DNA of 64,000 bases from Acidimicrobiales bacterium (GTDB lineage: Bacteria > Actinomycetota > Acidimicrobiia > Acidimicrobiales > Iamiaceae). The stretch spans positions 17,021 through 81,020 of the forward strand of contig JAUJNP010000011.1 in assembly GCA_030448105.1 (NCBI GenBank). The letters are read 5' to 3'. Made by a program: the position numbers and the translations under genes. Below the pieces are notes generated by a model. The model was not told the origin of the DNA and ran no database searches. It saw nothing but the letters and a program-made list of their open reading frames with translations. Each line of letters opens with the position of its first letter. Within the stretch, counting starts at the first letter, position 1. This document shows positions 1 to 64,000 of the stretch, one piece after another.

Positions 1-560
1 CCGCCGTCCACCTCGATCTCGGTGTGGAGGCCTTGGCGCTCCACCTCGGCCCGCACCTGCTCGACCTTCGACAGCATGCGGGGGATGAGCTTCTGGCCGC
101 CGTAGCCGGGGTTGATGGTCATGACCAGAGCGAGGTCGCACGCCTCCAGAACGTCGTCGAGGCTGGCGGCCGGCGTGCTGGGGTTGACGGCCGCCCCCGC
201 CCGGCAGTCCAGCTCGCGGATGGCGGTCAGGGTGCGATGGAGGTGCGGGGAGGCCTCGTAGTGCACGGTGATGGCGTCCGCCCCCGCGTCGGCGAACGTG
301 GCCAGGTGGCGCTCGGGCTCGACGATCATGAGATGGAGCTCGAGGGGCAGGTCCGTCTCGCGGCGAAGGGACCGCACGGTGTCGGTCCCGAAGGTGAAGT
401 TGGGGACGAACACGCCGTCCATGACGTCGACGTGCAGCCGCTCGGCGCCGCTGCCCTCCAACGCGTGGACGGAGTCGGCGAGATGGCCGAAGTCGGCGGC
501 GAGCAGGCTGGGGGCGAGATGGATGGCACCCGCGCACGGCGACCAGGTGGAGCGAGGCAC
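1..560 (-). CDS. rpe: Ribulose-phosphate 3-epimerase, 3' end cut by the window
   Basis: Interconverts ribulose 5-phosphate and xylulose 5-phosphate in the cytosolic pentose phosphate pathway. The minus-strand frame reads IHLAPSLLAADFGHLADSV near the N terminus, then the family signature HVDVMDGVFVPNFTFG (metal-binding His and Asp), the HLMIVEPERHL strand, and MTINPGYGGQ, the phosphate-loop region. All lie in the order expected of a TIM-barrel epimerase. About 186 codons are visible and the C-terminal 30-40 residues lie outside the window. I chose the GTG at 560, which leaves about a dozen residues before the conserved Ile-His-Leu-Ala-Pro-Ser strand; no better start is visible. The identification is secure from several independent motifs; the start is not. 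Confidence 0.93.
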   Translation of the reverse strand, partial: MPRSTWSPCAGAIHLAPSLLAADFGHLADSVHALEGSGAERLHVDVMDGVFVPNFTFGTDTVRSLRRETDLPLELHLMIVEPERHLATFADAGADAITVHYEASPHLHRTLTAIRELDCRAGAAVNPSTPAASLDDVLEACDLALVMTINPGYGGQKLIPRMLSKVEQVRAEVERQGLHTEIEVDG

Positions 561-629
561 GGCGGCATCATGCCAGCCGCCGGTGCGGCGGGGGTCGGCC
601 GCGGTGGCCCCAGGCGACAGAGTGGTGCG

Positions 630-1037
630 GTGAACGGCGACGAGATGCGGGCGCGGGTGGCAGGAGCGAGGGTGGGCCGGCTGGCGACGGTCACCTCCGA
701 CGGCCGCCCCCACGTCGTGCCCTGCTGCTTCGCCCTCGACGGCGACACCATCTGCTCGGCCGTGGACGCCAAGCCGAAGTCCACCCTGGCCCTCCGCCGC
801 CTCGACAACCTCCGATCCAACCCCGCGGTGGCGCTCCTGGTGGATCACTACGACGATCAGGAGTGGTCGCGGCTGTGGTGGGTCCGCGTCGACGGCCGGG
901 GCCGGGTCGTGGACGAGGGCGAGGAGCGCGACGCCGCCCTGACCGTCCTCGGGGCCAAGTACCCGCAGTACCGCGAGCACCCCCCGCCGGGCCCGGTGAT
1001 CCTCGTGGAGCACCTCGAATGGCGGGCGTGGCCCTGA
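630..1037 (+). CDS. PPOX-class probable F420-dependent oxidoreductase (Rv0121 type)
   Basis: Small split-barrel flavin/F420-binding protein of the pyridoxamine-phosphate-oxidase superfamily, 135 aa, cytosolic. The hallmark ARVGRLATVTSDGRPHVVP opens the barrel. It is followed by CFALDGDTICSAVDAKPKS (cofactor phosphate-binding Lys-Ser region) and a C-terminal half with WWVRVDGRGRVV and a Tyr-Pro-Gln-Tyr segment typical of the Rv0121-like subgroup. GTG 630 is preferred over ATG 645 because it gives the short helix NGDEMRARVAGARV that normally precedes the barrel. The 3' end overlaps the start of the downstream exporter by 19 bp, so the two are probably cotranscribed. The physiological substrate cannot be predicted, and the F420 versus FMN assignment is by family only. 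Confidence 0.85.
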   Translation: MNGDEMRARVAGARVGRLATVTSDGRPHVVPCCFALDGDTICSAVDAKPKSTLALRRLDNLRSNPAVALLVDHYDDQEWSRLWWVRVDGRGRVVDEGEERDAALTVLGAKYPQYREHPPPGPVILVEHLEWRAWP

Positions 1038-1987
1038 CCGAGGCCTGCCAGGATGCGGAGGTGGCCGTCGAGGAGCGATCAGCCGGAGCACCCGTACGCC
1101 GGCGGCCGCTGGCCGGGTCGCTGGGCGTCCTGGCCGCCGTCGCCGTCTGGGGGGCGGTGGCGGTGGTGGCCAAGCTGGTGGACGACATCGACGGGTTGGT
1201 GCTCGGGTTCCACCGCCTCTGGATCGGCGCGCTGGCCACGCTCGCCGTGTTCACCGTCCGGGGCGGCAGGCTGAGCGGACGGCTGCTGCGCCTCTGCCTG
1301 CCCGGCGGGCTCGCCTTCGGGCTCGACATCGTCCTGTTCTTCAGCGCTCTCAAGCACACCACCGTGGCCAACGCCACCGTGATCGGCGCCCTCCAACCCG
1401 CCCTCGTGCTCCTGCTGGTCGGGCCCCTGTTCGGCGAGCGGGTGACCCGCCGGGCGGTGGTGTGGACGGTGGTGGCCATCGCCGGGGCGGTCATCGTCGT
1501 GTTCGGCTCGGCGGCTACGCCGGTGTGGAGCCCGGGCGGCGACCTGCTGGCCACCGGCGCCCTCTTCGCCTGGACGTGGTACTTCGTCGCGTCGAAGCAG
1601 GCACGGCGCGACCTCGAGCCGCTCGAGTTCCTCACCGGGATGACGCTGGTGGCGGCGGTGGCGGTGGCCCCGCTCGCCCTGCTCTCGGGTCAGCGGCTCG
1701 ACCCGGGCGGCGCGGTCGACTGGGCCGAGATCACCGCCCTGGCCATCGGGTCCGGCGGCTTCGGCCACCTCCTCATCAGCTGGGCCCACGACCACGTCGA
1801 GCTCTCGGCGATGTCGCTCCTGACCCTGGCCGTGCCCGTGGTGGCGGCGGTGAGCGCGGCGCTGTTCCTCGACGAGCGGATCCTGCCCCTGCAGGTCCTC
1901 GGCATGGCGGTGGTCCTCGGCGCGCTGGCCACCGTCGTGCGTCACGCCGCCGAGCCCGCCGACTCGCCGGCGAACGCTTCACGCTGA
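1019..1987 (+). CDS. EamA/DMT-family membrane transporter
   Basis: Predicted ten-helix inner-membrane exporter of the drug/metabolite transporter superfamily, about 322 aa. Two EamA repeats are visible. The first runs from GSLGVLAAVAVWGAVAVVAK to VVFGSAA, with the characteristic ANATVIGALQPALVLLL helix. The second runs from GDLLATGALFAWTWYFVASK to LGALATVVRHA, with the matching LSLLTLAVPVVAAVSAALFLDE-like helix (here MSLLTLAVPVVAAVSAALFL). ATG 1019 overlaps the preceding PPOX gene; a GTG at 1061 would be an alternative that removes a non-conserved leader. The 3' end overlaps the convergent regulator by 9 bp. EamA proteins export amino acids or other metabolites, but the substrate is unknown. 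Confidence 0.85.
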   Translation: MAGVALTEACQDAEVAVEERSAGAPVRRRPLAGSLGVLAAVAVWGAVAVVAKLVDDIDGLVLGFHRLWIGALATLAVFTVRGGRLSGRLLRLCLPGGLAFGLDIVLFFSALKHTTVANATVIGALQPALVLLLVGPLFGERVTRRAVVWTVVAIAGAVIVVFGSAATPVWSPGGDLLATGALFAWTWYFVASKQARRDLEPLEFLTGMTLVAAVAVAPLALLSGQRLDPGGAVDWAEITALAIGSGGFGHLLISWAHDHVELSAMSLLTLAVPVVAAVSAALFLDERILPLQVLGMAVVLGALATVVRHAAEPADSPANASR

Positions 1988-2797
1988 CGCGGAGGCGGGG
2001 TCGAGCTGGGCCGAGAGGGCGGCCTTGGTGGCGGCGTCGGCCGGGAAGAAGGCCTCGATGGCCAGCTCGGAGAGTGTGATGTCAAGGGCAGTGCCGAAGG
2101 TGGAGATGGTGCTGAAGAAGGCCAGCTCCCCGCCCCGCACCCGGAGCCGCAGGGGTACGAAGAGGGCCTCGGCCGGATCCATGGTGGCCGAAGTGCCGGG
2201 GTCGACCCCCGGGTACCCCCGCAGCTCGGTGTGCAGCGCGTCGACCCTCGGGTCCGGGCTGAGGGCGGTCTGGCGCTGGAGACGGGCGAGCAGGTGGGCG
2301 CTGTACTCACCCAGGTTGGCGATGCGGGGCGCCAGGCCATCGGGGTGCAGGCACACCCGCAACGCGTTCACCGGAGGCGCCAGCAGCTCGGGCGCCACCC
2401 TGTCGGTGAGGACGGCGAGCGCGGCCCCGTTGGCGGCCACCAGGTCCCACCGAGGGTCGACCACCACCGCCGGGAACGGCTGGTGGCCTTCGAGGATCCG
2501 GTCGAGGGCCTCGCGCACGGGTGCCATGGCGGCCGCGTCGAGCGGGGTCTCGGGGTGCTTGGGGGCGTAGCCGGCGGCCAACAGGAGGGCGTTGCGCTCG
2601 CGCAGCGGCACGTCGAGGTGTTCGGCGAGGTGCAGCAGCAGTTCCGGGCTGGGGCGGGAGCGCCCCGTCTCCACGAAGCTCAGGTGCCGGGCCGACACCT
2701 CGGCCTCCCCGGCCAGGTCGAGCTGGCTGAGGTGCCGGCGTTGACGCCAGTCCCGCAACAGCTCGCCCACGCCCCGCTTCGGTGCCACGACGGTCAT
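1979..2797 (-). CDS. XRE-family transcriptional regulator with MmyB-like ligand-binding domain
   Basis: DNA-binding regulator of 272 aa. Residues 8-65 form a helix-turn-helix: GELLRDWRQRRHLSQLDLAG, then EVSARHLSFVETGRSRPS, typical of Cro/CI-type HTH_3 domains. The rest matches the MmyB-like sensor domain, with PFPAVVVDPRWDLVAANGAA and a C-terminal half rich in FVPLRLRVRGGELAFFSTIS and FGTALDITLSEL, both conserved in this family. It is transcribed divergently from an NTF2-like gene 111 bp away, and the intergenic space carries a perfect inverted repeat (2835-2849) that is the obvious operator. In related actinobacteria this kind of regulator commonly sits beside an NTF2/SnoaL or oxidoreductase gene; direct repression of the neighbour is an inference. 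Confidence 0.9.
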   Translation of the reverse strand: MTVVAPKRGVGELLRDWRQRRHLSQLDLAGEAEVSARHLSFVETGRSRPSPELLLHLAEHLDVPLRERNALLLAAGYAPKHPETPLDAAAMAPVREALDRILEGHQPFPAVVVDPRWDLVAANGAALAVLTDRVAPELLAPPVNALRVCLHPDGLAPRIANLGEYSAHLLARLQRQTALSPDPRVDALHTELRGYPGVDPGTSATMDPAEALFVPLRLRVRGGELAFFSTISTFGTALDITLSELAIEAFFPADAATKAALSAQLDPASASA

Positions 2798-2834
2798 CGT
2801 CGCGGACGCTACCGGCGGCCACCGTGCCCGTCGC

Positions 2835-2849
2835 TTACCTGTCAGGTAA
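2835..2849. promoter_or_regulatory. Perfect inverted repeat, likely operator of the XRE regulator
   Basis: TTACCTG-T-CAGGTAA: two 7-bp arms around a single base, in the middle of the 111-bp divergent intergenic region between the XRE/MmyB regulator and the NTF2-like gene. It is 38 bp from the regulator start and 59 bp from the NTF2-like start. Its placement and symmetry fit a dimeric HTH protein controlling both promoters. The binding assignment is inferred from position. Confidence 0.7.
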
Positions 2850-2908
2850 TCGTCTGGCGCCTCCTCCTCGGTCACGGTGTCCACGAACCGAGCGACCAGG
2901 AGGTCACC

Positions 2909-3283
2909 ATGTCCGACACCACCACCCCGACCCTCGACACCACCGTCGACGCCTACTTCGCCATGTGGAACGAGCCCGATGCCGAGCGACGAGCCGAACT
3001 CATCGAACAGGCGTGGACGAGCGACGGGCGCTACGTCGATCCGCTCCAGGAGGCCGAGGGCCACACCGCCCTCAGCGAGATGGTCGCCGGCGTGCACGCC
3101 CAGTTCCCTGGGCACCGCTTCCGGCGGATCAGCGCCATCGACGCCCACCACGACCAGGTGCGCTTCGCGTGGGAGCTGGCCTCGCCCGACGGCACCATCA
3201 CCGTGGCCGGTCTCGACGCCGGCGAGGTCACCGCCGACGGCCGCCTGCGGCGCATCAGCGGCTTCTTCGGCGACCTCGCCTAG
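2909..3283 (+). CDS. NTF2-like / SnoaL-type small protein
   Basis: A 124-aa cone-shaped alpha+beta barrel protein of the NTF2-like superfamily. TVDAYFAMWNEPDAERRAEL is the first helix, followed by AWTSDGRYVDPLQEAEGHTA (the usual Tyr-x-Asp-Pro turn and pocket) and alternating strands to the C terminus (VRFAWELASPDG, RLRRISGFFGDLA). The start ATG has a clear AGGAGGT ribosome-binding site at 2898-2904. It is divergent from the XRE regulator and likely controlled through the repeat at 2835-2849. NTF2-like proteins act as isomerases, cyclases or small-ligand binders, so a catalytic role cannot be assigned. The stop overlaps that of the convergent monooxygenase gene by 4 bp. Confidence 0.82.
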   Translation: MSDTTTPTLDTTVDAYFAMWNEPDAERRAELIEQAWTSDGRYVDPLQEAEGHTALSEMVAGVHAQFPGHRFRRISAIDAHHDQVRFAWELASPDGTITVAGLDAGEVTADGRLRRISGFFGDLA

Positions 3284-4794
3284 CTGTCGCTCAGCGGGGC
3301 GCCGGCGCCGCGGCGGCGAAGGCCCTCGTGAGGGTCGAAGTGGTAGCTGTCGGCGTCGAAGCGGCGGGTGCGGGAGCGGAACCGGAACGTGTAGTCGGGC
3401 CACAGGGTGGTGTTCCGCCCCTTGGCGTCGAGGTACCAGCTGGCGCACCCTCCCGAGTTCCACACCGTGCGGCTGGCCTTGACCTGGATCTCGTGCCGCC
3501 AGGCGTCGAACACGGGTCCCTCGAGGTCGACGGTGGCTGCTCCCCGCTCGGCCATGGCCGCGAGGGCGTCGAGGATGTAGGTGATCTGCGCCTCGATCAT
3601 CACCACCAGCGAGGTGTGGCCGATGCCCGTGTTCGGGCCGGCCAGCATGAACAGGTTCGGGAACCCGGGCACGGTGGTGCCCAGGTACGCCTGGGCGCCG
3701 GTGGGCTCCCAGTGCTGGGCCAGGGTGCGGCCGTCGGCGCCCCGCACCCGCTCGGCCACGGGGTTGTCGGTGACCCGGAAGCCGGTGCCGAGGATGATCG
3801 TGTCGGCCGCGTGCTCCACGCCGTCGGCGGTGACCAGCCCGCTCGGCCCCACCTCCACGATCTTGTCGGTGACGACCTCGACGTTGGGCCGGCCGAGCGC
3901 GGGTAGTAGTGGTTGGACGGGACCAGGCGCTTGCAGCCGGGGTGTACTCGGGGGTCAGCGTGGCCCGCAGATCCGGGTCGGTCACCTGCTTGTCGAGATG
4001 GCCACGGGCCAGCTTCTCGACCTTGTCGAGCGCGCCGGAGTTGCGGAGCAGCCCGGTGACGAACAGCTCCCGGCTCCAGTAGACGAGGGCGCACGAAGCG
4101 CTGGGCGGCGGGCACGCCGGTACAACGCTCGCTCGGCGCGGGTGATGCGCCGGTTGCGGTGGGGGACGATCCAGGGCGGCGTGCGCTGGAACACGGTGAG
4201 GTGAGCGACCTGAGGCTGGATCTCCGGAACGAACTGGATGGCCGACGCGCCGGTGCCGATCACCGCCACCCGCTCCCCGCTCAGGTCGTGGTCGTGGTCC
4301 CAGTGGGCCGAGTGGAACATCGTGCCCTCGAAGCGATCGAGGCCGGGCAGGTCGGGCACCGCCGGCTCGGCGAGGGGCCCGTTGCCGAGGATGACGACGT
4401 CGGCGGTCAGGTGCCCCCCAGCGGTGTCGAGGGCCCACCGGCGAGCGGTGGGATCGAAGCGGGCCTCGTGCACCTCGTGCTCAAAGCGGATGTTGGCCGT
4501 CACCTCATGCTGGGCGGCGGTCCGCCGCAGGTACTCCCAGATCTCGGGTTGGGGTGAGTAGGTCTCGCTCCACTCGGGGTTGGGGGCGAAGGAGAAGGAG
4601 TAGAGGTGCGACGGCACGTCGCAGCGACAGCCCGGGTACTGGTTGTCCCGCCAGGTGCCCCCCAGGTCGTCCGCCCGCTCCAGAACCACATACTCGATGC
4701 CCGCCCGGCCCAGGGCGATGGCGGCGCCCAAGCCCGCGAAGCCGCTGCCGATGATCGCCACCCGCACGTGGTCGGGAAGCGAGGAGGAGGCCAT
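3280..4794 (-). CDS. Flavin-containing monooxygenase (Baeyer-Villiger type), four clustered indels
   Basis: NAD(P)H- and FAD-dependent oxygenase, about 506 aa when repaired. The N terminus has the FAD fold VAIIGSGFAGLGAAIALGRA, then ERADDLGGTWRDNQYPGCRC and the second Rossmann motif VAVIGTGASAIQFVPEI; the C-terminal half has TIILGTGFRVTDNP and PNTGIGHTSLV. Between about 4112 and 3900 the reading frame breaks four times: a lost dinucleotide near 4110, another near 4090 (GCGCGC read as GCGC), a lost C near 3940 and a lost C near 3905. They sum to -6, so both ends are in the same frame and conserved residues flank every break. That pattern is far more like a low-quality consensus patch than a decaying gene. 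Substrate (ketone, steroid or amine) is unknown. Convergent with the NTF2-like gene. Confidence 0.85.
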
Positions 4795-4880
4795 GGCGCG
4801 CCGCCTTCCGCCGGTGAGAGGCGCTCATCATCGCGCACGGGCGGTGCGAGGAACCCAACCGCGGGCCCCGGTTGGCGCGT

Positions 4881-4902
4881 CCCTACCGACCGGTCGGTAG
4901 GG
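4881..4902. promoter_or_regulatory. 22-bp perfect palindrome overlapping the desaturase promoter, TetR-type operator candidate
   Basis: Starts CCCTACCGAC and is perfectly self-complementary over 22 bp around its centre at 4891/4892. It ends 8 bp before the desaturase GTG and overlaps a TAGGGT hexamer (4898-4903) that would be the -10 box of a leaderless transcript. Perfect symmetry and overlap with the promoter fit repression by a TetR-like dimer. A related imperfect site lies before the SDR gene at 32502-32517. No TetR gene is present in the window. Confidence 0.65.
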
Positions 4903-4910
4903 TCACGGGG

Positions 4911-5960
4911 GTGAGCACCCGCACCCTCGAGCGCGCCCCCGACGAGCAGATCAACTGGGTCACGTCGATCCCCTTCTTCGCCGCCCACCTGCTGTGTCTG
5001 GCCGCCCTCGTCACCGGGATTAGCGCCCGGGCGCTGGTGCTGGGCGCGGTCCTCTACTTCGGGCGGATGTGGTTCATCACTGCCGGCTACCATCGCTACT
5101 TCTCCCACCGCAGCTACCGAGCGGGCCGGGTGGTGCAGTTCCTCCTCGCCTTCGGCGGCTCCTCGGCCGTCCAGAAGGGTCCCCTCTGGTGGGCGGCCCA
5201 CCATCGCGACCACCACCGCCACGCCGACACCGACGGCGACATCCACTCGCCCCGCAAGGGGTTCTGGTGGAGCCACGTCGGCTGGATCCTGAGCGACAAG
5301 CACAGCGCCGCCAACCTCGACAACGTCCGCGACCTCGCCAAGTACCCCGAGCTGCGCTTCGTGGAGCGCTTCGACTGGATCGCCCCCTGGGCCCTCGGGG
5401 TGGCGTGCTACCTGGTGGCCGGGTGGAGCGGGGTGGTGGTGGGGTTCTTCTGGTCGACGGTGCTGCTGTGGCACGGCACCTTCACGGTGAACTCGCTGGC
5501 CCACGTGATGGGGCGCCGGCGCTACGCCACCGATGACACCAGCCGCAACTCGGCCCTCATCTCCCTCTGGACCGGCGGCGAGGGGTGGCACAACAACCAC
5601 CACTACTTCCAGGCGTCGGCCCGCCAGGGCTTCTACTGGTGGGAGTACGACCCCACCTTCTACGGCCTCAAGGTGCTGAGCTGGCTCCACCTGGTGCACG
5701 ACCTGAAGACGCCGCCGGCCCGGGTGAAGGCCGCCGGGCGGGTGCGCGACGGCTCGTTCGACGTGGGGATGTTCAAGGTCCACTGGGCCAAGGCCACCGC
5801 GGCGGTGGCCGCTGCCGGCCACGGCGACCGGCCCGCTGAGGACCGCATCCACGCCAGCCGAGCCGCGGTCGAGGACTACGTGGCGTCGTCGCTGCGCTCA
5901 GCCGAGGAGCTGGCCAAGCTCTCGCGCCGGCGGGCGCGCGAGGTCAGCCTCTCGGACTGA
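4911..5960 (+). CDS. Membrane fatty-acid (stearoyl/acyl-CoA delta-9) desaturase
   Basis: Di-iron membrane enzyme that introduces a cis double bond into acyl chains, 349 aa. The three histidine boxes are all intact: HRYFSH (residues 61-66), HHRDHH (about 97-102) and HNNHH (about 226-230). Hydrophobic spans flank them (PFFAAHLLCLAALVTGI, ALVLGAVLYFGRMWFI, WALGVACYLVAGWSGVVVGF). The order matches acyl-CoA desaturases of the DesC/Ole1 family. GTG 4911 is chosen because it follows a promoter-like TAGGGT by 7 nt and removes residues encoded inside the 22-bp palindrome. The palindrome suggests repression by a lipid-sensing TetR regulator. The roughly 80-residue charged C-terminal tail is longer than in the shortest homologues and has no recognised domain. 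Confidence 0.92.
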   Translation: MSTRTLERAPDEQINWVTSIPFFAAHLLCLAALVTGISARALVLGAVLYFGRMWFITAGYHRYFSHRSYRAGRVVQFLLAFGGSSAVQKGPLWWAAHHRDHHRHADTDGDIHSPRKGFWWSHVGWILSDKHSAANLDNVRDLAKYPELRFVERFDWIAPWALGVACYLVAGWSGVVVGFFWSTVLLWHGTFTVNSLAHVMGRRRYATDDTSRNSALISLWTGGEGWHNNHHYFQASARQGFYWWEYDPTFYGLKVLSWLHLVHDLKTPPARVKAAGRVRDGSFDVGMFKVHWAKATAAVAAAGHGDRPAEDRIHASRAAVEDYVASSLRSAEELAKLSRRRAREVSLSD

Positions 5961-6267
5961 CATCGGCCCTGACCTTCACCGGGCGGCGTCGCCGTCCGGT
6001 GAGCTCGGGCGGGGGACCTTCCAGGCGGGCCGCCAGGCGCGCCCAACGGCCCGGCGGGATCGGCACCGGGCCGGGCCGCGCCCGCTTCGGCACGGCCGAC
6101 GCCAGTTCGGCGCCGGGGGGCGAAGGTGTCGTGGGCGGGGCCGGTGCCGGTGCCGGTGGCTCTACCGGGGCGGGCTCGCCGGGCAGCGGCTCGTCGAGGA
6201 GGGTGCGACCCCAGGACACGAGGTCGTCGTCGCTCCAGGCGGTGGGCAACTCGCTCCGACGAGCCAT
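5944..6267 (-). CDS. Small proline-rich hypothetical protein
   Basis: A 107-aa reading frame, MARRSELPTAWSDDDLVSWG..., with a central run rich in Pro, Ala and Glu (residues about 30-55) and a basic C-terminal third. There is no signal peptide or membrane segment, and no family is recognised. It sits 6 bp downstream of carD on the same strand, overlaps the 3' end of the desaturase gene by 17 bp, and could be cotranscribed with carD. The acidic, aromatic N terminus (WSDDDLVSWGRTLLDEPLPG) looks like real coding sequence, but composition alone could produce such a frame in this GC-rich DNA. Confidence 0.5.
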   Translation of the reverse strand: MARRSELPTAWSDDDLVSWGRTLLDEPLPGEPAPVEPPAPAPAPPTTPSPPGAELASAVPKRARPGPVPIPPGRWARLAARLEGPPPELTGRRRRPVKVRADVSPRG

Positions 6268-6273
6268 CGGTGG

Positions 6274-6753
6274 TCAGGCTAGGCCGGCGACGAGCTTGTC
6301 GAGGGCGGCTTCCTCGGTGACGTTGAGGGCGAAGCTCAACTCGGACACGAGGATGCTGCGGGCCCGCTCGAGCATCGACTTCTCGGCCGTGGAGAGCCCC
6401 TTGCCCTTCTCCCGGAGGGCAAGGTTCCGCACCACCTCGGCCACCTGGTAGACGTCGCCCGACTTCATCTTCTCCTGGTGGTTCTTGAACCGCCGGCTCC
6501 AGTTGGCCGGCTCCCGCACGTCGCGCTTGCCGATGAGCCGGAACAGGTCCTCCACGTCGGCCTCGCTGATGGGCGGGCGCATCCCGACGTCGTCAGCCTT
6601 GTCGACCGGTACCCGGAGGGTGAGGTCGCCGTGGACCATCTGGAGCACCAGGTACTCCCGCTTCTCGCCGAAGGCCTCGATCTTCTCCTTCTTCTTGACG
6701 ATCGCTGCACCGTGGTGCGGGTACACGACCCGATCACCGACCTTGAAGCTCAC
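6274..6753 (-). CDS. carD: CarD-family RNA polymerase-binding transcription regulator
   Basis: Global actinobacterial transcription factor that binds the RNA polymerase beta subunit and stabilises open promoter complexes. The 159-aa length is close to mycobacterial CarD (162 aa). The N-terminal RNAP-interaction domain reads FKVGDRVVYPHHGAAIV followed by EYLVLQMVHGDLTLRVPVD, and the C-terminal DNA-binding helical domain carries the conserved tryptophan in REPANWSRRFKNHQEKMKSG and YQVAEVVRNLALREKGKGL. The GTG at 6753 begins exactly at the conserved VSFKVGD segment and is preceded by GGGAGCGGG. Upstream in-frame codons are not conserved. Confidence 0.95.
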   Translation of the reverse strand: MSFKVGDRVVYPHHGAAIVKKKEKIEAFGEKREYLVLQMVHGDLTLRVPVDKADDVGMRPPISEADVEDLFRLIGKRDVREPANWSRRFKNHQEKMKSGDVYQVAEVVRNLALREKGKGLSTAEKSMLERARSILVSELSFALNVTEEAALDKLVAGLA

Positions 6754-6858
6754 GGACCCGCTCCCTCGTATGGACCACCGCCCGGGCGGGGACGGCCCTC
6801 CATTCTGCCAGGCGGGAGGACGGACGCCGCACACCGGCGACCGCTGCCGCGGTAGGGC

Positions 6859-7446
6859 TCAGCGGTCGGGCTCGAACACCGGCAGGTGGCGGCCGTCGCT
6901 CAGCGGCTCCCAGCGCACCCTCACCGCAAGGTCGACAGATACCTCGTCGGGCGGGCAGCCGGTCACCTCGCTCATCATGCGCACCCCTTCGGCCAGCTCC
7001 ACCAGCGCCACCGCATAGGGCGCCCGGCCGGCCATGGCCGGGTTGGCGGGCTTGGGCATCACGCTGACGGCGTAGACCACTCCCCGACCCGATGCCTCCC
7101 GCCACTCCAACTCGTCTCCCAGGCAGTGAGGGCAGAAGTCGCGGGGGAACCAGTGCGGCCGGTCACACGCCCGGCACCACGGCAGGGCGAGGCGCCGCTC
7201 GCGGCTGGCGGCCCAGAACGGCGCTCCCGCCGCCGACTCCTGCGGCTCCAGCCGTGTCCCCTCCGCTCCGCCTCCGGCGGAGCCGGCTTCGCCGATCCGG
7301 GTGCCATCCGCCCCGCTGCTCCGCCTGGCGGACTCCAGCCGTGCCCCGTTCGCTCCGCCTCCGGCGGAGCCGGCTTCGCCGATCCGGGTGTCATCCGCCC
7401 CGCTGCTCCGCCTGGCGGACTCCGCAGCGTCCGCCGCGTCGGTCAC
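6859..7446 (-). CDS. DUF35 Zn-ribbon/OB-fold protein with duplicated 29-residue N-terminal repeat
   Basis: Acyl-CoA-binding OB-fold partner protein, 195 aa. The C-terminal 125 residues hold the family core: WCRACDRPHWFPRDFCPHC, a four-cysteine zinc ribbon, then GRGVVYAVSVMPKPANP and YAVALVELAEGVRMMSEVTG, the OB fold. Proteins like this pair with thiolase-like or hydratase partners in steroid and lipid degradation (ChsH2/Ltp2-like arrangement is known). The GTG start overlaps the thiolase stop (GTGA), so the two are translationally coupled. Residues about 9-66 are two near-identical 29-aa units (SARRSSGAD-x-TRIGEAGSAGGGA), absent from normal family members. At DNA level this is an 87-bp tandem duplication that looks inserted in frame. 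Confidence 0.87.
   Translation of the reverse strand: MTDAADAAESARRSSGADDTRIGEAGSAGGGANGARLESARRSSGADGTRIGEAGSAGGGAEGTRLEPQESAAGAPFWAASRERRLALPWCRACDRPHWFPRDFCPHCLGDELEWREASGRGVVYAVSVMPKPANPAMAGRAPYAVALVELAEGVRMMSEVTGCPPDEVSVDLAVRVRWEPLSDGRHLPVFEPDR
7264..7437. repeat. 87-bp tandem duplication inside the DUF35 gene
   Basis: Two adjacent units begin CGCTCCGCCTCCGGCGGAG at 7264 and 7351 and continue almost base for base through CTCCGCCTGGCGGACTCC. The period is 87 bp (29 codons), so the reading frame is kept. Each unit holds short inverted repeats (CTCCGCC/GGCGGAG), giving it the look of a palindromic element that entered the 5' end of the coding region and then duplicated. Confidence 0.85.
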
Positions 7447-8630
7447 AGGGTGGCCTCGGTGCCGAGGACGATGGTGGACATGGCCGACAGCACTCCGCCG
7501 CTGCCGTGGGCGACGGCCACCTCGGCGCCGTCGACCTGGCGGGGCCCGCACTCGCCTCGCAGCTGGCGGACTGCTTCGACCAGGAGGAAGATGCCGAACT
7601 GGCCTGGGTGGGTGTACGCCAGTCCCCCGCCCGACGTGTTGGTGGGCAGGGCTCCGCCCGGCCCGAGCACCCCGTCGGCCACGAAACCGCCGCCTTCGCC
7701 CTTCTCGCAGAAGCCGAGGTCCTCCAGCGCCAGGAGCACGGTGATGGTGAAGGAGTCGTAGAGCTGGGCGACGTCGACCTCGGCCGGGCTGATGCCGGCC
7801 AGGGCGAAGGCCTGCGGGCCCGACACCGCGCCGCCGGTGACGCACAGGTCGGGCATCTGGCTCACCATCGAGTGGGTGTGGCAGGTGCCGGCGCCGAGCA
7901 CGTAGGCGGGGGGGCGGGCCAGGTGGCGGGCCCGCTCGGCGCTGGCCAGCACCACCGCCCCGGCGCCGTCGGTGACCAGGCAGCAGTCCAGCTTGTGCAG
8001 CGGGGTGGCCTCCATCGGCGAGGCGAGGACGTCGTCGACGCTGATGGGGTCCTGGAGGCGGGCGCGAGGGTTGCCCGTCGCCCACTCGCGGGTGCTGACG
8101 GCGATGGCGGCGAGCTGCTCGGCGGTGGTGCCGTAGCGGGCCATGTGGCGGCTGGCGGCCAGGGCGTAGGCCCCCATCGGCATGCGCAGCCCGTAGGGCA
8201 GCTCCCATTCGGCCACAGGGGTGGCGGCGACCGCCTGGCGGGAGCGCCAACCGCCGGTGCCCCGCTTGTGGTCGGAGCGGGGCGTCGACGCGTAGACCGC
8301 GACGGCCACGTCGCAGAGACCGTGGGCGATGGCCGACGCCGCGTGCTCGACGTGGATCTCGAAGCTCGAGCCGCCCGTCTGGGTCGAGTCGGTCCAGCGG
8401 GGCGAGATCCCGAGCTGCTCGGCCAGCTCCATCGACGGCGCCCACCCGGGGCTGTTGTTGCACGCCACCCCGTCCACGTCGGCCAACGACAGGCCGGCGT
8501 CGCCGAGGGCGGCCTTGATCATGCGAGCCTCGAGGGCCCGCACCGAACCGTCGATCATGCCGGTGGGGCTCACCTCGTCGGCCACCCCCACTATCGCCGC
8601 CGCCCCCCGAAAGGCGCCCCGGTCGCTCAC
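7443..8630 (-). CDS. Thiolase-family protein (SCP-x / lipid-transfer type)
   Basis: Thiolase-fold enzyme, 395 aa, GTG start. The N-terminal region holds GMIDGSVRALEARMIKAALGDAGL and DGVACNNSPGW with a candidate nucleophile cysteine. The middle carries TQTGGSSFEIHVEHAASAIA, and the C terminus AQLYDSFTITVLLALEDLGFC, GGALPTNTSGGGLAYTHPGQ and VAVAHGSGGVLS, the glycine and histidine loops of SCP-x/Ltp-like thiolases. Coupled by a 4-bp overlap to a DUF35 partner, as in steroid side-chain aldolase or thiolase complexes, so it probably acts on an acyl-CoA intermediate as a two-subunit assembly. A cytochrome P450 is divergent from it across 81 bp, supporting a lipid or terpenoid catabolic role. Beta-ketothiolase versus retro-aldolase activity cannot be decided by reading. 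Confidence 0.88.
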   Translation of the reverse strand: MSDRGAFRGAAAIVGVADEVSPTGMIDGSVRALEARMIKAALGDAGLSLADVDGVACNNSPGWAPSMELAEQLGISPRWTDSTQTGGSSFEIHVEHAASAIAHGLCDVAVAVYASTPRSDHKRGTGGWRSRQAVAATPVAEWELPYGLRMPMGAYALAASRHMARYGTTAEQLAAIAVSTREWATGNPRARLQDPISVDDVLASPMEATPLHKLDCCLVTDGAGAVVLASAERARHLARPPAYVLGAGTCHTHSMVSQMPDLCVTGGAVSGPQAFALAGISPAEVDVAQLYDSFTITVLLALEDLGFCEKGEGGGFVADGVLGPGGALPTNTSGGGLAYTHPGQFGIFLLVEAVRQLRGECGPRQVDGAEVAVAHGSGGVLSAMSTIVLGTEATL

Positions 8631-8666
8631 CGCCGTTGTCTACCAGCCCTACCGACGGCGACAGAG

Positions 8667-8705
8667 TTGCACGACCCGTGCGAGATCCTCTTCCGCTCGT
8701 ATGAT
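8667..8705 (+). promoter_or_regulatory. P450 promoter with inverted repeat (leaderless type)
   Basis: TATGAT at 8700-8705 lies 6 nt before the P450 GTG at 8712, where transcription starting at the start codon would make a leaderless mRNA. Just upstream GCACG-ACC-CGTGC (8669-8681) is a short inverted repeat in the -35 zone and may be a regulator site. The assignment is by pattern only. Confidence 0.5.
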
Positions 8706-8711
8706 CCACCC

Positions 8712-9956
8712 GTGGCCGACGACCCGAGCACCTCCCCCGCTCCGAGCCCCAGCCTCAACCCCTTCGAGCCCGGCTTCTTCGAGGACCCCTACCCCCAGTA
8801 CGAAGCCATCCGCTCGACCGAGCCCGTGCACCGCACGGCGCTCGGGCCATGGCTGCTCACCCGGTGGGAGGACGTGCACACCGTCCTGCGCGACCCGTCC
8901 ACCAGCGTCGAGGTGGCCAACGCCACCGGCCCCACCAACCGCGGCGAGCTGCTCGCCTCCTTGTCGCCGGAGCGGGCCCAGCGCGGCACCAAGGCCATCC
9001 TCAACCTCGACCCGCCCGACCACACCCGGCTGCGGCGGCTGGTGTCCAAGGCGTTCACCCCCCGCACCGTCGAACGCCTGCGCCCCCGGGTCGACGCCCT
9101 GGTCGACGGGCTGCTCGACGAGGCCGCCACCGCCGAGGGCCCGGTGGACCTCATCGCCGCCCTCGCCTTCCCCCTCCCGTTCGCCGTGATCAGCGAGATG
9201 CTCGGCATGCCCGAGGGCGACACCGACCAGCTCCGGGAGTGGTCCCACACCCTCACCCAGGTGCTCGACCCGTTCCTGGCGATGAGCAACGCCGAGGCCA
9301 TCTTCGAGGCGTCCGACCGCATGAACGAGGTGGTCACCGCGGCCATCGAGTGGAAGCGGGGCCGGCCCGACGACGACGACCTCCTTGGCGCGCTCCTACG
9401 GGCCGAGGACCAGGGCGACGTGCTCTCCGAGCGTGAGCTGGTCGACAACGTGGTGCTCCTGTACCTGGCCGGCCACGAGACCACGGTGAACCTCATCGGC
9501 AACGGCATCGTGGCGCTGCTGCGTTGCCGGTCGCAGATGGAGCGGCTGGCCGCCGACCCCGGCCTCGACGCCTGCGCCGTCGACGAGCTGCTCCGCTACG
9601 ACAGCCCGGTGCAGTTCTCCCGCCGCATCGCCCTGCGCCCGCTCGACGTGGCCGGCCAGCGCATCGACCCCGGCGAGTTCGTGATGACCGGCCTGGGGGC
9701 GGCCAACCGCGACCCCGCCAAGTTCGGACCCGACGCCGACTCCCTGCGCCTCGACCGGCCCGACGCCAACCAGCACGTGTCCTTCGGCAGCGGCGTTCAC
9801 CACTGCCTGGGCGCGGCCCTGGCCCGGCTCGAGGGCAGGGCCGCCCTGGGCCGCCTCGTGCGGCGGTTCCCCGCCATGGAGCTGGCCGCCGATCCACCCT
9901 GGAACGGCCGCCTCATCCTGCGAGGCCTCGAACGGCTCGAGGTCCAGCTCGCCTGA
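8712..9956 (+). CDS. Cytochrome P450
   Basis: Haem-thiolate monooxygenase, 414 aa, soluble bacterial class. Visible landmarks in order: DPYPQYEAIR at the N terminus, HTRLRRLVSKAFTPRTVE (C-helix), the oxygen-binding I-helix motif AGHETT (about residues 253-258), the ExxR motif in VDELLRYDSPVQFSRR, and the haem loop FGSGVHHCLGAALARLEG with the proximal cysteine at about residue 365. No Tat or signal peptide. GTG 8712 follows a TATGAT box. Needs a ferredoxin and reductase, none of which lies nearby. Its divergence from the thiolase/DUF35 pair suggests hydroxylation of a lipid, sterol or terpenoid; the substrate is unknown. Confidence 0.95.
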   Translation: MADDPSTSPAPSPSLNPFEPGFFEDPYPQYEAIRSTEPVHRTALGPWLLTRWEDVHTVLRDPSTSVEVANATGPTNRGELLASLSPERAQRGTKAILNLDPPDHTRLRRLVSKAFTPRTVERLRPRVDALVDGLLDEAATAEGPVDLIAALAFPLPFAVISEMLGMPEGDTDQLREWSHTLTQVLDPFLAMSNAEAIFEASDRMNEVVTAAIEWKRGRPDDDDLLGALLRAEDQGDVLSERELVDNVVLLYLAGHETTVNLIGNGIVALLRCRSQMERLAADPGLDACAVDELLRYDSPVQFSRRIALRPLDVAGQRIDPGEFVMTGLGAANRDPAKFGPDADSLRLDRPDANQHVSFGSGVHHCLGAALARLEGRAALGRLVRRFPAMELAADPPWNGRLILRGLERLEVQLA

Positions 9957-10080
9957 CCCCGGGCGTGGGAAGCCGAGGTCGAAATTGGCCCGGTCAGCCC
10001 CCACTTTCGAGGTGGAATCGCGCCAAGAACGGGGCGGCTGGGCGACCCGCCGCAGATCGAGTTATCGGTCAGGAGCACCG

Positions 10081-10506
10081 ATGGGCGAACCTGGGGGGAT
10101 GTTCGAGGACCTGCTCGAGGGCAACCGGGACCACCAGCGCACGTTCTCGGGGGGCGATCTCCGGGCCGCGCCCACCCGGGCGCTGGCCGTGGTCACCTGT
10201 ATGGACTCCCGCATCGAGCCGCTGGCCGCGCTCGGGCTGGGCGTCGGGGAGGCGCACGTGGTGCGCATCGCGGGGGCCCGGTGCACGCCGGAGGTGGTGG
10301 CGTCTCTGCGCCTGGCCGTCAGCCGGCTCGGAGTGAACCGCATCGCGGTGGTCCGCCACACCGACTGCGCGGCGGGCTCCCCGGACCCCACCGGAGACCT
10401 GACCGCCGACCTCGAGCTCCTACGGAGCGACCGCGAGCTGGCCGGTGCGGCCGTGGGCGGCTTCGTCTACGACGTCGGCACCGGCGAGCTCCGGCCCGAG
10501 GGCTGA
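10081..10506 (+). CDS. Compact beta-carbonic anhydrase
   Basis: Zinc enzyme for CO2/bicarbonate interconversion, 141 aa, cytosolic. The zinc ligands and catalytic dyad are recognisable: CMDSR (Cys40, Asp42, Arg44), EAHVVRIAGA with the conserved glycine turn, and HTDCAA (His93, Cys96). The C terminus GGFVYDVGTGELRPEG matches the end of mycobacterial Rv1284-type enzymes. At 141 aa it is about 20 residues shorter than that relative: the stretch between HTDC and the final strand is reduced. The usual glycine after HTDC is alanine here. ATG 10081 has a CAGGAGC ribosome-binding site. Activity is likely but the shortened segment lies near the dimer interface. Confidence 0.85.
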   Translation: MGEPGGMFEDLLEGNRDHQRTFSGGDLRAAPTRALAVVTCMDSRIEPLAALGLGVGEAHVVRIAGARCTPEVVASLRLAVSRLGVNRIAVVRHTDCAAGSPDPTGDLTADLELLRSDRELAGAAVGGFVYDVGTGELRPEG

Positions 10507-10631
10507 CCGGTGACCGTTCTTCGTGCCGCACGAAGAAGCGGCCGCCGGCCGGCCGGTCCGCCTTCTGCGTGCGGATCACGCCCTGGACGGGCGTCTGGGG
10601 CACGAAGAACGACCGGGGCGGTGAGCGGGCG
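10507..10631 (+). promoter_or_regulatory. Leader with competing hairpins before the carboxypeptidase gene
   Basis: CGTTCTTCGTGCC (10515-10527) can pair with CACGAAGAA at 10529-10537, giving a 9-bp stem with a 3-nt loop at 10517-10537. It can instead pair with GGCACGAAGAACG at 10599-10611, giving 13 bp. The second pairing would enclose CGCCC/GGGCG (10579-10593). The two structures exclude each other, the layout of an attenuator or antiterminator. It may equally be two copies of an inverted repeat; no known riboswitch is recognised. Confidence 0.4.
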
Positions 10632-11599
10632 GTGACGGGCGGGCCCAGCGGGTACCGGCAGCCGGAGGAGTACAAGCGCCACGTGCGCGCCCTGCTCGAC
10701 CGGGTGGGCCGGCGGGCCGACGTGACCACCATCGGCCAGTCGGTGGAGCAGCGGCCGCTCCGGTCGATCACCGTGGCCGGGCCAGGACGCCGCCCGATCG
10801 TGACCGCCCCCTGGCCATGGCCATCGCCACCATCCACGGCTGCGAGGTGGTGGCCAGCGAGCTGGCCCTGCGGCTGCTGGAGAAGGCCTGCGTCGACGAG
10901 CCGACCGGAGCGGTGGCCGAGCTGCTGGAGGTGGCCGACCTGCGGATCGTCCCAGTGGTGAACCCCGACGGGCGGGCCCGGTCGCTGGCCAGCCTCGATG
11001 AGGGTGGGCTGCTCCGCCTGGCGCCCCGCCGCAACGCCCGCGGCGTGGACCTCAACCGCAACTGGCCGTTCCCGCAGGGCGTGCGCGACCACTGGTTACC
11101 CATCGCCGGCACCGGCGTGCGCCGCCTGCCCTGGTACCGGGGGCCGTCGCCGCTGTCGGAGCCCGAGACCCGGGCCATGGCCGACCTGGTCGACTCGCGC
11201 CCGCCCTTCGCCCTGCTCAACCTGCACTCCACCGGCCAGATCGTCACCTACCCGTGGAGCTCCAAGGAGGAGCCGCCCGACGACCGGGCCGGCTTCGAAG
11301 CCATGATCGCCGCCTTCGTCGCCCACCAGCCGACCTGGCAGTACCGCTCCAAGCAGAGCCGGGCGTGGTACCCGATCGTGGGCTCGTCCAACGACTGGTT
11401 CTACGACCGCCACGGGATCCTGGCCATCACGGTGGAGACAGGCGTGCCCGGCGGCAGCGTGAAGCGGGATCCCCGCAAGGCCCGGTACTTCTTCTGGTGG
11501 GCCAACCCCGCCGACCTCGAGGCCCACGTGGACAACGACGCCGACGCCTGCTTTGCCGCGCTGGTCGCGGCCCACACCTACCGCTACGGCGGAGGCTGA
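10632..11599 (+). CDS. M14-family zinc carboxypeptidase (one-base frameshift)
   Basis: Metallocarboxypeptidase, about 322 aa when repaired. Key residues are visible: HGCE (His and Glu zinc ligands) in ATIHGCEVVASELALRLLEK, NPDGRAR, the substrate-binding NARGVDLNRNWPFP, the third ligand in LLNLHSTGQIV, and the catalytic Glu in ILAITVETGVPGG. The N-terminal 58 codons (SGYRQPEEYKRHVRALLDRV...) are in one frame and the rest in another. The break is at about 10807, where GCCCCCTGG has five Cs and six would restore VTAPLAMAIATIHGCE, a typical strand before the zinc motif. This is most likely a lost homopolymer C. No signal peptide is visible, so it is probably cytosolic; it may trim peptidoglycan peptides or gamma-glutamyl peptides. 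Confidence 0.85.
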
Positions 11600-11873
11600 A
11601 TCCTCTGAGGCGGCTCCCGGTGGGCCAGCCACCAGGCCCGGATCTGCGCCAGCTTGGCGTCGAAATCGGGATCGGGCAGGAAACCGGTAGTCGTACGGGG
11701 CCCGCGCTCGATCTCGGCGCCCACGTGGCGGCTCGATCTCGGCGGCGCCACGCGCTCCTGGCGGCTCCAAGCCCGCCCCCCACCACCACGAGCGACCACT
11801 GGTCACCCCAGTGGCGCTCCTCGACCGAGGTCACTTCCTTCCACGTGAGGGTCCATCGCTGAAGAACAGCCAC
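11584..11873 (-). pseudogene. Possible short broken gene, unrecognised
   Basis: The minus strand starts plausibly with MAVLQRWTLTWKEVTSVEER, HWGDQWSLVVVGGG, and ends in another frame with FLPDPDFDAKLAQIRAWWLA, HREPPQRIQPPP. The two halves look like coding sequence, but a frame change is needed between about 11770 and 11700. I do not recognise a family. It could be one small gene with an indel, or decayed sequence. The 3' end overlaps the carboxypeptidase gene by 16 bp. Confidence 0.35.
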
Positions 11874-12002
11874 CCCCGGTGGTCACGCCCAGCTGGTTCA
11901 ACCGGGTGGCGGAGAGCGGGGCGATAGGGCGCTGCGAACGTTGACCGATAGACAGGACCCCAACCGAGCAGCACATGAGCCGGGTCATCCTCAGGAGGGC
12001 CA
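11874..12002. other. Gap with no gene seen
   Basis: About 130 bp between the possible broken gene and the tandem repeat. Local GC is lower than in the surrounding genes (for example TTGACCGATAGACAGG near 11940). No coding frame, tRNA or known motif recognised. Confidence 0.4.
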
Positions 12003-13772
12003 CGCATTGGAGCACCGCCAGCCGCCAGACCGGCCGGCTAATGATGTCTTGCGGTCCGTCACCACCGTCCATACCAGGTTGGTAGTCAGGGGCTCCCGAC
12101 ACCAACGTCCCCCCACCACCACGCCATTGGAGCACCTCCAGCCGCCAGACCGAAGGGCTGGCAGGGCCGTCACCAGGGCTAGTCCATACCAGGTGGTGCC
12201 GGGGTGCCGAGACACCAGGACCTCGCGGCGGGTCACCGGGCCGGCGAGGGCTGCCAGACCGGGGCGGGTGGCTCTCCCGTCGAGGTGGTGCCGGGGGTCA
12301 CCGATCCAGGCGGCCTCGTCCTTGCCGGCGGCGAGGGGCGTCGCCGGCGGCGAGGGCGTCGCCGTCGACCGGGTGGCGGTGGGGTCGACGCCGAACAGCT
12401 TGGCCGCGTTCAACCCCAGCACCTTCGCCTTCACCTCGGGGGTCAGGGCCGGGTAGCCGAAGCGCTGCTGGTACTCGGCGCTGATCTGGAACGCCCGGAA
12501 CGCCATGATCTGCGGCTGCGGGGAGCCGTACCAGATGGCGTCGGTGCCCCACAGCACCCTGTCCTCGCCCACCCGCGACAGCAGCTTGCCCAGGGCGTGG
12601 GCGGCTTCGTCGGGGCGGCTCATCACCTCGCGCCACGTGGTGCCGAGCTCGGCGTAGACGTTGGCGTTGGGCGGGATCCGGTGGTCGTCGAGCGCCCGGA
12701 GCAGGGTGTCGATCCCGACGGTGGCCGACGCCGGGTCGTACGGCCCCTCGGTGCGGTTGCGGTCGTAGGCGCCGTGGTAGGTGACGAAGCTCATGTCGGG
12801 GTAGCGGGCGGCCACGGCCACGAGATCCTCGGGGCCGTTGTGGGCCCGGTCGAACTCCAGGAGGGGCAGGCCCTTGTGGGCGCACATCACCCTGACGCCG
12901 GCCGCCCGGGCCCGCTCGATCACCGGGATGCCGATGGCGGGGTCCTCGAGCGAGTAGCCCTGACCGCCCGGGCCCCAGGCGGTGTACACCTTGAACGCCG
13001 CCACCCGCCCGGTGGCGGCCCGGGCGTCCATGTCGTCGAGGCGGGCGCCGAGGGGGCCGAAGTTGGGGGCGATCACGTTGTGGACCAGCACTCGGGGCGC
13101 CCCACCCTCGGCCAGGCGGCGGGCGAAGTCCTGGGTGCCGACGGCGTCGTCGAAGGGGACCGGCGTCGTCGGGACCCGAGTTGGGCACGTCCGAGAGCAT
13201 GGCGACGGTGGTGTCGCTGGCCAGGAAGAGGTCGTGCAGGTAGGCGGTGCGGCTGACGCACTCGATGGGGTCGGCCTCGGTGCAGCCGTCGGGCACGAGG
13301 CCCCGGATCATCGACTCGATGCGCGGGGCGTTGGCCCGCCACGGCCGGGCATGACGTGGTGGGTGTGCACGTCGAAGATGAACTCGCCCTGGTCACCGAG
13401 GGCCTCCTCGCAGGCGGGGGTGTCCTCGGGCTCCGGCACCTCGTAGCTCCCGCCGGGCTTGGTCGTTCCGGTGGTCGTCGAGCGGGATCGGCGCGCCGCC
13501 CGTCCACCGTCATCACCCGAAGCGCACGCCGCCAGATTGACCACGCCGAGCATGGCGGCCATGCCCCCGGCGGTCTGGAGGAAGCGGCGCCGGTCCATGC
13601 CGAGGCGGTCGGCGGCCTCGCCCGCCCGGATGAGCGCCTGGTGCACCACCATCCGGTCGTGCGCCGTCGGCGGGCGCGGCACGAACTCGCCGTTGGACAC
13701 CTCGCCGGGCACGAACGGCAGCGGCGGAGGGCGGTGCGCCTCGGCCCGCTCCCGGTCACTGCTGCCACCCAC
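11991..13772 (-). CDS. Tat-exported lipoprotein amidohydrolase (two frameshifts)
   Basis: Metal-dependent hydrolase of the amidohydrolase-2 (TIM-barrel) family. After a 55-residue leader containing the conserved VSNGEFVPRPPT comes a twin-arginine signal, MDRRRFLQTAGGMAAMLGVV, with lipobox LAAC. FIFDVHTHH provides the HxH metal site. Later pieces are DTTVAMLSDVPNSGPDDA, FVTYHGAYDRN, VYAELGTTW and VLWGTDAIWYGSPQPQI, the barrel strands with catalytic Asp. Frame changes occur at about 13349 (one C lost in GGCCCGTGG) and about 13183. The C terminus GPVTRREVLV-x-HPGTTW matches family members ending here, but the frame stays open into the repeat array until 11991, so the native stop (about 12185) may also have been lost. 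Confidence 0.8.
12003..12235. repeat. Two diverged copies of a ~110-bp direct repeat
   Basis: Unit 1 starts CATTGGAGCACCGCCAGCC at 12005 and unit 2 starts CATTGGAGCACCTCCAGCC at 12125, 120 bp apart. Both continue with GCCGCCAGACCG, a CCGTCACCA block, TCCATACCAGGT and a GACACCA block, with small gaps between. A shortened third echo (CTGCCAGACCGG, GAGGTGGTGCCGGGG) follows at about 12250-12290. The array lies directly after the amidohydrolase gene, whose open frame runs into it. Origin unknown. Confidence 0.7.
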
Positions 13773-13829
13773 CGTCCGCGACGGTACCCCTCCCCCGCCG
13801 CCGGGAACGGTCGGGTCGGGCCCCGAGTC

Positions 13830-14489
13830 TCAGCCCGAGCGCTTGCGGACGAAGACCTGGTTGGCGATGCGGGACCCGAGGGTGCGGTCGTAGCCGTCGA
13901 CGACCAGCACGAGCGGGCCGTCGAAGGGGTGCTTCTCCTTCACCTCCACGATCACGCCGGGCCGCATGCCGAGGGTGTCGAGGAAGGCGACGACCTGGGG
14001 GTCGGTCGAGCCGGGGACGGCCACCTCGGCCACATCACCCGGCTCGAGCGCGTACAGCGGCGGCATGGACGGGATGTCGGCGGTGAACGGCTCGGGGATG
14101 GGGAACCCGTGGGGGCAGGTCTGGGGCCGGTGCAGGGCCTGGTAGATCCGGTCCTCCACCTCCTGGGGCAGTTCGTGCTCGAAGGACCCCGCCAGGCGGT
14201 CGGCCTCGTTCCAGGCGTAACCCAACATGTCGGCCAGGAACCGCTCGACGATGCGGTGCCGGCGGATGGCCGCCACCGCCGCCATGCGCCCCCGGCTGGT
14301 CAGCTCCACCCCCCGGTAGGGGGTGTAGTCCACCAGGCCGCGGTCCGACAGCCGCTTGATGGTGGTGGTGGCCGTGCCGGGGCTCACGCCGAGGGAGTCG
14401 GCCAGGTCACCGGTGTGGGCCACGGGCACGTCGACGGTGAGGCGGTACACCGCCTTGAGCGCCTCGCGCTCGGACTTCGAGATCTCCAC
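13830..14489 (-). CDS. DtxR/IdeR/MntR-type metal-dependent repressor
   Basis: Iron- or manganese-responsive repressor of 219 aa with all three domains. The winged HTH spans residues 1-65 (HTGDLADSLGVSPGTATTTI, KRLSDRGLVDYTPYRGVELT). The dimerisation and metal-binding domain is about 66-140 (RHRIVERFLADMLGYAWNEA, then a Cys-Pro-His-Gly-x-Pro segment at the metal site). A C-terminal FeoA/SH3-like domain follows (VAFLDTLGMRPGVIVEV, GSRIANQVFVRK). The presence of the FeoA domain and Cys ligand favours the IdeR/DtxR class, but iron versus manganese is not settled by reading. GTG start at 14489. It follows ftsX on the same strand with about 85 bp between them and may have its own promoter. No metal-uptake gene lies adjacent. 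Confidence 0.9.
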   Translation of the reverse strand: MEISKSEREALKAVYRLTVDVPVAHTGDLADSLGVSPGTATTTIKRLSDRGLVDYTPYRGVELTSRGRMAAVAAIRRHRIVERFLADMLGYAWNEADRLAGSFEHELPQEVEDRIYQALHRPQTCPHGFPIPEPFTADIPSMPPLYALEPGDVAEVAVPGSTDPQVVAFLDTLGMRPGVIVEVKEKHPFDGPLVLVVDGYDRTLGSRIANQVFVRKRSG

Positions 14490-14573
14490 CGACCCGTTTT
14501 GGATGGGCCAAACCTACGTTTTGGCCAGTCGCGTGGTCAACGCGGCGGGCGTCCAGGCGCGGCCAGGCGCGAG

Positions 14574-15470
14574 CTACACATCGAGGAAGCGGCTGACGGC
14601 CAGGCCTGACCCCACCGCCCCCACCAACGCCCCCACGACGAGCAGCACGATGCCCGTGTTGAGGACGTCGGGCGACTCCACCAGGAAGTTCTGGAAGAAC
14701 TGGATCTCGTCGCTGTCCACCAGCTGGGTGGTCATGTAGTTGTTGTAGAGGTACAACACCGCCACCGAGATGGCTCCGCCCACGAGGCCCTGGATCAGCC
14801 CCTCCAGCATGAACGGGACGCGGATGAACCAGTTGGTGGCTCCCACCAGCTTCATCACCTCGATCTCCCGGCGCCGGGCGAACATGGCGGTGCGGATGGT
14901 GTTGAAGATGAGCAGGAGGGCGGCGGCCAGGGCGACGGCGCCGGCGATGATCACCCCGGCGTTGATCTTGCCGGTGATCTTCTGCAGGGCCTTGATCGTC
15001 TTGTCGGCGCTGACCACCTCCCGCACGCCCGCCTTGCGTCCGTAGGTCTGGCTGAGGGCCCGGGTGGCCTGGAAGTCGGGGTTCTCGGGCACCACCCGGT
15101 AGGAGGCGGGGAGGATCGCGGGGCTCACCGAGCCGATCATCTCGGGGGAGTCCTTGAACAGCTCCTTGAAGTCCTCGAAGGCCTGCTGCTGGTTGACGTA
15201 GAAGATCTTCTTGACCTCGGGGTTCTCCTCGAGCGACTTGCCGATGGCGGCCCGCTGGGCGGGCTCGATCTTGGGCTCCAGGAAGACGATGAGCTCGATG
15301 TTGCCCCGGAAGCGGCCGGAGGCGTTGGTGATGCCCTGGCGCACCAGGAAGGAGATGCCGACGAGGCTCAGCGACACCACCACCGTGAGGATGGACGCGA
15401 TCGTCAGCGTGAGGTTGCGCTTGAGGTTGAGCCCGGTCTCGCGGGCGATGTAGTTGACGTTCAGCGCCAT
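14574..15470 (-). CDS. ftsX: Cell-division ABC-like permease FtsX
   Basis: Membrane partner of FtsE that activates peptidoglycan hydrolases at the septum, 298 aa. The topology is standard: cytoplasmic N terminus, TM1 (TIASILTVVVSLSLVGISFL), a large extracytoplasmic loop of about 120 residues (IELIVFLEPKIEPAQRAAIG to KTIKALQKITGKI), then TM2-TM4 (AGVIIAGAVALAAALLLIFN; GGAISVAVLYLYN; GIVLLVVGALVGAVGSGLAV). The cytoplasmic loop TAMFARRREIEVMKLVGATN is the family signature that contacts FtsE. It begins 9 bp after ftsE, so the two are an operon. The usual smpB neighbour is not downstream; a DtxR-type regulator is. Confidence 0.96.
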   Translation of the reverse strand: MALNVNYIARETGLNLKRNLTLTIASILTVVVSLSLVGISFLVRQGITNASGRFRGNIELIVFLEPKIEPAQRAAIGKSLEENPEVKKIFYVNQQQAFEDFKELFKDSPEMIGSVSPAILPASYRVVPENPDFQATRALSQTYGRKAGVREVVSADKTIKALQKITGKINAGVIIAGAVALAAALLLIFNTIRTAMFARRREIEVMKLVGATNWFIRVPFMLEGLIQGLVGGAISVAVLYLYNNYMTTQLVDSDEIQFFQNFLVESPDVLNTGIVLLVVGALVGAVGSGLAVSRFLDV

Positions 15471-15479
15471 GGAGTAGGC

Positions 15480-16157
15480 CTATTCGTAGACGCCGCGGGC
15501 CTGGTCACGGATGATGGTGCCGCGGTCGAGCTCGATCACGCGGCGCCGCATGGTGTCGACGATGCTGCGGTCGTGGGTGGCCATCACCACGGTGGTGCCC
15601 GTGCGGTTGATGCGGTCCAGCAGGCGCATGATCCCCACCGAGGTGTTGGGGTCGAGGTTTCCGGTGGGCTCGTCGGCCAGGAGGATGAGCGGCCGGTTAA
15701 CGAACGCCCGGGCGATCGACACCCGCTGCTGCTCGCCCCCGGAGAGCTCCTCGGGGTAGTTGCGCTGCTTCTTGGCCAGGCCCACCAGTTCGAGGATGGC
15801 CGGCACCTGGGTCTTGATCACGTGCTTCGGGCGCCCGATCACCTCCAGGGCGAAGGCCACGTTCTCGTACACGGTCTTGTTGGAGAGCAGCTTGTAGTCC
15901 TGGAAGACGCAGCCGATGTTGCGGCGTAGGAACGGCACCTTCCACGCCGAGAGCTCGGCGATGTCCTTGCCGGCCACGTAGATGCGCCCCGCCTGAGGGC
16001 CCTCCTGCTTGTTCAGCAGGCGGATCATGGTGGACTTCCCCGACCCCGACGGGCCGACCAGGAACACGAACTCACCCTTGTCGATGTTGCAGCTGGCGTC
16101 CTTCAGGGCCACTACATCGCCCTTGTAGACCTTGGTGACGTTCTCGAGCTTGATCAT
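15480..16157 (-). CDS. ftsE: Cell-division ATP-binding protein FtsE
   Basis: ATPase of the FtsEX complex, 225 aa, the usual length. Motifs in order: [20 protein letters not shown], Walker [11 protein letters not shown]-loop VFQDYKLL, signature [15 protein letters not shown], Walker [13 protein letters not shown], and H-loop ATHD. All catalytic residues are present. The start at 16157 has no close upstream neighbour on the same strand: in many actinobacteria prfB is directly upstream, but here a divergent plus-strand membrane protein is inserted between them. Confidence 0.97.
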
Positions 16158-16245
16158 GCCGGCGGCGACCTGGGTGAGAGCGCGGGGGACGGGCCAGAGC
16201 CGCCCATCGGAGGGTCGAAGATACCATCCGGTCCTGGCCGCCCCC

Positions 16246-16836
16246 GTGCACCCCCTCCCCCCGTCGGTTCACCTGCGGGCCGCCTGGCCGGCGTCCCGCC
16301 AGCTCGTCGTCGACTGCGCCGGGGTCGGTACCTGCCTCGGGGCGATGGCCGCCATCGCTGCCGACCTGGCCACCGGCGGCGGCTACGCCCGGTGGGGAGT
16401 GGCCGGGCTGGCCGCCGGCGCCGTGCTCGGCCTGGCGCTCGGATCGGTGGCCGGCCCGCGGCGCCACCACCTCGTCGTCGACGCCGAGGGGGTGCGCATC
16501 GGCCGCCTGCTCACCACCGTCCACATCCCGTGGCAGGAGGTGGCCGCCTTCGGCCGCCGCGAGGACTGGCACGGGCGCTCCGGTCGGGTGGTGGGGCTGG
16601 CCGTGTGTCGCCGCGGCGCGGTCCTGCCCATCGCCGTGCCGGCGCTCACCTACACGGCGTCGCCGTGGCGCGTGGGGCGCGGCCACCCCCTCGACCGCCT
16701 GGCGCCGCACCGGGAAGCGGTGCTGGAGCCGATCCGATGCTGGGCCGAGGCCAAGGCGGTGCCCGTGGTCTCCGACGATCTGGACCTGTGGTGGGATCAG
16801 GCCTGGAGCGCGGCCCCCCGCTGCCAGCGCAGGTAG
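16246..16836 (+). CDS. Two-helix membrane protein with bacterial PH-like domain
   Basis: A 196-aa protein with two hydrophobic segments near the N terminus ([20 protein letters not shown] and [20 protein letters not shown]). A beta-rich C-terminal domain follows: [33 protein letters not shown], then [19 protein letters not shown]. This is the pattern of bacterial PH-domain membrane proteins in actinobacteria. Function unknown. The GTG at 16246 is the best start; upstream codons overlap the ftsE promoter region. It is inserted between prfB and ftsE on the opposite strand and its 3' end overlaps prfB by 40 bp, so the pair are tightly convergent. Confidence 0.7.
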
Positions 16837-17909
16837 GCCTCCATGAGGCCGTCGAGGTCGCCGTCGAGCACACCCTCCACGTTGCCGGTCTCGTATTCCG
16901 ATCGGAGGTCCTTCACCATCTGGTACGGCTGGAGGACGTAGGAGCGGATCTGGCTACCGAAACCGACCGAGCGCTGCTCGCCCTTGATGGCGTTGAGCTC
17001 GTCGACCCGCTTCTGGCGCTCCAGCTCCGCCAGCTTGGCCCGCAGGATCTGCATGGCCCGGTCCTTGTTCTGGTGCTGGCTGCGCTCGTTCTGGCACGAC
17101 GTGACCACCCCCGTGGGCAGGTGGGTGATGCGCACCGCCGAGTCGGTCACGTTCACGTGCTGGCCTCCCGCCCCCGACGAGCGGTAGGTGTCGATGCGCA
17201 GGTCCTTCTCGTCGATGTCCACCTCGGTGATCACGTCCTCCATGAACGGCGTGACCTCCAAGGCGGCGAAGGCGGTCTGGCGCTTGCCCTGGGCGTTGAA
17301 CGGCGACATCCGCACGAGACGGTGCACGCCGTGCTCCGCCTTGAGCAGCCCGTAGGCGTAGCGGCCCTTGACGATGAAGCTGGCCGAGCTGATGCCGGCC
17401 TCGGCGCCCGGGGAGATGTCGTCGATCTCCACGTCGAACCCCCGACGGTCGGCCCACCGCTGGTACATCCGCAGCAGCATCTCGGCCCAGTCCTGGGCGT
17501 CGGTGCCCCCCTCGCCGGCCTGCACGTCGCAGATGGCGTCGCCCACGTCGTGCTCGCCGGTGAACAGGGACCGCAGCTCGAGCGCCTCGAAGTCGGCGGC
17601 GAGGGCGGCGACGGCGGCGGCGATCTCCCCCTCCACCGAGTCGTCGTCCTCCTCGCGGGCGAGCTGGAAGAGGGTCTCGGCGTCGGAGATCCGCTCGCCG
17701 AGGGCGTCGTACCGGTCGAGGTCGTCGCTGACCGAGCTCAGCTCGGCCGTTACCCGGCGGGCGGCGTCGGGGTCGTCCCACAGGTCGGGGCGCGACGCCT
17801 CGGTCTCGAGCTGGGGCCGGCGGGCCCGGAGCTCGTCCACCTTGAGGTAGCCGGCGGCCTCGGCATGGCGCTGGCGGAGCGCGGCGAGCTCGTCGGCGAA
17901 GTCCTGCAT
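16797..17909 (-). CDS. prfB: Peptide chain release factor 2
   Basis: Recognises UGA and UAA stop codons and triggers peptide release, 370 aa. It carries the SPF stop-recognition tripeptide in RLVRMSPFNAQGKRQT and the catalytic GGQ in SSGAGGQHVNVTDSAVRITH. The N-terminal coiled domain runs through residues 1-100. The whole protein is in a single frame from MQDFADELAALRQRH: there is no in-frame UGA near codon 25 and so no programmed +1 frameshift, as in several other actinobacteria. The order prfB-ftsE-ftsX is kept on this strand, with an opposite-strand gene between prfB and ftsE. Confidence 0.97.
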   Translation of the reverse strand: MQDFADELAALRQRHAEAAGYLKVDELRARRPQLETEASRPDLWDDPDAARRVTAELSSVSDDLDRYDALGERISDAETLFQLAREEDDDSVEGEIAAAVAALAADFEALELRSLFTGEHDVGDAICDVQAGEGGTDAQDWAEMLLRMYQRWADRRGFDVEIDDISPGAEAGISSASFIVKGRYAYGLLKAEHGVHRLVRMSPFNAQGKRQTAFAALEVTPFMEDVITEVDIDEKDLRIDTYRSSGAGGQHVNVTDSAVRITHLPTGVVTSCQNERSQHQNKDRAMQILRAKLAELERQKRVDELNAIKGEQRSVGFGSQIRSYVLQPYQMVKDLRSEYETGNVEGVLDGDLDGLMEAYLRWQRGAALQA

Positions 17910-18000
17910 GGCGGTCGATTCTGCCGCCAAACGCGCTTTGCCGCGTCACGGCCGGTGCGTACGGTCCGGTCCGGCGCGCCGTGCCTCGCGCCGCTTCGTC

Positions 18001-19755
18001 ATGTCTCCTCCAGCTCACCCCCGCCTCCTCGCCGCGTACCTGCGGCCCGAGCGCCACCGCGTCGCCGGCCTGGTGGGGTTGCTCGTCGCGGCGATGCTGC
18101 TGCCGGTGGCGGGGCCGGTGCTGATCGGCCGCTTCGTCGACGACGCCGCCGCCGGGCGACCGGTGTCGGCCCTGGTGCGCCTGGCCCTCGCCTTCCTCGC
18201 CGTGGCCCTCGCCGCCGACGGGCTCCAGCTGCTCGTCACCTGGTTGTCGGTCCGCCTGGCCTGGCGGGTCGGGAATCGCATCCGGGGTGACCTGGCGGCC
18301 CACGCCCTCGACCTCGAGCTGGCCTGGCACGGCGAGCACAGCCCCGGCCTCCTCATCGAGCGCATCGACGGCGACATCGAGGCCGTCACCCGGTTCTCCT
18401 CCACCGCCGTGCTCGACCTGCTCGGCAACGCCGTGCTCCTGGTCGGCGTGTTCGCGGTGTCGTTGTTCATCGACTGGCGGGCGGGGCTGCTGCTCGGCGC
18501 CGCCGTCCTGGTCGCGTCCGCCCTCATGGCCTGGTTGCGCCACGTGGCCGTGCCTGCCCACGACGCCGAGCGTGAGGTGAACGGCCGCCTCTACGGCGAC
18601 CTCGAGGAGCGCCTCGGCGGGCTCGAGGACCTGCGGGCCAACGGCGCCGGGCACTACGCCCTCCACCGCCTCCACGAGCACTCGTCGCGCTGGTGGCACG
18701 CCGCCCGCCACGCGTCGTACCGGGGCGAGGGGGCGTGGGCCGCCGCCGGCAGCGCCTTCTCGGTGGGGTCGGTCCTCACCCTCGGGCTCGGCGTGTTCCT
18801 CCAGCGCAGCGGGCAGGTGTCGCTCGGCTCGGTCCTCGTGCTGTTCCGGTTCTCCCAGCTGATCCGTCAACCGCTCGAGCGCATCGCCGAGCAGCTCTCG
18901 GAGTTCCAGAAGGCGGCGGCCGGCATCCGCCGGGCCGGCCGGCTGCTCGCCACCCGGGCCACGATCGTCGACGGTCCCGGCGCCTCGCTGCCCGACGGGC
19001 CGCTGGCTGTCGACATCGACCACGTGCGCTTCGCCTACGGCGACGGCCGTACCGTGCTTCACGATCTCGACCTGCACCTCGCACCGGGCACGGTGCTCGG
19101 CGTGGTCGGCCGCACGGGCAGCGGCAAGACCACCCTCGGCCGCCTGCTCCTGCGCTTCTGGGACGTCACCGACGGCTGCGTGCGGGTCGGTGGGGTCGAC
19201 GTGCGCCGCACCACCGCCGCCGAGCTGCGCCGCCGGGTGGGCGTGGTCACCCAGGAGGTGGAGCTGCTGCGGGCATCGGTGCGCGACAACCTCACCGTGC
19301 TGGGCGCCGTCCCCGCCGACGACGACCGGCTCATCGAGGCGCTCGGCGAGGTCGGCCTCGGGCCCTGGCTGGCGGGGCTGCCCCATGGGCTCGACACCGT
19401 GCTCGAGGGGACCAACACCCTCTCGGCCGGCGAGGCCCAGCTGCTGGCCTTCGCCCGAGTGTTCCTCGCGGGCCCAGGGCTGGTGGTGCTGGACGAGGCC
19501 TCGAGCCGGCTCGACCCGGCCACCGAGGCGCGCATCACCGCCGCCACCGACCGGCTCCTCTCCGGGCGCACCGTCGTGGTCATCGCCCACCGCCTGGCCA
19601 CCCTGGAGCGGGTCGACGAGATCCTCGTCCTCGACCACGGCCGGGTCCTCGAACACGGCTCCCGCGTGGACCTGGCCGCCGATCCCGCCAGTCGCTACGC
19701 CGCGCTCCTCGCCACCTCCTCCGGCCCGGAGCGGACGCCCGAGGTGGCGCGATGA
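18001..19755 (+). CDS. ABC exporter half-transporter A (consensus Walker B, degenerate signature)
   Basis: Membrane-fused ATPase of the type-IV exporter fold, 584 aa. Six hydrophobic helices occupy residues 1-310 (VAGLVGLLVAAMLLPVAGPV, ALVRLALAFLAVALAADGLQ, VLLVGVFAVSLFIDW and others). The nucleotide-binding domain has Walker A GRTGSGKTT (about 369), Q-loop VVTQEVELL, signature LSAGEAQ (about 474, degenerate against LSGGQ), Walker B LVVLDEASS with the catalytic Glu, and switch His in AHRLATL. It is coupled by ATGA overlap to half-transporter B. The signature defect here and the Walker B defect in B are complementary: the pair should form one active and one degenerate ATP site, as in heterodimeric exporters such as TmrAB. 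Substrate unknown (lipid, drug or peptide). Confidence 0.93.
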   Translation: MSPPAHPRLLAAYLRPERHRVAGLVGLLVAAMLLPVAGPVLIGRFVDDAAAGRPVSALVRLALAFLAVALAADGLQLLVTWLSVRLAWRVGNRIRGDLAAHALDLELAWHGEHSPGLLIERIDGDIEAVTRFSSTAVLDLLGNAVLLVGVFAVSLFIDWRAGLLLGAAVLVASALMAWLRHVAVPAHDAEREVNGRLYGDLEERLGGLEDLRANGAGHYALHRLHEHSSRWWHAARHASYRGEGAWAAAGSAFSVGSVLTLGLGVFLQRSGQVSLGSVLVLFRFSQLIRQPLERIAEQLSEFQKAAAGIRRAGRLLATRATIVDGPGASLPDGPLAVDIDHVRFAYGDGRTVLHDLDLHLAPGTVLGVVGRTGSGKTTLGRLLLRFWDVTDGCVRVGGVDVRRTTAAELRRRVGVVTQEVELLRASVRDNLTVLGAVPADDDRLIEALGEVGLGPWLAGLPHGLDTVLEGTNTLSAGEAQLLAFARVFLAGPGLVVLDEASSRLDPATEARITAATDRLLSGRTVVVIAHRLATLERVDEILVLDHGRVLEHGSRVDLAADPASRYAALLATSSGPERTPEVAR

Positions 19756-21470
19756 GGGCCCGCTCGGTGGCCACCCGCACCGGGTGGCGGCTGTTGCGCA
19801 CCGACCCGGTGGCCTACGCCATCGCCTGGTTCGCATGGGTGCTGTTCTGGTCCATCCCCATCCCGGTGGGCCTGCTGCTCAAGGCCGTGCTCGACCGGAT
19901 ATCCACCGGGAGCTCGTCGGTGTGGACCATCCTCGTCGTGCTCGGCGCCCTGGAGGTGGGGCGGTGGATCGAGGTGCTCTTCGCCGCCGTCCAGTGGCAC
20001 GGTGCGTGGGTCGGCTGGCACACCGTGCCCCGCCTGAACCTGCTTCGGTCCCTGGCCGTGGACCCCGGCCCGGTGGCCGGGCGCCTGCCCGGGTCGCCGG
20101 GCGAGGCGGTCAGCCGCTTCCGGGACGACACCAAGGACCTGGCCCAGGTGCTCGACGTGTGGCTCGACGTCTCGGGGGCGGGGGCAGCCGCCGCTGCCGC
20201 CTTCGTGGTCATGGCCACCATCGACCTGCGGGCCACCCTGGTGGTGGCGGTGCCGGTCGTGGTGGTCCTCTGGATCTGCCATTCCCTCGGTCCTCGCCTC
20301 CGGCGCTGGCGGCGGGCGGCCCGTGAGGCCACCGCCGACGTCACCGGCTTCATCGGCGACACCTTCGGCGCCATCACCGCGATCAAGGCGGCCGGCGCCG
20401 AGGACGCGGTCAAGGGCCGGTTCGACGCCTTGGGCGCTGCTCGGGCCCGCGCTGCCCGGCGAGATGAGGTCGGCACCCAGCTCGTGCAGTCCCTCTCCGG
20501 CGCCACCGGCAACCTGGCCACCGGCCTGGCCCTGCTCCTCGTGGCGCCGGCCATCCGCCGAGGTGACTTCACCGTGGGCGACCTCGGGCTGTTCACCACC
20601 TACATCACCGTGCTGGCCAACCTGCCTCGGTGGGCCGGGCGCCTGGGCGCCTACCAGCGCCAGGCCGAGGTGTCGGTGGAGCGCCTGGCCGAGCTGCTGC
20701 CCGCGCCGGTGCCCTCCGAGGTGGTCGACCCGGTGACCACCAGCCTGCGCCACGGCCCGGGCCCCTTCCCGCCGGTGGCCGTCCCTCGGCCTGCCGGTCG
20801 GAGCGGCGACGCCCGGCTGCGGCACTTCGAGGTCCGCGGCTTGAGCGTGCGCTTCCCGGGCGGCGGCATCCACGACGTCGACCTCACGCTGCGCCGCGGG
20901 TCGTTCACCGTCGTCACCGGTCAGGTGGGATCGGGCAAGTCGACGCTCGTGCGGGGGGTGCTCGGCCTCATCCCCGTCGACCGGGGCACCCGGTGCTGGA
21001 ACGGGGTGGAGGTGACCGAGCCTTCGACGTTCCTCGTGCCGCCTCGGGTGGCCTACCTGCCCCAGGTGCCCCGCCTGTTCAGCGAGAGCCTGGCCGACAC
21101 GATCCTGCTGGGCGTGGACGCCGACGGACTGCACGAGGCGTTGCGGGCCGCCTGCCTGGAGGAGGACGTGGCCGAGATGCCCGACGGGCTGGCCACGGTG
21201 GTGGGCCCGAAGGGCGTGCGCCTCTCAGGCGGGCAGATCCAGCGGGCCGGCGCCGCCCGCGCCTTTGTCCGGCGCCCCGAGCTGCTGGTGGTCGACGACC
21301 TCTCCAGCGCCCTCGACGTGGACACCGAGGCTCGCCTGTGGGACCGCCTGTTCGCCGCGACCGGCGGGGACACCACCGTGCTCGTGGTCACCCATCGCCC
21401 GGCGGTGGTGGCGAGGGCCGACCAGCTCGTGCGCCTGGATCGGGGCCGCGTGTCGGTGGGGGTCACCTGA
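19752..21470 (+). CDS. ABC exporter half-transporter B (degenerate Walker B, consensus signature)
   Basis: Partner of the preceding gene, 572 aa, start ATG overlapping the previous stop. Transmembrane helices in residues 20-290 (AIAWFAWVLFWSIPIPVGLL, WTILVVLGALEVGRWIEVLF, AAAAAAFVVMATIDL, LVVAVPVVVVLWICHSLG) precede a linker rich in Pro. The nucleotide-binding domain has Walker A GQVGSGKST (about 389), signature LSGGQIQRAG (about 490), Walker B LLVVDDLSS, where the catalytic Glu is replaced by Asp (about 515), and switch His in VTHRP. Its own Walker B is thus weakened while its signature is perfect, complementing half-transporter A. The stop overlaps the convergent LtrA gene by 8 bp. Confidence 0.93.
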   Translation: MRARSVATRTGWRLLRTDPVAYAIAWFAWVLFWSIPIPVGLLLKAVLDRISTGSSSVWTILVVLGALEVGRWIEVLFAAVQWHGAWVGWHTVPRLNLLRSLAVDPGPVAGRLPGSPGEAVSRFRDDTKDLAQVLDVWLDVSGAGAAAAAAFVVMATIDLRATLVVAVPVVVVLWICHSLGPRLRRWRRAAREATADVTGFIGDTFGAITAIKAAGAEDAVKGRFDALGAARARAARRDEVGTQLVQSLSGATGNLATGLALLLVAPAIRRGDFTVGDLGLFTTYITVLANLPRWAGRLGAYQRQAEVSVERLAELLPAPVPSEVVDPVTTSLRHGPGPFPPVAVPRPAGRSGDARLRHFEVRGLSVRFPGGGIHDVDLTLRRGSFTVVTGQVGSGKSTLVRGVLGLIPVDRGTRCWNGVEVTEPSTFLVPPRVAYLPQVPRLFSESLADTILLGVDADGLHEALRAACLEEDVAEMPDGLATVVGPKGVRLSGGQIQRAGAARAFVRRPELLVVDDLSSALDVDTEARLWDRLFAATGGDTTVLVVTHRPAVVARADQLVRLDRGRVSVGVT

Positions 21471-22598
21471 TCGACTCGAAGGCGATCAGCGTCACCCAGA
21501 TCAGAGCCAGGGCGGCCAGCGCCGCGATCGCGGCCGCGTTCAGCGCCAGAGGGATGACCGCGAGGCACGCCAGCCCGGCGAGGGTGCGGGCCGCCGTGAA
21601 AGTCCCCGTGTTGCGCCGACGGAAGGCGACGTGGGAAAGGGCATAGAGCGCCAACCCGCCGCACAGCGCGACCGCCGGCATGGTCTTCAACGGGTCGCCC
21701 GTGTGCTCGAGCACCTTCTTGACCCCCAGGGCGAACAGCGCGATGCCGGCGATCATCGGCAGGTGCAGCAGGGCGTAGGAGTCCCGGGCGATGCGCAGCT
21801 GCTCGACCCCGACCGCGTCGTGGAAGCGCCGGGCCGCGACCGGTGCGTACACGTCGAAGTAGGCCCACCAGAGCATGCCGATGGTGACGATGGCGATGGT
21901 GCCGGCGGCGACCTCGGGGACGCCGAGCTCGAACTGGCCGGCGCCGATGGCGACGATCAATTCGCCCAGGGCGATGATGATCACCAGGCCGAAGCGCTCG
22001 GCGAAGTGCTCGGCGTGCACGACCCAGCCCTCCACGCCCGCACCGAGGATGACGGCGAAGTCGAGCACGACCGCCGCCAGCCACAGCAGTCGCGCGCCGT
22101 CCCCTCGAACGCCAACCCGGCGACGAGCAGCAGACCGATGCCCGGCGCCAGTGCCCGCACGAGGCTCATGACCTGGCGCAGCAGGTCGGGGTTGCCCCGT
22201 GCGGCGACCGCGAACAGGGCGACGTGGACCAGGCGGACCACGAAGTAGCCGAGGCCCCAGGCCAGCGTGTCCTCGCCGAAGGCCCCGGGCGTGGCCACGG
22301 CGGCCAGTCCCATGGCGGCCATCGCCGCGAACATCACGACGCGGGTGAGCACGAGCTCGGGATCTACGGTGCTGGTGAGCCACGCGTAACCGGACCACGC
22401 CCAGTACAGCGGAACCAGCACGAGCATCCCGTGCAGCAGGCCGGTGAAGGTGGGGTCGCCCGCCATCCCGGCCGTGACCTTGGTCAGCGCGAAGACGAAG
22501 ACCAGGTCGAAGAACAGCTCCAGCGGCGAGACCCGCGCCTCGACGTCGTCGCCCCGCAGGATCCGCCGGCCCCCTGCGGAGGGAGGGTCAGCCGTCAC
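21463..22598 (-). CDS. Low-temperature-requirement protein A (LtrA) family (one frameshift)
   Basis: Polytopic membrane protein of about 378 aa when repaired, with roughly ten helices. The N terminus holds the family hallmark VSPLELFFDLVFVFALTKVT, then LLHGMLVLVPLYWAWSGYAW. The C-terminal half has FAERFGLVIIIALGELIVAI and AYFDVYAPVA, also typical. The frame breaks at about 22097: GAGGGGAC has four Gs, and a fifth would join AFEG to DGARLLWLAAVVLDFAV without a gap. It is therefore likely one intact gene with a missing G. LtrA was named from a cold-growth phenotype in Listeria; the biochemical role is unknown. Confidence 0.85.
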
Positions 22599-22674
22599 GC
22601 CGCCGACGGTAATCCCGCCCCGGTGGTCCGGCGCTGAGGCGCCCGAAGGGACCGGGCGTACGGCGTTGGGCTCG

Positions 22675-24014
22675 TCAGTCTGCGACGGTCACCTCGATGA
22701 CGGCGTCCATCGACTGCTCCATGTTCTCGGCGCCGAGGGCAACGACCTGATCGGCGCCGAGCACGACAGGTTCACCGAAGTCCCTGACCTCCAGCGTCGG
22801 TGGGGTCTGGTCGCGCCACGTGCGCCCCTCGTCGGTGGAGACGAGGACGTGGGCGCCCCAGTCTCCGTCGCCGAGACAGTTCCACGTGGCCACCAACACG
22901 GAGGCGACCCGCACCGGCCCCCAGAGCTGCGAGGTGGACTCGGCGCCCGTGCACCGCACGCCCATCTCGGCCGGATGCCAGCTCGCACCCTCGTCCTCGG
23001 ACCACGCGAAGTGCGGGAGGTAGTGGTCGGGGTTGAACTCGACCCTTGCCACGGCGAGGAGCCGGTCGCCCGACGCCTCTACGACCCTGACACCGGCCGA
23101 GTCCTCCGGATTGGGCTTCAGCCCCTCGTCGTCTGGGATGACCGGTGCCGCGCCCAGCGGCCGCCACGACCCTCCACCGTCCCTGCTGGCCCACGCCCTC
23201 CGGGGCGTTCTGGCCACGAGCAGGCCGTCCACCGAGTCCACCCACAGGACCTCGTCGGGACCGATGCGGAGGTCGACCGCCGACCAAGTGCGGCCGCCGT
23301 CGGTCGAGTGCACGAGGCCTCGATGTACGAACCGCCGGTCCCTCAGCAGAGGGTGTCACGGTCGTCGTGACGGCCACGAGGCCGCCGCCGGCGGCGGCGA
23401 CCGATGCCGGGAACAGTTCCGGGAGCCCGCTCACCGTGAGGCGGGTTCGAGTCCATGTCCGGCCGTCGTCGGTCGATTTCCCAGCGGGTCGGTTCCACGG
23501 TGGGGCCCGTCGCCGACTGGACGAGGACGACGCCGAAGGCCACCAGCCCGTCCTGGTGGGCGACCATCGCTCGGACCTGACCGGAGAGGACGCCATCGGC
23601 CACCCCCTCGGCGGCGGTGAAGGTCCGGCCACCGTTACCGGTCACCCAGATGAAGGGGGGCCCCGCCGGACCGCCGGAGCTCTGCGTGTCGGCGATGACC
23701 AAGGCACGGTCACCGAGGGTGACGAGATCCTGCCACTCCCGGACCTCCCTCGACCGGTCGGGGACCGTCGAGGGGTGCCAGCTGGCGCCTCCGTCGGCGC
23801 TCCACTGGAACGGCGAAGGCTCCCACAGCCAGTTCTGCGCCACGAGCGAGCGGTCGGTGGCGACCAGGACAGCCGCTGCCTCGGCGCCCCGAGGCTCAAT
23901 TACGTCGAGGTTGACGGTTGGCGGTTGGTCGCCAGCGCCCTCGGCCCCGTGCGTGGCTCACCGCAGGCGACGGTGATCGCCACCAGCCACACCGCCATCA
24001 GGGGGAGCGGCCTC
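22675..24014 (-). CDS. Asp-box (BNR) beta-propeller lipoprotein (three frameshifts)
   Basis: Exported sialidase-fold protein. MRPLPLMAVWLVAITVACGEP is a signal peptide ending in a lipobox cysteine, so the product should be a cell-surface lipoprotein. At least six Asp-boxes (S-x-D-x-G-x-x-W) follow: SADGGASWH, STDDGRTWT, STDGGRTWS, SRDGGGSW, SEDEGASWH and STDEGRTWR, spaced as in a six-bladed propeller. The frame changes at about 23920, 23480 and 23335. At the second, GAAAT carries one A too many (or two bases are missing) between TRWE and STDDGRTW. Sialidase catalytic residues (Arg triad, Tyr/Glu pair) cannot be assigned, so enzymatic activity is uncertain; many such proteins are photosystem-assembly-like or carbohydrate-binding propellers. 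Confidence 0.75.
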
Positions 24015-24098
24015 ATCGTCCGACGCTCGGCGCTGGCGACGACCTGAGCGTACGGCTCGGGTCCGCCTGGAAACCGAGCGGGCCCGGGCCGTCCGGGA

Positions 24099-24121
24099 TT
24101 GTCACACCCCCTGCGTACAGT
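24099..24121 (+). promoter_or_regulatory. Putative promoter of the DUF222/HNH gene
   Basis: TTGTCA (24099-24104) and TACAGT (24116-24121) precede the ATG at 24129 by 7 nt. The 11-bp spacing between them is too short for a normal -35/-10 pair, so the reliable part is the TACAGT box of a leaderless transcript. Confidence 0.4.
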
Positions 24122-24128
24122 CGTTTGC

Positions 24129-25457
24129 ATGACAGGTCTGGTCACGGCCGAGCAGGTGGGCGAGCACCGGGCCGCGCTGGGAGACCTGGTCCGGGCCATG
24201 GACCCCGATGAGGTGCTGGCCTCGGAGGCGCCGGCGCTGTGGGCCGCCTTCGACGGGATCGAGCGATTGGCCGCCTCGGCCAAGGTGCTGTTGGCCCGCC
24301 GGGTGGACGACTCGGCGGCGTGGAAGCGGGCGGGGTTCCCCAGCCCGGCCGAGTACCTGGCCCGAAAGTCGGGCACCACCACCGGCCGCGCTCGGGGGGA
24401 TCTGGACACGTCCAAGCGCTTGGGCGGTCAGCCCAGCCTGAGCGAGGCGTGCCGGCGCGGCGAGCTGTCGCCCACCCAGGCCGAGGCGATTTCGGGGGCG
24501 GCGGCGGCGGATCCCACCGCCGAGGGCCGCCTGGTGGACAAGGCCAGGTCCTCCACCGTGGCCGATCTGCGCGAGGAGTGCGCCCGGGTCCGCGCCGCCG
24601 CCGACCCCGACCCCGATGCCACCCACCGTCGCATCCACCGGGCCCGGGGGCTGCGCCGCTTCACCCGGGCCGATGGCACCTGGTGTCTCACTGCCCAGGG
24701 CACCGCTGATGCGGCCGCCCGGTTCAACGCCGCCCTGGATCCCATCCTCGAAGCGATCTTCACCGCCGCCCGCAAAGAGGGCCGCCGCGAACCCCACGAC
24801 GCCTACGCCTTCGACGCCCTCATCGGCCTCGCCGACCGGGCCCGAGGTGTTGTCGACCCCGACTCCGACGCCGACGCCGATGATGCCGACGACGACGTCG
24901 ATGCCGGGCCGACCCCGCCCCGCCGGTCACCGTCGCCGACGCACCTGGCCCTGTTGCGCCTCGATCTCGAAGCCCTGCGGCGGGGCTCGATCGAAGACGA
25001 CGAGCGCTGTGAGATCACCGGTCTCGGGCCCATCCCGGTCAGCGTGGCCCGGGACCTGCTGGGCGACGCCATCTTGAAGCTGGTCATCACCCGGGGGGTC
25101 GACGTCACCCACGTCACCCACCTCGGCCGGGGTCCCACCGCCGCCCAACGCATCGCCCTGCTGTGGAGCTCTCCGCAGTGCTCCAGCCAGGACTGTCACC
25201 GCACCCGCACCCAGGCCGACCACCGCACCCCCTGGGTCGAGGTCCGCCGCACCCGCCTCGACGACCTCGACCCCCTCTGCGCCCACCACCACCAACTCAA
25301 GACCCACCACGGCTGGGCCCTCACCCCCGGCACCGGCCGCCGCCCCTTCGTGGCCCCCGCCGACCCCCGCCACCCCAACCACGCGCCGAGAGCCGGCCCC
25401 GACCCCCCGAGCCCCGACGACGACCACGACAACACCCTCTTCCCAGCCGCCAGCTGA
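24129..25457 (+). CDS. DUF222 / 13E12-type HNH endonuclease-like protein
   Basis: Actinobacterial repeat-family protein of 442 aa. The N-terminal DUF222 domain (residues about 5-230) includes ASAKVLLARRVDDSAAWKRA and AEYLARKSGTTTGRARGDL. An acidic low-complexity linker (Asp/Ala-rich, about 238-258) leads to a C-terminal HNH domain, CSSQDCHRTRTQADHRTPW followed by LDPLCAHHHQLKTHHGW: two cysteine pairs and the DH/HH residues of the ββα-metal site. These genes occur in many copies in mycobacteria and relatives and are often strain-variable. Nuclease activity is expected from the motif; biological role unknown. Lies downstream of the Asp-box gene, divergent. Confidence 0.9.
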   Translation: MTGLVTAEQVGEHRAALGDLVRAMDPDEVLASEAPALWAAFDGIERLAASAKVLLARRVDDSAAWKRAGFPSPAEYLARKSGTTTGRARGDLDTSKRLGGQPSLSEACRRGELSPTQAEAISGAAAADPTAEGRLVDKARSSTVADLREECARVRAAADPDPDATHRRIHRARGLRRFTRADGTWCLTAQGTADAAARFNAALDPILEAIFTAARKEGRREPHDAYAFDALIGLADRARGVVDPDSDADADDADDDVDAGPTPPRRSPSPTHLALLRLDLEALRRGSIEDDERCEITGLGPIPVSVARDLLGDAILKLVITRGVDVTHVTHLGRGPTAAQRIALLWSSPQCSSQDCHRTRTQADHRTPWVEVRRTRLDDLDPLCAHHHQLKTHHGWALTPGTGRRPFVAPADPRHPNHAPRAGPDPPSPDDDHDNTLFPAAS

Positions 25458-25494
25458 CCGCCTCTCGGACCGCGACCAGTGAGAGCCTGGAACG

Positions 25495-25938
25495 GTGCGG
25501 CTGCCGCGCCTCTCACTCCACCACTGGCTCGTCGTGCTCGGCGCCGCCCCTTTGGCCGTCGCCAGCCTCTTCGCGGTCGATCCAGTGCTGCACAAACTGT
25601 GCCTTCGTGACACCCCCCGGGACCGACTCGCGTTGATCGAGTCCCTGCCTGAGGCTCGATGGACACCGCCCGGAGCGGTCGAGCGCAGTCACTACGGGGG
25701 GGTGGACAGCGGCGTCTCCTCCTACGAACGGAGGCTCCGGCTCCGCGGCACCGAGGACGACGCCGCTCGCTTCTTCCGCCGACGCCTGGCGGCCCGGGGT
25801 TGGAGGGTGGCCTACCCGGAGTTCAACGTGTACGAGAAAGAGGTGGACGGAGTCGACGTCGAGTTCCAGTTCGGGACCCATTCAGAGGAGGGGTTCAAGG
25901 CCAGCCTGAGGGTCTTCGACGCCCGTCTGCTGTGTTGA
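25495..25938 (+). CDS. Hypothetical membrane-anchored protein
   Basis: 147 aa with one N-terminal hydrophobic segment (HHWLVVLGAAPLAVASLFAV) and a soluble domain of about 110 residues (RRLRLRGTEDDAARFFRRRL, then WRVAYPEFNVYEKEVDGVDV). The domain looks like a small alpha/beta fold, possibly extracytoplasmic. GTG start. It follows the HNH gene by 37 bp on the same strand. No family recognised. Confidence 0.55.
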   Translation: MRLPRLSLHHWLVVLGAAPLAVASLFAVDPVLHKLCLRDTPRDRLALIESLPEARWTPPGAVERSHYGGVDSGVSSYERRLRLRGTEDDAARFFRRRLAARGWRVAYPEFNVYEKEVDGVDVEFQFGTHSEEGFKASLRVFDARLLC

Positions 25939-25966
25939 CCACCGCGGCCGCGGCCTTGCAGCGCTG

Positions 25967-28687
<2,721 letters not shown>

Positions 28688-28737
28688 GGCCGACCGAGTG
28701 TACCGGCGAGCTTTGACGGGGGTGGAGCCCCGCTGGG

Positions 28738-29439
28738 TCAGGTGAGGTCGATGATGTTCTCCTTCACCGCGAACATCACCGCTTCCATCCGGCTGTGCAT
28801 GTGCAGCTTCTCGAGGATGTTGCGGACGTGGTTCTTCACCGTGTTCTCCGAGATGAACAGCTCGGCGGCGATCTCCCGGTTGCTGCGACCGGTGGCCATG
28901 AGGCGCAGCACGTCGAGCTCACGCCCGGTCAACCGGGGCGGGTGGGTCGGCGACGGGCGCCCCTCGGCCTGGCGGGCCAGCTCGTTGAACTCGGTGAGCA
29001 GCTTGGAGGCCATGGACGGCGTGATGAGGCTGTTGCCCGCCATCACCGAGCGCACCGCCTCGGCCACCTCCTCGATGGAGATCTCCTTCAGGAGGTACCC
29101 GCTGGCCCCTGCCTTGACCGCCTCGTAGAGGTCGCCCTCCTCGTCGCTGACGGTGAGCATGAGGATGCGGGTGGCGGGGAGGAGCTCGGCCAGGGACCGG
29201 GTGGCCTCGATGCCGTTGACCCGCGGCATGCGCACGTCCATCAACACGACGTCGGGCACCAGCTCGGTGGCCATGGCCACGGCCTCCTCGCCGTCGGAGG
29301 CCTCGCCCACCACCTCGACCCCGTCCTCGAGCTCCAGCACCAGCATGAGGCCGCGACGGAACACCGCGTGGTCGTCGCAGATCAACACCCGGATGTCGCC
29401 CGCCGCCTGGTCAGGGCCCTCCTCGCCCGCCATCGTCAT
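28738..29439 (-). CDS. NarL/LuxR-type response regulator
   Basis: Two-component output protein of 233 aa. The receiver domain (about 15-135) has the acidic pair in [14 protein letters not shown], phospho-acceptor Asp in [13 protein letters not shown], and the conserved Thr and Lys (LMLTVSD, GYLLKEI). The C-terminal LuxR HTH reads [20 protein letters not shown], then [20 protein letters not shown]. It lies between hpf and secA on the same strand. No cognate histidine kinase is adjacent, so the signal is unknown; the kinase may be unlinked. Intercalation into the hpf-secA block is notable but not unprecedented. Confidence 0.94.
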
Positions 29440-29472
29440 CCTGCTCTCACCGCCGACCGGGACCGGGCAACG

Positions 29473-30096
29473 CTACCCGGCCTCGTCGATGAGGCCGACG
29501 TCGCCGTCGTCGCGTCGGTAGACCACCGCCGCCCTTCGCGTGTCCACGTTGGTGAAGAAGAAGAACCCGTGGCCCAGCAGGTCCATGCGCTGGGCCGCCT
29601 CCTCCGGGGTCATGGCCATGCTGGCGAAGCGCTTGGCCTTGACCACACGCGGCGCCGGGGGCACGGCCGGGGCCAGCTCGTCGACGACGGGCTCCGGCGG
29701 AGGTGCGGGGGGCGCCTCGGCCTCGGCGACGGCGACGGCGACATCCGCTCCGGTCCGGACTCCGGCTCCGGCTCCCGCTCCGGGCACGCCGTGGTGGCGA
29801 CGCTTCAGCTTGGACTTCAGCTTGTGGAGCTGGTGCTCGAGCTTGTCGACGGCGCGGTCGACGGCCACGAAGCCGTCGGGGGCACGCACCTTGGCCCGCA
29901 CGAAGTGGCCGTGGCCCTCGAGGGTGACCTCACATATCTCCCGGTCGACGATGCGGGTGTTGCCCTCGGTGGAGAAGTGCACCTCGGCCCGTTGCATGCC
30001 GTCGAGGAACCGGTCGAGGCGGCCGATCTTGTCCTCCGCCGCCCGCCGCAGTAGATCGGGGACCTCGGTGTGCCGGCTGCTGACCGTGACGTCCAC
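29473..30096 (-). CDS. hpf: Ribosome hibernation-promoting factor, long form
   Basis: Stress protein that binds the 30S subunit and drives 100S dimer formation, 207 aa. The N-terminal RaiA/HPF domain runs from MDVTVSSRHTEVPDLLRRAA to residue 105 with the basic face KLEHQLHKLKSKLKRRHHG. An Ala/Pro-rich linker (about 106-150) leads to the C-terminal dimerisation domain, AMTPEEAAQRMDLLGHGFFF, ending VYRRDDGDVGLIDEAG. The phenylalanine run is typical of long HPF. GTG start. It is in the usual place next to comF and upstream of secA. Confidence 0.95.
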   Translation of the reverse strand: MDVTVSSRHTEVPDLLRRAAEDKIGRLDRFLDGMQRAEVHFSTEGNTRIVDREICEVTLEGHGHFVRAKVRAPDGFVAVDRAVDKLEHQLHKLKSKLKRRHHGVPGAGAGAGVRTGADVAVAVAEAEAPPAPPPEPVVDELAPAVPPAPRVVKAKRFASMAMTPEEAAQRMDLLGHGFFFFTNVDTRRAAVVYRRDDGDVGLIDEAG

Positions 30097-30157
30097 CCAG
30101 GATCACCTCCGCCTCGACGTGGTCCGATGGTAGAGGAGAAGCGCCTCAGGACATGGG

Positions 30158-30249
30158 CGAAAGCTCGAGCCCTCGTCGCCGAGAGCCTTGCGGCTTCGCG
30201 CAACAGGCGCTGTGCTGGCCGGGTCGCCTCGCCTATCGGCTCGGCTCCT
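30158..30249. repeat. Dispersed repeat family, copy 1
   Basis: Shares GCAACAGGCGCTGTGCTGG and TCGCCTCGCCTATCGGCTCG with copy 2 at 39500-39589, with a weaker shared upstream block (TCGAGCC-TCGTC). The central TTGCG-CGCAA pair forms a hairpin; in copy 2 the corresponding arms are TGCGGC/GCCGCA, so the stem is kept while bases differ. Lies between hpf and comF. It resembles a small REP-like element. Confidence 0.75.
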
Positions 30250-30270
30250 TCGGCGGTCGAGTGCCACAAC

Positions 30271-30876
30271 TCACCCTTCGGTGGCTGGATCGGGCGTGCG
30301 GGCGGCGGCCAGTCCCAGCACCGACCCCGCCCCCGCCGCCCGCAGTGCTCCCGCGGCGGCGGCGAGGGACGCGCCGGTGGTGATGACGTCGTCGACCACC
30401 AGGACCACGCCCGGCGGGCGGCGCCGTGCCGCCGGCACGGCCGTCATCCGGGGACCGTCCCACCGCCCCGCGCCGGACCGCCCGGTCTGAGGCGGACCAG
30501 GAGCCCGTTGCAGCAGCGGCCGGCACGGCCGGCCCATGGCCGAGGCCACGCGACGGGCCAGCAGCTCCGCCTGGTCGAATCCGCGAGCCCTGCGCCGCTC
30601 CGGCGTGGTGGGGGCCCAGGTGACCACGTCGACCGGCCAGCGCCGGGCCAGCGGGGCCATGCCCGCGGCCAGCACGCCCTAGACCGAAGCACGAGAGTTG
30701 CGGTACTTCAACCGGGCGACGAGGTCGCGCGCCGCACCGTCGTAGGCCAGCAGGGCGACGCAGGCGTCCACCCCTGGCGGGGGCGCCGCGGGTGGAGCGC
30801 GCCGCAGCCCGGCCACACAGGTCGGGCAGGGTGAGGAGCCGGGCCGACCGCAAGCGCACACCACCGGTAGGAGCAC
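30271..30876 (-). CDS. comF: ComF-family phosphoribosyltransferase with in-frame TAG
   Basis: Competence-associated protein of 201 codons. The N-terminal half has a zinc-ribbon-like Cys pattern (CACGRPGSSPCPTCVAG) and LLAYDGAARDLVARLKYRNS. The C-terminal half has WAPTTPERRRARGFDQAELL and the PRPP loop VVLVVDDVITTGASL. An amber codon at 30679-30681 (TAG on the minus strand) falls between RNSRASV and GVLAAGMAPL, with both sides in the same frame and fully conserved. It is thus a nonsense change (or a base error), not a frameshift. GTG 30876 is the first start before the Cys pattern. ComF acts in DNA uptake or replication restart; the gene sits in the comF-hpf-secA block. Confidence 0.87.
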
Positions 30877-30950
30877 CGGCCCATCTTCCCCGCCGGGTGT
30901 GACAGTCGCCGGGGAAGCACCCCCCGCCGCCCCCGATGCGCTCTGGCACC

Positions 30951-30969
30951 CGGCGGTAGCCTCGCCCGG
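30951..30969 (+). promoter_or_regulatory. Leaderless-type -10 box before the YczE-like gene
   Basis: TAGCCT at 30957-30962 stands 7 nt before the GTG at 30970, the same arrangement as in front of several other genes in the window. No clear -35 box. Confidence 0.4.
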
Positions 30970-31653
30970 GTGCACCGGCCCGTCGTCGCCTTCTTCGCGT
31001 CGGCGGAGGATCGGCGTCGCCTGGTGCGTTGCGTCGTGGGCCTGGTGCTCTGCGGCGCCGGGTTCTCGCTGCTGGTACGGGCCGACCTCGGGCTCGACCC
31101 GTGGGACGTGTTCCACCAGGGCGTGAGCGAGCGGGTGGGCCTGCCCATCGGCGTGGTGACGGTGCTCACCGGGTTCGTGGTGCTGCTGGCGTGGATCCCG
31201 CTGCGGGAGCGGCCGGGGGTCGGCACCATCCTCAACGCCCTGCTCATCGGCACGACGATGGACCTCATCCTCCCCCACCTGGGCCAGGCCCAGGCCTGGC
31301 CGGCGGCGTGGGCGATGCTGGTCGGCGGCGTGCTCATCACCGGGGTCGGCATCGGCCTCTACATCGGCGCCGGCCTCGGCCCCGGCCCGCGCGACGGGGT
31401 GATGACCGGGCTGGCCCGGCGGGGCATGTCCATCCGCTTGGCTCGCACCGCGATCGAGCTCACCGCCCTGGTCGTCGGATGGGCGCTGGGCGGCCGCATC
31501 GGCATCGGCACCGTGGTGTTCGCCGTCACCATCGGCCCGGTGGCGCAGTTCACCCTCGGCCGGTTGAGCCTGCCGCCCCGCGAGGCTCGGCGGGCTCAGG
31601 CGGCGGCGGTCACTCCGACGGGAGGAACGCCAGGTTCGGGTCCTGGCCGCTGA
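30970..31653 (+). CDS. YczE/YitT-family integral membrane protein
   Basis: 227-aa membrane protein with about five to six helices: CVVGLVLCGAGFSLLVRADL, VTVLTGFVVLLAWIP, ILNALLIGTTMDLILP, LVGGVLITGVGIGLYIGAGL, IELTALVVGWALGGRIGI. The conserved GLDPWDVFHQGVSERVGLPI and GLGPGPRDGVMTGL segments are the repeated motif of the YczE/YyaS family. Function unknown. Its 3' end overlaps the convergent SDR gene by 44 bp; it is divergent from comF. Confidence 0.88.
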   Translation: MHRPVVAFFASAEDRRRLVRCVVGLVLCGAGFSLLVRADLGLDPWDVFHQGVSERVGLPIGVVTVLTGFVVLLAWIPLRERPGVGTILNALLIGTTMDLILPHLGQAQAWPAAWAMLVGGVLITGVGIGLYIGAGLGPGPRDGVMTGLARRGMSIRLARTAIELTALVVGWALGGRIGIGTVVFAVTIGPVAQFTLGRLSLPPREARRAQAAAVTPTGGTPGSGPGR

Positions 31654-32464
31654 CGATCCGCTCCACCCGGGCCGAGATCATCCCGTTCCACTCCGGATGG
31701 GTGAGGATGTAGAAGCGCTTGGCCAGGATGGCGTCGAGCACCTGGTCGGCCACGTCGGCCGGGTCGAGGCCCGACTGCAGGAACGTGTTGAGCACCTCGC
31801 GCAGGCCGGGCCCGTCCTCGGGCATGCCCTCCGGCGGTAGCCGCCCGGGCAGGTCGGCCGGGCGATTGCGTTCCGAGTCGCCGATGCGGGTGTTGACCCA
31901 ACCCGGGCAGAGCACCGACACGCCCACGCCGCTGCCCTCCATGGCCAGCTCGGCGAAGAGGGTCTCGGACAGGGTGACCACCGCGTGCTTGGTGACGTTG
32001 TAGACGCCCATGAACGCCGGCGAGGTGAGGCCGGCCATGGAGGCGGTGTTGACCACGTGGCCTTCGCCCTGCTCGCGCAGCAAGGGCACGAAGGTGCGCA
32101 CGCCGTGGATGACGCCCCACAGGTTCACGCCCATCACCCACGCCCAGTCCTCGGGCGTGATCTCCCACAGCAGGCCGCCACCGGCCACGCCGGCGTTGTT
32201 GCAGACGACGTGGACCCCACCGAAGGTGTCGACGGCGGAATCGCGCAGCGCCTCGATCTCGCTGGCCTGGGCCACGTCGGTGCGCACGGCGACGGCCTCG
32301 GCGCCGGTGGCGGTGACCTCGCCCACGGCCGCCTCCAGCGCAGCCAGCTCGATGTCGGCCATCACCACCTTCATGCCGGCGGCGGCGAAGCGGTCGGCCA
32401 TCGCCCGCCCGATGCCCGACGCCGCACCGGTGACCACCGCGACCTTGCCGTCCACCGTCTCCAT
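31610..32464 (-). CDS. Short-chain dehydrogenase/reductase
   Basis: NAD(P)-dependent oxidoreductase of 284 aa. The Rossmann loop TGAASGIGRAM, the NNAGVAGGG motif, and the catalytic Ser and YxxxK in TASMAGLTSPAFMGVYNVTK are all present. The C-terminal extension of about 60 residues (ERNRPADLPGRLPPEGMPED, ILAKRFYILTHPEWNG) matches an SDR subfamily common in mycobacteria. ATG 32464 is chosen because it begins at the conserved DGKVAVVTG; upstream codons enter the promoter. A TTGACT/TAGCCT pair and a palindrome-like site related to that before the desaturase lie upstream. Substrate unknown, probably a hydroxy-lipid or alcohol. Confidence 0.92.
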   Translation of the reverse strand: METVDGKVAVVTGAASGIGRAMADRFAAAGMKVVMADIELAALEAAVGEVTATGAEAVAVRTDVAQASEIEALRDSAVDTFGGVHVVCNNAGVAGGGLLWEITPEDWAWVMGVNLWGVIHGVRTFVPLLREQGEGHVVNTASMAGLTSPAFMGVYNVTKHAVVTLSETLFAELAMEGSGVGVSVLCPGWVNTRIGDSERNRPADLPGRLPPEGMPEDGPGLREVLNTFLQSGLDPADVADQVLDAILAKRFYILTHPEWNGMISARVERIVSGQDPNLAFLPSE

Positions 32465-32490
32465 GACCGTCCCCCGTTCGACTCGGCGGC

Positions 32491-32520
32491 GCAGGCTAGC
32501 CAACCGACCGGCCAGTCAAG
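32491..32520 (-). promoter_or_regulatory. SDR promoter with imperfect desaturase-type operator
   Basis: On the minus strand TTGACT (32515-32520), 15 bp, then TAGCCT form a promoter-like pair upstream of the SDR ATG at 32464. Between and over them lies AACCGACCGGCCAGTC (32502-32517, plus strand), an imperfect inverted repeat matching the core of the 22-bp palindrome before the desaturase. Shared regulator control is inferred. Confidence 0.45.
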
Positions 32521-32527
32521 ATCGGGC

Positions 32528-33796
32528 TCAGGTCACCCGCCCGGCCGGCGGGACGGCGGCGCGATGCCGACCCTCGGCCACGAGACGCCGGAGCCGGTCG
32601 GCCGCGTCCCAGACCTCGACGTAGCGGGTGCTGAGGGGCGCGGGCCCGAGGCGGAGGTGCTCGGGGGCACGGAAGTCCCCCACCACCCCGGCGGTGACGA
32701 GCGCGGCGGTGACGGGCCAGGCCTCGTCGTGGCGGAGGGTGATGTGGGCGCCCCGGCGCGACGGTTCCCGAGGCGAGGCCAGGGCGAAGCCGAGGGGGGC
32801 GAGCCACTCGTCGGCCAGCCCGACCAGCAGGTCGGTCAGGGCCATCGCCTTCGCCCGCACCCGGTCGATGCCCGCCTCGGCCAGCAGGGCCACGCCCTCG
32901 TCCACGGCGGCGAGGCCGAGCACGGGCGGGGTGCCGGCGGCGAAGCGCTCCACCCCGTCGACCGGTACGAACGCGGTCCCCATGGCGAACTGGTCGCGCT
33001 GGGCGAACCACCCCTGGATGGGCGAGCGCAGCCGGCGCTGGTGGCGGGCGGCGACGTAGAGGAAGGCGGGGGCGCCCGGGCCGGCGTTGAGGTACTTGTA
33101 GGTGCAGCCGACGGCAAGGTCGGCGCCGGCGACGTCGAGCCCGACGGGCACGGCTCCCGCCGAGTGGCTCAGGTCCCACAGGGCCAGGGCGCCGGCCCGG
33201 TGGGCGGCGTCGGTCACCCCCGCCATGTCCACCAGGGCGCCCGACCGGTAGGCCACGTGGGAGAGGACGACCAGGGCCGTGTCCGGTCCGAGGGCGGCGG
33301 TGACGGCGGCGGGGTCCACGCCGGCCACGGCGTCAGCGGCCACGGTCCGGAGCGCGCCCCCGGTGCCCCCGGCCAGGCCCTCGAGCACGTAGCGGTCGGT
33401 TGGGAACTCGTCGGCGACGACAACCACGACCCGCCGCGCCGGATCGGCCGCCCGCGCCGCCGCCAGGGCCGCGCCGGCCAGCTTGTAGAGGTTGACCGTC
33501 ACCGAGTCGGCGACGAGGGTCTGGCCGGGGGCCGCCCCCAGCAGCGAGGCTCCGAGACGGTCGCCGACCGCCACCGGCCACTCGATCCACTCGGGCCACG
33601 AGCCCGCCAGCCCCTTCCCCCACTCGTGCTCCACCACCTGGCGCAGCCGGGCGACGGTGGCCACCGGGAGGCGTCCCAGCGAGTTGCCGTCGAGGTAACA
33701 GAGGTTCGGATCGTCGGCGACGAAGCGCTCGACGAACGGTCCCAGCGGGTCCGCGCTGTCCAGGGCCAGCGCTTCGGCGCGGGTCGGCGGGGTCAC
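32528..33796 (-). CDS. kynU: Kynureninase
   Basis: PLP enzyme that cleaves kynurenine to anthranilate and alanine in tryptophan catabolism, 422 aa, close to the usual length. Visible: CYLDGNSLGRLP near the N terminus, DEFPTDRYVLEG, LSHVAYRSGALVDM, the PLP-ring aspartate in LWDLSHSAGAVPV, and the Schiff-base lysine in CTYKYLNAGPG (about residue 233), with the C-terminal arginine region HITLRHDEAW. GTG start. It directly abuts the lipoprotein gene stop. No tryptophan dioxygenase or formamidase gene is nearby, so the pathway is incomplete here; the enzyme may serve NAD synthesis or kynurenine salvage. Confidence 0.94.
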   Translation of the reverse strand: MTPPTRAEALALDSADPLGPFVERFVADDPNLCYLDGNSLGRLPVATVARLRQVVEHEWGKGLAGSWPEWIEWPVAVGDRLGASLLGAAPGQTLVADSVTVNLYKLAGAALAAARAADPARRVVVVVADEFPTDRYVLEGLAGGTGGALRTVAADAVAGVDPAAVTAALGPDTALVVLSHVAYRSGALVDMAGVTDAAHRAGALALWDLSHSAGAVPVGLDVAGADLAVGCTYKYLNAGPGAPAFLYVAARHQRRLRSPIQGWFAQRDQFAMGTAFVPVDGVERFAAGTPPVLGLAAVDEGVALLAEAGIDRVRAKAMALTDLLVGLADEWLAPLGFALASPREPSRRGAHITLRHDEAWPVTAALVTAGVVGDFRAPEHLRLGPAPLSTRYVEVWDAADRLRRLVAEGRHRAAVPPAGRVT

Positions 33797-34639
33797 TCAG
33801 CCCCGGATCTCGGCGTCGGCGGGGACCAGGTCGGCGTCCACCCGGAACACCACCACGTAGGTCTCGAGGGCCTCGCAGTTGGGGGCGTTCGGCGGGTCGA
33901 CCGGCACCGCCTCCACCGTGCTGCCGGTGATCACGAGCTCCACCGCCTCCAGGCGACAGCCGCGGACGGCCATGCCGAGCACCCGCTCCTCCTCCCCGGC
34001 GCCCTCCACCGCCCGCCGCACGGCTGAGGACAGGCGCTCGTCCAGGCCGCCCGTGAAGCGATCGAGCACCGCCGCGTCGGCGAGGTCGCCACCCCGCGGT
34101 AGCTCGGACCCGCCGTCGATCCCCTCGAAGACCACCGGGTCTCCGGGGCCGGCCTCGGAGGGCGGCCGCTTCCCGACGAGGGTGAGCTCGTCGGGGAGGT
34201 CGCGGTCATCCACGGCGAACACCGCCACCAGCTGCCCGGCGGCCACGCAGTTGACCCCCTCCCCGCCGGTGAACTCCACCGACACGTCGTCGCCGTCCCG
34301 GTGGAGCCGGGCCCCGTTCTCGGCGCACCCGAGCCCGGCGAAGCCGAGCAGCACCCGGCCGGCGCCCGGCCGGGCCGCGGTCATCTTGGCGGTGAGCTCG
34401 GTGGCGAGGCCCGGATAGGAGGAGGCGAACCAGCCGGCGAACCCGGCCGCGGCGGCCGGAGAGTCGATGCGCACGGCCACCCCTCCCACCGATCCGGCTC
34501 CGGGGTTGGCGAAGGCCACCAGCTCGGCGTCGAGCTCCCCGTCGCTTCCGATCACGAGCGGCACCTCCTGCCCGCACGCGGTCAGGGCGATGAGGACGAC
34601 GGCGAGGACGAGGCGGCGGAGGGTGCGGGACATGCCCAT
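33797..34639 (-). CDS. Hypothetical lipoprotein
   Basis: 280-aa secreted lipoprotein: SRTLRRLVLAVVLIALTACG is a signal peptide with lipobox LTAC. The mature part is acidic with alternating beta segments (VAVRIDSPAAAAGFAGWFAS, DDVSVEFTGGEGVNCVAAG, LVITGSTVEAVPVDPPNAPN) and two similar Cys-containing strands, CRLEAVELVITG and CEALETYVVVFRV, suggesting a duplicated domain. No family recognised. It lies between ahcY and kynU on the same strand, with no gap before kynU. Confidence 0.75.
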   Translation of the reverse strand: MGMSRTLRRLVLAVVLIALTACGQEVPLVIGSDGELDAELVAFANPGAGSVGGVAVRIDSPAAAAGFAGWFASSYPGLATELTAKMTAARPGAGRVLLGFAGLGCAENGARLHRDGDDVSVEFTGGEGVNCVAAGQLVAVFAVDDRDLPDELTLVGKRPPSEAGPGDPVVFEGIDGGSELPRGGDLADAAVLDRFTGGLDERLSSAVRRAVEGAGEEERVLGMAVRGCRLEAVELVITGSTVEAVPVDPPNAPNCEALETYVVVFRVDADLVPADAEIRG

Positions 34640-34677
34640 GCGACGGGCTCCCCGCGGCTGCGGTTCCCGACGGCCGG

Positions 34678-36144
<1,467 letters not shown>

Positions 36145-36280
36145 GGGTGTGCCTCCGCGCGCCGGAGCCGGCGCAGTCGCGTACGAGTTGTGAGGCTGGG
36201 GCCAGCCGGCCCACCCAGAGCAGCCCAGCGCCGCCATCGGCGACCCGGGGAGGTTAGCCGCCGAGCCTCCGACCGCGGAC

Positions 36281-36298
36281 TGGAACGTGTTCTAGTGT
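36281..36298 (+). promoter_or_regulatory. KstR-like operator overlapping the SDR-operon promoter
   Basis: TGGAACGTGTTCTA (36281-36294) fits the KstR consensus TNNAACNNGTTNNA exactly. It overlaps TAGTGT (36293-36298), a -10 box 6 nt before the ATG at 36305. KstR is the TetR-family repressor of cholesterol/sterol catabolism in Mycobacterium and Rhodococcus. The match is by consensus only; no KstR gene is in the window. Confidence 0.6.
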
Positions 36299-36304
36299 GC
36301 CGGG

Positions 36305-37063
36305 ATGGAGCGGTTCGAGGGTCGGGCGGCGATCGTCACCGGCGCAGCATCCGGGATCGGACGGGCCACGCTGATCCGCCTCGTCGCCGAGGGCGCCCAG
36401 GCTCTGGCCGTCGACCTCAGCGAGGACGCCCTGGAGCTCGCCACCGTCGCCGCCAACCAGGCCGCGGGGTCGGGCGGGACGGCGGTGGCCCACCCCGCCG
36501 ACATCTCCGACGAAGCGGCCGTCGCCGCGACGGTGAGCGGCGCGGTCGAGCGGTTCGGGCGGCTCGACGCGCTCTGCAACATCGCCGGCATCATGCGCAC
36601 CGCCCACACCCACGATCACCCCCTCGACGTCTGGGAGGAGGTGCTGCGGGTCAACCTCACCGGCACCTTCCTCATGTGCCGGGCCGCCCTCCCCCACCTG
36701 CTCGAGTCCCGGGGAGCGATCGTCAACTGCTCGTCGACGTCGGCCACCTTCGGCCACCCGTGGATGGCCGCCTACGCGGCGTCGAAGGGCGGGGTGGCCG
36801 CCCTGACCTCCACCCTGGCGGTGGAGTACGCCAAGGCCGGCCTGCGGGTCAACGCCATCGCCCCCGGCAGCGTGGAGACAGGCATCACCCAGGCCATCAC
36901 CTTCCCCGAGGGCATCGACGCCTCGCTGTTCCCCCGCATCATGTCGCCGATCGGCCCGGGACGGCCCGAGTCGGTGGCCAGCGTGGTGGCGATGCTGGCG
37001 TCCGAGGACGGCGCCCACCTCAACGGCGCCACCGTCCGCATCGACGGAGGCACCCACGCGTGA
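36305..37063 (+). CDS. Short-chain dehydrogenase, first gene of KstR-type operon
   Basis: 252-aa SDR of the classical type. TGAASGIGRAT nucleotide loop, NIAGIMRTAHTHDH, catalytic Ser and YxxxK in STSATFGHPWMAAYAASKGG, and the C-terminal NGATVRIDGGTHA. It starts 6 nt after a -10 box overlapped by a KstR-like operator and is coupled by GTGA overlap to the LLM gene. A role in a hydroxy-lipid or steroid pathway is inferred from the operator. Start confirmed by the promoter position and lack of earlier in-frame conserved residues. Confidence 0.92.
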   Translation: MERFEGRAAIVTGAASGIGRATLIRLVAEGAQALAVDLSEDALELATVAANQAAGSGGTAVAHPADISDEAAVAATVSGAVERFGRLDALCNIAGIMRTAHTHDHPLDVWEEVLRVNLTGTFLMCRAALPHLLESRGAIVNCSSTSATFGHPWMAAYAASKGGVAALTSTLAVEYAKAGLRVNAIAPGSVETGITQAITFPEGIDASLFPRIMSPIGPGRPESVASVVAMLASEDGAHLNGATVRIDGGTHA

Positions 37064-37938
37064 GGTTCAGCATCGGCATGGCGTTCAGCCCGCCGGAGCA
37101 CTACGCCCCCGTGGCCCGGGCGGCGGAGGAGGCCGGCTACGCCGCCGTCGCCTGCTCCGACCACGTGGTCAACCTGGAGGAGCTGAGGACCCCGTACCCC
37201 TACACCGCCGACGGGTCCCGGCGCTGGGAGCCCTTCACCCCCTGGCTCGACCCCTGGGTGGCCATAGGGGCGATGGCGGCGGTCACCGAGCGGTTGCGGT
37301 TCTTCACCAACGTGTACGTGCTGCCGATGCGCAACCCCTTCCTCGTGGCCAAGGCGGTGGGAACGGCGGCGGTGCTGTCGGGCGGCCGGGTGGCCCTCGG
37401 CGTCGGGATGGGCTGGTGCGAGGAGGAGTTCGAGCTCATGGAGCAGCCGTTCGCCAACCGCGGCCGGCGGGCCGACGAGATGCTGGACGTGCTGCGGGCG
37501 CTGTGGAGCGGCGAGATGGTGGCCCACTCGGGCGATCACTACGCCTTCCCCGCCCTGGAGATGAACCCCCCGGTGCCATCGGCGGTGCCGATCTGGGTGG
37601 GCGGCACCAGCGACGCCGCCCTGCGCCGCGCCGCCCGCCACGACGGCTGGATCTCCGACCTGTGCAGCACCGAGGACCTGGCCGGCTTCCGGCGCCGGAT
37701 CGACGCCCACCGGGCGGAGTACGGGCGCGGCGCGGAGCCGTTCACCATGGTGGGCTCGGCCAACGACGCCTTCGACGTCGACGGTTACCGGCGCGTGGAG
37801 GAGGCGGGCGTCACCGACCTGCTCACCATGCCGTGGTTCTTCTACAGCGGCTTCACCGACGACCTCGGCGAGAAGATCGACGGCGTGCACCGCTTCGCCG
37901 ACGACATCCTCGCCCACTTCGAGCCGGACCCGGCGTGA
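37060..37938 (+). CDS. LLM-class (F420-dependent) oxidoreductase
   Basis: 292-aa TIM-barrel luciferase-like monooxygenase. FSIGMAFSPPEHYAPVARAA, SDHVVNLEEL, FFTNVYVLPMRNPFLVAKAV and GRVALGVGMGWCEEEFELME are the family N-terminal half. VPIWVGGTSDAALRRAARHD is the conserved C-terminal strand that binds the cofactor phosphate. The length and lack of FMN-specific inserts favour coenzyme F420. Overlaps both neighbours by 4 bp (GTGA in each), so the three genes are one operon with translational coupling. Substrate unknown. Confidence 0.92.
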   Translation: MRFSIGMAFSPPEHYAPVARAAEEAGYAAVACSDHVVNLEELRTPYPYTADGSRRWEPFTPWLDPWVAIGAMAAVTERLRFFTNVYVLPMRNPFLVAKAVGTAAVLSGGRVALGVGMGWCEEEFELMEQPFANRGRRADEMLDVLRALWSGEMVAHSGDHYAFPALEMNPPVPSAVPIWVGGTSDAALRRAARHDGWISDLCSTEDLAGFRRRIDAHRAEYGRGAEPFTMVGSANDAFDVDGYRRVEEAGVTDLLTMPWFFYSGFTDDLGEKIDGVHRFADDILAHFEPDPA

Positions 37939-38702
37939 ACGGCCGCCTGGCCGGCCGGGCGGCCATCGTCACCGGCGCGGGCAAGGGGATCGGGCGGGGC
38001 ATCGCCCTCGCCCTGGCCGCCGCAGGGGCCCGGGTGGTGGTGGCCGCCCGCAGCCAGGAGCGGGCCGCGCCGGTGGTCGCCGACATCGAGGGGCGGGGCG
38101 GGGTGGCGGTGCCGGTGGTGTGCGACGTGAGCCGGCCCGACGACGTCGAGGCGTGCGTGGCCGCCGCCGTCGACGCGTTCGGCGGGGTCGACGTCCTCGT
38201 CAACAACGCCAACGTGTCGCCCACCGGCGCGCTGCTGGAGGTGACCGACAAGGCCTTCGAGCTGGGGTGGCGGGTGGGGCCGCTGGCCGTTCTGCGGTTC
38301 ATGCGGGCCTGTCACCCGCACCTGGCCGCCGCCGAGGGGGGTGGGGTGATCGTCAACCTCACGTCGGGCTCGGCGCTGCGGGCCCACCCCCACCGCCTCG
38401 GCGCCTACGCCGCCACCAAGGAGGCCATCTCCGCCCTCACCCGCGCCGCCGCGGTGGAGTGGGGGCCGGCGGGGATCCGGGTGGTGGCCCTCATGCCGTT
38501 CGCCACCAGCGACGGCATGGACTGGTGGCGCCAGCACGACCCTGGCGCCTACGCCGAGGTGCTGGCCGAGGTCCCCCTCGGCCGCATCGGCGATCCCGAG
38601 GCCGACATCGGCCGGGCCGCGGTGTGGCTCTGCTCCTCCGACGCCGGCTACGTCACCGGGACCACCCTCGTCGTCGACGGCGGCCAGAGCTACCTGCGCT
38701 GA
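37935..38702 (+). CDS. Short-chain dehydrogenase, third gene of the operon
   Basis: 255-aa SDR. Loop TGAGKGIGRGI, NNANVSPTG (variant of NNAG with Asn in place of the Gly), catalytic Ser in NLTSGSALRAHPHR, YxxxK as AYAATKEAI, and C-terminal TGTTLVVDGGQSYLR. It is the distal gene of the KstR-type operon, starting at GTG 37935 overlapping the LLM stop. Probably acts sequentially with the first SDR and the LLM enzyme on the same molecule. Confidence 0.92.
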   Translation: MNGRLAGRAAIVTGAGKGIGRGIALALAAAGARVVVAARSQERAAPVVADIEGRGGVAVPVVCDVSRPDDVEACVAAAVDAFGGVDVLVNNANVSPTGALLEVTDKAFELGWRVGPLAVLRFMRACHPHLAAAEGGGVIVNLTSGSALRAHPHRLGAYAATKEAISALTRAAAVEWGPAGIRVVALMPFATSDGMDWWRQHDPGAYAEVLAEVPLGRIGDPEADIGRAAVWLCSSDAGYVTGTTLVVDGGQSYLR

Positions 38703-38710
38703 CCTCCTCT

Positions 38711-38751
38711 AGGAGGTGCGAGGAAAGGTCGAGCCGTCGTCCAGGCAAGCG
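38711..38751. repeat. Direct repeat flanking the lipoprotein gene, left copy
   Basis: AGGAGGTGCGAGGAAAGG followed by TCGAGCCGTCGTCCAGGCAA, matching 39487-39526 almost base for base. The two copies flank the lipoprotein gene at 38804-39481. The right copy continues into the dispersed element at 39500-39589, so this is a truncated member of the same family. Confidence 0.8.
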
Positions 38752-38803
38752 CCGCGAAGCCCGCCGCGGTTGAGTTAGCCCACCGACGGGGAACACCTCC
38801 TGC

Positions 38804-39481
38804 GTGCCAGCCCCGCATGCCCGCGTCCTCGCCCTGGCCGTCGTGCTCACCGTGGCCGCCACCGGGTGCGGCATCACCGGCGAGGCCGCTGACGCCCCGA
38901 CCACCCGTGCTGAGCTGCGCCGCGCCCTGCTCACCGCGGAGGAGGTCGGCCAGGACTTCGCGGTGGACGAGGATGAGGACGACGGGGCCGACACCGAGTT
39001 CGACGTCTCCGGCAACTGCAGGCGGTTGGTCGACCAGTTCGAGTCCCAGGCCGACCGACCTCCCGCCGCCAAGGTCGACTTCGAGAACCGGGACACCCAG
39101 TCCACCGTGGGTCAGTCGCTGCACTTCGCCCGCGACCTCGCGCCCACCCTCGGCGAGTACCTCCGGTTCATGCGCACCTGCGGTGACCTGCCCTTCGCCC
39201 GGGACGCCGGCACCATGCGGCTCTCGGGCGAGCGGGTGGACGGCCTCGGCGACGATGCCATCCGCATACGGGCCGAGGTCGAGGTGCAAGGGCTCGGACC
39301 CGGCACTCTCCGAATCCGCGGATCGGGCTACCTCTGGATCCACGACAACGTAGCTGCCCAGGTCTTCGCCTTCGACGGTCTGTCGGTGCCGGACCTCACC
39401 CCCATCCGGCTGCCGGCCGGTTTCGCCCGAAAGCTGGCGGAGAAGGCGGACCGCAAGCTGGCCCGAGTCCTCGACGACTGA
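38804..39481 (+). CDS. Hypothetical lipoprotein flanked by direct repeats
   Basis: 225-aa exported lipoprotein: VLALAVVLTVAATGCG is a signal peptide with a lipobox cysteine. The mature part starts AEEVGQDFAVDEDEDDGADT-like acidic (residues about 45-70), then mixed alpha/beta segments (SLHFARDLAPTLGEYLRFMR, DDAIRIRAEVEVQGLGPGTL) and ends basic. It resembles in outline small sensor-like or LpqN-like actinobacterial lipoproteins, but no family is certain. GTG start. Bracketed by about 40-bp direct repeats, it may have arrived as a unit. Confidence 0.75.
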   Translation: MPAPHARVLALAVVLTVAATGCGITGEAADAPTTRAELRRALLTAEEVGQDFAVDEDEDDGADTEFDVSGNCRRLVDQFESQADRPPAAKVDFENRDTQSTVGQSLHFARDLAPTLGEYLRFMRTCGDLPFARDAGTMRLSGERVDGLGDDAIRIRAEVEVQGLGPGTLRIRGSGYLWIHDNVAAQVFAFDGLSVPDLTPIRLPAGFARKLAEKADRKLARVLDD

Positions 39482-39486
39482 ACCAG

Positions 39487-39589
39487 AGGAGGTGCACGGC
39501 AGGTCGAGCCGTCGTCCAGGCAAGCGGTGCGGCTGCGCCGCAACAGGCGCTGTGCTGGCTGGTCGCCTCGCCTATCGGCTCGGCTCCTC
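39487..39589. repeat. Dispersed repeat family, copy 2 (includes right direct repeat)
   Basis: The left part (39487-39526) repeats 38711-38751; the right part (39529-39589) repeats 30187-30249, including GCAACAGGCGCTGTGCTGG and CCTATCGGCTCGGCTCC. TGCGGC-TGC-GCCGCA forms a perfect hairpin in its middle. The last part overlaps the 3' end of the isomerase gene, supplying its final codons and stop. Confidence 0.8.
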
Positions 39590-40651
39590 GGAGGCGGGTG
39601 CTGCCAGCGCGGCCTTCAGGTCGTCGAACACGGGCACGGGGCCCGGGTCGAGCCCCTCCTGGGCGGCCAGGTGGAGGCTCACGAAATCCCCCACCAGGGC
39701 GAGATCGAGCAACTGGGCCAGCAGGCCCTCCCCCTCGGCCCGGACGGTGTGGACGGCGCCGACGACCTCGGCCAGGATCTCTCCGAGCAGCTCGAAACGG
39801 CGGCTGTCCTGGGGGTGCTCCTCGTCGTGGCGGAGGAGCACGAGCTGGAACACCTGGCGGGTGAGGTCGCCGTGCTGGCCCCACCCGGCGATCTCGTTGT
39901 GGCACAGCTCGGGGACGGTGTTGGCGAAGGCCGGCACCTTGGCGTTCTCGTTGCACTGGGCCTTCCAGCGGGCGGCCGCCACCGAGCCGAGCGATCCCGC
40001 GCCGTAGACGACGGGCAGTGTGCGCCCGATGCGGCGGGCGAGGGTGGCGGCGGGACTGGCCGGCGCCACCAGGGTGTCGCGCCGGCGCTGGAGCTGGCGG
40101 ACGGCCGCCTCCACCCACTCGTGGGCACCCGAGAACAGGCCCATGCGCTCCAGGGCGATGAGCGGCGGCACGGCCAGGGCGCCGAGGGCGGCGCGCGGGG
40201 CCGGGATGGCGGCGGGCACGGCCAGCACGGCGGCGTCGGCCCTGGCAGCCAGCTCGCCGAGCTGCCCCCCGGTGGTGACGGCAAGGAGGCGGCCGCCGCC
40301 CACCAGGGCCTCCTCGGCCGCCTGGACCGTCTCCTCGGTGTCACCCGAGAACGACAGGGCGATGACGAGGGTGGAGTGGTCCACGAAGCTGGGCGCGTCA
40401 TAGCCCTTGGCCACCACGACGGGCACGGGCAGGAACTGCTCGGCCGCCGCCGCGATCAGGTCACCCGCCAGGCCGCTGGCGCCCATGCCGAGGATGCAGA
40501 CGTTGGCGATGCCCTCCCGGCTCGGCAGCCCCTCGGCGTCCATGCCGGCGGCCACCGCATCGCGCACCTGCTCGGGGAAGGCGGCGGCCGCCGCCGCCAT
40601 GTCCAGGGTGTCGATCCCCCGCCGGGTGGGGTCGGTGGACCCGGCGGTCAC
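39572..40651 (-). CDS. TobH-like SIS-domain phosphomannose/phosphoglucose isomerase
   Basis: Two-SIS-domain sugar-phosphate isomerase of 359 aa. The first SIS domain has ILGMGASGLAGDLIAAAAEQ and LVIALSFSGDTEETVQAAEE, the phosphate-binding Ser-rich loop. The second has LPVVYGAGSLGSVAAARWKA, CNENAKVPAFANTVPELCHN and the catalytic-type Glu/His. Similar proteins (TobH in mycobacteria) sit beside manB in cell-envelope mannose metabolism. GTG start overlaps the Trm112-like gene (GTGA). The last codons (SEEPSR and stop) are encoded inside the dispersed repeat, so the natural C terminus may have been replaced. Confidence 0.87.
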   Translation of the reverse strand: MTAGSTDPTRRGIDTLDMAAAAAAFPEQVRDAVAAGMDAEGLPSREGIANVCILGMGASGLAGDLIAAAAEQFLPVPVVVAKGYDAPSFVDHSTLVIALSFSGDTEETVQAAEEALVGGGRLLAVTTGGQLGELAARADAAVLAVPAAIPAPRAALGALAVPPLIALERMGLFSGAHEWVEAAVRQLQRRRDTLVAPASPAATLARRIGRTLPVVYGAGSLGSVAAARWKAQCNENAKVPAFANTVPELCHNEIAGWGQHGDLTRQVFQLVLLRHDEEHPQDSRRFELLGEILAEVVGAVHTVRAEGEGLLAQLLDLALVGDFVSLHLAAQEGLDPGPVPVFDDLKAALAAPASEEPSR

Positions 40652-40890
40652 GTCGAGGGATCGAAGGTGGGTGAGATCCCCTCGGCTTCGGCCTTGGCCA
40701 GGAGGCGCTCGTGCTCGGCGTCGTCGACCGTCTCCGCCTCGTCGATCAACATCACCGGGATGTCGTCCTTGATGAGGTAGCGACGCTTCAGCCGCGGGTT
40801 GTAGAGGGAGTCCTCGCCCTCGAAGTAGAGCAGGGGTCCCTTGTCCTCGGGGCAGGCGAGGATCTCGAGCAGCTGTGGGTCCAGGGCCAT
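40648..40890 (-). CDS. Trm112-like small zinc-binding protein
   Basis: 80-aa protein, LDPQLLEILACPEDKGPLLY, with the first half of a Trm112-like zinc knuckle (ACPEDKG) and RYLIKDDIPVMLIDEAE matching the family end. The second cysteine pair usual in zinc forms is missing (only one Cys is seen), as in several bacterial relatives. Between manB and the isomerase in a cotranscribed set. A methyltransferase-activating role is known for eukaryotic and archaeal Trm112; here it is unproven. Confidence 0.85.
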   Translation of the reverse strand: MALDPQLLEILACPEDKGPLLYFEGEDSLYNPRLKRRYLIKDDIPVMLIDEAETVDDAEHERLLAKAEAEGISPTFDPST

Positions 40891-40902
40891 GGTGGTTCCC
40901 CC

Positions 40903-42264
40903 TCAGGGAGCGGTCGGGGCGGTGATCAGGCGGAGGAGCTCGGCCACGTGAGCGTCGCACTCCTCGCGGGTGGGTGCCTCCAGGTTGAGGCGCAGCAGGG
41001 GCTCGGTGTTGGAGGGTCGCAGGTTGAACCACCAGGCGCCGAGGTCGACGGTGAGGCCATCGAGGCGGTCCTGGTCGGCATCGGGGAAGGCGCCCGCCAC
41101 CCGCTCTACGACGGCGCGGGGGTCGGGCACCTGGGTGTTGATCTCCCCGGACGCGGCGTAGCGCTCGAAGGGGACGCGCAGCTCCGACAGCGGCCGGCCG
41201 GCGCGGCAGCGCTGCTCTAGCACGTGCATGGCGGCGATCAGCCCCGAGTCGGCCCGCCAGTTGTCGCGGAAGTAGTAGTGGGCGGAGTGCTCGCCCCCGA
41301 AGGCGGCGCCGGTGTCGGCCATCACCTCCTTGATGAAGGAGTGGCCCACCTTGGTGCGGATCGGCGTGCCGCCCCGCTCCCGCACTATCTCGGGAACCGC
41401 CTTCGAGCAGATGCAGTTGTGCAGGACGGTGGCGCCGGGCTCCTTGGCGAGGATGCCGGCCGCCACCATGGCCGTGGTGGTGGACCCGGAGATGGGCTCG
41501 CCCCGCTCGTCCACGACGAACACCCGGTCGGCGTCACCGTCGAACGCCAGCCCCACGTCGGCCCCGGTGTCGAGGACACGGCGGCGCAGGTCGGCCTGGT
41601 TCTCCACCTGGATCGGGTCGGCGGGGTGGTTCGGGAAGCTGCCGTCCAGCTCGCCGAAGAGCACCTCGAGCTCGAAGGGCAACCCGGCGAAGACGGCCGG
41701 CACCACCAGGCCGCCCATGCCGTTGGCGGTGTCGGCCACGACCTTGAGCGGCTGGAGCGCGGCGAGGTCGATGAACGAGCGGACGTGGGCGGCGAAGTCG
41801 TCCAACAGGTCGCGCCCGCTCAGGGTGCCGGGCTCGGCGGGGGCCGGGGAGACCCCGCTGCGCACCATGGCCTTTATGCGGTCGAGGCCCGTGTCTTGCC
41901 CCACCGCTCGCGCCGCGCTGAGGCAGAACTTGATGCCGTTGTAGTGCGACGGGTTGTGGGAGGCGGTGAACATGGCGGCGGGCGCGTCGAGCCGGCCGGA
42001 GGCGAAGTACACGAGGTCGGTGGAGGCCAGGCCGAGATCGACCACGTCGAGGCCCTGGGACTGGGCCCCCTCGGCGAACGCCGCCGCGAACTCCACGCCC
42101 GATGGGCGCATGTCGCGGCCCACGAGGACGCGCCCCGCCCCCTCGGTGTCGGCCGCGTAGCGGGCGAAGGCGGCTCCCATCGATCGGCAGAGGCCGGCGT
42201 CGAGCTGATCGGGGACGGTCCCACGCACGTCGTAGGCCTTGAACACCGCGTCGAGCACGTCCAT
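40903..42264 (-). CDS. manB: Phosphomannomutase/phosphoglucomutase
   Basis: Makes mannose 1-phosphate (and perhaps glucose 1-phosphate) for GDP-mannose and glycan synthesis, 453 aa. The phosphoserine loop TASHNPSHYNG (about residue 102), the metal loop FDGDADRVFVVDERG, the sugar-binding GEHSAHYYFRDN and the phosphate-binding RPSNTEPLLRL are all present and in order. ATG 42264 is taken as start (MDVLDAVFKAYDVRG); an in-frame start 24 bp earlier (42288) would overlap the upstream gene by 11 bp. Operon with the Trm112-like and TobH-like genes. Confidence 0.95.
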   Translation of the reverse strand: MDVLDAVFKAYDVRGTVPDQLDAGLCRSMGAAFARYAADTEGAGRVLVGRDMRPSGVEFAAAFAEGAQSQGLDVVDLGLASTDLVYFASGRLDAPAAMFTASHNPSHYNGIKFCLSAARAVGQDTGLDRIKAMVRSGVSPAPAEPGTLSGRDLLDDFAAHVRSFIDLAALQPLKVVADTANGMGGLVVPAVFAGLPFELEVLFGELDGSFPNHPADPIQVENQADLRRRVLDTGADVGLAFDGDADRVFVVDERGEPISGSTTTAMVAAGILAKEPGATVLHNCICSKAVPEIVRERGGTPIRTKVGHSFIKEVMADTGAAFGGEHSAHYYFRDNWRADSGLIAAMHVLEQRCRAGRPLSELRVPFERYAASGEINTQVPDPRAVVERVAGAFPDADQDRLDGLTVDLGAWWFNLRPSNTEPLLRLNLEAPTREECDAHVAELLRLITAPTAP

Positions 42265-42277
42265 GAGGACCGGCACC

Positions 42278-43561
42278 CTAACGTCCACCGACCCCGCCCT
42301 CGGCTGACGCGCCGGGTGCGGCCAGGGTGGCCGCCTCCTCGTCGGTGAGGTCGTAGCGACCGCGGCGGCCGTCGCGCTGGAGGCGCAGGAGGTCGCGGAC
42401 GAGGCGAAAGCCGTCGCGCACCACGTGCACGGTGGAGCGCTCGGAGTTCTCCACCGCCACCGGAACCTCGGTCAAGGAGAGGCGGTAGCGCTCGACGAGG
42501 TGGAACAGCTCCACGTCGAAGGCGAAGCCGTCGATGCGGGACCGGCCGAAGAGGACCCGGGCCACGTCGGAGCGGAACGCCTTGAGGCCGCACTGGGTGT
42601 CGCGGTAGTGGCCGAGCAGCACGGCGTGAGTGAAGCGGTTGATCACCCGCCCCCCCACGTCGCGCAGGCGGCTGGCGCGCACGAGGGTGGTGGCCTCCGC
42701 GTGGCGCCGGCTGCCGACCACCACGTCCCATCCGTCCTCCACCGCCCCCAGGAGCCGCAGGATCTGGTCGGGTGGGTAGGCCAGGTCGGCGTCGGTGAAC
42801 GCCACCGTCCGGCCCCGGGCGGCGAGCATCCCGGCCCGCACGGCCGCCCCCTTGCCCCGGTTGGCCGGCTGGACGACCACCTGTTCGGCGCCGGCGGCGC
42901 GGGCCGCCGCCGCGGTGGCGTCGGGTGAGCCGTCGTCCACCACCACGATCTCGAGGTCTCCTCCCTCGGCCACCTCGGCCAGTCCGGCCCGCAGGCGTTC
43001 GATGGTGGAGGCGATGCGGGCCTCCTCGGAGTAGGCCGGCACCACGACCGACAGCCGCACCGCGCCCGGGGCCGGCGGCCGGTCGGCACGGGCGGCCAGG
43101 TCGGCCCGGACCTCGTCGAAGAGGACGCCCCGGTACACCCGGAGGCGGAAGGCGGCGGCGAGGGCGACGGCGGGCACCTTGGCCGCCACCAGCCCCCACG
43201 GACCGCCCGGGTCCAGGAAGCGCACCGCCACCACGAGCACGGCCACGTCGAGCAGTCCGCCCAGCAGGGCGGTGAGGGCGAAGGCGGCCGGGAAGAACAC
43301 CCACCGCACCGACGGGTCCCCGGCGAAGGTGACGGCCCGGTTGAGCAGGTAGGAGCAGCAGGCGGCGGCCACGATGGCGGCGGCGTCGGCGGCCGCCACC
43401 GGCCAGCCCGCACCCCGCGCCAGCGCGACGAGCACGCCGACGTCCACCGCGGTCACCACCACGCCGATGGCGGCGAAGCGCCGGAGGCGGTCGACGGCGG
43501 CGAAGCGTCCGAGGCGACCGGTGGCCGCGCCCCGCCGGGGGACCCGGCCCGCCGGGGTCAA
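42278..43561 (-). CDS. Fused GtrA-like membrane domain and GT2 glycosyltransferase
   Basis: 427-aa bifunctional protein. Residues about 15-145 hold a four-helix GtrA domain (FAAIGVVVTAVDVGVLVALA, AAAIVAAACCSYLLNRAVTF, WVFFPAAFALTALLGGLLDV, GLVAAKVPAVALAAAFRLRV). From about 170 it is a GT2 enzyme of the polyprenyl-phosphate glycosyltransferase type: LSVVVPAYSEEARIASTIER, IVVVDDGSPDAT (the two Asp), RGKGAAVRAGMLAARGRTVA, FTDADLAYPPDQIL (DxD), VVGSRRH, and C-terminal RDTQCGLKAFRSDVA. It probably makes and flips a polyprenyl-linked sugar. TTG 43561 overlaps the preceding stop (TTGA), which decides the start. Confidence 0.88.
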   Translation of the reverse strand: MTPAGRVPRRGAATGRLGRFAAVDRLRRFAAIGVVVTAVDVGVLVALARGAGWPVAAADAAAIVAAACCSYLLNRAVTFAGDPSVRWVFFPAAFALTALLGGLLDVAVLVVAVRFLDPGGPWGLVAAKVPAVALAAAFRLRVYRGVLFDEVRADLAARADRPPAPGAVRLSVVVPAYSEEARIASTIERLRAGLAEVAEGGDLEIVVVDDGSPDATAAAARAAGAEQVVVQPANRGKGAAVRAGMLAARGRTVAFTDADLAYPPDQILRLLGAVEDGWDVVVGSRRHAEATTLVRASRLRDVGGRVINRFTHAVLLGHYRDTQCGLKAFRSDVARVLFGRSRIDGFAFDVELFHLVERYRLSLTEVPVAVENSERSTVHVVRDGFRLVRDLLRLQRDGRRGRYDLTDEEAATLAAPGASAEGGVGGR

Positions 43562-46437
43562 CCGACCGGCGGGTCCGGCGGCGACGGCGACGTCGACGGC
43601 ACAGGCGAGGGCGGCGTCGACGGCACACCAGGCGGTCGATCCCCCCACGGGCTCGGGGGCGGGGCACCGCGGTCGGGGTCGACCGGCTGGGGGGCGTTGG
43701 TGCGGAGCTCATCGAGCTGGTAGGGCACCGCTCCGTCGGGCACGGTGGGGACGGGTCGGCGGCGGGGCTCGGGCATCGTCACCGCCGGACGCCGGGCCAG
43801 CAACACCAGTCCGGCCAGGCCGGCCAGGGTGAGCACGATGGCCAGCCAGTCCACCGGGGTGCGCCCGTAGTGGAGGCTCACGTGGGTGGAGGTGGGCACG
43901 ACCACCATCAGGTTGGGCGTGACCCGGTAGGGACCCTCGCCCCCCGAGACCTGCCAGTTGGGGAAGTACGACACCTTCACCAACACCGGGCGGCCCACCT
44001 GGTCCACGTCGAAGGAGAGGCGGTCGTCGCCGCTGGTGATGTTGGTGACCCGGGCGGGCTCGACCGCCCGCTGCGGCACCTCCGGCAGGGGCCGGTTGCC
44101 GATGGCCCGCTTGGTGCCGTCGGCCTGCTCCACCGGTACCTCCGGCACCCGCACCCGGGCCCAGCCGTCCGGGCCGTCGGCGGCGAGCGGCACCGACCAA
44201 CGCTCGGGGTCCATGTACCAGGCCACCGCCGGGTCGAGCCACTGCGGCTGGGTCTCGTCCACGCCGTCCATCACCACCGGCTGGTACTCGAGCGGAGTGA
44301 CGAGGGCGGAGTCGGCCGCCGGCAGCTGGTACACGTGCCAGGGACCGGACACCGCCACCTCGGTGAGGCTCGGGTGGGCGGCGGCCGCCTGCACCGCCCG
44401 ATCGGTGAAGGCCATGTAGTACTTCACGCCCATGAGGCCGAGCTGGCGGAGGCCGAGGTCGAGGTCGAAGGACCGGTAGGCGAGGTCGCGCTGGGCACAC
44501 GACCCCTTGTCGGACAGCTCGCACTGGCTGAGGAAGTGATACGGCGTGGTGGCCGACGACTCGAAGTAGAGGCCCTCCATCGACCCGATGCAGGAGTCGG
44601 TGAAGTACGGGAGCAGCATCGGCGCCATCGGGGTGCCGTAGGACTCGAGGCGGTCGCCGTACTCCCAGAACGCCCGCCCGCAGCCGTGGTCGGGGTCCCG
44701 GCCCAGCCGGGCCATGGTGGCCACCATGGCCCGGTACTCCGGCCAGCCGCCCTGGCCCTCGGGGACCTTGGCGCCGGGCCCGGTCACCGGCTTGCCCTCG
44801 AGGCCCTCGTAGTTCCACTTGGCCCAGCCGGGCACGTCGTTGCGGTACGTGCGGTGCAGCCCCATCCAGGTCACCCCCCCGGTGGTGGGATAGGTGGCGC
44901 CGGGGAGCCGGCCGAGGGGCACGCCGAGGAACACGAGGGCGAAGGCCAGGCAGCCCACCGCTCCCACCGCGCCGACCACCGGGCCGGGGCGCTCCGGGTC
45001 GCGGGCCAGCAGGGTGGCCAGCGAGCGCAGCACCTCGGCCACGCCCACGCCGGCCAGCAGGAAGAGGGAGAGGAAGAAGAACGGCAGGACCCGGGCGTTC
45101 CAGAGTCGCGCCTGGGGGATCCACACGAAGGCGGCGGCCGAGACGGCCGTGGCCGCCGCCAGGAGCAGGCCGGGGCGGTACCGGTACACCACCGCCACCA
45201 CCAGTCCCACCGCGGCCAGGGCCAGAGGCCACCAGAGGGCCTGGGGAGCCAGGTAGTCCCAGATGTCCTGGGGGGCGCCGGCGGCGTCGGTGGCCCCTGG
45301 CGAGGGGAGCTTCTCCCACCCCATGTCGTTCACATAGGCGTGGCGGAGCAGGAACGGCACCACCCAGAACGCGCTCAGCAGGCCGGCGACGGGCAGGGTG
45401 GGCAGGGCCCACCGCAGTCGCGCCCGGCCCGGCCACACTGCCAGCGCCAGGAAGGTGACGCCGAGGGCGAAGAAGGCGGGGATGAGGTGGCAGAGCCCGG
45501 TGAGGGCGAGCAGCACGGCGGCGACGGCCCGGTGGCGGCCGGTGCGAAGGCCGTTCACCAGGAAACCGAGGTAGAGCACGCACAGGCTGAGGCTGATCGA
45601 GAAGGCGAACTCGCCCGCCATGGTCGACGCCATGTTGCCGCCGATGATGTTGCCGGTGCCCCCGTTCAGGGTCGGCTCCCGGTTGTAGATGAAGAACAGC
45701 GAGGCCACCGCCAGCACCGGCGGCCCGGGGAAGGCGAGCCCGCTGAGGCGCCCGAAGGCCCAGGCCGCCACCGGCAGGCTCACCAGCCCGCTGACGGTGA
45801 TGAGCTTGAACGCCACCCCGTAGGGCACGGGCACGACGAGGACGGCCATCACCAGCCCGGCGCCGAGCAGCACCCGGCGCCCGCGGTGCAGCCGCGGCAC
45901 CACCCAGCCGGAGACGGCGACGGCCGCCGCCGCCAGCACCGCCGGCACCACCAGCAGGTTGCGGATCCCGACGTTGAGGGCGACCACCAGCAGGGACGGG
46001 ACCACCATGTAGAACTGGTAGGCCGGGAAGCCGGCGTACCAGTCGGGTGACCAGCCCGTCAGCCGGAAGTTCGACAGCACGTGGTGCATCAGGTACATCG
46101 GTCCCCACACGTGGGCGCCCATGTCGCCGCCGGTGGGCGTGTTCTCCCGGAGCACGAGGCCGGGGTGGGCGCTGTGGAACACGAACCAGGCACACCCGGC
46201 CACCACCGCCAGGCTCACCCAGCCCGTCCACGGCACCGCCGCCAGGCGCCGGCCGGCCCGGGACAGGGCCGGACCGACCTCCACCGTGGCCCGGCGGTCG
46301 GGCTCGCCCCGCTCCGCCAGGGGCGGGGGTTCGGTGACGGCGTCCCCGTCGACCGGGTCGGGGGTGGCCCGGTCGAACAGGGCGGTGCTGCTCATGGATG
46401 GCCCTTCGACGCGGGCCGGCCCTTCGGGATCGCTCAT
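43558..46437 (-). CDS. Large polytopic membrane protein, probable GT-C-like or 6-TM glycan protein
   Basis: 959-aa membrane protein. After a soluble N terminus (about 60 aa) come many helices to residue about 540, for example VSLAVVAGCAWFVFHSAHPG, LVVPAVLAAAAVAVSGWVVP, VLLGAGLVMAVLVVPVPYGV and AVAAVLLALTGLCHLIPAFF. An extracytoplasmic stretch (NTPTGGDMGAHVWGPMYLMH) near the N terminus resembles the first loop of GT-C or YfhO-like proteins. A large soluble domain (about 560-880) is followed by one more helix (WLAIVLTLAGLAGLVLLARR) and a Pro-rich tail. It is coupled to the GtrA-glycosyltransferase gene, so envelope glycan synthesis is likely. Exact family not determined. Confidence 0.8.
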   Translation of the reverse strand: MSDPEGPARVEGPSMSSTALFDRATPDPVDGDAVTEPPPLAERGEPDRRATVEVGPALSRAGRRLAAVPWTGWVSLAVVAGCAWFVFHSAHPGLVLRENTPTGGDMGAHVWGPMYLMHHVLSNFRLTGWSPDWYAGFPAYQFYMVVPSLLVVALNVGIRNLLVVPAVLAAAAVAVSGWVVPRLHRGRRVLLGAGLVMAVLVVPVPYGVAFKLITVSGLVSLPVAAWAFGRLSGLAFPGPPVLAVASLFFIYNREPTLNGGTGNIIGGNMASTMAGEFAFSISLSLCVLYLGFLVNGLRTGRHRAVAAVLLALTGLCHLIPAFFALGVTFLALAVWPGRARLRWALPTLPVAGLLSAFWVVPFLLRHAYVNDMGWEKLPSPGATDAAGAPQDIWDYLAPQALWWPLALAAVGLVVAVVYRYRPGLLLAAATAVSAAAFVWIPQARLWNARVLPFFFLSLFLLAGVGVAEVLRSLATLLARDPERPGPVVGAVGAVGCLAFALVFLGVPLGRLPGATYPTTGGVTWMGLHRTYRNDVPGWAKWNYEGLEGKPVTGPGAKVPEGQGGWPEYRAMVATMARLGRDPDHGCGRAFWEYGDRLESYGTPMAPMLLPYFTDSCIGSMEGLYFESSATTPYHFLSQCELSDKGSCAQRDLAYRSFDLDLGLRQLGLMGVKYYMAFTDRAVQAAAAHPSLTEVAVSGPWHVYQLPAADSALVTPLEYQPVVMDGVDETQPQWLDPAVAWYMDPERWSVPLAADGPDGWARVRVPEVPVEQADGTKRAIGNRPLPEVPQRAVEPARVTNITSGDDRLSFDVDQVGRPVLVKVSYFPNWQVSGGEGPYRVTPNLMVVVPTSTHVSLHYGRTPVDWLAIVLTLAGLAGLVLLARRPAVTMPEPRRRPVPTVPDGAVPYQLDELRTNAPQPVDPDRGAPPPSPWGDRPPGVPSTPPSPVPSTSPSPPDPPVG

Positions 46438-46487
46438 GGAGTCGCCAATGGTGCCATCCACCGGGCCGGGCGGGTCATCACGAACCC

Positions 46488-47273
46488 TCACAGCACGAGG
46501 AGCGCCACGACGGTGACCGCGTTGAAGGCGAGGTGGGCCATGATGCTGGGTCCCAACCGCCCGGTGCGCTGGGCCAGCAGGGCGAGCACCAGCCCGAAGG
46601 CGATGAGGGCGGGGAGCTGGAGCACCTCGAAGTGGGTGACGCCGAAGACCACCGAGGACAGGGCCACCGCCACCGCCGGCGACCAGCGACGGACCGCCGA
46701 TCGCTGGAGCAAGCCGCGGAAGAAGAGCTCCTCGACCACCGGCGCGCCGATCACCACGATGAGGACCAGCAACGCCACGCCCAGCGGGTCGGTGGCCTTG
46801 TCGGCGAGGGCCCGCGCCGGCTCCTCCAGCTCCGAGATGTCCCGGCCGAGCGCCCGGGCCCAGGGGATCGACACGACCGGCACCAGGACGAGCTGGCAGG
46901 CCACGCCGATGGCCAGGCCCACGGGCACGTCCACCGCCCGCATCCGCAGCCCGAAGTCGGACACCAGCCCGCGGCCCTTCGACCGGGCGGCCAGCACGGG
47001 CGCGCCCAGGAGCCCGAACCAGAGGAAGGCCTGCAGCACGGCGACCATCCACAGCGGGGTGACGGTGGCCACCAGCTCCCGTCCCGTCACCGCGCCGACC
47101 TGGTCCAGGACCACCTGTCCCACCGGTTGGATCCGCCCCGTGGAGGACAGCAGGGCCACGGCGGCGAAGAGGGCCATGGTCTCGGCCACCAGCCACCCGA
47201 CCAGCGCGTCGCCCAGGCCCCACCGGGGGGCGGGCGCCGCCTCGGGGGCGGTAGGGGGCGCGGGAGCGGTCAT
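46488..47273 (-). CDS. CPBP-family intramembrane metalloprotease
   Basis: 261-aa membrane protease of the CAAX-processing/bacteriocin-processing family. Helices span most of its length (VGWLVAETMALFAAVALLSS, LWMVAVLQAFLWFGLLGAPV, LAIGVACQLVLVPVVSIPWA). The three conserved motifs are EELFFRGLLQR, VFGVTHFEVLQLPALIAFG and HLAFNAVTVVALLVL, carrying the Glu-Glu, His and His/Asn ligands. Such enzymes act in protein maturation or self-immunity to bacteriocins, but no peptide substrate is nearby. Upstream of the large membrane protein on the same strand. Confidence 0.9.
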   Translation of the reverse strand: MTAPAPPTAPEAAPAPRWGLGDALVGWLVAETMALFAAVALLSSTGRIQPVGQVVLDQVGAVTGRELVATVTPLWMVAVLQAFLWFGLLGAPVLAARSKGRGLVSDFGLRMRAVDVPVGLAIGVACQLVLVPVVSIPWARALGRDISELEEPARALADKATDPLGVALLVLIVVIGAPVVEELFFRGLLQRSAVRRWSPAVAVALSSVVFGVTHFEVLQLPALIAFGLVLALLAQRTGRLGPSIMAHLAFNAVTVVALLVL

Positions 47274-47387
47274 GGCGGGCAGGGCCGAGGGTCGAGGCAG
47301 GCGGCGGGAGCACCCACGCCGGGGAGGCTATGTGCTGGGACGAGTCGCCCTCAGCCGGCGCCGCTCTCCCTGGCGGGTGCGCCGCGC

Positions 47388-47621
47388 CTAGCTGGCCAGG
47401 GCGGAGCGTCCGGCGAAGACCGACGCCTCGCGGCGGCGATCGCGGAGCTGCCAGCCGCGGGGCACCCGCAAGCCATCGGCGTGGCGATCACAGAGGTCGT
47501 GGCGCATCGGGTGCGGTTCGTCGGCCAGGTGGTCGATCCAGACGGTGCCGTCGGCGTAGTCGTAGGAGAGGGTGGTGGAGGCCGGTCCGTGGCAGTCCGG
47601 GCGGGCACAGCGTCGGGCCAT
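47388..47621 (-). CDS. DUF3499-family small protein
   Basis: 77-aa cysteine-containing protein, RRCARPDCHGPASTTLSYDY, then LCDRHADGLRVPRGWQLRDR. The two Cys-x-x-x-x-Cys and Cys-Asp-x-His pairs look like a small zinc fold. DUF3499 is nearly confined to actinobacteria and sits near manB in mycobacteria (Rv3258c-like), as here. ATG 47621 is the start at the conserved MARRCARP. Function unknown. Confidence 0.85.
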   Translation of the reverse strand: MARRCARPDCHGPASTTLSYDYADGTVWIDHLADEPHPMRHDLCDRHADGLRVPRGWQLRDRRREASVFAGRSALAS

Positions 47622-47706
47622 GGCGGGCGACTGTACCGAGGCGATCGGCCGCCAACGGGGACCGGTGAACCCCGGGCGCGAGGTCCGCAAGCGGTAGGTC
47701 CCCACC

Positions 47707-47712
47707 TAGCAT
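47707..47712 (+). promoter_or_regulatory. Leaderless-type -10 box before ftsH
   Basis: TAGCAT lies 6 nt before the ftsH ATG at 47719, matching the pattern at other starts in the window. Confidence 0.4.
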
Positions 47713-47718
47713 GGCGCG

Positions 47719-49668
<1,950 letters not shown>

Positions 49669-49683
49669 CCGGGCTCGGCCCGG
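49669..49683 (+). terminator. Small stem-loop after ftsH
   Basis: CCGGGC-TCG-GCCCGG directly after the ftsH stop, a 6-bp perfect stem with a 3-nt loop. A larger GCGCTGG...CCAGCGC stem follows at 49706-49736. Neither has a T-tract, so rho-independent termination is only possible. Confidence 0.4.
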
Positions 49684-49705
49684 CTGCGTGAGCGCCGAGG
49701 CGGTC

Positions 49706-49782
49706 GCGCTGGAACGGACCAGAGTCGAACCAGCGCAACAGCCTTCGCCCTACCGGTCAGGCGGGTCAGGCGGTCAGGCGGC
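49706..49782. repeat. Stem-loop and three short GGTCAGGCG tandem copies
   Basis: GCGCTGG (49706-49712) pairs with CCAGCGC (49730-49736) around a 17-nt loop. At about 49755-49782 the sequence GGTCAGGCG-GGTCAGGC-GGTCAGGCG repeats. The last copy supplies the stop of the thioredoxin-like gene, so extra stop codons lie downstream on that strand. Confidence 0.5.
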
Positions 49783-50226
49783 CCCGTGATCACAGCCGGG
49801 CGGGGTGCTGCCCGGCTCCCTGAGCTCGGCCACGGTGGCCCACAGGTCGGCTGAGGAGGGCTCGCCCAGGAACGAGGCCCGCACCACCCCAGCGTGGTCG
49901 GCCACCACCAGGCAGGGCACGGCGTCGATGCCGTAGCGCTGGTGGAGCTCGGCCCGGGCTCCCGCCTCGACCTCCTCGACGGCCACCTCCGCGCTGGCCA
50001 GCTGCTCGGCCTTGGCCCACGTGCCCCGGCAGGACAGGCAGGAGGCCGAGCTGAACACGGCCACGAGCCACGGTGCGTCCGGCCGGTCGAAATCGGCGCG
50101 GTCGAGCTGGGCCGGTACCGACCACGACGACTGGGTGGGCGGGTCCGGGGCGGTGCGCCGACGCACCACCGCGGCGATGGCCGCCACCACCGCCACCGCC
50201 ACCAGCACGACGAGCACCCGTTCCAC
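49774..50226 (-). CDS. Membrane-anchored thioredoxin-like protein
   Basis: 150 aa with an N-terminal anchor (RVLVVLVAVAVVAAIAAVVR) and a thioredoxin-like domain. The active-site-like CxxC is in AVFSSASCLSCRGTWAKAEQ, followed by a cis-Pro loop AVPCLVVADHAG. Cys-Leu-Ser-Cys replaces the usual Cys-Gly-Pro-Cys. Probably an envelope thiol-disulphide protein. GTG 50226 begins the hydrophobic anchor. It lies divergent from the MFS gene and convergent with ftsH. Confidence 0.85.
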   Translation of the reverse strand: MERVLVVLVAVAVVAAIAAVVRRRTAPDPPTQSSWSVPAQLDRADFDRPDAPWLVAVFSSASCLSCRGTWAKAEQLASAEVAVEEVEAGARAELHQRYGIDAVPCLVVADHAGVVRASFLGEPSSADLWATVAELREPGSTPPGCDHGAA

Positions 50227-50288
50227 CCCGCGAGTCTGGCCGCCGGGCGGCAAGGTGCGGACGGGGGTCGTGCAGAATCTCCCGCCGC

Positions 50289-51869
50289 ATGAGCGTGGCC
50301 GAGACCGCTGCCGCACCCGAGGTGCCCGCCCCCCGGGGCCTGGCCCGGCTCCTGCGGGAGCCGATGTGGGTGCTCGGCCTGGTGCTCCTCATGGACGAGA
50401 TCGACAAGAACATCATCCGGGGCCTCATCCACCCGCTGCAACGGCACTTCGACGTCGGCGACTTCGAGATCGGCATGCTCATCTCGGTGAGCCTGTTCCT
50501 CAACGGGATCGTCACCGTCCCCGCCGGGTACCTGGCCGACCGTTGGAACCGCACCCGGGCCATCGGCCGCACGGTGGTGGGGTGGTCGGCGCTCACCGCC
50601 GCGGGGGCGGCGTCGCTCAACTTCCCGATGCTGGTGGGCATGCGCTCGGCGCTCGGCTTCGGCCAGGCCATCTCCGAGCCGTCGGGCGCCAGCCTGATCG
50701 GCGACTACTACCCGGTGGAGAAGCGGGGCCGGGCCTTCTCCATCCAGCAGGTGATGCTGCTGGCCGGTACCGGGGTGGGCGTGCTGCTGGGCGGGCTGCT
50801 GGGCGAGCTGGTGGGCTGGCGCCTGGCCCTGGTGGTCGTGGCCCTGCCCGGGCTGGCGGTGGCCGTGCTCGTGTTCCGGCTGCGGGAACCGAAGCGGGGC
50901 ACGGCCGACCGGCTCGGCCTCGGTGGCGGCGAGATCGAGCACGACGACGCCGAGGTCCGCCTGTTCGAGGGGGGCTTCCGCCGGTTCTGCGTCGACATGG
51001 TGCTCGGCCTCCGCGACGACATGCGGACGATCATGGCCATCCGCACCATGCGCTACGCCCTCGCCGGCGTGGCCGCCCTGCTGTTCACCGTCACCGCCGT
51101 CGCCGTGTGGCTCCCGCAGTACTACATCCGCCACCTCGGCGTGGCCGACGGGCTGGGCGAGGCGTGGTTCGGGGCCCTGGCCATCCTGGGCGGCGTGCCC
51201 GGCGTGCTGGTCGGTGGCAGGGTCGCCGACCGCTACGCCAACCGCTTCCAGGGTGCCCGCCTGGCCATGCCGGCGGTGTTCCTCTTCATCGGGGCCAGCC
51301 TGTTCACCGCCTCGTACGCCCTGCGCCCCACCGACACCCACATCGAGCGGCCGCCGGCGGCGTGCGCCGACGTGGCGGCCGCCGACCGCAGCGGCGCCGA
51401 CGCCGATCCCGAGCACCGTCAGGACTGCCGCGACTTCGAGGTGGAGGCGAACGGCCGCACCACCTACCAGCCCATCGAGCGGCCCACGTTCAGCTACTCG
51501 GTGTTCGTGCCCGCCTACCTCATGCAGCTCGTGGGGATCTTCGTGGTGTCCATGGCCATCCCGGGTCTGCGGGCGGGCCTGACCGACGCCCTGCCCGCCC
51601 ACCTCCGAGGGGCCGGGTTCGGCGCGTTCAACCTCATCGCCGTCATCTTCGGGCAGGCGGCGGCGCCGTTCATCGTGTCGTTCCTCTCCAGTCGGTACGA
51701 CGACAACCTGCGCACCGCCTTCCTGCTGGTGTCACCCCTGTCGTTCCTCGGCGCGGCCGTGCTGTTCCGGGCCCGCAAGTTCCTCGACGAGGACATGCAG
51801 AAGATCATGATGGCCGTGTTGACGGCGATGCAGGCCGAACGGGAGCGGGTGCAGGAAGCCGACGGCTGA
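50289..51869 (+). CDS. MFS transporter with large extracytoplasmic loop
   Basis: 526-aa major-facilitator protein, about 12 helices. The family loop between TM2 and TM3 is recognisable (GYLADRWNRTRAIGR), also in the second half (GGRVADRYANRFQGAR). A loop of about 60 residues between TM8 and TM9 (around residues 345-405) contains two cysteines and is polar (ERPPAACADVAAADRSGADA), unusual for MFS exporters. It resembles spinster-like or drug-exporting MFS proteins. The C terminus after the last helix is basic. ATG start. Confidence 0.9.
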   Translation: MSVAETAAAPEVPAPRGLARLLREPMWVLGLVLLMDEIDKNIIRGLIHPLQRHFDVGDFEIGMLISVSLFLNGIVTVPAGYLADRWNRTRAIGRTVVGWSALTAAGAASLNFPMLVGMRSALGFGQAISEPSGASLIGDYYPVEKRGRAFSIQQVMLLAGTGVGVLLGGLLGELVGWRLALVVVALPGLAVAVLVFRLREPKRGTADRLGLGGGEIEHDDAEVRLFEGGFRRFCVDMVLGLRDDMRTIMAIRTMRYALAGVAALLFTVTAVAVWLPQYYIRHLGVADGLGEAWFGALAILGGVPGVLVGGRVADRYANRFQGARLAMPAVFLFIGASLFTASYALRPTDTHIERPPAACADVAAADRSGADADPEHRQDCRDFEVEANGRTTYQPIERPTFSYSVFVPAYLMQLVGIFVVSMAIPGLRAGLTDALPAHLRGAGFGAFNLIAVIFGQAAAPFIVSFLSSRYDDNLRTAFLLVSPLSFLGAAVLFRARKFLDEDMQKIMMAVLTAMQAERERVQEADG

Positions 51870-52078
51870 CCCTGTAAGTCGTGGTCACCGTTCTCCAGTA
51901 GATCCGGGGTCAGGGCTCGACCTCGGACCTTGAGTTCGCCTGCCGTCCCCTTCCCGATCGGTGACGATGTGGTGTGCACGAGGATGGCCGGGGTCGGAGC
52001 AGATCCATCGCCTTGGAATCGCCGCCGCCGGACAGCGGCATCGGTGCCGCGGCGCCTGGCGGTTGGCGGCCCTGGCGC
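51870..52078. other. Intergenic stretch at a compositional break
   Basis: About 210 bp between the MFS gene and the cation transporter without a credible gene. CGCG-rich sequence becomes frequent to the right of this point and is sparse to the left. It is the best candidate for the edge of an island or a chimeric join. No integrase, att site or tRNA is present here. Confidence 0.45.
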
Positions 52079-52981
52079 TCACCAGGCGATCTCGTCGCAC
52101 CCACGGTGGTCGTCGGGCTCGACCTGGAAGGTGGCGTGGTCGATGCCGTGGCGCTCTCCGAGCAACGACCGGGCCCGGTCGAGCACGGCGTGGGTCTCGG
52201 TGCCCGCACGGACCATGAGGTGGGCGGAGGCGACCTCCATCTCCGACGTGAGCGTCCAGACGTGCAGGTCGTGGACGTCGACCACCCCGTCGAGGTCGGC
52301 GAGGTCGCGGCGGACCTGGGTCACCGAGATCTTCTCGGGCGCGGCCTGGACCAGGATGCGCAGCGCCTCGCGGCCCAGCTGCCAGGTGCGCGGGAGGATG
52401 AACAGGCCGATGGCGGCGGCGACCGCGGGGTCGGCGTACGGCCAGCCGGTGAGCGCCAGCACGACGGCGGCCACGATGACGCCGACCGAGCCGAGGGTGT
52501 CGGCGACGACCTCCAGGTACGCGCCGCGGAGGTTGAGGCTCTCCCGCGAGCCCCGCCGCAGCAGCAGGAACGCGACGACGTTGGCGGCCAGCCCCACGAC
52601 GGCGACGGCCAGCATGGGCCCGGCCAGGACCTCGGGCGGGTCGCGGAAGCGCTGCACTGCCTCCCAGCACACGTAGGCGGCGACACCGACCAGCAGGACC
52701 GCGTTGGCCAGGGCGGCCAGGATCTCCAGCCGGTACAGCCCGAAGCTGCGCTGTGGGTCGGCCGCCCCGCGCGCGGCCGCGGTGATGGCGGCGAGCGCCA
52801 TCCCCAGACCCAGCACGTCGGTGAGCAGGTGCCCGGCGTCGGACAGCAGGGCCAGGGAGTTGGTCGCCAGGCCCGCGACCACCTCGATGACGAAGGCGAC
52901 CAGGATCAGCAGGAACGCCGCGGCCAATCGCCCCCGGTGCCGCCCGCCGGCGCTGACCGGCGCCCCGTGCTCGTGGCCCAA
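52079..52981 (-). CDS. Cation diffusion facilitator (CDF) transporter
   Basis: 300-aa metal-proton antiporter, six helices, exporting Zn2+, Co2+ or similar ions. Visible: LLILVAFVIEVVAGLATNSL then LLSDAGHLLTDVLG (first metal-binding pair DxxxD in TM2), GAYLEVVADTLGSVGVIVAA (TM5 D), and a cytoplasmic domain with VHDLHVWTLTSEMEVASAHL, as in zinc CDFs. The TM5 residue is Glu-Val-Val-Ala-Asp rather than His-xxx-Asp. A TTG start is the only candidate, after CACAGGTGAGGAAGCGAC. No ArsR-type regulator lies immediately beside it. Confidence 0.93.
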   Translation of the reverse strand: MGHEHGAPVSAGGRHRGRLAAAFLLILVAFVIEVVAGLATNSLALLSDAGHLLTDVLGLGMALAAITAAARGAADPQRSFGLYRLEILAALANAVLLVGVAAYVCWEAVQRFRDPPEVLAGPMLAVAVVGLAANVVAFLLLRRGSRESLNLRGAYLEVVADTLGSVGVIVAAVVLALTGWPYADPAVAAAIGLFILPRTWQLGREALRILVQAAPEKISVTQVRRDLADLDGVVDVHDLHVWTLTSEMEVASAHLMVRAGTETHAVLDRARSLLGERHGIDHATFQVEPDDHRGCDEIAW

Positions 52982-53133
52982 CGCTGTCGCTTCCTCACCT
53001 GTGCAAGTGTCCTATCGAGGCCCACGGTACGCCCGCCGCCCTCCCAGCGCCAGCCAGCCGCCCGGCCCCGCGCGAACCGGCGACGCCGCCCCGCTCGACA
53101 AGGGATTGGCGTCGCGCGAGCGGGAGGTGCCGG

Positions 53134-53589
53134 GTGAGGACGTCGCTGCGGGGTGCCGCGGTGCTGGCCGCGGTGCTCGGCCTGCTGTCCGCGTGCTCGC
53201 CGTCCGCGCCCGCGCCGTTCGCGGCGCCCACGCTGGCCGAGCCGATCGAGCTGCTGCCCTGCGGCAGCGGATCCGCGGTGGGGCCGGTGGCGGATCCCCT
53301 GCGCGACCCGGATCCGCGCCGCGCCCTCGTGCGCTACTTGGCGAACAATGTCGACGATCCCCTGCGCGCCGAGCCGGGTCCGCACGAGGCCGCGCTCGCC
53401 CGTGCCGACTGGCAGCCGTCGCGGTCGCCCACGCGGGACGGCGAACCGCCCCAGCGCGAGTTCGTGGTCCGCCACGACGGCGAGATCGTGGCGCGCGCGG
53501 TGGTGCGCCGCGACGGCGACGCCTGGGCGACCTGGTACTACACCTACTGCAACGCCGTCGGCCGGCTCGCGCCCACCCCCCGGCCTTGA
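53134..53589 (+). CDS. Hypothetical lipoprotein
   Basis: 151 aa; RGAAVLAAVLGLLSACSPSA gives a signal peptide with lipobox LSAC. The mature part ends WATWYYTYCNAVGRLAPTPR, with two further cysteines (about 43 and 141) that could form a disulphide. No family recognised. GTG start preceded by GGGAGGTGCC. Confidence 0.7.
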   Translation: MRTSLRGAAVLAAVLGLLSACSPSAPAPFAAPTLAEPIELLPCGSGSAVGPVADPLRDPDPRRALVRYLANNVDDPLRAEPGPHEAALARADWQPSRSPTRDGEPPQREFVVRHDGEIVARAVVRRDGDAWATWYYTYCNAVGRLAPTPRP

Positions 53590-54029
53590 GCGCTGCGCCC
53601 GTGGCGCCGCCGCGCGGCGGGCCCACCGCCGATGGCCGACGCGAAGCGCCATACATGCGTCACCTCGCCCGTCGCCCTCCCGCCGTGGTGGGAGGTGCTC
53701 CTCCTCGGGACTGTGCCAGGTGCCACCCCCGCCGCCCGCTCGGGTGGGACAGTGCTGCTCGATGCCGGCGCGCCCGGCCGCATCACGATGCGATACCGCC
53801 GCCTCGCCGGGAATTGACAGCGGTGGTCGGGCGTCGTGCACTGGCGGCATGTCGCGTGCCGGCGACGAGCAGGATGCCGCCGGCATGGAGGCACCGGGAA
53901 CGGGGAGGCCCACGATGCACCTGCGTCGCAGGAACGCCTGAGCGCGTCCTGATCGTGCGCCCGACCCGGGCGCGGGGTCGGGCGGCCGCTCGGCTGCGCC
54001 GGCCAGCCTCTGTGGAAGGACCTCCTGCT
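53590..54029. other. 440-bp stretch with no convincing gene
   Basis: Contains a 61-codon plus-strand frame at 53632-53817 (MADAKRHTCVTSPVALPPWW...) and a 9-bp stem-loop (GCCCGACCC/GGGTCGGGC, 53959-53983). Neither gives a recognisable feature. The stem-loop could terminate transcription before the cupin gene. Confidence 0.45.
53959..53983. terminator. Stem-loop before the cupin gene
   Basis: GCCCGACCC, a 7-nt GGGCGCG loop, then GGGTCGGGC: a 9-bp perfect stem in GC-rich DNA. Placed 46 bp before the cupin start, it may be a terminator for what lies upstream. No T-tract is present. Confidence 0.4.
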
Positions 54030-54461
54030 GTGCCCACTGCTGCCCACTCGCCCGACCCGGTTCCTTCTGTCCGCGGCTACGCCCTCGCCCCAGACCAGGG
54101 TGTGGATGGCCGCGGCCCGGAGGTCAAGTGCTCCGACCGGTCCACCGGCGGGAGCCTCGCGCTCTACCGCACCGTCGTCGATGGTCAAGGTCCGCCCGCG
54201 CACCGCCACACCCGCGAGGATGAGACGATCGTCGTCCTCGACGGCACCATGCAGGTCGACTGCGAGGACGACACCTGGACCGGTGGCGCGGGCACCACGT
54301 TCTTCCTACCGCGTGGACTGACCCACACGTTCCGGTCGATCGAGGGCCCGGCGTCGATCCTGTTCCTGATCACGCCCGGGCGCCTCGACGAGTTCTTCCG
54401 CCTGCGCGACAAGGCGTCGGACCCGGGCGAGATCGCCGAGCTTCTGCGCCGCTTCTTCTGA
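54030..54461 (+). CDS. Cupin-domain protein
   Basis: 143 aa, single-domain cupin. Motif 1 has the two His and Glu ligands in PAHRHTREDETIVVLDG; motif 2 is LPRGLTHTFRSIEGPASIL. The ligands could hold iron, manganese or nickel. No catalytic partner is nearby and it ends 28 bp before the selenocysteine tRNA on the other strand. GTG 54030 follows an AAGGA ribosome-binding site. Possible roles: small dioxygenase, sugar epimerase-like or storage-type protein. Confidence 0.85.
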   Translation: MPTAAHSPDPVPSVRGYALAPDQGVDGRGPEVKCSDRSTGGSLALYRTVVDGQGPPAHRHTREDETIVVLDGTMQVDCEDDTWTGGAGTTFFLPRGLTHTFRSIEGPASILFLITPGRLDEFFRLRDKASDPGEIAELLRRFF

Positions 54462-54488
54462 CCGGCGGGGCGCCGCGGGACTTGCTGG

Positions 54489-54584
54489 TGGCGGAGGTGG
54501 ACGGGAATCGAACCCGCCAGCGCGACCGGGTCGCGCTCGTCGGTTTTGAAGACCGCGGGGCCCACCAGGCGCCCTCACACCTCC
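54489..54584 (-). tRNA. selC: tRNA-Sec (UCA anticodon)
   Basis: 96 nt. The 5' arm GGAGGTGT pairs with CCACCTCC (one mismatch at the eighth pair), followed by discriminator G and an encoded CCA. The anticodon loop is CTTCAAA with anticodon TCA between CGGT/ACCG arms. An extra-long variable arm (AGCGCGAC, short loop, GTCGCGCT) and T arm GCGGG-TTCGATT-CCCGT complete the shape. Selenocysteine tRNAs alone combine a UCA anticodon, an 8-bp acceptor and this variable arm. No selA, selB or selD gene lies in the window. Confidence 0.93.
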
Positions 54585-54594
54585 GCGGGGGAGG

Positions 54595-56967
54595 CTAGCC
54601 GGTGGCGGCGGGGTGGCGAGGCGTGGTCTGGAGGTAGGCGGTGGCCCGGTCGGGGGGCATGGCGGGGCCGAGGTGGTTGCCCTGCGCCAGCGGCCACGCG
54701 TGGTGGCGGAGGGCGGCGAGCTGCTCGGGGCGCTCGACGCCCTCGGCCACGACGCGCAGCTCCAGGGACGCGGCGAAGCCCAGCAGCGCCTGGGCGAACG
54801 CGCGCCCCCCCGGGCTGCCGGTCAGGTCGTCGACCCAGGACCGGTCCATCTTCACCGTGTCGATCGGCAGCCGGCGCAGCAGCTCCAGCGACGACCCCGA
54901 CCCGAAGCGCTCGAGGGCCACGCGCACGCCCAGGTCGTGCAGGTCGACCAGCCGGGCGCGGGCCGCCTCGCCGTCGCCGGCCAGGGCCGCCTGGTCGACC
55001 TCCAGCTCCAGCGCGGTCGGCGGCAGCCCCGCGGCGGACAGGATGTCCTCGACGTCCTCGGCCAGCCGGTCGTCGCGCAGCTGCACCGGCGACAGGTTCA
55101 CCCCGACGGTCCGCGGCGCGCCCGGGCCCAGGTCGTCGGTCCAGCGGCGCAGCTGCCGGCACGCCTGCTCCAGCACCACCCGCCCCAGCGGCAGGATCTG
55201 GCCCGACCGCTCCGCCGCGGGCAGGAACGCGCCCGGCCGGGTCGCCCGCCCCGCGGTCCGGTGCCAGCGCACCAGCGCCTCGACCGCGACGGTGCGCCCG
55301 CTGCGCAGGTCCACGATCGGCTGGTAGTGGGCGCGGAACCCGCCCGCGGCCAGGCCGTCCTGGAGCGCGGCCTCCAGCTCCCGCCGCCGGGCGAGCGTGG
55401 AGCGCATGCGCGGCTCGTAGACCGCGAAGCGCCCCTTGCCCCGGTGCTTGGCCACGTACATGGCGGTGTCGGCGTCGCGCAGGAGCGCGTCGACGTCCAG
55501 CGGGTCCTCCCAGACCGCGACCCCGACGCTGCCGGTCACGACCAGGGTGCGGCCCTCGAGCTCCACGGGCTCGGCCAGGGCGTCGAGCACCCGGCAGGCG
55601 GCCCGCCGCGCGTCGTCGGTCGTGTCCACGCCGTCCAGGAGCACGGCGAACTCGTCCCCGCCCAGGCGCGCCACGGTGTCGGCGGGGCGGACCGACGCGC
55701 GCAGCCGGTCGGCCACGACCACGAGCAGCTGGTCGCCGGCCGCGTGGCCGAGGGCGTCGTTCACCGCCTTGAAGCCGTCCAGGTCGACCAGCAGCACGGC
55801 CGCGCGGCGCGACTCGCGGCGCGAGCGCGCGATCGCCTGGCCGGCGCGCTCGCGCAGCAGGGCGCGGTTGGCCAGGCCCGTGAGCGCGTCGCGCAGCGCC
55901 TGGCGCTGCAGGTCCTGGGTGAGCGCGTGGCTGCACAGCGCCAGCGAGACGCTGGAGGTCAGGGTCTGCAGCGCGTCGGCGACCCCGGGCCGCAGCGGCG
56001 GGGCGACCTCGACGACCAGTGCCCCCCACGGCTGGTCGCCCACGGACAGCGGCAGCTGCACGACCCCCGGCGCGTCGGCGTGCAGGTGGGGCAGCCCGGC
56101 CAGCCCCGGGCAGGCGTCGGCCCTGGCCTGCACGATCCGGCCCGCGGCCAGCCCCTCGCCCAGGGGGGCCGGCAGGTCGGCGACGGCCACGGCGGCGCCA
56201 GGCGGCCCCGGCTCCGCGGCGACGGCCCGCAGCACCCCGTCCTCCAGGGCCATGATCTGGGCCCGCGCGGCGGGGCGGCCGACCAGGTCGAGGGCGGCGA
56301 CGACGGCGAGCTGGTGCACGTGGTCGCCCCCCGGCGCGGCCGCCAGCCCGGTCGCCGCCCGCCACAGCGCCTGCTCGCGGGCGGTCAGCAGCTCCTGGCG
56401 CACCATGGTCGAGGCGACCGCGCGCATCAGCCCGGTCCAGAGGATGAACGACAGCAGCTGCCACAGGGCCTGCTCGGTGCTGGCGCTGATCGGCTCCAGA
56501 CCCAGGTCGAAGGCGACGGCCTCGGCCCCCTGGTCCACCGCCCACCAGACCACGGCGCGGATCAGCGCGCCGCGTGAGGACCCGTAGAGGGAGCGCACGA
56601 AGATGCCGGCGCTCACGGGCGCGGCGGCGGCGCTGACCTCGCCGCCGAGCAGCGCGAGGGTGACGAGGAACGCGATCTCGACGAGCTCGCCCCAGACGGG
56701 GAACCCGCCCCGGTGGTAGCCCCAGCGCCACCACAGCCACCAGACCACGGCCACGCCCGGGACGGCGACGCGGGCCAGCGGCGGGAGCCGGCTGTCCAGG
56801 AGGGCCAGCACGACGGTGATCACCGTGGTGACGAGGGCCAGGACGAGCAGGAGGCGGCGGAGCCCGGCAAGCAGCCCGTGACGCCCGCGGAACAGCGCCG
56901 CGCCCGCGGCCGCCCCTGCTCCCAGCGACCCGCCCGCGAGGGGGGCCACGCCCATCGCCGCTCCCAT
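54595..56967 (-). CDS. GGDEF-EAL protein, EAL domain probably inactive
   Basis: 790-aa membrane protein turning over cyclic di-GMP. The N terminus has several helices (LLLVLALVTTVITVVLALLD, GVAVVWWLWWRWGYHRGGFP, ELVEIAFLVTLALLGGEVSA), then a GAF-like middle. The GGDEF domain is intact, with LVDLDGFKAVNDALGH and RLGGDEFAVLLDGVD. The EAL domain has VEALVRWHR and KMDRSWVDDL, but the key DDFGTG is changed to ERFGSG and the ExxE/TES motif is LELEVDQ, so phosphodiesterase activity is unlikely. It should mainly make c-di-GMP, with the EAL domain as a receptor or regulatory part. Confidence 0.9.
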   Translation of the reverse strand: MGAAMGVAPLAGGSLGAGAAAGAALFRGRHGLLAGLRRLLLVLALVTTVITVVLALLDSRLPPLARVAVPGVAVVWWLWWRWGYHRGGFPVWGELVEIAFLVTLALLGGEVSAAAAPVSAGIFVRSLYGSSRGALIRAVVWWAVDQGAEAVAFDLGLEPISASTEQALWQLLSFILWTGLMRAVASTMVRQELLTAREQALWRAATGLAAAPGGDHVHQLAVVAALDLVGRPAARAQIMALEDGVLRAVAAEPGPPGAAVAVADLPAPLGEGLAAGRIVQARADACPGLAGLPHLHADAPGVVQLPLSVGDQPWGALVVEVAPPLRPGVADALQTLTSSVSLALCSHALTQDLQRQALRDALTGLANRALLRERAGQAIARSRRESRRAAVLLVDLDGFKAVNDALGHAAGDQLLVVVADRLRASVRPADTVARLGGDEFAVLLDGVDTTDDARRAACRVLDALAEPVELEGRTLVVTGSVGVAVWEDPLDVDALLRDADTAMYVAKHRGKGRFAVYEPRMRSTLARRRELEAALQDGLAAGGFRAHYQPIVDLRSGRTVAVEALVRWHRTAGRATRPGAFLPAAERSGQILPLGRVVLEQACRQLRRWTDDLGPGAPRTVGVNLSPVQLRDDRLAEDVEDILSAAGLPPTALELEVDQAALAGDGEAARARLVDLHDLGVRVALERFGSGSSLELLRRLPIDTVKMDRSWVDDLTGSPGGRAFAQALLGFAASLELRVVAEGVERPEQLAALRHHAWPLAQGNHLGPAMPPDRATAYLQTTPRHPAATG

Positions 56968-57155
56968 TCTCTCCGCCCGGGTCGAGACGGAGGTGCGAGC
57001 CGTGACACCACAGCTTCGAGCCGTAAGAAAGCACCATCCGGGAGGTGTCGCAACCTATCCGGTCATCGCTCGCTCACGGTTCGCTGCACCATGCGTCCGG
57101 GATGGGAGGAAAGTGACGACTTGGCCACGTCCGGCCTGCGGGGCACACTGGCCAC

Positions 57156-57533
57156 ATGGACTACTGGCAGGGGCCGTCCCGCTGGATCAACGCGGCGCTG
57201 CTGTTCATCGTGGGGTTCGTCGCCTTCGACGCGGTCTTCACCCTCCTCGGTGCGCAGGAGAGCAACGCCATCGTGGGGTTGGTCGCCGCCGTGGCCGGCG
57301 TCTTCGAGGCGCCGTTCGCCGGGATGTTCCGCAACCAGCCCGACCTCGCCACGCAGGCCCTGGCGATCGTCTCGTGGATCTTGATCGCCACCGTCCTGCT
57401 GGCGGTGGTGCGCACGATCGAAGCGAGCCGCCGCGAGCACGGGCGCGACCGCGCGGGCCTGGACCCGGCCGACGACGCCGAGGCGCGGGCCGCCAGGTCC
57501 CGCCCGCAGGACCCCCGCGGCGCGCAGCGCTGA
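57156..57533 (+). CDS. Small YggT-like membrane protein
   Basis: 125 aa with two to three helices (AALLFIVGFVAFDAVFTLLG, AIVGLVAAVAGVFEAPFAGM, QALAIVSWILIATVLLAVVR) and a charged, Arg/Asp-rich tail of about 40 residues. Resembles the small two-helix membrane proteins of the YggT type found near cell-division genes, but the match is weak. ATG start. It lies upstream of the PAC2 gene on the same strand. Confidence 0.65.
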   Translation: MDYWQGPSRWINAALLFIVGFVAFDAVFTLLGAQESNAIVGLVAAVAGVFEAPFAGMFRNQPDLATQALAIVSWILIATVLLAVVRTIEASRREHGRDRAGLDPADDAEARAARSRPQDPRGAQR

Positions 57534-57586
57534 CCGTCCCGCCGCCTCCCGGCCCCCGCGGTCGTGCTGCGGCCCCGCGCCTGGCC

Positions 57587-57592
57587 TAGCCT
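57587..57592 (+). promoter_or_regulatory. Leaderless-type -10 box before the PAC2 gene
   Basis: TAGCCT lies 6 nt before the ATG at 57599, the same spacing as at other promoters in the window. Confidence 0.4.
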
Positions 57593-57598
57593 TGTCCC

Positions 57599-58514
57599 AT
57601 GTCTGGCCTGCTGTCGTGGACCGAGCACGCCCCCGTGCTGCACCGGCCCGTCCTGCTCGTCGCGCTCGACGGCTTCGTCGACGCCGGCGCCGCGGCGACC
57701 ACCGCCTCGATGTTCCTGCGCCACCGCTGGCTGGCCGAGCCGCTGGCCACCTTCGACCGCGACGCGTTCCTGGACTACCGGGCGCGCCGTCCCACGGTCG
57801 TCATCGACAACGGCGAGGTCCGCCGGGTCGACTGGCCGTCGCTGGAGCTGCTGGCCGCCAAGGTCGGCGGCCCCCACGACGTCGTCCTGCTGCTCGGCGC
57901 CGAGCCGGACATGCGCTGGCAGGCCTTCGCCCGCGAGGTGCGCGACGCGTGCCGCCACCTGGGCGTGGAGGCCGCGGCGACCTTCGGCGCCTACCCGGCG
58001 GCCGTCCCCCACACGCGGCCCATCCGGCTGGTGCACGCGAGCAGCGCGGTGCCCGGCGGCCTGCAGGTCGACGCCCTGCCCATCCCCGGCTACACCGGGC
58101 CGGTCGGCGCGGCGACGGCCGTCCAGGACGCGCTCGCCGAGGACGGGATCCCCGTCGCCGGGCTCTGGGCGGAGGTGCCCCACTACATCGCGGCGTCGCC
58201 GGATCCCCGTCGCCGGGCTCTGGGCGGAGGTGCCCCACTACATCGCGGCGTCGCCGAACCCGGCGGCGGCCCTCGCCCTGGTGCGCGCGTTCGGCGGCGC
58301 CGTCGGGGTCGACGTCGACACCACCGAGCTGGAGGCCGCGGCCAAGCTCCACCGCGAGCAGGTCGACGAGGCCGTCGCCGAGCACGAGGACGCCGCCGCG
58401 ATGATCACCGCCTTCGAGCAGCACCTCGACGCGGGCGGCGACGACGAGGCCCTGCCCTCCGGCGACGACCTCGCCGCCGAGATCGAGCGCTTCCTCCGCA
58501 CCCAGAACGACTGA
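57599..58514 (+). CDS. PAC2-family protein broken by a 55-bp tandem duplication
   Basis: Proteasome-assembly-chaperone-like protein of the actinobacterial PAC2 family, about 286 aa when repaired. N-terminal part MSGLLSWTEHAPVLHRPVLL, then SMFLRHRWLAEPLATFDRDA and LLLGAEPDMRWQAFAREV, the PAC2 core. C-terminal part PNPAAALALVRAFGGAVGVD, then EIERFLRTQND. The frame switches at the exact 55-bp duplication (58146-58255) that encodes AGLWAEVPHYIAAS twice in different frames. Removing one copy restores one continuous protein. In many actinobacteria PAC2 lies near proteasome genes, none here. Confidence 0.8.
58146..58255. repeat. Exact 55-bp tandem duplication inside the PAC2 gene
   Basis: Two identical 55-bp units start GGATCCCCGTCGCCGGGCTC at 58146 and 58201; the one base after each also matches (G). 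Not a multiple of three, so it shifts the frame. Fifty-five is a common assembler k-mer length and such an exact copy often marks an untrimmed contig join. Confidence 0.9.
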
Positions 58515-58529
58515 CCGCCGCGATCGGGG

Positions 58530-59273
58530 TCAGTACTCGGCGGCGGCGGTGCGCCAGGCGCCGGCGGCCAGGAAGGCGCCGACCCACAGCAGGACCGCGG
58601 CGGCGGCGACCAGGGCGGAGGTCTCCCCGCCCAGGCCGAGGCGGACGACGGCGACGGGCAGGAGGAGCTCCACCAGGCGCGGGTTCCAGGTGCCGCTGAC
58701 CTGGAGCAGCAGCGGGAACGCGACGAGGTTGAGCGGCAGCGCGATCGCGATGGCCGGCCCGTTGGACCGCAGCAGCGCCCCGATCGCCAGCGCGATCAGC
58801 CCGTACACCCACGCGTCCAGGAGCCCGGCCCAGAGGTAGGAGGCGGCCGCGCCCACCCCCGGCGCCGGCTCCGACCCGCGCGGCAGCGCGAACGCCCCCA
58901 GGGCGAACAGCGCGGCCGACGGCAGCAGCACCAGCACCACGGCGACCAGGAACGCCACGACGCGCGCGGCGAACAGCGCGATCCGCGACCGCCCCGACAG
59001 CAGCAGGAAGCGGAACGTGCCGTTGGCGCTGTCGTAGGACCCCGTCTGCGCGCCGATGACGACCGCGCCGATCAGGGTCACCACCAGGCCGCCCCGGAGG
59101 ACCCACGCCTCCCCGCCGAGGCCGGCGCCACCGAGCTCGCCGCGCACCGCCTGGACGGCGCGGTCGACCAGGACGCCGCCGAACACCAGCAGCTGCGCGA
59201 CGACGGCGCCCCACAGCACGGCCCTCCGGCCGGTGATCTTGCGCAGCTCGGCGCGGATGGTGGCCGCGGTCAC
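58530..59273 (-). CDS. ABC-2 type transporter permease
   Basis: 247-aa six-helix permease. Helices include AVLWGAVVAQLLVFGGVLVD, LRGGLVVTLIGAVVIGAQTG, VVAFLVAVVLVLLPSAALFA and AAAAVLLWVGAFLAAGAWRT. The motif GSYDSANGTFRFLLLSGRSR matches the cytoplasmic loop of ABC-2 permeases. The GTG start overlaps the ATPase stop (GTGA), so the ATPase and permease are translated together. Cargo could be a lipid, drug or bacteriocin-like peptide. Confidence 0.88.
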   Translation of the reverse strand: MTAATIRAELRKITGRRAVLWGAVVAQLLVFGGVLVDRAVQAVRGELGGAGLGGEAWVLRGGLVVTLIGAVVIGAQTGSYDSANGTFRFLLLSGRSRIALFAARVVAFLVAVVLVLLPSAALFALGAFALPRGSEPAPGVGAAASYLWAGLLDAWVYGLIALAIGALLRSNGPAIAIALPLNLVAFPLLLQVSGTWNPRLVELLLPVAVVRLGLGGETSALVAAAAVLLWVGAFLAAGAWRTAAAEY

Positions 59274-60301
59274 GCGCGTACCCGCGGGGCGGGGCGCCGG
59301 GCGCGCCCCTCCGAGCGGCGCCGCGGGACGCCGGGCGGCGCGGGCGTGTGCAGCGGATCCCCGAGCTCGTCGTCGGGGGCGAGGTCGGCGGTGAGCGCGA
59401 GGTAGCGCTGCTCGAGGGTCTCGACCTGGGGCCACAGCCCGGCGACGCCGACTCCCGCCTCCACCAGGATCCGGCTGACCTGGATGGCCGCGTGGTCGTC
59501 GATGGGGTCGACGTCGACCAGGATCCGGTGCCGGGGCCCCAGCTCGACCCCGCGGATGGCGGGGATGGGGGCGAGGACCGCGCGGGCGGCCTCGGGCCGG
59601 TCGACCTGGACCACCAGGCCGCGGCGGCCCTCCGCCAGCAGCGCGCCGATCCCGCCCTGCGCCACGACGGCCCCGCGGTTGACGATGGCGACGTCGTCGC
59701 AGGTCCGCTCGATCTCGTCCAGCAGGTGCGACGACAGGAACACCGTGCGGCCCTCGTCCTCGACGAACCCGCGGATCATTCCGCGGAACTCGGCGATGCC
59801 GGCGGGGTCCAGGCCGTTGGACGGCTCGTCCAGGACCAGCAGCTCGGGGTCCGACAGCAGGCTGCGGGCGACGCCGAGCCGCTGGCGCATGCCCAGCGAG
59901 TACGTCCCCACGCGGTCCCCGGCCCGGTCCTCCAGCCCCACCCGGGCCAGGACCCCGCGGATGCGGCGGGCGGCCTCCGGCGCGAGCGGGGCGGCGAACA
60001 CCGACAGGTTCTCCCGGGCGCTGAGGTAGGGGTAGAAGCGCGGCTCCTCGACCATCGCGCCGACCCGCGCGAGGGCCTCGCGCAGGTGGGCCGGCACGGC
60101 GTGGCCGCGGACCGCGATGGTCCCGCGGGTCGGGCGCGCGAGGCCCAGGAGCATGCGGATCAGGGTGGTCTTGCCCGCGCCGTTGGGGCCCAGGAACCCG
60201 AAGCACGTCCCCGGCCTGACCTCCAGGTCGACGTCGCGCACCGCCGCCCGGGCACCGAACAGCTTGGTCAGCCCGTGGGTCTCGATCACCGACGCCGACA
60301 T
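59270..60301 (-). CDS. ABC transporter ATP-binding protein (ABC-2/drug export type)
   Basis: 343-aa ATPase, partner of the permease. Walker A GPNGAGKTT, Q-loop MVEEPRFYP, signature YSLGMRQRLGVARSLLSDPE (LSxGxxQ variant), Walker B LLVLDEPSNGLDP and switch His SSHLLDEIE are all intact. The C-terminal 100 residues (RGLVVQVDRPEAARAVLAPI onward) are the regulatory extension of DrrA/NodI-type ATPases, and the tail after residue 325 is a basic extension. ATG start. Confidence 0.94.
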   Translation of the reverse strand: MSASVIETHGLTKLFGARAAVRDVDLEVRPGTCFGFLGPNGAGKTTLIRMLLGLARPTRGTIAVRGHAVPAHLREALARVGAMVEEPRFYPYLSARENLSVFAAPLAPEAARRIRGVLARVGLEDRAGDRVGTYSLGMRQRLGVARSLLSDPELLVLDEPSNGLDPAGIAEFRGMIRGFVEDEGRTVFLSSHLLDEIERTCDDVAIVNRGAVVAQGGIGALLAEGRRGLVVQVDRPEAARAVLAPIPAIRGVELGPRHRILVDVDPIDDHAAIQVSRILVEAGVGVAGLWPQVETLEQRYLALTADLAPDDELGDPLHTPAPPGVPRRRSEGRARRPAPRVRA

Positions 60302-60704
60302 GCGCACCCCCTCCGACCGCGGGCGCCCCTCGCCCCGCCCGGTCCGGCTCTGACCGCCGACCATCACCGTAGGCAGTCCCGGCACCACCGGCCATCCCAC
60401 CCGGGGTGGACCTTGTGGACGGCGGCGCGGCGGTCCTGGCGCGGCACCCCCGCCCGCGCGCCGCGCGGCGGGTCTGCCGGTCGGCGCCCGCCTGGAGGGC
60501 CCGGGCGGCGCGCCCGGTGCCCTCCTGGACGACGTCGGCGGCGACGCGCACCACCTCGGTGACGACCGTTGCGGGCCCGGTCCGCTCGGGGACGGCGCCG
60601 GCGGGCCCGCCCAGGGCGAGGGCGACCACGACGGCGAGCTGGCGTGCGGCGCGGCGCGGTCGGGGGGCCATGCCGGCCGCCTGCGCCGGGCCCGCCCCCC
60701 GGCG
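60302..60704 (-). other. Stretch with a possible small secreted protein
   Basis: A minus-strand frame from about 60671 begins MAPRPRRAARQLAVVVALAL and could encode a small secreted or membrane-anchored protein (GGPAGAVPERTGPATVVTEV...). The natural end AAVHKVHPGWDGRWCRDCLR and stop at 60364 is in a neighbouring frame. Joining them needs an indel in a G-rich run near 60450. No family recognised. Confidence 0.4.
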
Positions 60705-62239
60705 CTATCCCGCCGGCCCCCGGAGGCCGGCGCACACCCTGGTGTCAGGCCGGGCCCGACACCAGGGTGCGCGGTCGCGCTTGAGGATCTTGCCGACTAG
60801 CGTCCTGGGCAGCGCGTCGAGGAAGCGGATCTCCTCGGGCACCTTGTAGCGGGCCAGCCGGGCCGCGCAGTGCGCGGTCAGCTCCTCCGCGGTGGCGGTG
60901 GCGCCGGGGCGCAGGACGACGCAGGCGACCACGCGCTCGCCCGTCGTGGGGTCGGGGCGCCCCACCACCCCCACCTCGGCGACGGCGGGGTGGGCGTGGA
61001 GCACCTCCTCCACGTCCCGCGGCGAGATGTTGAGCCCGCCGCGGATGACCAGGTCCTTCTTGCGCTCCGTCACGTACACGTAGCCCTCGGCATCGACGTG
61101 GCCGACGTCGCCGGTGCGCAGCCAGCCGTCGGCGAACGCGGCCGCGGTCTCCTCCGGGGCCTCCCAGTACCCGGGGGTCACCTGCGGCCCGCGCACGACC
61201 AGCTCCCCGGTGGTGCCCGGCGGCACCTCGCCGCCCCGGTCGTCGAGCACGCGGACCTCGCAGCCGGGGTAGGGCCGGCCGCACGAGCCGGGCCGGCGGG
61301 GCTCGCCGGGGCGCTGGATGACGATGCCGGCCGCGGTCTCGGTCATGCCGTAGCCCTCGACGATCGCCGAGCCCGTGCGCCGCTCCCACTCGTCGGCGAG
61401 CTCCAGGGGCAGGGGCGGCCCCGACGACCACGGTCCGCAGCGAGGACAGGTCGGTGCCCGCGAAGGCCGCGGCGTTGAGGATCAGGGTGAGCATGGTCGG
61501 GACCGCGCTGGTCGTGGTGACGCGGTGCTCCTGGACCGCCTCGAGCCAGGCGTCGGGGAGAACCAGCGGTGCAGCACGCCGGGGAAACCGAAGCGCTGGG
61601 CCGCCAGGCTGCCGACCAGCCCGAACACGTGCGCCATCGGCAGCACCCCCAGGCTGCGGTCCTCCGGGGTGTAGGAGAAGATCGCCGCGGTCATGTCGAC
61701 CTCCGCGAGCAGGTTCGCGTGGGTCAGCACGACGCCCTTGGGCGTGCCGGTCGTCCCGCTGGTGTAGGCCAGGACCGCGACGTCGTCGGCGGCGCGGTCC
61801 TCGATGGACGTGTCGGGGTCGGCGGCGGCGAGCTGCGCCTCGAACGCGTCCTCGCCGGCCACCAGCACGACGGGCGGGTCGGGGAGGTCCGCGACGCCCG
61901 CGGTCACGCCGCCGGCCAGCTCGGGAGCGGTGAGGACCGCGACGGGCCGCCCGTGGGCGCAGAGCCGCCCGATCTCGGCCGGGGTCAGGACGAACAGCAC
62001 CGGCATCACCGCGCCGCCGATGCGGGTGATCGCGTCGTAGGCGACGCCGACGTCGGGGTGTTGGGCAGGACCACCGCGACGCGGTCGCCGGGCCGCACGC
62101 CGAGGCCGCGGAGCACGGTCGCGAGGCGCCCAGCGCGGTCCGCCTGCTCGGCCCGCGTCCAGGTGCGGCCCTCGAACGTGACCACGTCGCCGTCACCGAA
62201 GCGCGCGAGGCCCTCCCGGTACAGGTGCGCGACGTTCAT
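60705..62239 (-). CDS. Acyl-CoA synthetase (AMP-dependent ligase), three frameshifts
   Basis: Long-chain or aryl acyl-CoA ligase, about 510 aa when repaired. FDGDVVTFEGRTWT-like start, then the AMP motif LAYTSGTTGTPKGVVLTHAN, GYGMTETAAGIVIQRPGE, and GDVGHVDAEGYVYVTERKKD with the C-terminal PRTLVGKILKRD lysine. Frame changes occur at about 62059 (a G lost in CCCGG), about 61563 (a C lost in TCCCCC) and about 61418 (two Cs lost in a C run). All three fit homopolymer contraction. The open frame runs 20 codons past the likely C terminus into the stem-loop at 60735-60769. Probable role: activation of a carboxylic acid, substrate unknown. Confidence 0.85.
60735..60769. terminator. 12-bp stem-loop downstream of the acyl-CoA ligase
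   Basis: CACCCTGGTGTC pairs perfectly with GACACCAGGGTG around an 11-nt loop (AGGCCGGGCCC), at the end of the acyl-CoA ligase gene. A strong intrinsic stem, though no T-tract is evident on either side. It overlaps the last codons of the open frame, so the true stop of the gene is probably just upstream. Confidence 0.6.
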
Positions 62240-62692
62240 CCACGTCCTCCCCTCGCCCGAGGCAGGTCAGCGTGCCACAGGTCGCAACCCGCGGGACGCC
62301 TCCGGCGTCAGGAGAGCCGGGCGGCCGGTCAGGCGGGCCGCACGGGGGAGGACGGGGGATGGCGGGTCGGCGCAGGACGACGGCGCGGGTGGCGGCGGTG
62401 CCCCCCGCGAGGAGCTCGCGGGCGCGCGCGGCCTGCGGGCGCCGGGGCGGGCGGCGCGGGTGCGGCCGCACTGGTGCCGCCGCAGCCGCAGCACGGCGGT
62501 CGCGCGCCGCCGGGGCTGACGCCGGCGCGCGCCTGACCGGCTCGGCCGATGGTCCAGTGGACCCCGGCAGGGAGGGGAGTAGCGTGCCGCACGTCCCCCG
62601 GTCGGGGGTCCGTGGCGGGTTGGTCGCAGGCCTCGAGCGGGGGGGAAGCGACCGCGGGGCCGCCACGATGGTGCTGACCAAGGCGTGTGCTC
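62240..62692. other. 450-bp leader without a recognised gene
   Basis: Very G-rich leader of the surface-protein gene. It holds short stem-loops (for example CCCCG-GTC-GGGG around 62595) and some open frames with no recognisable product. No c-di-AMP (ydaO-type) or c-di-GMP riboswitch could be made out. Confidence 0.4.
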
Positions 62693-63463
62693 ATGACGGT
62701 GCGATCGACGGCGGGCCGCCGCCCCGGGGCCCTGCGCCTCGTGCTGGTGCTGACGATGCTGGGGGCCCTGACGCTGGGCCCGGTGACGGCGGCGTTCGCG
62801 ACGCCCCCGGCGGGCGAGGGCGACTGCGTGTCCCCCGACACCCCGGTGCACGAGGTGCTGGACCAGCAGGAGCTGGCCGCCCTCCTGCAGGCGCTGGTGG
62901 AGCAGCTTGCCGTGGCGCGGCCCGACCTGGCCGCGGCGGACCGCGAGCAGTTCGTCGCGTCCGTGCTGCTGGCCGGTGCCGGTGACCAGGCCGCCGCGCC
63001 CGCCGCGCCGGCGGGGACCGACGCCCTCGCCGCGCAGGTCATGGCGCGCTACCAGGCCCTGACCGTGGGTCAGGTCGCCGAGCTGCTCGCCCAGGCCACC
63101 ACGGCGCTGGACGTCGTGCTGCTGGGCCTGGAGGACCAGGACCAGGCGGCGCAGATCAAGGCCGTGTTCAGCGCGTTCGTGATCCAGGTGCTCAAGGCGC
63201 TGGACTTCTACGACTGCGAGGACGACGGCGCCACCCCGACGCCCACGCCGTCGGCGTCCGAGAGCACCGCCCCGACCGCCACGCCGTCGCCGGCCGCCAC
63301 GGCCAGCCCGGCCGCCTACGCCTCGCCGACACCCGAGTCCGCCACCGCGGGTCTGGCCGACACCGGCCTGGCCACCCCGGCGCTCGCCGGGCTGGTGGCC
63401 CTCGCGCTGAGCGTCGGCGCCGTGCTCCTGGGCGTCACCGCCCGGCCCCGCGCCGGCCGCTAG
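62693..63463 (+). CDS. Secreted protein with LAXTG-type sortase signal
   Basis: 256-aa cell-surface protein. An N-terminal signal peptide, RLVLVLTMLGALTLGPVTAA, ends near AFATP. The mature part (about 40-180) is helical and Ala/Gln-rich (LAALLQALVEQLAVARPDLA, TVGQVAELLAQATTALDVVL) with two cysteines, then a Thr/Pro/Ser-rich spacer (PTPTPSASESTAPTATPSPA). The end is GLADTGLATPALAGLVALAL followed by a helix and RPRAGR: LADTG, hydrophobic helix, basic tail. LAXTG is the motif of class E sortases in high-GC actinobacteria. No sortase gene is in the window. ATG 62693. Confidence 0.8.
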   Translation: MTVRSTAGRRPGALRLVLVLTMLGALTLGPVTAAFATPPAGEGDCVSPDTPVHEVLDQQELAALLQALVEQLAVARPDLAAADREQFVASVLLAGAGDQAAAPAAPAGTDALAAQVMARYQALTVGQVAELLAQATTALDVVLLGLEDQDQAAQIKAVFSAFVIQVLKALDFYDCEDDGATPTPTPSASESTAPTATPSPAATASPAAYASPTPESATAGLADTGLATPALAGLVALALSVGAVLLGVTARPRAGR

Positions 63464-63484
63464 GTCCGGATCGCAGCGGTTCCA

Positions 63485-63513
63485 CGGGCCGCCCCCCACC
63501 GGGGCGGCCCGTT
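63485..63513 (+). terminator. 12-bp stem-loop terminator after the surface-protein gene
   Basis: ACGGGCCGCCCC pairs with GGGGCGGCCCGT around a 5-nt loop, 22 bp after the stop. Only TTCG follows, so the T-tract is weak. Separates this gene from the thioredoxin gene. Confidence 0.65.
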
Positions 63514-63590
63514 CGCGTGCTCCCGTGCTGCAGCCGGGGCGGGGGTCGGCAGACTGTGCTGGCGAGACCCCTCCGCTCCCCGAGGTGCAC

Positions 63591-64000
63591 GTGACAAGCC
63601 AGACCGCCATCGTCAGGGACGCCACCGAGGCCAGCTTCGCGGCCGACGTCGTCGAGGCCAGCCGCACCCGACCCGTCGTGGTCGACTTCTGGGCGGCGTG
63701 GTGCGGTCCCTGCCACCAGCTGTCGCCGCTGCTGGAGGCCGCGGCGCAGCGCCACGCCGGAGAGGTCGACCTGGTCAAGGTCGACGTCGACCAGGCGCCC
63801 AACCTGTCCCGGGCCTTCCGCGTGCAGGGCATCCCGGCGGTCAAGGCCTTCCGCGACGGGCGGGTCGTGGCGGAGTTCGTGGGCGCCCAGCCGGCCGCGG
63901 TCGTCGACCGGCTGTTCGCGTCCCTCGCCCCGTCCCCGGCGGACCGGCTGGCCGAGGCCGCGGTCGCGGCGGCGTCCGACGAGGACCGCGAGCGGGGCTT
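63591..64000 (+). CDS. Thioredoxin-domain protein (YbbN/CnoX-like), 3' end beyond the window
   Basis: Starts GTG 63591 after CCCGAGG. The thioredoxin fold VVVDFWAAWCGPCHQLSPLL has an intact WCGPC active site, VKVDVDQAPNLSRAFRVQGI and the cis-Pro IPAVKAFRDGRVVAEF. After residue 105 the chain continues as a helix-rich segment (SPADRLAEAAVAAASDEDRE), as in YbbN/CnoX proteins that add TPR repeats to a thioredoxin domain. Cut by the window edge at about codon 136. Probably a holdase-redoxin. Confidence 0.87.
   Translation, partial: MTSQTAIVRDATEASFAADVVEASRTRPVVVDFWAAWCGPCHQLSPLLEAAAQRHAGEVDLVKVDVDQAPNLSRAFRVQGIPAVKAFRDGRVVAEFVGAQPAAVVDRLFASLAPSPADRLAEAAVAAASDEDRERG

Follow-up and report, generated by a model that had tools for sequence, protein, structure and literature searches.

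We analyzed a 64-kb stretch (the window) of a metagenome-assembled genome of 3.29 Mb and 49 contigs (G000). The window corresponds to positions 17021-81020 of contig C31, which ends at 121.7 kb. The only tRNA gene that ARAGORN calls in the window is a tRNA-Sec with anticodon TCA (Table 1). The Rfam model of the bacterial tRNA-Sec, RF01852, matches positions 54493-54584 over its full length (1-91), scoring 71 bits (E = 1.6e-12) where the gathering score is 47. The earlier note on this DNA had called a tRNA-Sec with UCA anticodon here and had named a covariance-model score below threshold as one result that would speak against it. ARAGORN makes the same call, and the score lies above the threshold.

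Table 1. Features around the tRNA-Sec gene, in window coordinates.
Feature	Position	Strand	Basis
MFS transporter gene, last clearly main-organism gene	50289..51872	+	76% identity to same-family genome G013
Probable junction between main-organism arm (left) and Egibacteraceae-like arm (right)	51873..52480	.	Markov log-odds minimum at 52248; tetranucleotide break
Cation diffusion facilitator gene, at or near the junction	52079..52981	-	TIGR01297, 269 bits
Cupin-domain gene adjoining the tRNA 3' end	54102..54461	+	Pfam PF07883; coding model
tRNA-Sec gene (selC)	54489..54584	-	ARAGORN; Rfam RF01852, 71 bits; anticodon TCA at 54549-54547; CCA encoded
GGDEF-EAL protein gene, ending 10 bp before the tRNA	54595..56955	-	Pfam PF00990, PF00563
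Small membrane-protein gene, neighbor also in L072	57156..57533	+	tblastx synteny
PAC2-family gene, adjoining or near tRNA-Sec also in L070 (YX1bin3) and L072	57599..58505	+	Pfam PF09754; synteny
YbbN-like thioredoxin gene, Egibacteraceae-type, cut by the window end	63585..64000	+	60-64% identity to G314/G315

The gene resembles its family. The long variable arm and encoded CCA described earlier are both seen in the sequence, together with a discriminator G, an intact anticodon loop and what appears to be an extended acceptor/T arm. The 8-bp acceptor stem of the earlier description is a slight simplification. Where a 13-bp acceptor plus T arm (8/5) is expected, the Rfam alignment places seven standard acceptor pairs, then a U8.C mismatch. 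Nothing else in the comparison with RF01852 is notable. The U8/C arrangement is common to nearly all tRNA-Secs of the order and is thus no sign of decay. The D and anticodon stems contain a few mismatches, which would favor a tRNA-like relic or a false positive. The chance of either is practically nil given the score, the full-length match, the intact anticodon loop, the CCA end and the conserved synteny described below. The window tRNA-Sec is a genuine gene of the normal bacterial type.

Composition analysis indicated that C31 consists of two different halves. Over the first 70 kb of the contig, tetranucleotide frequencies correlate with those of the remaining genome at about 0.99; from there to 121.7 kb, the correlation is 0.91-0.94. 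In the window, the break falls at about 51.9-52.5 kb. The Markov log-odds minimum lies between the end of the MFS gene and the tRNA, near or within the cation-efflux gene. The foreign signature continues for about 50 kb, to the contig end, and does not return. The compositionally distinct right arm proposed in the earlier note is therefore a real switch, as both scans show. In the left arm, a tmRNA gene (L019:14683-15071) encodes the tag peptide ADGDFALAA.

The two arms also differ in their relatives. The left-arm MFS protein, close to its homolog in a genome of the same family (Table 1), is only about 24-35% identical to those in genomes with a tRNA-Sec of the window type. In the right arm, the YbbN-like thioredoxin is closest to two Egibacteraceae genomes, YX1bin3 (G314) and 0813_bin20 (G315), and at most 52% identical to order mates; another homolog of it is found on contig C18 of the assembly. 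Egibacteraceae is a member of the class Nitriliruptoria. Over about 27 kb, C31 74.6-101.3 kb is collinear with G314:C5 35.2-10.5 kb; the 22 matching blocks keep their order and are all inverted. The YX1bin3 tRNA-Sec (C5:35348-35441) is found at the same place, beside the PAC2 gene that is also a near neighbor in the window. The GGDEF-EAL gene, which lies between the window tRNA and the next syntenic genes, sets the window apart from YX1bin3 and from the Nitriliruptorales genome Dino_bin30. The right-arm dGTPase (C31:94487) is equivocal. Its best match is in the order mate G041 (67%), not in Egibacteraceae; the G314 copy at the syntenic place appears frameshifted and is 55% identical over part. 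The PAC2-family gene shows a frame change near 58205 relative to its L072 homolog, which would fit indel errors in this arm too.

A second, different tRNA-Sec is found in the assembly, at C19:106757-106848. Its anticodon arm, CCGCCTTCAAAGCGG, is common to nearly all order mates, and it represents their single-copy type. The window copy has CGGTCTTCAAAACCG. This pattern matches in only 2 of the 298 genomes of the order that were searched, the bin genome and G041. Among named genomes, those with window-type tRNA-Secs are Egibacteraceae, Nitriliruptorales, Tsukamurella, Kocuria, an Acidimicrobiia MAG and an unplaced Actinomycetota MAG. Position by position and without gaps, the window gene is identical to that of Dino_bin30 (L067) at 87 of 96 positions and to the C19 gene at 64 of 96. 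With the YX1bin3 gene (L070/G314), with which it has its neighborhood in common, 76 of 94 positions are identical. Some family members have matches of about 71 nt near 50 bits, possibly to other tRNAs.

Two well-scoring tRNA-Secs in one assembly could represent a native gene and a divergent paralog of it, produced by a duplication specific to the genus or lineage. Several tRNA-Secs per genome are reported in some bacteria (PMC5330540). We consider this extremely unlikely here. No order mate searched contains two tRNA-Secs, the window copy is nearer to Nitriliruptorales than to the C19 copy, and its neighborhood follows Egibacteraceae. A pair of tRNA-Secs common to the family was rejected as well: besides the bin genome, two hits are found only in G041, and the second, weak one is a tRNA-Ser.

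The tRNA-Sec is not the only gene present twice. The right arm encodes topA (C31:95757-98114), followed at C31:98214-101528 by a reading frame that encodes domains of thymidylate kinase and of DNA polymerase III delta'. On C19, the order is also topA (122004-124619), tmk, holB (to 126328), and this set is found some 15 kb away from the native tRNA-Sec. Where the two sets align, they are about 40-68% identical; the right-arm copies are 53-88% identical to those of Egibacteraceae. The right-arm frame (L156:13214-16528) is open over 1104 amino acids and includes an MFS domain in addition to the two others. It could be a true fusion, or indel errors could have produced it. In both regions, C31:71.5-101 kb and C19:106.8-126 kb, a collinear cluster with topA-tmk-holB at its end is found downstream of a tRNA-Sec. 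From their gene order, both tRNA-Secs appear to lie upstream of one conserved neighborhood in two lineages, resembling orthologous regions of two species. This suggests an old conserved location of selC near topA-tmk-holB in two distant actinobacterial lineages.

These observations are best explained by a chimeric contig. A chimera accounts at once for the break in signature, the conflict between lineages, the additional tRNA-Sec and the duplicated core genes. The change of signature is abrupt by both tetranucleotide and Markov log-odds measures. The left-arm MFS gene points to one lineage, and the right-arm thioredoxin and synteny to another. Four genes expected in single copy, topA, tmk, holB and tRNA-Sec, are duplicated in the bin. 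Against a chimera are the dGTPase match in G041 and the bin's stated contamination of only 3.74%. Among the known errors of MAGs is misassembly into chimeric contigs, said to occur less often than mis-binning (PMC8201837). C31 resembles the chimeric contigs described with GUNC (PMC8201837) in having two lineages on one contig, duplicated single-copy genes and foreign distant orthologs. We infer that the join in C31 is an assembly error. The window feature is very probably an ordinary tRNA-Sec from an Egibacteraceae-like bacterium on a chimeric metagenome contig.

Horizontal transfer would place both halves in one organism. The main organism would have taken up an Egibacteraceae-like block of at least 50 kb with a second tRNA-Sec, and would keep both sets of genes. 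The two halves do lie on one contig without a gap, and the recipient order uses selenocysteine. However, the cargo consists of core genes, topA, tmk and holB, which follow the gene order of the donor chromosome and duplicate native copies. Tests of proteins in the arm and near the junction revealed no family of mobility genes. Genomic islands contain accessory cargo and return to the host signature; here the cargo is core and the signature stays foreign up to the end of the contig. We consider such a transfer very unlikely, and transfer of a whole block is much less likely than a chimera. If the join were real, an actinobacterium would have acquired 50 kb or more of chromosome from another class, and would have a divergent second tRNA-Sec and a redundant topA-tmk-holB beside its native set; this is highly improbable.

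The tRNA-Sec is charged with serine and converted to Sec-tRNA by SelA using the selenophosphate made by SelD, and SelB delivers it to UGA. Profile searches found none of selA, selB and selD on C31, and hence none in the window. SelB (247 bits) and SelA (401 bits) are encoded on C41 and SelD (332 bits) on C29, all above curated cut-offs. In-frame TGA codons flanked by coding sequence were only gene-gene junctions on C31, on C19 and in the sampled stretches. The earlier note was thus correct that selA, selB, selD and an obvious UGA-containing selenoprotein are absent from the window. Its suggestion of an orphan gene did not hold, and the lack of SelA, SelB and SelD that it thought might overturn its reading was not observed. 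Because the three proteins are encoded on other contigs, the window tRNA is not an orphan in the assembly. The main organism has all of them and its own tRNA-Sec, and relatives of the right-arm organism have SelA. The absence of sel genes near the window tRNA is explained by an unlinked tRNA gene and by the contig junction about 2-2.5 kb away.

The selAB region is present twice in the assembly. The C19 region is 98% identical to the C41 copy, with 36 mostly 1-2 nt gaps, of which 31 are bases missing in C19. As a result, the selA and selB reading frames on C19 (68.8-70.8 kb) are broken. The gaps would most simply be residual sequencing error. A pseudogene on C19 was judged less likely because the C41 copy is intact and the gaps are mostly 1-2 nt, nearly all of them missing bases. 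In addition, C41 1-4711 is a 98% copy of C19:66190-70853 joined to DNA unmatched elsewhere on C19 (L016, G000:C41:1-7206). C41 may be a second chimeric contig, or it may represent a strain variant.

The pathway appears to exist on both sides of the junction. In bacteria, selB and selC are markers of the Sec-decoding trait (PMC1273633). YX1bin3 encodes SelA (C5:87538-88632) on the same contig as its tRNA-Sec. That contig also encodes a formate dehydrogenase with an in-frame TGA (C5:122.4-123.1 kb) in the context NQARI-U-HSSTVPGLG. The motif recurs in the order mate G035, and a similar match with a single TGA was obtained in G003. Formate dehydrogenase genes in which the Sec site is an in-frame TGA were seen in G314 (C5), G035, G310, G028 and G311. 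A TIGR01591 search found no UGA-containing FdhA in G000, and the formate dehydrogenase-like protein on C19 has Cys at the Sec site. The closest relatives found of the right-arm organism, in the Nitriliruptoria, have SelA, and one of them has a UGA-containing FdhA. Judging from these relatives, the right-arm organism most probably reads the UGA of FdhA as selenocysteine, and we infer that it would itself have the rest of the pathway. The earlier claim that the host reads some UGA codons as selenocysteine is very probably right. Its question of which genome carries the pathway, raised by the distinct right arm, was apt; both the main organism and the right-arm relatives have sel genes.

In the chimera that we favor, C31 from 1 to about 69.0 kb (the window up to about 52 kb) would belong to the bin's main organism. 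The rest, from about 69.0 to 121.7 kb, would come from an uncultured relative of Egibacteraceae in the class Nitriliruptoria. The window selC would occupy its conserved chromosomal place in that bacterium, and the assembly would have joined this arm to the main genome. The tRNA would serve UGA codons, most probably in formate dehydrogenase.

The finding leaves the knowledge of selenocysteine unchanged, and the window tRNA is an ordinary further member of a known family. Genes in the right arm of the window and on C31 beyond about 69 kb should not be attributed to the main organism of the bin. Likewise, the pair of divergent tRNA-Secs in the bin genome should not be taken as biology. A modest positive result is that the tRNA-Sec seems to hold its place near topA-tmk-holB in two distant actinobacterial lineages.
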